From a bacterium (lineage in GTDB: Bacteria > Vulcanimicrobiota > Xenobia > RGZZ01), in NCBI GenBank assembly GCA_021782195.1, contig JAJXVI010000011.1, forward strand, positions 1 to 13,633: 13,633 bases of DNA. The letters run 5' to 3'. Of this stretch, positions 1 through 13,633 are shown in pieces. The notes below the pieces were generated by a model. The model saw only the letters and a list, made by a program, of their open reading frames with translations. It was not told the DNA's origin and did not search any database. Every line of letters begins with the position of its first letter. Position 1 is the first letter of the stretch. A program made the position numbers and the translations under genes.

Positions 1-505
1 GTGCCGATGCGTACACGACCGGGAAATCCAGTTGTTCATCGTCAGCCCCGAGTTCGTAGAAAAGCTCGAACACCTCGTCGATCACCTGCTCAGGACGAGC
101 GTCGGCCCGGTCAATCTTGTTGATGACAACAAGCGGCTGCAGCCCTCCCTCAAGTGCCTTGCGCAGCACGAAGCGAGTCTGGGCCATCGGGCCCTCGAAG
201 GCATCCACGAGAAGTAGACAGCCGTCTACCACGCCCAGGATGCGCTCGACCTCGCCGGAAAAATCCACGTGTCCCGGAGTATCCACGATGTTGATGCGCA
301 CATCGCGGTACGTGACCGAGGTATTCTTGGACAGGATCGTGATGCCGCGTTCCCGTTCAAGCTCATTACTATCCATGACGCGTTCCGCGACCTGCTGGCG
401 AGCGTGGAAGATACCGCTCTGGCGAAGCATGCCATCTACCAGGGTTGTCTTGCCATGGTCGATATGGGCGATGATGGCAATGTTTCGGAGGTCACTACGG
501 CGCAT
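1..505 (-). CDS. typA: Translational GTPase TypA/BipA, N-terminal part (cut by window start)
   Basis: This is the first 168 residues of a ribosome-binding translational GTPase that acts in stress and cold adaptation and ribosome assembly. All GTP-binding motifs are visible: G1 AHIDHGKT at residues 13-20, G2 RGIT at 53-56, G3 DTPGH at 75-79, G4 NKID at 129-132, and the G5 Ser-Ala at the cut edge. The stretch [15 protein letters not shown] is typical of TypA/BipA rather than EF-G or LepA. I chose the ATG at 505 because an AGGG lies 7 bases upstream of it and the protein then begins directly before the conserved RNIAIIAH strand. An in-frame ATG at 523 would add six residues (MRQGST) and cannot be excluded. 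The gene runs leftwards out of the window, so the beta-barrel and C-terminal domains are not seen. It is divergent from the sigma-factor cassette. Confidence 0.96.
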
Positions 506-661
506 GGTGGAACCCTGTCTCATGATGTTGGCGGTTGAAGAGGGAACGCGTGTGATACGCGATGCGGGAGGCGACTCGAGTGTCGTCGTCAATTCTGTTC
601 GGTCCTGTACTTGATTTCGCCATTCTAGAGGTGATGACTGCTGCTGTCAAGGCCGTCTGGG

Positions 662-690
662 GGAACAACTGGCATTGAGACGGCTGTCTG
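662..690 (+). promoter_or_regulatory. Candidate ECF-type promoter (distal)
   Basis: GGAAC at 662-666 is followed 19 bases later by GTCTG at 686-690. This resembles the GGAAC(TT)/GTC(T) pattern bound by RpoE-like sigma factors, although the spacer is one or two bases longer than usual. It faces the sigma-factor gene from about 300 bases upstream, so it could serve autoregulation. Based on pattern only. Confidence 0.25.
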
Positions 691-744
691 TTCGCGGCGG
701 GAACCCCTGGCGGATGACTTTCTTGCGTCACTGCATTCAAGATG

Positions 745-773
745 GGAACTTTTCAGGGCGTCGCGAAGGTCAT
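745..773 (+). promoter_or_regulatory. Candidate ECF-type promoter (proximal)
   Basis: GGAACTTTT at 745-753 contains a good RpoE-like -35 (GGAACTT). GTCAT follows at 769-773, 19 bases after GGAAC. The spacing matches that of the candidate at 662-690. It would give a leader of roughly 200 bases before the sigma gene. Autoregulation by the downstream sigma factor is an inference from family behaviour. Confidence 0.3.
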
Positions 774-969
774 AGAAGAGATACAGTGTTCTCTCCCGTC
801 ATGCCGCAAGCGGCACCGGTCAGCACGATCCGCCTGAGCAACCCGCGCGGCGTCAGTCCCGTACCGAACACCGTTTCCGGTGATCAATCCCTCCGAAACA
901 TGACGGGCGCTCCACGGTTGAAAGCAACAGGCGACGGATTTTCTTAGACATCGCCCCTGTCTTGGGCAC

Positions 970-975
970 AAGGAG
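970..975 (+). promoter_or_regulatory. Ribosome-binding site AAGGAG deciding a GTG start
   Basis: AAGGAG lies 10 bases before a GTG at 986. The alternatives are an in-frame TTG at 962, upstream of this site, and an ATG at 1004, which is too far downstream. The site therefore favours the GTG. Confidence 0.6.
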
Positions 976-985
976 TCTCACGAAG

Positions 986-1582
986 GTGGATGTATCTGTT
1001 CGAATGGAGCGACAGCGTTCCTCATCGGCGCCAGCCGGGCGCCCCGTCGGTCCTCTCGAGTTCGAGACCGTCTATCGCGAGCACGCTGACTACGTCTACA
1101 ATCTTTGCTTTCGTCTGAGCGGAGCCGAAAGTGAAGCTGACGACCTTTTGCAGGAAACCTTCATGCGAGTCCATCGCTACCTTTCGGGCTACGCGGGCGG
1201 TTCCTTGCGCGGATGGCTGCGCCGCATCACGGTCAACCTGTTCCTGACCCGGTGCAAGGCACTCAAACAACGCAGGCACGTTTCACTCGATCAGTCTGAT
1301 GATGACGATCGACAACGACGTGTGGATGCGGCGCTTGTCGATCGCAGCCTGGACCCGGGATGGGTGATGGAGCAGGTATCCCTCGACGACCGAATCCAGT
1401 CGTCGCTCGACGCACTGCCGTACGAGTTTCGCACCGTACTGGTGCTGCGTGAGGTGGAGGATCTGACCTACGACCAGATCGCAGCGGCCCTGGGAGTACC
1501 CATCGGCACGGTGCGCTCCCGGCTGGCGCGAGCGCGCGGCATGCTCCGCGAGCAACTCGGCGAGTGCGGCCCGACCTGGTAG
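986..1582 (+). CDS. ECF (RpoE-like) RNA polymerase sigma factor
   Basis: This extracytoplasmic-function sigma factor directs RNA polymerase to envelope-stress promoters. With the GTG start at 986 it has 198 residues, normal for the family. Region 2 spans about residues 25-95 (FETVYREHADYVYNLCFRL, then DDLLQETFMRVHRYL and the region 2.4 stretch LRGWLRRITVNLFLTR). A variable acidic linker follows (about 100-130, with a DDDD run). Region 4 spans about 135-192, with the helix-turn-helix TYDQIAAALGVPIGTVRSRLARAR. The next gene is a zinc-finger anti-sigma factor 27 bases downstream, the standard arrangement for a sigma factor held inactive at the membrane. The third gene is RseB-like, giving a rpoE-rseA-rseB-like order. 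Which genes it controls cannot be told from the window, apart from probable self-control through the upstream GGAAC boxes. Confidence 0.95.
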   Translation: MDVSVRMERQRSSSAPAGRPVGPLEFETVYREHADYVYNLCFRLSGAESEADDLLQETFMRVHRYLSGYAGGSLRGWLRRITVNLFLTRCKALKQRRHVSLDQSDDDDRQRRVDAALVDRSLDPGWVMEQVSLDDRIQSSLDALPYEFRTVLVLREVEDLTYDQIAAALGVPIGTVRSRLARARGMLREQLGECGPTW

Positions 1583-1609
1583 AGTGATGATTGAGAGGAC
1601 GACGAAGCG

Positions 1610-2215
1610 ATGAGCTGCGACGAGTACCGGGAATGGATCTCCGTCGACCTCGACGGAGAACTGTCGGCCGAGGAGGCCGTACAGCTGCGCGAGCATCTCG
1701 CGCATTGTGGACAATGCCGTCAGGTCAAGGAAGACTTCAAGCTCAATCGCATCCTGCTGACTGCAATGGAACCTCGCACCGCTCCCGCCGACGCCTTCGA
1801 ACGCCTGGGCACGCGGCTGAGTGTTCAAGGAACACGCTGCGCGCCCCCTGCCCCCCGGCGATCTTCGCGCCGCGCGCAGCAGGCAAAGGTGCCCGTCTCC
1901 TTTTCGCCCGCACGACGCCGCTTCACACTGGGGCGAGTACTGCGCGCCGCAGCAGTCTTTGCAATTCTGTTCATCGGAATGCTCACGTGGCTCGGTCTGA
2001 CCGCTCCCGATACGGACGCTCAAACGCCGGCCCTGAAGCCGGCCCGCCCTGCGGTACACCAGGTTTCCGTCGCACCGGTCGCACTCATGCGAGGACACGC
2101 CATGCTGCAGGCAACGAATCCGGTAGCCGACGCCTCTGCCTGGCACTATCTTGCAAGTGAAGATGACGCGCGTTCCTCCGAACAGGCTCCTTCCGATGCC
2201 GGACAGGGAATGTAG
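1610..2215 (+). CDS. Membrane-anchored zinc-finger anti-sigma factor (RseA/ZAS-type)
   Basis: This 201-residue single-pass membrane protein is predicted to bind and inhibit the sigma factor encoded just upstream. The N-terminal zinc-binding anti-sigma domain is clear: Cys3, then 25 residues, then His29-x3-Cys33-x2-Cys36, the classic ZAS pattern. A basic linker (about 83-106) leads to one transmembrane helix at about 110-131 (VLRAAAVFAILFIGMLTWLGL). The last 70 residues would be outside the cytoplasm and are rich in Ala and Pro. This topology suits release by regulated proteolysis, but no protease gene is nearby. The ATG at 1610 has an AGAGG about 12 bases upstream, a weak site consistent with translation coupled to the sigma gene 27 bases away. 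The stop is 6 bases from the start of the RseB-like gene. Confidence 0.93.
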   Translation: MSCDEYREWISVDLDGELSAEEAVQLREHLAHCGQCRQVKEDFKLNRILLTAMEPRTAPADAFERLGTRLSVQGTRCAPPAPRRSSRRAQQAKVPVSFSPARRRFTLGRVLRAAAVFAILFIGMLTWLGLTAPDTDAQTPALKPARPAVHQVSVAPVALMRGHAMLQATNPVADASAWHYLASEDDARSSEQAPSDAGQGM

Positions 2216-2221
2216 CTTTTC

Positions 2222-2713
2222 ATGCGGTGTGCGCGGTCCGCGGGTGGCGGAAGGGAAGCATGTGGTCCGGCCCCTCCGCCCCTACGGTCGCGAGTTCTCT
2301 CCCTCGTACGTCTCACCCTGGCCGTCATGGCGCTCGTGCTGGCAGCGCGCGGCACTCCCGCGGTGGCACAGATTGGCGCCCCCCCCCCACAACTGACTGC
2401 GGGTGACCTCCTGGTCCGTGCCATCGGCAATGAAGACATCACCTACACGGCCACGCGCACGTCGATCTTCTGGGCCCGCAACGGCAAGACCCGCGCCCTG
2501 GTCGCCCGCATCTATCGCGACCGCCGACGCGTCCGGTACGAGTATCCTGCTCGAGGCAACCAGCCTGCGCGCGCGGTCGTGGAAACCAACCACTGGCTCT
2601 ACTTCATCGACCCGGCTGCCCACAAGATCACGCGTGCCCGGCGCCAGCGCGATTTCGAACTCGACGGAGTCCGGGTAAAAATGGCCCTTACCAACTACAT
2701 CTGGCGCCTTTAA
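2222..2713 (+). CDS. RseB/MucB-like exported sigma-factor regulator, N-terminal part (ends at in-frame TAA)
   Basis: This is the front half of what looks like an RseB/MucB-like periplasmic protein, a relative of the lipoprotein-carrier fold that binds the outer part of an anti-sigma factor and senses misplaced lipoproteins. A long basic N-region is followed by a signal peptide (about residues 29-49, ending AVA before Gln50). The beta-strand-rich domain follows (DITYTATRTSIFWARNGKTR at 72-91, then VVETNHWLYFIDPAAHKITR). The frame is cut by TAA at 2711-2713 after NYIWRL. The next codons, in the same frame, continue the domain to 3487, so the two parts are one gene broken by a stop codon. A run of ten C (2379-2388) lies just after the signal peptide. 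Its position directly after sigma and anti-sigma genes supports the role. Family assignment is by fold-like pattern and context. Confidence 0.75.
   Translation: MRCARSAGGGREACGPAPPPLRSRVLSLVRLTLAVMALVLAARGTPAVAQIGAPPPQLTAGDLLVRAIGNEDITYTATRTSIFWARNGKTRALVARIYRDRRRVRYEYPARGNQPARAVVETNHWLYFIDPAAHKITRARRQRDFELDGVRVKMALTNYIWRL
2379..2388 (+). repeat. C10 homopolymer tract inside the RseB-like gene
   Basis: Ten consecutive C bases encode part of Ala-Pro-Pro-Pro immediately after the predicted signal-peptide cleavage site. A one-base change in length would shift the frame and abolish the protein. Such tracts are prone both to polymerase slippage in cells and to sequencing error. Confidence 0.9.
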
Positions 2714-2722
2714 CCGACGACG

Positions 2723-3487
2723 GTGCCCCACCTACGCTTGGTTGCCGCCTATCGGCCTGGAGCGCGCTTTCCAACTCAACGCTTCTGGATTGCCCTGCGC
2801 CCCATGCTGGTCGTGCGTTCCGAACGCTACGGTCGCTCAGGAGAACTTCGGTCATCGTGGTTTCTTGATTCGATTCACATCCTCAAGAAGCTGAACAGCC
2901 AGCTCTTCAATCCTGAAATGGGCTTCAACCTCCCCATGCACGACGTCGCGCTTCCTCACCAGGTACGACTGGCCGAAGTGCCGGCGCGCGTCGGCTTCAC
3001 ACCCGTTCTGCTCCCATCCGACCGCGAACCGGTCGGATTTCGACTCGTCGACATTCGCATCGAGCACTACGGCAAGACAAAGGCAGTACGCTTTGTCTAT
3101 TCCGACGGCATCGAGTCGTTCTCACTGCTTGAAGCCGCCCACCCGAAAGGACAGTTCCAGAAAATCGAGGGCGCACACGCCGAAGCACTCAACCGGCTCG
3201 ACACCGAGGCCCAGGTCTTCACCTCAGCGGAGGCCAACCTTGTTCACTGGCAGGACAGAGCACGACTGTATACCCTGATCGGGTCGATGCCGGCAAGCGA
3301 GCTGCTCGATTTCTCCAAGTCGATCGTCGCCTCCACGCATCCACGCCCCCCGCTGCAAAGACCCCACCCGGTCGGGCACACCACTGCAGTTTCAAGGCCA
3401 CCACCGCCACCACCCCACCCTCCCCTGACATTTGGCGAGATTCTCTATCGCGGCTGGGTTCGCTTCATCCACTTTTTCGGGTTGTAG
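2723..3487 (+). CDS. RseB/MucB-like protein, C-terminal part (same frame, after the TAA)
   Basis: This continues the preceding gene in the same reading frame. Residues such as RFPTQRFWIALRPMLVVRSE and RYGRSGELRSSWFLDSIHI match the usual layout of RseB-like proteins, in which a strand with a hydrophobic residue pair is followed by a polar turn (YGRSGEL). A second, smaller domain follows (about 60-150 of this part, with GFRLVDIRIEHYGKTKAVRF and VYSDGIESFSLLEA, a typical RseB C-domain strand pattern). The end is a Pro-rich stretch with a PPPPPPHPP run, then a hydrophobic aromatic tail (ILYRGWVRFIHFFGL). The nominal GTG at 2723 has no ribosome-binding site, so independent translation is unlikely. 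Taken together, 2222-3487 would encode about 420 residues. Confidence 0.7.
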   Translation: MPHLRLVAAYRPGARFPTQRFWIALRPMLVVRSERYGRSGELRSSWFLDSIHILKKLNSQLFNPEMGFNLPMHDVALPHQVRLAEVPARVGFTPVLLPSDREPVGFRLVDIRIEHYGKTKAVRFVYSDGIESFSLLEAAHPKGQFQKIEGAHAEALNRLDTEAQVFTSAEANLVHWQDRARLYTLIGSMPASELLDFSKSIVASTHPRPPLQRPHPVGHTTAVSRPPPPPPHPPLTFGEILYRGWVRFIHFFGL

Positions 3488-3517
3488 TCTACACCTTCCA
3501 GCCCCTCGCCATCGCTC

Positions 3518-3562
3518 CCAACCGCGCGCCAGCACGTGTGAGGAGGGCATCTTCGCGGTTGG
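3518..3562. terminator. Inverted repeat between convergent genes, possible bidirectional terminator
   Basis: CCAACCGCG at 3518-3526 pairs perfectly with CGCGGTTGG at 3554-3562 across a 27-base loop. It lies between the stop of the plus-strand RseB-like gene (3487) and the stop of the minus-strand repair fusion gene (3570). No T-tract follows on either strand, so it is not a standard intrinsic terminator. The position suits transcription termination or RNA end stabilisation. Confidence 0.4.
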
Positions 3563-3569
3563 TCCGCCG

Positions 3570-4823
3570 TCACGCTCTCCCCGATCTCGACCCATCAGGC
3601 GTCGCCGTTTCGAGACTCCGCCACAGATACCACGCAGCAACCGTTCGCCACGGTCTCCATGGCTCGGCAAGCGCGTCCATCTCGCGGGGGAGCGGCAGCG
3701 TCTCCATCCCGCGCAACCTTCCCATCGCCTTGCGAATCCCGAGGTCGGCGATGGGAAAGACGTCGGTTCGTCCCAGGTGGAAGATGAGCAGCATCTCCAC
3801 CGTCCACGGTCCGATCCCTTTGACTCCGACGAGCTGACGGCGGATCTCCTCATCGGCAAGATCGGGAATTCCCGCCAGATCCACGCGCCTTTCCACGGCC
3901 GCGAGGGCCAGCGCATACAGCGCACGCCGCTTTGGTCCAGACAGTCCGACGGATGCCAGAACCTCCTCGCCAAGCGCAAGCACGCCTTCGGCCGTCGGCG
4001 ATCCCTCGAACAGGCCGGCAAATCGACCGGCGATGGCGGCCGCCGCACGACCCGCCAGTTGCTGGTAGATAATCGACTCGCACAGCGCGGAGAATACGGT
4101 CTCCCCACTGCGTACGAGCGCAAACGCGCCCACTGCGTCAATCACGCGCCGCATCGCGGGATCGGCCCGCCGAAGCTGACGGACGGCGGCCTCGCGCGTC
4201 TTTGTGTCCCACAGCGAAACATGCAACGCCCCGGCACGCATTCCGCGCGACGCGTCGTCACCACTCTCCCGTGGCCCGGCTGCGAGCTTCCACCGGCCGT
4301 TCATCAGCGGATCGGTCTGAACACCCTCGGCCTCGAGAAGACGACGCTTCGTCACGATTCCTCCGTTCGCCGAGAAGCCGCCCGCCTGTCCATCCGCGGT
4401 CAGCACGCGATGGCACGGCACCACCAGCGGCACGGGATTGCGACCGAGCGCCTGTCCCACCGCACGCGCCGCGCCGACGCGACCCACGGCCCGCGCAAGG
4501 TCACCGTAGCTGCAGACCTGCCCGGAGGAGAGTCGACGCGCGTGCCCGTAGACCGCGCGGTCGAATTCCCCGTGACCTTCGAGATCGACGGGCACGTCGG
4601 AAAAGTCTTGAGGGCTCCCCCCGAGATGCTTAGCCAGCCGGTCCACGACGTCGTGCATCCACACCGGCAGTTCCTTCGCCGCCTCTGAACCGTCCGGCAG
4701 TCGTGCCTCCACCGACCGGCGGTCCAGCTCGGGGAGCACGACAGACGTCAGCCCGCGTTCACTCCACCCCACCGCACAAACCCCGCTTGTGACCTCAAAC
4801 ACGTGATGATACCGATGCTTCAT
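3570..4823 (-). CDS. Fusion of O6-alkylguanine-DNA alkyltransferase (Ogt-like) and AlkA-type 3-methyladenine DNA glycosylase
   Basis: This 417-residue DNA repair protein joins two alkylation-repair activities. Residues 1-165 are an Ogt/MGMT-type alkyltransferase, which moves O6-alkyl groups from guanine to its own cysteine. The PCHRV motif is at 136-140 (acceptor Cys137), preceded by GQVCSYGDLA at 101-110 and AVGQALGRNP at 121-130. Residues 200-410 are a helix-hairpin-helix glycosylase that removes N-alkylated bases. They carry the hairpin LVGVKGIGPWT at 331-341, DVFPIADLGIRKA at 354-366 with the expected catalytic Asp360, and PWRPWRTVAAWYLWR at 388-402. The frame is open without a stop between the domains. 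I chose the ATG at 4823 because AGGGAG lies 8 bases upstream and the alkyltransferase begins there; the open frame extends further upstream to 5231 but overlaps ybjQ and looks non-coding. No Ada-type regulatory domain is seen. Confidence 0.93.
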   Translation of the reverse strand: MKHRYHHVFEVTSGVCAVGWSERGLTSVVLPELDRRSVEARLPDGSEAAKELPVWMHDVVDRLAKHLGGSPQDFSDVPVDLEGHGEFDRAVYGHARRLSSGQVCSYGDLARAVGRVGAARAVGQALGRNPVPLVVPCHRVLTADGQAGGFSANGGIVTKRRLLEAEGVQTDPLMNGRWKLAAGPRESGDDASRGMRAGALHVSLWDTKTREAAVRQLRRADPAMRRVIDAVGAFALVRSGETVFSALCESIIYQQLAGRAAAAIAGRFAGLFEGSPTAEGVLALGEEVLASVGLSGPKRRALYALALAAVERRVDLAGIPDLADEEIRRQLVGVKGIGPWTVEMLLIFHLGRTDVFPIADLGIRKAMGRLRGMETLPLPREMDALAEPWRPWRTVAAWYLWRSLETATPDGSRSGRA

Positions 4824-4917
4824 CGGGGAGACTCCCTGTCCGTCAATCTCGCCTCGTTCGACAGATCCCTGGCACCCTGGCGTCGGGGCAGGGTGTGCCG
4901 CCAGGCCCGCGTGCGAT

Positions 4918-5268
4918 TCAGTGCGTTCCACCTTGCGGTTCCACCACCACTGCGGTGCCGTATGCAAGAACCTCGGTGGCCCCGGCTGCGACCTCCGTCG
5001 AGTCGTAGCGCATTCCGATGACCGCGTTCGCGCCCATTGCAAGTGCATTGGCGACCATGATCGCAAAGGCCTCGCGGCGAGTCTGCTCGCACATCTCGCT
5101 CCAGAGGGTGATGTTGCCGCCCACAAACATCTGCAGCGACGCCCCGAGGCTTCCGAGAACGCTGCGCGACCGCACGACGATGCCGCGCACGACGCCCAGG
5201 TTGCGCACAATGCGCACGGCGGGCAGCTCAAAAGCCGTTGTCACCTGCACGTTCGGGGCTGTTTCCAC
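4918..5268 (-). CDS. YbjQ/UPF0145 (DUF74) family protein, putative metal binding
   Basis: This 116-residue protein belongs to the small YbjQ family, whose members assemble into ring-like pentamers. The family is often labelled a heavy-metal-binding domain, but its true role is unknown. The whole family signature is present: a strand of VQVTTAFEL type at 8-15, SLGASLQMFVGGNITLW at about 40-56, REAFAIMVANALAMGANAVI at 65-84, and MRYDSTEVAAGATEVLAYGTAV at 86-107. The start is the GTG at 5268, because AGGAGG lies 7 bases upstream. An ATG at 5289 would place that site inside the gene and add seven residues. It sits 94 bases upstream of the repair fusion and 164 bases downstream of the kinase on the same strand, so it could be co-transcribed with either. 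Confidence 0.9.
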   Translation of the reverse strand: METAPNVQVTTAFELPAVRIVRNLGVVRGIVVRSRSVLGSLGASLQMFVGGNITLWSEMCEQTRREAFAIMVANALAMGANAVIGMRYDSTEVAAGATEVLAYGTAVVVEPQGGTH

Positions 5269-5432
5269 ACCTGCACCTCCTCGCCACATCGGGTCTGCCC
5301 ACGCAAGAATGTCAGCAAGAGCGTTTCCCGTATCCTACGTTCGCGCCATGGGAATGTCCTCCACGAACGCTCCCACGAAGATCCGCCGGAAACGCGGACG
5401 CATCAAGGCGCAACCCCTTCCCTGCCCGACGC

Positions 5433-7133
5433 TCAGAGCGGCGCAGTCCCTCCTCCAACCGCGATTCGCAGGTTGAGCAGGAAATCGGCAGGGTCGTTCG
5501 TGTTGAAGCATCGGCGCGGGACGTGTGCGTCCACCGCGCGCCCGCGCCAGAGGTCCACAGGCAGGAGGATGATGGCGCGCAGCCCGGCGGAAGGATTGCT
5601 CGACTCACGGGCCGCGGCGGCCACGGCTTCCACGTTCCGCACGGTGTCACCGCCAATCACGAAGAACATCACCTGTGGCAGCAGGCTCTTGCGACGCAAG
5701 GCGGCCTGCCGCGCCAGCACCCCCGCGCGGTGGACGGCGTCCTCGTCCAGGCACGACTCGTGCCAGCAATACCCCCAGAAGAGGCGCAGATCGAGCCGCC
5801 TCCCGAAGACCAGCGCAAACGGCTCGGGGGGGTGCAACTCGATGACCCATCCGTGCTCTTCGAGACGCGCGCGCAAGGTCTCCAGCAGGCCGACCCAGTC
5901 GCGCCCCCCTTTGCCGTGCCCACTGGCGTGAAACAGGTTCCCGTCAGCACGGCGCACACCGGGCCCGCCGTCGCCGGGACCCAGGTTTCCCAGCGCCGCG
6001 TCGCAGTGCAACGAGGGAAGAGGGCGAAGCGGGGTGGTCTCGGCAGCGCGCCGCACAGGTTCGTCGCTCCCCCCCTCCGGCCCCACCGCGCCGGCGAGCG
6101 CACGCTCGTCCACTCCGAACGCCGCCCGCATGAGCGCCAGTCGCATCTCGGCCGCAGAAGCGAAGCGGGCCGCCGGGTCGAGATGGAGTCCTCGCATCAC
6201 CCACGCAGCCAGCGACGCGCGCACGCGACGACTCAAAAGCGCACGCATCGCTGCGTCATGAGGCTGCACGAAACGCGACACCGCTTCCGGCGGAGGCTCT
6301 CCTACAAACAACCAGTGTGCAATCGCCGCGACTCCGTACAGGTCGGACGCGGGTCCACTCCCGCCAGGGCTCGCCCCGGCGTCAGGCGACCGACCCGCAA
6401 AAGTGCCTGGCTCCCTCGGAGCGCCCTCCTCCACCCGACCACCCCCGTCGTCAGCCGGGGAGCGCAACACACCGACGTAGAGCTCCGGGGCGGCAAATCC
6501 GGGCGATCCCCAACCGCGCAACAGCGGACGCGTCCGTTCGTCCGCAACGAAGTGACGCGCGAGCCCGAAATCCACCAGATGCAGCGAACCCGCAGCGGGC
6601 CAGGATGTCGCGTCGCATGAGACGTCCGCGGAATCGGCGATCCCCGTCGGGGCATCCCCCCCCCGAAAGGACTCGCACCGGCCGCTGTCTTCCTCGGACA
6701 CCATCACGTTATCAGGAGAAACGTCACGAAACAGCACCGGCGGGTTCCGCGCGTGAAGATACTCCAGCACCTCGAGAATCCGCTCGAGCCAGTGAATTGC
6801 GAGCGACTGGCGCGGAAGTCCGCGCACTTCGACCCGTTCACGCAGCGAGAGCCCCGGCACGCGTTCCATCACGAGATAGAAAGCGCCTTCTTCCTCGAAC
6901 TCGTCGAACACCCGTGGCACGGCCGGGTGCGCAAGGCTCGCGAGGATTCGCGCCTCGTCGCGAAACTGCGCGACGTGCTCCTGGGCACCCCGCCCGCACG
7001 GAGGACGCATCTGCTTACACGCGCACTCCACGCCGCGCACGCAGTCAAACGCGTGAAAGACCGTGCCCATGCCGCCGTGCCCGAGCACACCCAGCACCTG
7101 GTAGCGTCCGCCACAGAGCGTTGCAGGTTGCAT
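5433..7133 (-). CDS. Eukaryotic-type Ser/Thr protein kinase with unknown C-terminal region
   Basis: This 566-residue soluble kinase, with no membrane segment, probably phosphorylates Ser/Thr in a signalling role. The kinase domain covers about 10-335: glycine loop GHGGMG at 18-23, ATP-anchoring Lys40 (CACKQM), helix-C Glu60, catalytic loop FRDVSPDN at 135-142, DFG at 188-190, APE at 215-217, and DLYG at 264-267. The usual HRDxKPxN Lys is Ser139; bacterial kinases with RDxSPDN are known, so activity is plausible. There are two insertions: an acidic Ser-rich stretch of about 30 residues between the catalytic loop and DFG (about 146-182), containing a G9 tract, and a Gly/Pro-rich one after APE (about 224-262). 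Residues 350-566 match nothing I recognise and include FALVFGRRLDLRLFWGYCWH and LRAIILLPVDLWRG. The ATG at 7133 has a GGAGCGGAAG stretch about 10 bases upstream. It lies 108 bases downstream of the NlpC-like gene. Confidence 0.88.
   Translation of the reverse strand: MQPATLCGGRYQVLGVLGHGGMGTVFHAFDCVRGVECACKQMRPPCGRGAQEHVAQFRDEARILASLAHPAVPRVFDEFEEEGAFYLVMERVPGLSLRERVEVRGLPRQSLAIHWLERILEVLEYLHARNPPVLFRDVSPDNVMVSEEDSGRCESFRGGDAPTGIADSADVSCDATSWPAAGSLHLVDFGLARHFVADERTRPLLRGWGSPGFAAPELYVGVLRSPADDGGGRVEEGAPREPGTFAGRSPDAGASPGGSGPASDLYGVAAIAHWLFVGEPPPEAVSRFVQPHDAAMRALLSRRVRASLAAWVMRGLHLDPAARFASAAEMRLALMRAAFGVDERALAGAVGPEGGSDEPVRRAAETTPLRPLPSLHCDAALGNLGPGDGGPGVRRADGNLFHASGHGKGGRDWVGLLETLRARLEEHGWVIELHPPEPFALVFGRRLDLRLFWGYCWHESCLDEDAVHRAGVLARQAALRRKSLLPQVMFFVIGGDTVRNVEAVAAAARESSNPSAGLRAIILLPVDLWRGRAVDAHVPRRCFNTNDPADFLLNLRIAVGGGTAPL
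6656..6664 (-). repeat. C9/G9 homopolymer tract inside the kinase gene
   Basis: Nine C on the plus strand read as nine G in the kinase coding strand and encode part of Arg-Gly-Gly-Asp in the insertion between the catalytic loop and DFG. A slip here would cut the kinase off before DFG. Confidence 0.9.
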
Positions 7134-7198
7134 GGGACGGGTCTTCCGCTCCGCAACGCTGAACGCCTGCCTTCAGGACCGCGCCAGCGCCCCGCGCG

Positions 7199-7238
7199 CC
7201 GCACGCGTCCGCGCGCACCCGTCCCCCCGCACGCGTCC
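7199..7238. repeat. Direct repeat pair CCGCACGCGTCC
   Basis: Two exact copies of CCGCACGCGTCC, at 7199-7210 and 7227-7238, lie in the 108-base gap between the NlpC-like gene and the kinase start. A third exact copy is at 9236-9247. See the finding on GC-rich repeats. Confidence 0.8.
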
Positions 7239-7241
7239 CCG

Positions 7242-7904
7242 TCAGCGCAGCCGATACGCGCGCGCGAACGGCGAACACGGCCCGGGATCTGCCACGTTGC
7301 GCAGATGGCGCGGACCCTGGTCGTCAACCACCCATCCGCGACGCGCCTGATTCTGAGCCACGCGACCGACAAACACGTAGACGTGCGCCGGGGTCTCGGA
7401 TTCGCCCGGGCTGTCCTGAGAAAAACAGACATCGCCCGGCACGAGAAGCATCGGGTCTTCTACGCGTTCGAAGCCCTGCGACGCGAGGAACCCCTCGAGG
7501 GCGCGCGTTCCAGGCGACGCGTCCTCGGGTACCGAGACACCGACCTGGCGAAGCGCGTGTGTGACAAAGTCCACCGACGTGTCCTCCCGTGAGGCGGCCG
7601 CAGCGGTCGCAACAGCCTGCGCGTACCAGTCGCCCCGCAAAAGCAGGTGCACCAGACGCACCGAGGCCTCCGCTCCCAGTACGTCGGTGATGTGCACGTG
7701 CGGCGCGTAGAAGTAGCCTGCGGAACCGACAGTCCCGATCGACGCCTCGAGTCGCACGAAGTAGTCCTCGCCAACGGCGTGGCACTCCCGAAACGTATAG
7801 ACCGCAGGAGCGTCGACGGCGACGCGGTCTTGCTCCGCTAGCTGCGACGCCTGGCGGTTCTCTCGCTTGTACCAGCTGTTGTGGACGACGGTCAGGATGC
7901 CCAT
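7242..7904 (-). CDS. NlpC/P60-like protein with SH3-like N-terminal domain, catalytic cysteine not found
   Basis: This 220-residue protein has an N-terminal region (about 3-75) that resembles the SH3-like module of bacterial wall hydrolases, in which a His-Asn-Ser-Trp-type start (HNSWYKRENRQASQL at 8-22) leads to a YFYAPHVHITD end (64-74). Residues 92-220 look like an NlpC/P60 fold: GDWYAQAV at 91-98, VDFVTHALRQVGV at 111-123, GDVCFSQDS at 157-165, AHVYVFVG at 173-180, and WVVDDQGPRH at 191-200. The position that normally carries Asp-Cys-Ser reads Ser-Val-Asp-Phe-Val, so the cysteine nucleophile seems absent while His174 remains. I see no signal peptide. The ATG at 7904 is chosen because the SH3-like module starts right after it. 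Only a distant AAAGGAAC lies upstream, and a longer start near 7970 is possible. Assignment is by pattern only. Confidence 0.6.
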   Translation of the reverse strand: MGILTVVHNSWYKRENRQASQLAEQDRVAVDAPAVYTFRECHAVGEDYFVRLEASIGTVGSAGYFYAPHVHITDVLGAEASVRLVHLLLRGDWYAQAVATAAAASREDTSVDFVTHALRQVGVSVPEDASPGTRALEGFLASQGFERVEDPMLLVPGDVCFSQDSPGESETPAHVYVFVGRVAQNQARRGWVVDDQGPRHLRNVADPGPCSPFARAYRLR

Positions 7905-8081
7905 GGTCGGATTCGCGTGCGTTCCTTTCGAGCGTGTCGGAGAGCGAACGCCCCCGACGTCGCCGAGCATTTTGCCTGCAACAGCGCGTCCCCCTGCCAG
8001 AGCGGACTCCTCAAGCGAGTCAGGGGACGGCGCGGGCGCACCCGCGGGGACGTACCGTTCATCGCCGCGCCACCCCGCGAC

Positions 8082-8150
8082 GCACGCGTGGTGTGCGACG
8101 GGGGACGGCACGCGCGGGGCCGGGCAAGAGGACGGCACGCGTGGTGCGCG
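8082..8150. repeat. Two interleaved imperfect direct repeats
   Basis: GCACGCGTGGTGTGCG at 8082-8097 recurs as GCACGCGTGGTGCGCG at 8135-8150 with one mismatch. Between and overlapping them, GGACGGCACGCG occurs at 8104-8115 and 8131-8142. All share an ACGCG core with the repeats at 7199-7238, 9236-9247, 10176-10196 and 10236-10256. Confidence 0.75.
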
Positions 8151-8228
8151 CCCGCGCTGCAGAGGAGGACGGGCCGGTGGCGCGAAAGCTCAGTGCGCCG
8201 TCACGACGGCCCATCCGGGGGCAGCGCC

Positions 8229-8261
8229 CCTGGTGATATTCCCTGACCAGGAGGATACTCC
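8229..8261 (+). promoter_or_regulatory. Leader with ribosome-binding site inside small inverted repeats
   Basis: AGGAGG at 8249-8254 is a near-ideal ribosome-binding site, 8 bases before a CTG at 8263. CCTGGT at 8229-8234 pairs with ACCAGG at 8246-8251, and GGAG at 8250-8253 pairs with CTCC at 8258-8261 around a GATA loop. The two stems share bases and are mutually exclusive, and both cover the site. Control of translation is an inference. Confidence 0.45.
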
Positions 8262-8262
8262 C

Positions 8263-9099
8263 CTGAAAATCGGCCTTGCAATGTTTTCCACCCACTACGC
8301 GATCCGTCCGGACGAGCTTGCGCGCGAAGCCGAAAATCGCGGATTCGAGTCGCTCTGGCTACCAGAACACACCCACATTCCGGTCGACCGAAAAGGTCCG
8401 ACGGGCGATCCACTGCCCGAGGAGTACTGGAACACGTTCGACCCGTTCGTTGCGCTCACGGCCGCGGCCGGCGCGACGCGCAACCTGCGCCTGGGGACTG
8501 GCATCTGCCTGGTTGTCCAGCGCGACCCCATCACCACGGCCAAGGAAGTCGCGAGCCTCGACTTCCTGAGCGGTGGAAGGTTCGAGTTCGGCATCGGCGG
8601 CGGCTGGAACCGCGAAGAGATCGGCAACCACCGGAGCGACTTCAAGACGCGCTGGAGACGACTGCGTGAAAGCGTCGCGGTGATGAAAAAAATCTGGACC
8701 GAGGACGAGCCTTCCTTTGAGGGGGAGTTCTTCCGCTTCGGCCCCATGCTGGCGTATCCCAAGCCTGTGCAGAAGCCGCATCCCGCCATCCACCTGGGCG
8801 GGCATGGATCCGTTGCCCTCGACCGCGTCGTCGACTACTGCGACGGATGGCTCCCGATCCCCGTGCGCACGAAAGACCTCGTCGCAGACATCGCCGAACT
8901 GCGCCGGCGCGCCGAAGCGGCGGGGCGAGACCCCAAAAGCATCGCGATCTCGCTCTTCATGGCGCCGACGGATGAGAAGGCCCTGCACGAACTGCAGGCG
9001 CTCGGGGTCGATCGCGCAATCTTCCGCCTGCCATCGGAATCACGCGAGACGATACTCCCGCGCCTCGACGACTACGCAGAAGTGATGAAGGCGCTGTAG
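8263..9099 (+). CDS. LLM-class flavin/F420-dependent oxidoreductase
   Basis: This 278-residue protein is a luciferase-like TIM-barrel oxidoreductase that uses FMN or coenzyme F420; the substrate is unknown. It most resembles the Rv2161c-type group annotated as F420-dependent. Hallmarks are MKIGLAMFSTHYAIRPDELA at 1-20, SLWLPEHTHIP at 30-40, LRLGTGICLVVQRDPI at 75-90, AKEVASLDFLSGGRFEFGIG at 93-112, GGWNREEIGNH at 113-123, and PKPVQKPHPAIHLGG at 166-180. The start is probably CTG at 8263: it is 8 bases from AGGAGG and gives the expected family N-terminus. The next in-frame ATG (8281) would remove the first beta strand. Whether the host makes F420 cannot be judged here, since no cofactor-synthesis genes are present. 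The penicillin-binding-type gene begins 37 bases after the stop, so the two may share a transcript. Confidence 0.92.
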   Translation: MKIGLAMFSTHYAIRPDELAREAENRGFESLWLPEHTHIPVDRKGPTGDPLPEEYWNTFDPFVALTAAAGATRNLRLGTGICLVVQRDPITTAKEVASLDFLSGGRFEFGIGGGWNREEIGNHRSDFKTRWRRLRESVAVMKKIWTEDEPSFEGEFFRFGPMLAYPKPVQKPHPAIHLGGHGSVALDRVVDYCDGWLPIPVRTKDLVADIAELRRRAEAAGRDPKSIAISLFMAPTDEKALHELQALGVDRAIFRLPSESRETILPRLDDYAEVMKAL

Positions 9100-9106
9100 G
9101 GGAGGA

Positions 9107-9120
9107 CGGGACGCTTCCCG
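9107..9120 (+). other. Small hairpin between oxidoreductase and transpeptidase-like genes
   Basis: CGGGA at 9107-9111 pairs with TCCCG at 9116-9120 around a CGCT tetraloop. It directly abuts the GGGAGGAA ribosome-binding site of the next gene. There is no T-tract, so it is more likely a processing or translation element than a terminator. Confidence 0.35.
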
Positions 9121-9136
9121 GGAGGAACACTTTCTC

Positions 9137-10135
9137 GTGAACGCGTCTCCATCTTTCGACCGTTCCCCGCCCCTCCTGCTCCTGGTGTGCGCCCTCGCGC
9201 TGGCCACCGCGCCCGCGGCCCGCGCCCGTCCGTCCCCGCACGCGTCCCCGGAACCCCGTCACGCCGTCCTCGGCGTGGACCCCCGCGAGAATGCGCGGGT
9301 TCACGCCATCTTCGGCGCGCGCGCGGGAGCGGCAATCGTCTACGACGTCGTGCGCGACCGCATCGTGTCGGTGGTGCACCCGCCGTTCGCCTTCTCCGTC
9401 GTCCACCCGCCTGGCTCGCTCATGAAGCTCGTGACCGCATTCGCCCTGCTCGAACACGGCCTGGTCTCCGACGCCGACGTGGTGGACTGCACCAACCACC
9501 TGACCATTCGGGGCAACAGCTACACCTGCGCCGTGAAGGGCGGACACGGCCGCGTCAACCTCCACGAAGCCATCGTGCGATCGTGCTGCAGCTTCTTCTA
9601 CACCATCGGACAGCGCCTGCCACCACGTCTGTGGCTCGCCGCCGCGCGCGAACTCGGACTCGGCGCGCCGAGCCCCTTCCCGGGCGGCGTTCGCGCCCAG
9701 GTGCACCTGCCCCGCTCCCCTCGTGACCGCACGCTCATGCTCGTGGGCGAAGGGCCGGCCGTGCGCATCACACCGTGGGACGCACTCCATCTGGTCGTCC
9801 GCTTGCGACGCCTCGCGCGGACGAACAGCGCCGCCGCCTTCGTCTACGCCGCAATGCGCGACGTCGTCGAGCGCGGCACGGGCCAGGCGGCCCGCATTCG
9901 CGGCGTGGACGTGCGCGGAAAAACCGGCACCTCCGCCTGGCTGCACTCCTCCGAACATCCCCACCCCACCCACGGCTGGTTCGCCGCCACCGCGCGCAAC
10001 CTCGCCGTGGTCGTCTACGTCGAACGTGGCACCGGAGACGACGCCGCCCTCCTCGCGGGGCGCATCCTGCGGGCGCTCCTGGATCCGCCACCGCCACACG
10101 CACCCAGGACACCCCATGGAGGTGAGAAAGATTGA
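9137..10135 (+). CDS. Exported penicillin-binding-protein-type transpeptidase domain protein
   Basis: This 332-residue exported protein carries only a penicillin-binding transpeptidase domain, with no glycosyltransferase or dimerisation domain. A signal sequence covers about 10-30 (PPLLLLVCALALATAPAARA). The acylation motif SLMK at 94-97 (Ser94 nucleophile, Lys97) and RGKTGTSAW at 261-268 (KTG 262-264) are intact. The second motif, normally Ser-x-Asn, reads Ser-Cys-Cys at 149-151 in EAIVRSCCSFFYTIG, where relatives have SCN. Cys118 and Cys131 bracket a short loop and could form a disulfide. The reaction would be peptidoglycan cross-linking or carboxypeptidation, if active. The GTG at 9137 has GGAGG 11 bases upstream. 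Its TGA overlaps the TTG start of the SpoIID-like gene, so the two are translationally coupled. A Pro-rich, Arg-rich tail ends the protein. Confidence 0.87.
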   Translation: MNASPSFDRSPPLLLLVCALALATAPAARARPSPHASPEPRHAVLGVDPRENARVHAIFGARAGAAIVYDVVRDRIVSVVHPPFAFSVVHPPGSLMKLVTAFALLEHGLVSDADVVDCTNHLTIRGNSYTCAVKGGHGRVNLHEAIVRSCCSFFYTIGQRLPPRLWLAAARELGLGAPSPFPGGVRAQVHLPRSPRDRTLMLVGEGPAVRITPWDALHLVVRLRRLARTNSAAAFVYAAMRDVVERGTGQAARIRGVDVRGKTGTSAWLHSSEHPHPTHGWFAATARNLAVVVYVERGTGDDAALLAGRILRALLDPPPPHAPRTPHGGEKD

Positions 10136-11466
10136 ACGCACCGCAGTCTCCACCGCCGTGCCCCACCCCCCGATGGGCCGTCCCACGCGCGCGGGCGAGC
10201 GCGGAAGCGGGGCCCCTGTGGAAGCTTGGGTGCGCGGCCGTCCCACGCGCGCGGGCCGGCGCCCACCGCATCGCGCTGCTCCTCGTCCTGCTCGCGTGGA
10301 GGGCCGCCGCTTCGCCTGCGTTCGCGCGAACCGTCACCGTCCACATCCTCGGCGCACGTCCGCCGCACGCGCTGGCGCTTTCAAGCGAGGCGGGGGGACG
10401 GGTGCGGGTTGGCATGCGCGTGGACGTGTGGCGTGCGGGCGTACCACTCCGTCTGTGCGCCTGCGCCCCCAGAAGCATCGTGGTGCGGTTCGGGGACGCC
10501 CCCCCCGAGCAAGCGACGGCCGTGACCGTGGTCGCGCCCGTCATGACGTGTGGCGGGCGTCGCTACACCGGCGCCATCACCGCGCGCTGTCCCGACGGCG
10601 CCACCCTGTTCCTCGTCAACCGCACCCCGCTCGAAGACTACGTCGGCGGCGTGGTGACCTCGGAGGCCCTGCCCGGCACCCCTTTGCAGGCCCTCCGCGC
10701 CCAGGCGGTGGCGGCGCGATCTTTTGCCGTGGCGAGCGCGCATCTGCTCACCGCACAGAGGGGACGTCCCCGCGGCCCCCACGCCGAAGAGGGGTTCGAC
10801 TTCTGCGACCTGACCCACTGCCAGTCTTTTCGCGGACTCGGCCGCGGCGCCGCGCTGCAGGCTGCGCGGGATACGCGCGGACTGGTGTTGTGGAGCGAAG
10901 GCAGGGTCGTCGCCGCGTGGTACCACAGCACCTGCGGGGGACGAACCGCCGCCCCTCGGGAAGCGGGCGCCGACCCGGCCCTGCGATCGGTTCCCGACGT
11001 GGCTCCGAGTGGACGGGCGTGGTGCGCGGATTCGCCGCACTTCCGCTGGCACGTCGACCTCGGTGTGGCGCGCGTGCGCGACGCCCTCAACCGCGACCCG
11101 TCCACGCGGGTTGGCCGGCATCTGCGGACCCTGCGCGTGACCCGACGCTATCCCGACGGGCGCGTGGCCCGTATCGAACTGCGGGGCAGCCGCGTCCGGC
11201 AGGTGTCGGGACAGGCGTTCTGGATGGTGCTTGGACGCGAGCTAGGATGGGGAAATGTAGAGAGTGCGTGGTTCTACGTGCATCGTTGCGGCCGAGTCTT
11301 CGAGTTCGACGGACGAGGACTCGGTCACGGATGCGGCATGTGCCAGTACGGCGCGGCCGCAATGGCCCGCGCGGGCTACCACTGGCGCGCCATCCTCGCG
11401 CACTACTACCCGGGCACGACCGTCCGCCCGCTCCCCCCTCCGTCGCCTGAAGGAGCCCGTACGTGA
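10132..11466 (+). CDS. spoIID: SpoIID/LytB-family lytic transglycosylase-like protein, exported
   Basis: This 444-residue protein belongs to the SpoIID family, whose members cleave glycan strands of peptidoglycan, preferring strands without stem peptides. The core is clear: TPLEDYVGGVVTSEALPG at 165-182 with the probable catalytic Glu178, then LRAQAVAARSFAVASAH at 188-204, FDFCDLTHCQSFRGL at 222-236, YHSTCGGRTAAP at 264-275, and the end motif GLGHGCGMCQYGAAAMARAG near 390. The start is TTG at 10132, overlapping the previous stop, with GGAGG 9 bases upstream. The hydrophobic signal segment begins only at about residue 46 (HRIALLLVLLAW), after an Arg/Pro-rich extension that contains a duplicated AVPRARA. 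No ATG or GTG in frame lies nearer. It is coupled to both neighbours. No other sporulation gene is present, so a role in the vegetative wall is likely. Confidence 0.92.
   Translation: MNAPQSPPPCPTPRWAVPRARASAEAGPLWKLGCAAVPRARAGAHRIALLLVLLAWRAAASPAFARTVTVHILGARPPHALALSSEAGGRVRVGMRVDVWRAGVPLRLCACAPRSIVVRFGDAPPEQATAVTVVAPVMTCGGRRYTGAITARCPDGATLFLVNRTPLEDYVGGVVTSEALPGTPLQALRAQAVAARSFAVASAHLLTAQRGRPRGPHAEEGFDFCDLTHCQSFRGLGRGAALQAARDTRGLVLWSEGRVVAAWYHSTCGGRTAAPREAGADPALRSVPDVAPSGRAWCADSPHFRWHVDLGVARVRDALNRDPSTRVGRHLRTLRVTRRYPDGRVARIELRGSRVRQVSGQAFWMVLGRELGWGNVESAWFYVHRCGRVFEFDGRGLGHGCGMCQYGAAAMARAGYHWRAILAHYYPGTTVRPLPPPSPEGART
10176..10256 (+). repeat. Exact 21-bp direct repeat, 60 bp apart, in the SpoIID N-terminal extension
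   Basis: The same 21 bases, beginning GGCCGTCCCACG, occur at 10176-10196 and 10236-10256. The copies are in the same reading frame (60 bases apart) and encode the peptide AVPRARA twice. They share the CCACGCGCG core with the other GC-rich repeats in the window. Confidence 0.85.
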
Positions 11467-12149
11467 AACTTCCGCGATCGTCTGCAGGACGCCCGTGGCT
11501 CGCGTCACCACGCCTCGCGCTGGCGCTGTTCGCGCTGGCGCTGTTCGCCTGTACGGCGGCCATCGAAGCGCGTCCCCTGCCACGCGACGCATTCACGGCC
11601 TTTCGCGCGGCCTCCCACGACCGCTCGCTGCGCGACGAAATTGTTGGCCTGGCCACGCGGGCGGTCGTACAGACCGTGCGAGGTCGCAACGTTACCGCGC
11701 TCGCGCCGCCACGCCACGCACTCCTGCGTCGGCGGATCGGCATCTTCGTGACGCTCGTCGAGCACCATCGGGTGCGAGGGTGCATGGGCGACCTCGACCC
11801 GGTCACCTCAAGCGCCGCCGGGGACATCGCGCGCGCGGCCCGACTCGCCGCTTCTGAAGATCTGCGCTATCCGCCGCTGCGCCCTTCCGAACTCGACGAA
11901 ATCCGGCCCGTGGTCTCGGTGATCGGCCCGTTGCGGCGCGTGCTCTCGCCTGCCGGGCTCGATCCGGTCGTCCTCGGACTTTTCGTGCAACAGGGTGGCA
12001 GGGGAGCCGTGCTGCTGCCGGGGGAGGCGCTCTCGCCTGCGCGCCAGATTGCTGTCTGCAAGGCGAAGGCCGGCATCGCTCCGGCGGCGTATCCTGCCAT
12101 GTACGTCTTCCCCACCGTCGTGTTCGAGCAGAGAAGGAGTCCGCGATGA
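11463..12149 (+). CDS. AMMECR1-domain protein with export signal
   Basis: This 228-residue protein carries an AMMECR1 domain (about 45-222). The molecular activity of that domain is unknown, though it often occurs in the AmmeMemoRadiSam gene set. Family marks are RRRIGIFVTL at 89-98, RVRGCMGDLDP at 103-113 (matching the conserved RGCIG, with Cys107), ARAARLAASEDLRYPPL at 123-139 (the ASEDPRFPP-like stretch), FVQQGGRGAVLLPGEAL at 174-190, and AVCKAKAGI at 197-205. Unlike usual family members, it begins with a hydrophobic signal segment (LALALFALALFAC at 18-30). Cys30 in LFAC is not a convincing lipobox because of Phe at -2, so cleavage after AIEA is as likely. The GTG at 11463 overlaps the SpoIID stop and has AAGGAG 7 bases upstream. 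The TGA overlaps the next ATG. The Memo and radical-SAM partners are not in the window. Confidence 0.9.
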   Translation: MKLPRSSAGRPWLASPRLALALFALALFACTAAIEARPLPRDAFTAFRAASHDRSLRDEIVGLATRAVVQTVRGRNVTALAPPRHALLRRRIGIFVTLVEHHRVRGCMGDLDPVTSSAAGDIARAARLAASEDLRYPPLRPSELDEIRPVVSVIGPLRRVLSPAGLDPVVLGLFVQQGGRGAVLLPGEALSPARQIAVCKAKAGIAPAAYPAMYVFPTVVFEQRRSPR

Positions 12150-13633
12150 ACGCATCGATTCCCGGCTACTGGCACTGGGTGGCCCTCGCCACCCTCATGC
12201 TCTGGGCACTGGTGCTGCGCATGCGCGTCTCGTGGCGAACCCACCTGGCGGTCGCGCTCGCCATCGCATGGGCCACCGCGCTCTTCTCTTGGTCGGTCAC
12301 CCTCGATCCGGCGGTGGGCAGCGTGTCGGGCCACGTGGCTTCGGCGAAGAGCCACCAACCGCTGGTCGGCGCCCGTGTCTACCGGCCCGACGGCGACGCG
12401 TGGACGCGAACCAACGCAAATGGCGACTTCCACCTTCCAGGCGTACCGGTGGGGAAGGACGAGCGCATCACCGTGCGCGTCCTCGGATACGAGACGTCGT
12501 ACAGCGAGGTCGCCGTGACCGAAGCGCACGACACGAGCGGCGTGCTGTTCCGCATGACACCGCGCAGGCCAACCTTCTACATCTACAACTCCACCCGCGT
12601 ATTCACCCCTCGCCAGAAGCCGGTGATCCAGATCAACGGCGACCTGATCAACAATCTCGACATCGCAGTGTACCGCCTCGACCCGCGCACCGACCGGGCC
12701 GGCGTGGTCGATGCGAGCAGGCGCACGAAGCTGGCTGCCCGGGTCACACGCAACCAGAACTCGATTCGGGAACTTCACTACGAGCCCACGCTCGACCCTG
12801 ACGGCGACTTCGCCGACAGCGTGACGCTTCCGGATCGCCTCTCCCCTGGCCTCTACCTCGTCACGGCAAGCCAGGATGGTGGACCGCTCGTGCGCACCGC
12901 CTGGTTCCTGGTCACCGATCTGGCCGTGGTCACCCGTCGCTCTCCCCACGAACTGCTGGTCTACGCCCAGCGGTTCAGCACTGGAACGCCTGCGGCGGGG
13001 GTTCGTGTTGACCTCCTCGGAGCCGACGGCGCAGTGGTTCGCGAGGGCGTCACGGGCCGCGACGGCACGTGGCTGTGGAAGAAACCCGCCCCCCAGCGCT
13101 TTCAACTGCTCGCGAACCAGAACGACATGTACGCCTACTGCACGGTCGACGCCGCATACGACGTCGACACCCAGCAACCGGCGGAAGTCTACCTCTTCAC
13201 CGATCGTCCCATCTATCGACCGGGGCAGCAGGTGTTCGTAAAAGGCATCGTCCGCCTCAACCACGACCGTGTGCTGAGCATTCCAACTGGCCCGGTGAGC
13301 GTCGCCCTCCAGGATAGCCAGGGCGCCACGCTCGAGAAGACGGTCGTCCCCTGCAGTGCGTTCGGAGGGTTCGCCTGCCAGTTCAAGCTGCCAGCCCATG
13401 GGTCGCTGGGAAGCTACGCCGTGCTGGCCACGTTCGGACGGCTGGTGCAAAACGCCAGTTTCCAGGTCGCCGACTACCGCAAGCCCGAGTATCGGGTCGA
13501 CCTGACCCCTGAAAAGAGCCGCTACACCAGTGGAAATCGTGTACGCGTGCGCATCAACGCCCGTTATTTCTTCGGGTCGCCGGTCGCAAACGCCAAGGTT
13601 CACTGGTCGGCCTTCGAGTCGTACGCGCACTTC
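12146..13633 (+). CDS. Bacterial alpha-2-macroglobulin, N-terminal part (cut by window end)
   Basis: The first 496 residues of a bacterial alpha-2-macroglobulin, a large envelope protein that traps proteases through a bait region and usually a thioester. Two hydrophobic segments (about 10-27 and 34-52) anchor the N-terminus. A carboxypeptidase-regulatory-like beta domain follows (about 58-125: SVSGHVASAKSHQPLVGARV, then TNANGDFHLPGVPVG). Macroglobulin (MG) domains come next, with the hallmark VYLFTDRPIYRPGQQVFVKG at 348-367 marking MG2, and later YRKPEYRVDLTPEKSRYTSG. The CxEQ thioester and bait region would lie beyond the window, so function as a trap is not tested here. The ATG at 12146 overlaps the AMMECR1 stop and has AAGGAG about 6 bases upstream. 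In E. coli, YfhM is anchored as a lipoprotein and paired with PBP1c; this one starts with membrane segments. Confidence 0.93.
   Translation, partial: MNASIPGYWHWVALATLMLWALVLRMRVSWRTHLAVALAIAWATALFSWSVTLDPAVGSVSGHVASAKSHQPLVGARVYRPDGDAWTRTNANGDFHLPGVPVGKDERITVRVLGYETSYSEVAVTEAHDTSGVLFRMTPRRPTFYIYNSTRVFTPRQKPVIQINGDLINNLDIAVYRLDPRTDRAGVVDASRRTKLAARVTRNQNSIRELHYEPTLDPDGDFADSVTLPDRLSPGLYLVTASQDGGPLVRTAWFLVTDLAVVTRRSPHELLVYAQRFSTGTPAAGVRVDLLGADGAVVREGVTGRDGTWLWKKPAPQRFQLLANQNDMYAYCTVDAAYDVDTQQPAEVYLFTDRPIYRPGQQVFVKGIVRLNHDRVLSIPTGPVSVALQDSQGATLEKTVVPCSAFGGFACQFKLPAHGSLGSYAVLATFGRLVQNASFQVADYRKPEYRVDLTPEKSRYTSGNRVRVRINARYFFGSPVANAKVHWSAFESYAHF

Follow-up and report, generated by a model that had tools for sequence, protein, structure and literature searches.

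In a 13,633-bp contig from a fragmented MAG, analysed here in its entirety (hereafter, the window), we identified what is, judging by its sequence, a new variant of the bacterial operons that combine an alpha-2-macroglobulin (A2M) with cell wall enzymes. The genes encode, in this order, a stand-alone penicillin-binding transpeptidase (TP), a SpoIID/LytB-type protein, an exported-type AMMECR1-domain protein, the A2M itself and, past the contig end, a VanW-domain protein. The interpretation that we prefer, with a probability of about 0.6, is that of a conserved envelope-defence operon in which the A2M is a trap, the wall enzymes carry out repair and AMMECR1 is an accessory. Within the papers searched, both the recurrent partnership of AMMECR1 and VanW with A2M and the split TP/SpoIID form combined with a thioester-type A2M are new.

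The window comprises a complete contig (G000:C574) of a 3.5 Mb genome that is 61% complete and consists of 705 contigs, so the A2M gene is cut at residue 496 and the genes downstream of it are beyond view. The four genes are real, contiguous and all on the + strand, namely, the TP (9137..10135; 332 aa), the SpoIID/LytB-type protein (10132..11466; TTG start), the AMMECR1-domain protein (11463..12149; GTG start) and the N-terminal third of the A2M (12146..13633, the contig end). At the three junctions, the next start codon (TTG, GTG and ATG) lies 4 bases within the end of the preceding gene; the gene calls and start codons thus bear out the original prediction of a four-gene row on one strand with three 4-base overlaps. 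Shine-Dalgarno-like sequences, GGAGG or AAGGAG, are visible by eye ahead of all four starts. In the 8900-13633 interval, a promoter scan detected zero promoter-like sites and a terminator scan detected 2 terminator-like sites, against 2.1 expected. The row would presumably be read as one transcript. An F420-type LLM-class (luciferase-like) oxidoreductase gene (7867-9099, + strand; TIGR03619, 262.9 bits) ends 37 bases before the TP gene but was left out of the module because the corresponding position upstream of TP is occupied by a divergent gene in genome G019 and by another, different gene in G018. Elsewhere in the window, inspection by eye revealed an ECF-sigma-like gene followed by a putative anti-sigma gene (962-2215), a methyltransferase/glycosylase-type DNA repair frame (3570-5231, - strand) and a protein-kinase-like frame (5433-7133, - strand).

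The Pfam Transpeptidase domain (PF00905; 72.1 bits, cut-off 22.1) is the sole Pfam match of the TP at E<=0.1, its best PDB matches are PBP2/MrdA-type chains, and its N-terminus looks by eye like a signal peptide. The SxxK (PPGSLMK) and KTGT motifs are present, whereas the second motif, which in transpeptidases is usually SxN, is SCC in the window and SCS or SCN in the alignment of two relatives, so the activity of the TP is unsure. The SpoIID/LytB-type protein scores over the cut-off with the domain model TIGR02669 (158.2 bits, cut-off 83.3) and matches PF08486 (63.5 bits), and its E178 is invariant in two alignments; as a member of this family, it may be expected to cleave glycan strands. A 27-base direct repeat (10176-10202 and 10236-10262; 93% identical, 60 bases apart) is located in the region for the SpoIID N-terminus, upstream of a signal-peptide-like segment.

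The A2M contains MG2 (69.3 bits), CarboxypepD_reg (carboxypeptidase-regulatory-like; 55.3 bits) and bMG3 (38.1 bits) domains, all over cut-off, has YfhM and the A2M chains 4u48 and 4u4j (putative lipoproteins) among its matches, and begins with two hydrophobic segments seen by eye; no lipobox was seen by eye at this N-terminus. The contig ends before the TED domain, so the status of the CxEQ thioester motif was read from relatives and from contig C8 of the same genome. The motif (CVEQ or CTEQ) is present in 8 of the 8 AMMECR1- or VanW-linked A2Ms that reach that part, a count that leaves out 2 more linked A2Ms cut before the motif, and on C8 as well; the complete linked A2Ms retain the bait-region and thioester domains. 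Contig C8, which carries the sole VanW match in the window's own genome, encodes the 684 C-terminal residues of an A2M, with GGCVEQTM, followed by VanW. Against one and the same G002 protein, the A2M piece in the window aligns with residues 1-504 (46.5%) and the C8 part with residues 952-1589 (50%). We infer that C8 continues the A2M of the window, one gene on two contigs with about 450 residues between them, and that VanW is the fifth module member.

The VanW gene follows A2M directly in G002 and G019, by Pfam, and in G001, by tblastn and family search. The PF04294 domain is over cut-off in the relatives and on C8, C125 and H148 are invariant in 8 rows, with the Cys and His found also in the C8 protein, and the N-terminus shows by eye a membrane or lipoprotein-like segment. 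Among the 98 genomes, 9 have VanW, and they include all 6 that have an AMMECR1 placed by the tree in the exported type (hypergeometric probability 8e-8 by genome and 0.008 by family, relatedness not removed). According to the passages available from PMC12729407, LD-transpeptidase activity has been found for two C. difficile proteins of the VanW family and is lacking in some other VanWs. The VanW of the module resembles these two enzymes, LdtCd4 and LdtCd5, in having the VanW domain with invariant Cys and His but differs from them in being encoded beside A2M and AMMECR1, and its LD-transpeptidase role is putative.

The AMMECR1-domain protein is readily recognized by PF01871 (92.4 bits, cut-off 25) but stays under the cut-off of the TIGR04335 (AmmeMemoSam_A) model (85.9 bits, cut-off 99). 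Cys107 of its RGCMG motif is invariant in 12 aligned rows, and its predicted structure (pLDDT 91.7) matches 1vaj, 1zq7 and 1wsc, with known AMMECR1 structures being the only matches of the fold at E<=0.001. It thus resembles cytosolic AMMECR1 and the AmmeMemoRadiSam proteins in domain, fold and the RGC-type Cys, whereas it is of an exported type and belongs to a clade of its own, and the module genes include neither a Memo nor a radical-SAM gene. A plasmid search with the AMMECR1 of the window gave no match.

In a tree of 62 AMMECR1 rows, which omits 3 of the 31 hits in the phylum (two G031 fragments and one from G000), the drawn (midpoint) root separates two groups with 99/97 support. The exported-type clade, on one side, consists of 29 rows: 11 linked to module genes, 2 unlinked from G026 and 16 context-less database rows, which had all been retrieved by their similarity to the window protein and two of which are identical to linked rows. 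All 11 linked AMMECR1s belong to this clade; for the 33 rows outside it, no linkage was seen, the flank inspected being limited to about 1.5 kb for 7 of these. Among the rows with context, the proportions are 11/13 inside and 0/33 outside (Fisher 6e-9, relatedness not removed). The linked rows require 8 changes on the tree, compared with an average of 10.3 after shuffling (values as low in 17 of 500 shuffles, context-less rows being treated as a separate label), so the linked AMMECR1s are not one subclade. A hydrophobic stretch (16 residues with mean KD of at least 1.5, a limit chosen after the values were seen) precedes the AMMECR1 domain in 29 of 30 clade rows, the window protein being counted twice, compared with 5 of 30 measurable rows outside the clade, where 3 further rows were unmeasurable; in 4 of those 5, the stretch lies >200 residues into longer frames. 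Several database AMMECR1s (P0010-P0017), some of them named from Synechococcus and Thermostichales, fall within the exported-type clade. Exported AMMECR1 as a clade appears, within the papers searched, to be new.

The search for AMMECR1 in 98 genomes, including that of the window, produced 31 hits in 22 genomes, and for 20 of the 30 outside the window, wider flanking sequence was retrieved. Module genes are present at 6 of these 20 loci. The full order TP-SpoIID-AMMECR1-A2M-VanW is found in G002 (L033), which belongs to the same family as the window and in which the TP is cut by the contig end, and in G019 (L037), from another family, in which the A2M is broken by unknown letters. G001 (L034) has SpoIID-AMMECR1-A2M-VanW, the contig starting inside SpoIID; G018 has TP-SpoIID-AMMECR1 (L035); and two further contigs, G018:C65 (L036) and G019:C225 (L038), have AMMECR1-A2M, the A2M being cut by the contig ends. 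A2M-VanW is located on a separate contig of G018 (L102). The other 14 loci (L039-L052) have no tblastn match to module-type TP, SpoIID, A2M or VanW queries. In G026, the parts are all on different contigs (L040, L041, L100, L123 and L140), namely, a VanW, two AMMECR1s of the exported type, and a SpoIID and an A2M that are close to the module types, so the linkage of the module is not universal. The recurrence of the same order in other genomes indicates that the row is beyond chance. SpoIID and A2M alone say little, since SpoIID-like frames were found at E<=1e-15 in 142 of 149 genomes of the phylum and A2M bait domains in 72 of 98.

Beyond the phylum, a scan of genome contigs with two narrow patterns found 3 loci, among them L057, in a MAG listed under Pseudomonadota, where the order is VanW-AMMECR1-A2M. 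The same order is present in three relatives of that genome, G155, G152 and G153 (L092-L094), and no match to TP or SpoIID was found at these four loci. Just upstream of the L057 genes (6329-7666) is a gene with HTTM and vitamin K-dependent gamma-carboxylase lumenal domains. Of the 89 genomes related to that of L057, 53 had an AMMECR1 match, part of which were fetched, and a wider phylum sample of 377 genomes had 14 that matched at E<=1e-30; these cut-offs could miss weaker exported AMMECR1s. Seventeen further loci on the Pseudomonadota side, L092-L094 included, were examined with flanks (8 of 11 regions from the relatives and 9 from the wider sample), and at the other 14 there was no match to the A2M or VanW of the module, 4 being on contigs <5 kb.

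The conservation across genomes that the original prediction called for is thus seen both in the order, which recurs outside the family of the window (G019), and in the AMMECR1/A2M/VanW core, which is present in another phylum. Neighbours that vary freely, which would have spoken against a module, are seen in part: the order recurs, but the Pseudomonadota-side loci are without TP and SpoIID, the G018 genes are in pieces and those of G026 are dispersed.

The spacing of the genes varies among the loci. A start codon at -4 is found at the TP/SpoIID junction in the window and G018 but is absent in G002 and G019; at SpoIID/AMMECR1, it is found in the window, G002 and G018 but is absent in G001 (+47) and G019 (+3). 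At AMMECR1/A2M, this arrangement is seen in the window, G001, G002, G018:C65 and G019:C225 but not in G019:C195 or the four Pseudomonadota-side loci, and at A2M/VanW, it is seen in G001, G002 and G019 but not in G018. In all four Pseudomonadota-side loci, it is the VanW/AMMECR1 junction that has the -4 start. The set of exported wall enzymes and protease trap is probably translationally coupled.

The systems most relevant to the present finding are the two types of A2M operons. In the type I operon, E. coli yfhM-pbpC, a thioester A2M adjoins a transpeptidase, as is probably the case in the module; passages of PMC5764988 describe the thioester A2M with PBP1c and the proposed trap-and-repair model. 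The module, by contrast, has no PBP1c, its TP showing only PF00905, without a glycosyltransferase domain; it adds SpoIID, AMMECR1 and VanW, and its A2M shows no lipobox in the window. The type II operons, yfaA-yfaT-yfaS-yfaQ-yfaP of E. coli and magABCDEF of Pseudomonas, are similar to the module in having exported partner genes alongside A2M; the linked A2Ms, however, have CxEQ, which type II A2Ms are without, and the module includes AMMECR1 and VanW. None of the 98 genomes, that of the window included, has a match over cut-off to DUF2300, a model from the type II operon, and DUF2138, DUF1175 and DUF2135 had no match in the five window genes scanned, the contig ending inside A2M. The P. aeruginosa MagD is reported, in the text available from PMC5764988, to form complexes with MagA, MagB and MagF of its own operon, a precedent for the complex that the module proteins may form.

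The closest parallel is YfaQ, which, according to the excerpted text of PMC12282094, consists of a transpeptidase-like N-terminal domain and a SpoIID-like C-terminal domain and the deletion of which in E. coli results in wider cells with an envelope-like profile. The yfaQ gene adjoins yfaS in E. coli K-12, where yfaS is annotated as a pseudogene. YfaQ scores 27 bits with Pfam SpoIID (cut-off 23); the SpoIID profile of the module aligns with YfaQ residues 315-406, the Glu included (hhalign E 7.5e-4, probability 25%), and the TP profile with residues 53-115, including GSLxK and RSC (E 2.2e-4, probability 45%), compared with E 0.61 for the control profile comparison with YfaA. BLASTP of the TP against YfaQ gave nothing significant. 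These profile scores are modest but collinear and agree with the published reading of YfaQ, which has the appearance of relatives of the module's TP and SpoIID fused into one protein. The fusion-like architecture supports a functional link between TP, SpoIID and A2M, and this part of the module, in which the same domains are encoded by two genes, has a precedent that places the locus among the variants of the A2M/wall-enzyme operon. The statement in the original prediction that yfaS is paired with genes of unknown function therefore has to be corrected for YfaQ. A possible relationship of YfaT (DUF1175) to VanW or AMMECR1 was considered and found no support (hhalign E 0.96 and 0.36, respectively); E. 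coli YfaT (L053, 10337-10960) scores 20.8 bits with NlpC/P60, below the cut-off of 23, a hint of a wall-enzyme-like fold.

No description of AMMECR1 or VanW with A2M was found in the open-licence papers, among the matches listed, nor was a paper found in the open-licence literature on AMMECR1 together with SpoIID. A2M has been reported in Patescibacteria, in the part of PMC9793634 that was available; as a candidate paper on VanW and A2M, it was rejected because 'vanw' there is the name of an author.

Under the envelope-defence interpretation, the central component would be the A2M, acting as a protease trap of the thioester type that is tethered to the inner membrane through its hydrophobic N-terminus. 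Any protease that enters via the damaged outer envelope would cut the bait region and be captured covalently, and the wall enzymes would mend the same breach, with SpoIID trimming damaged or denuded glycan, the TP making DD cross-links and VanW making LD cross-links. Exported AMMECR1, with its invariant Cys, might be an accessory of A2M and/or VanW, either an assembly factor or a thiol enzyme.

A considerably less probable scenario puts wall-building first: TP, SpoIID and VanW would rework the peptidoglycan during growth or division, and the A2M, instead of trapping proteases, would serve the wall enzymes as a scaffold or brake. Three of the five members indeed belong to wall-enzyme families, and the widened cells of the yfaQ deletion (again from the available text of PMC12282094) would fit this scenario. 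The preservation of the bait-region and thioester domains in complete linked A2Ms argues against it, however, as does the Pseudomonadota-side version, which retains A2M but only one wall enzyme.

Somewhat more doubtful still is a role of AMMECR1 in the maturation of either VanW or the A2M thioester, in which it would act through the invariant Cys. The invariance of Cys107, the coupling of AMMECR1 with A2M or with VanW, depending on the group, and the presence of CxEQ in every readable linked A2M are compatible with such a role. However, the notion that the linked A2Ms are special for the thioester had to be rejected, since 14 of 19 readable unlinked A2Ms have CxEQ too (20 hand-picked A2M loci, on contigs without an AMMECR1 or VanW match, one of them cut short), so this control does not favour AMMECR1 serving the thioester; moreover, the thioester of animal homologues forms unaided. 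That the locus is merely a neighbourhood of unrelated exported proteins under a shared promoter in one lineage seems highly improbable: the ubiquity of SpoIID and the commonness of A2M bait domains make some adjacency expected and the parts are dispersed in G026, but the linkage recurs across families and, as VanW-AMMECR1-A2M, in the Pseudomonadota-labelled genome and three relatives, and no AMMECR1 outside the exported-type clade was seen linked.

Returning to the envelope-defence operon, the module joins three lines, namely, type I A2M/PBP1c, type II A2M/YfaQ and the recently described VanW LD-transpeptidases, which together suggest that bacterial A2M works with enzymes that cross-link and cut peptidoglycan. 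It also provides AMMECR1, a widespread fold, with an extracytoplasmic context that is open to testing. Conceivably, although we regard this as a speculative proposition, exported AMMECR1 represents an unrecognised periplasmic thiol family with a VanW LD-transpeptidase and a thioester A2M as lasting partners, which matures one of them or ties the trap to peptidoglycan. If true, this would put the AMMECR1 fold in a setting outside the cytoplasm.
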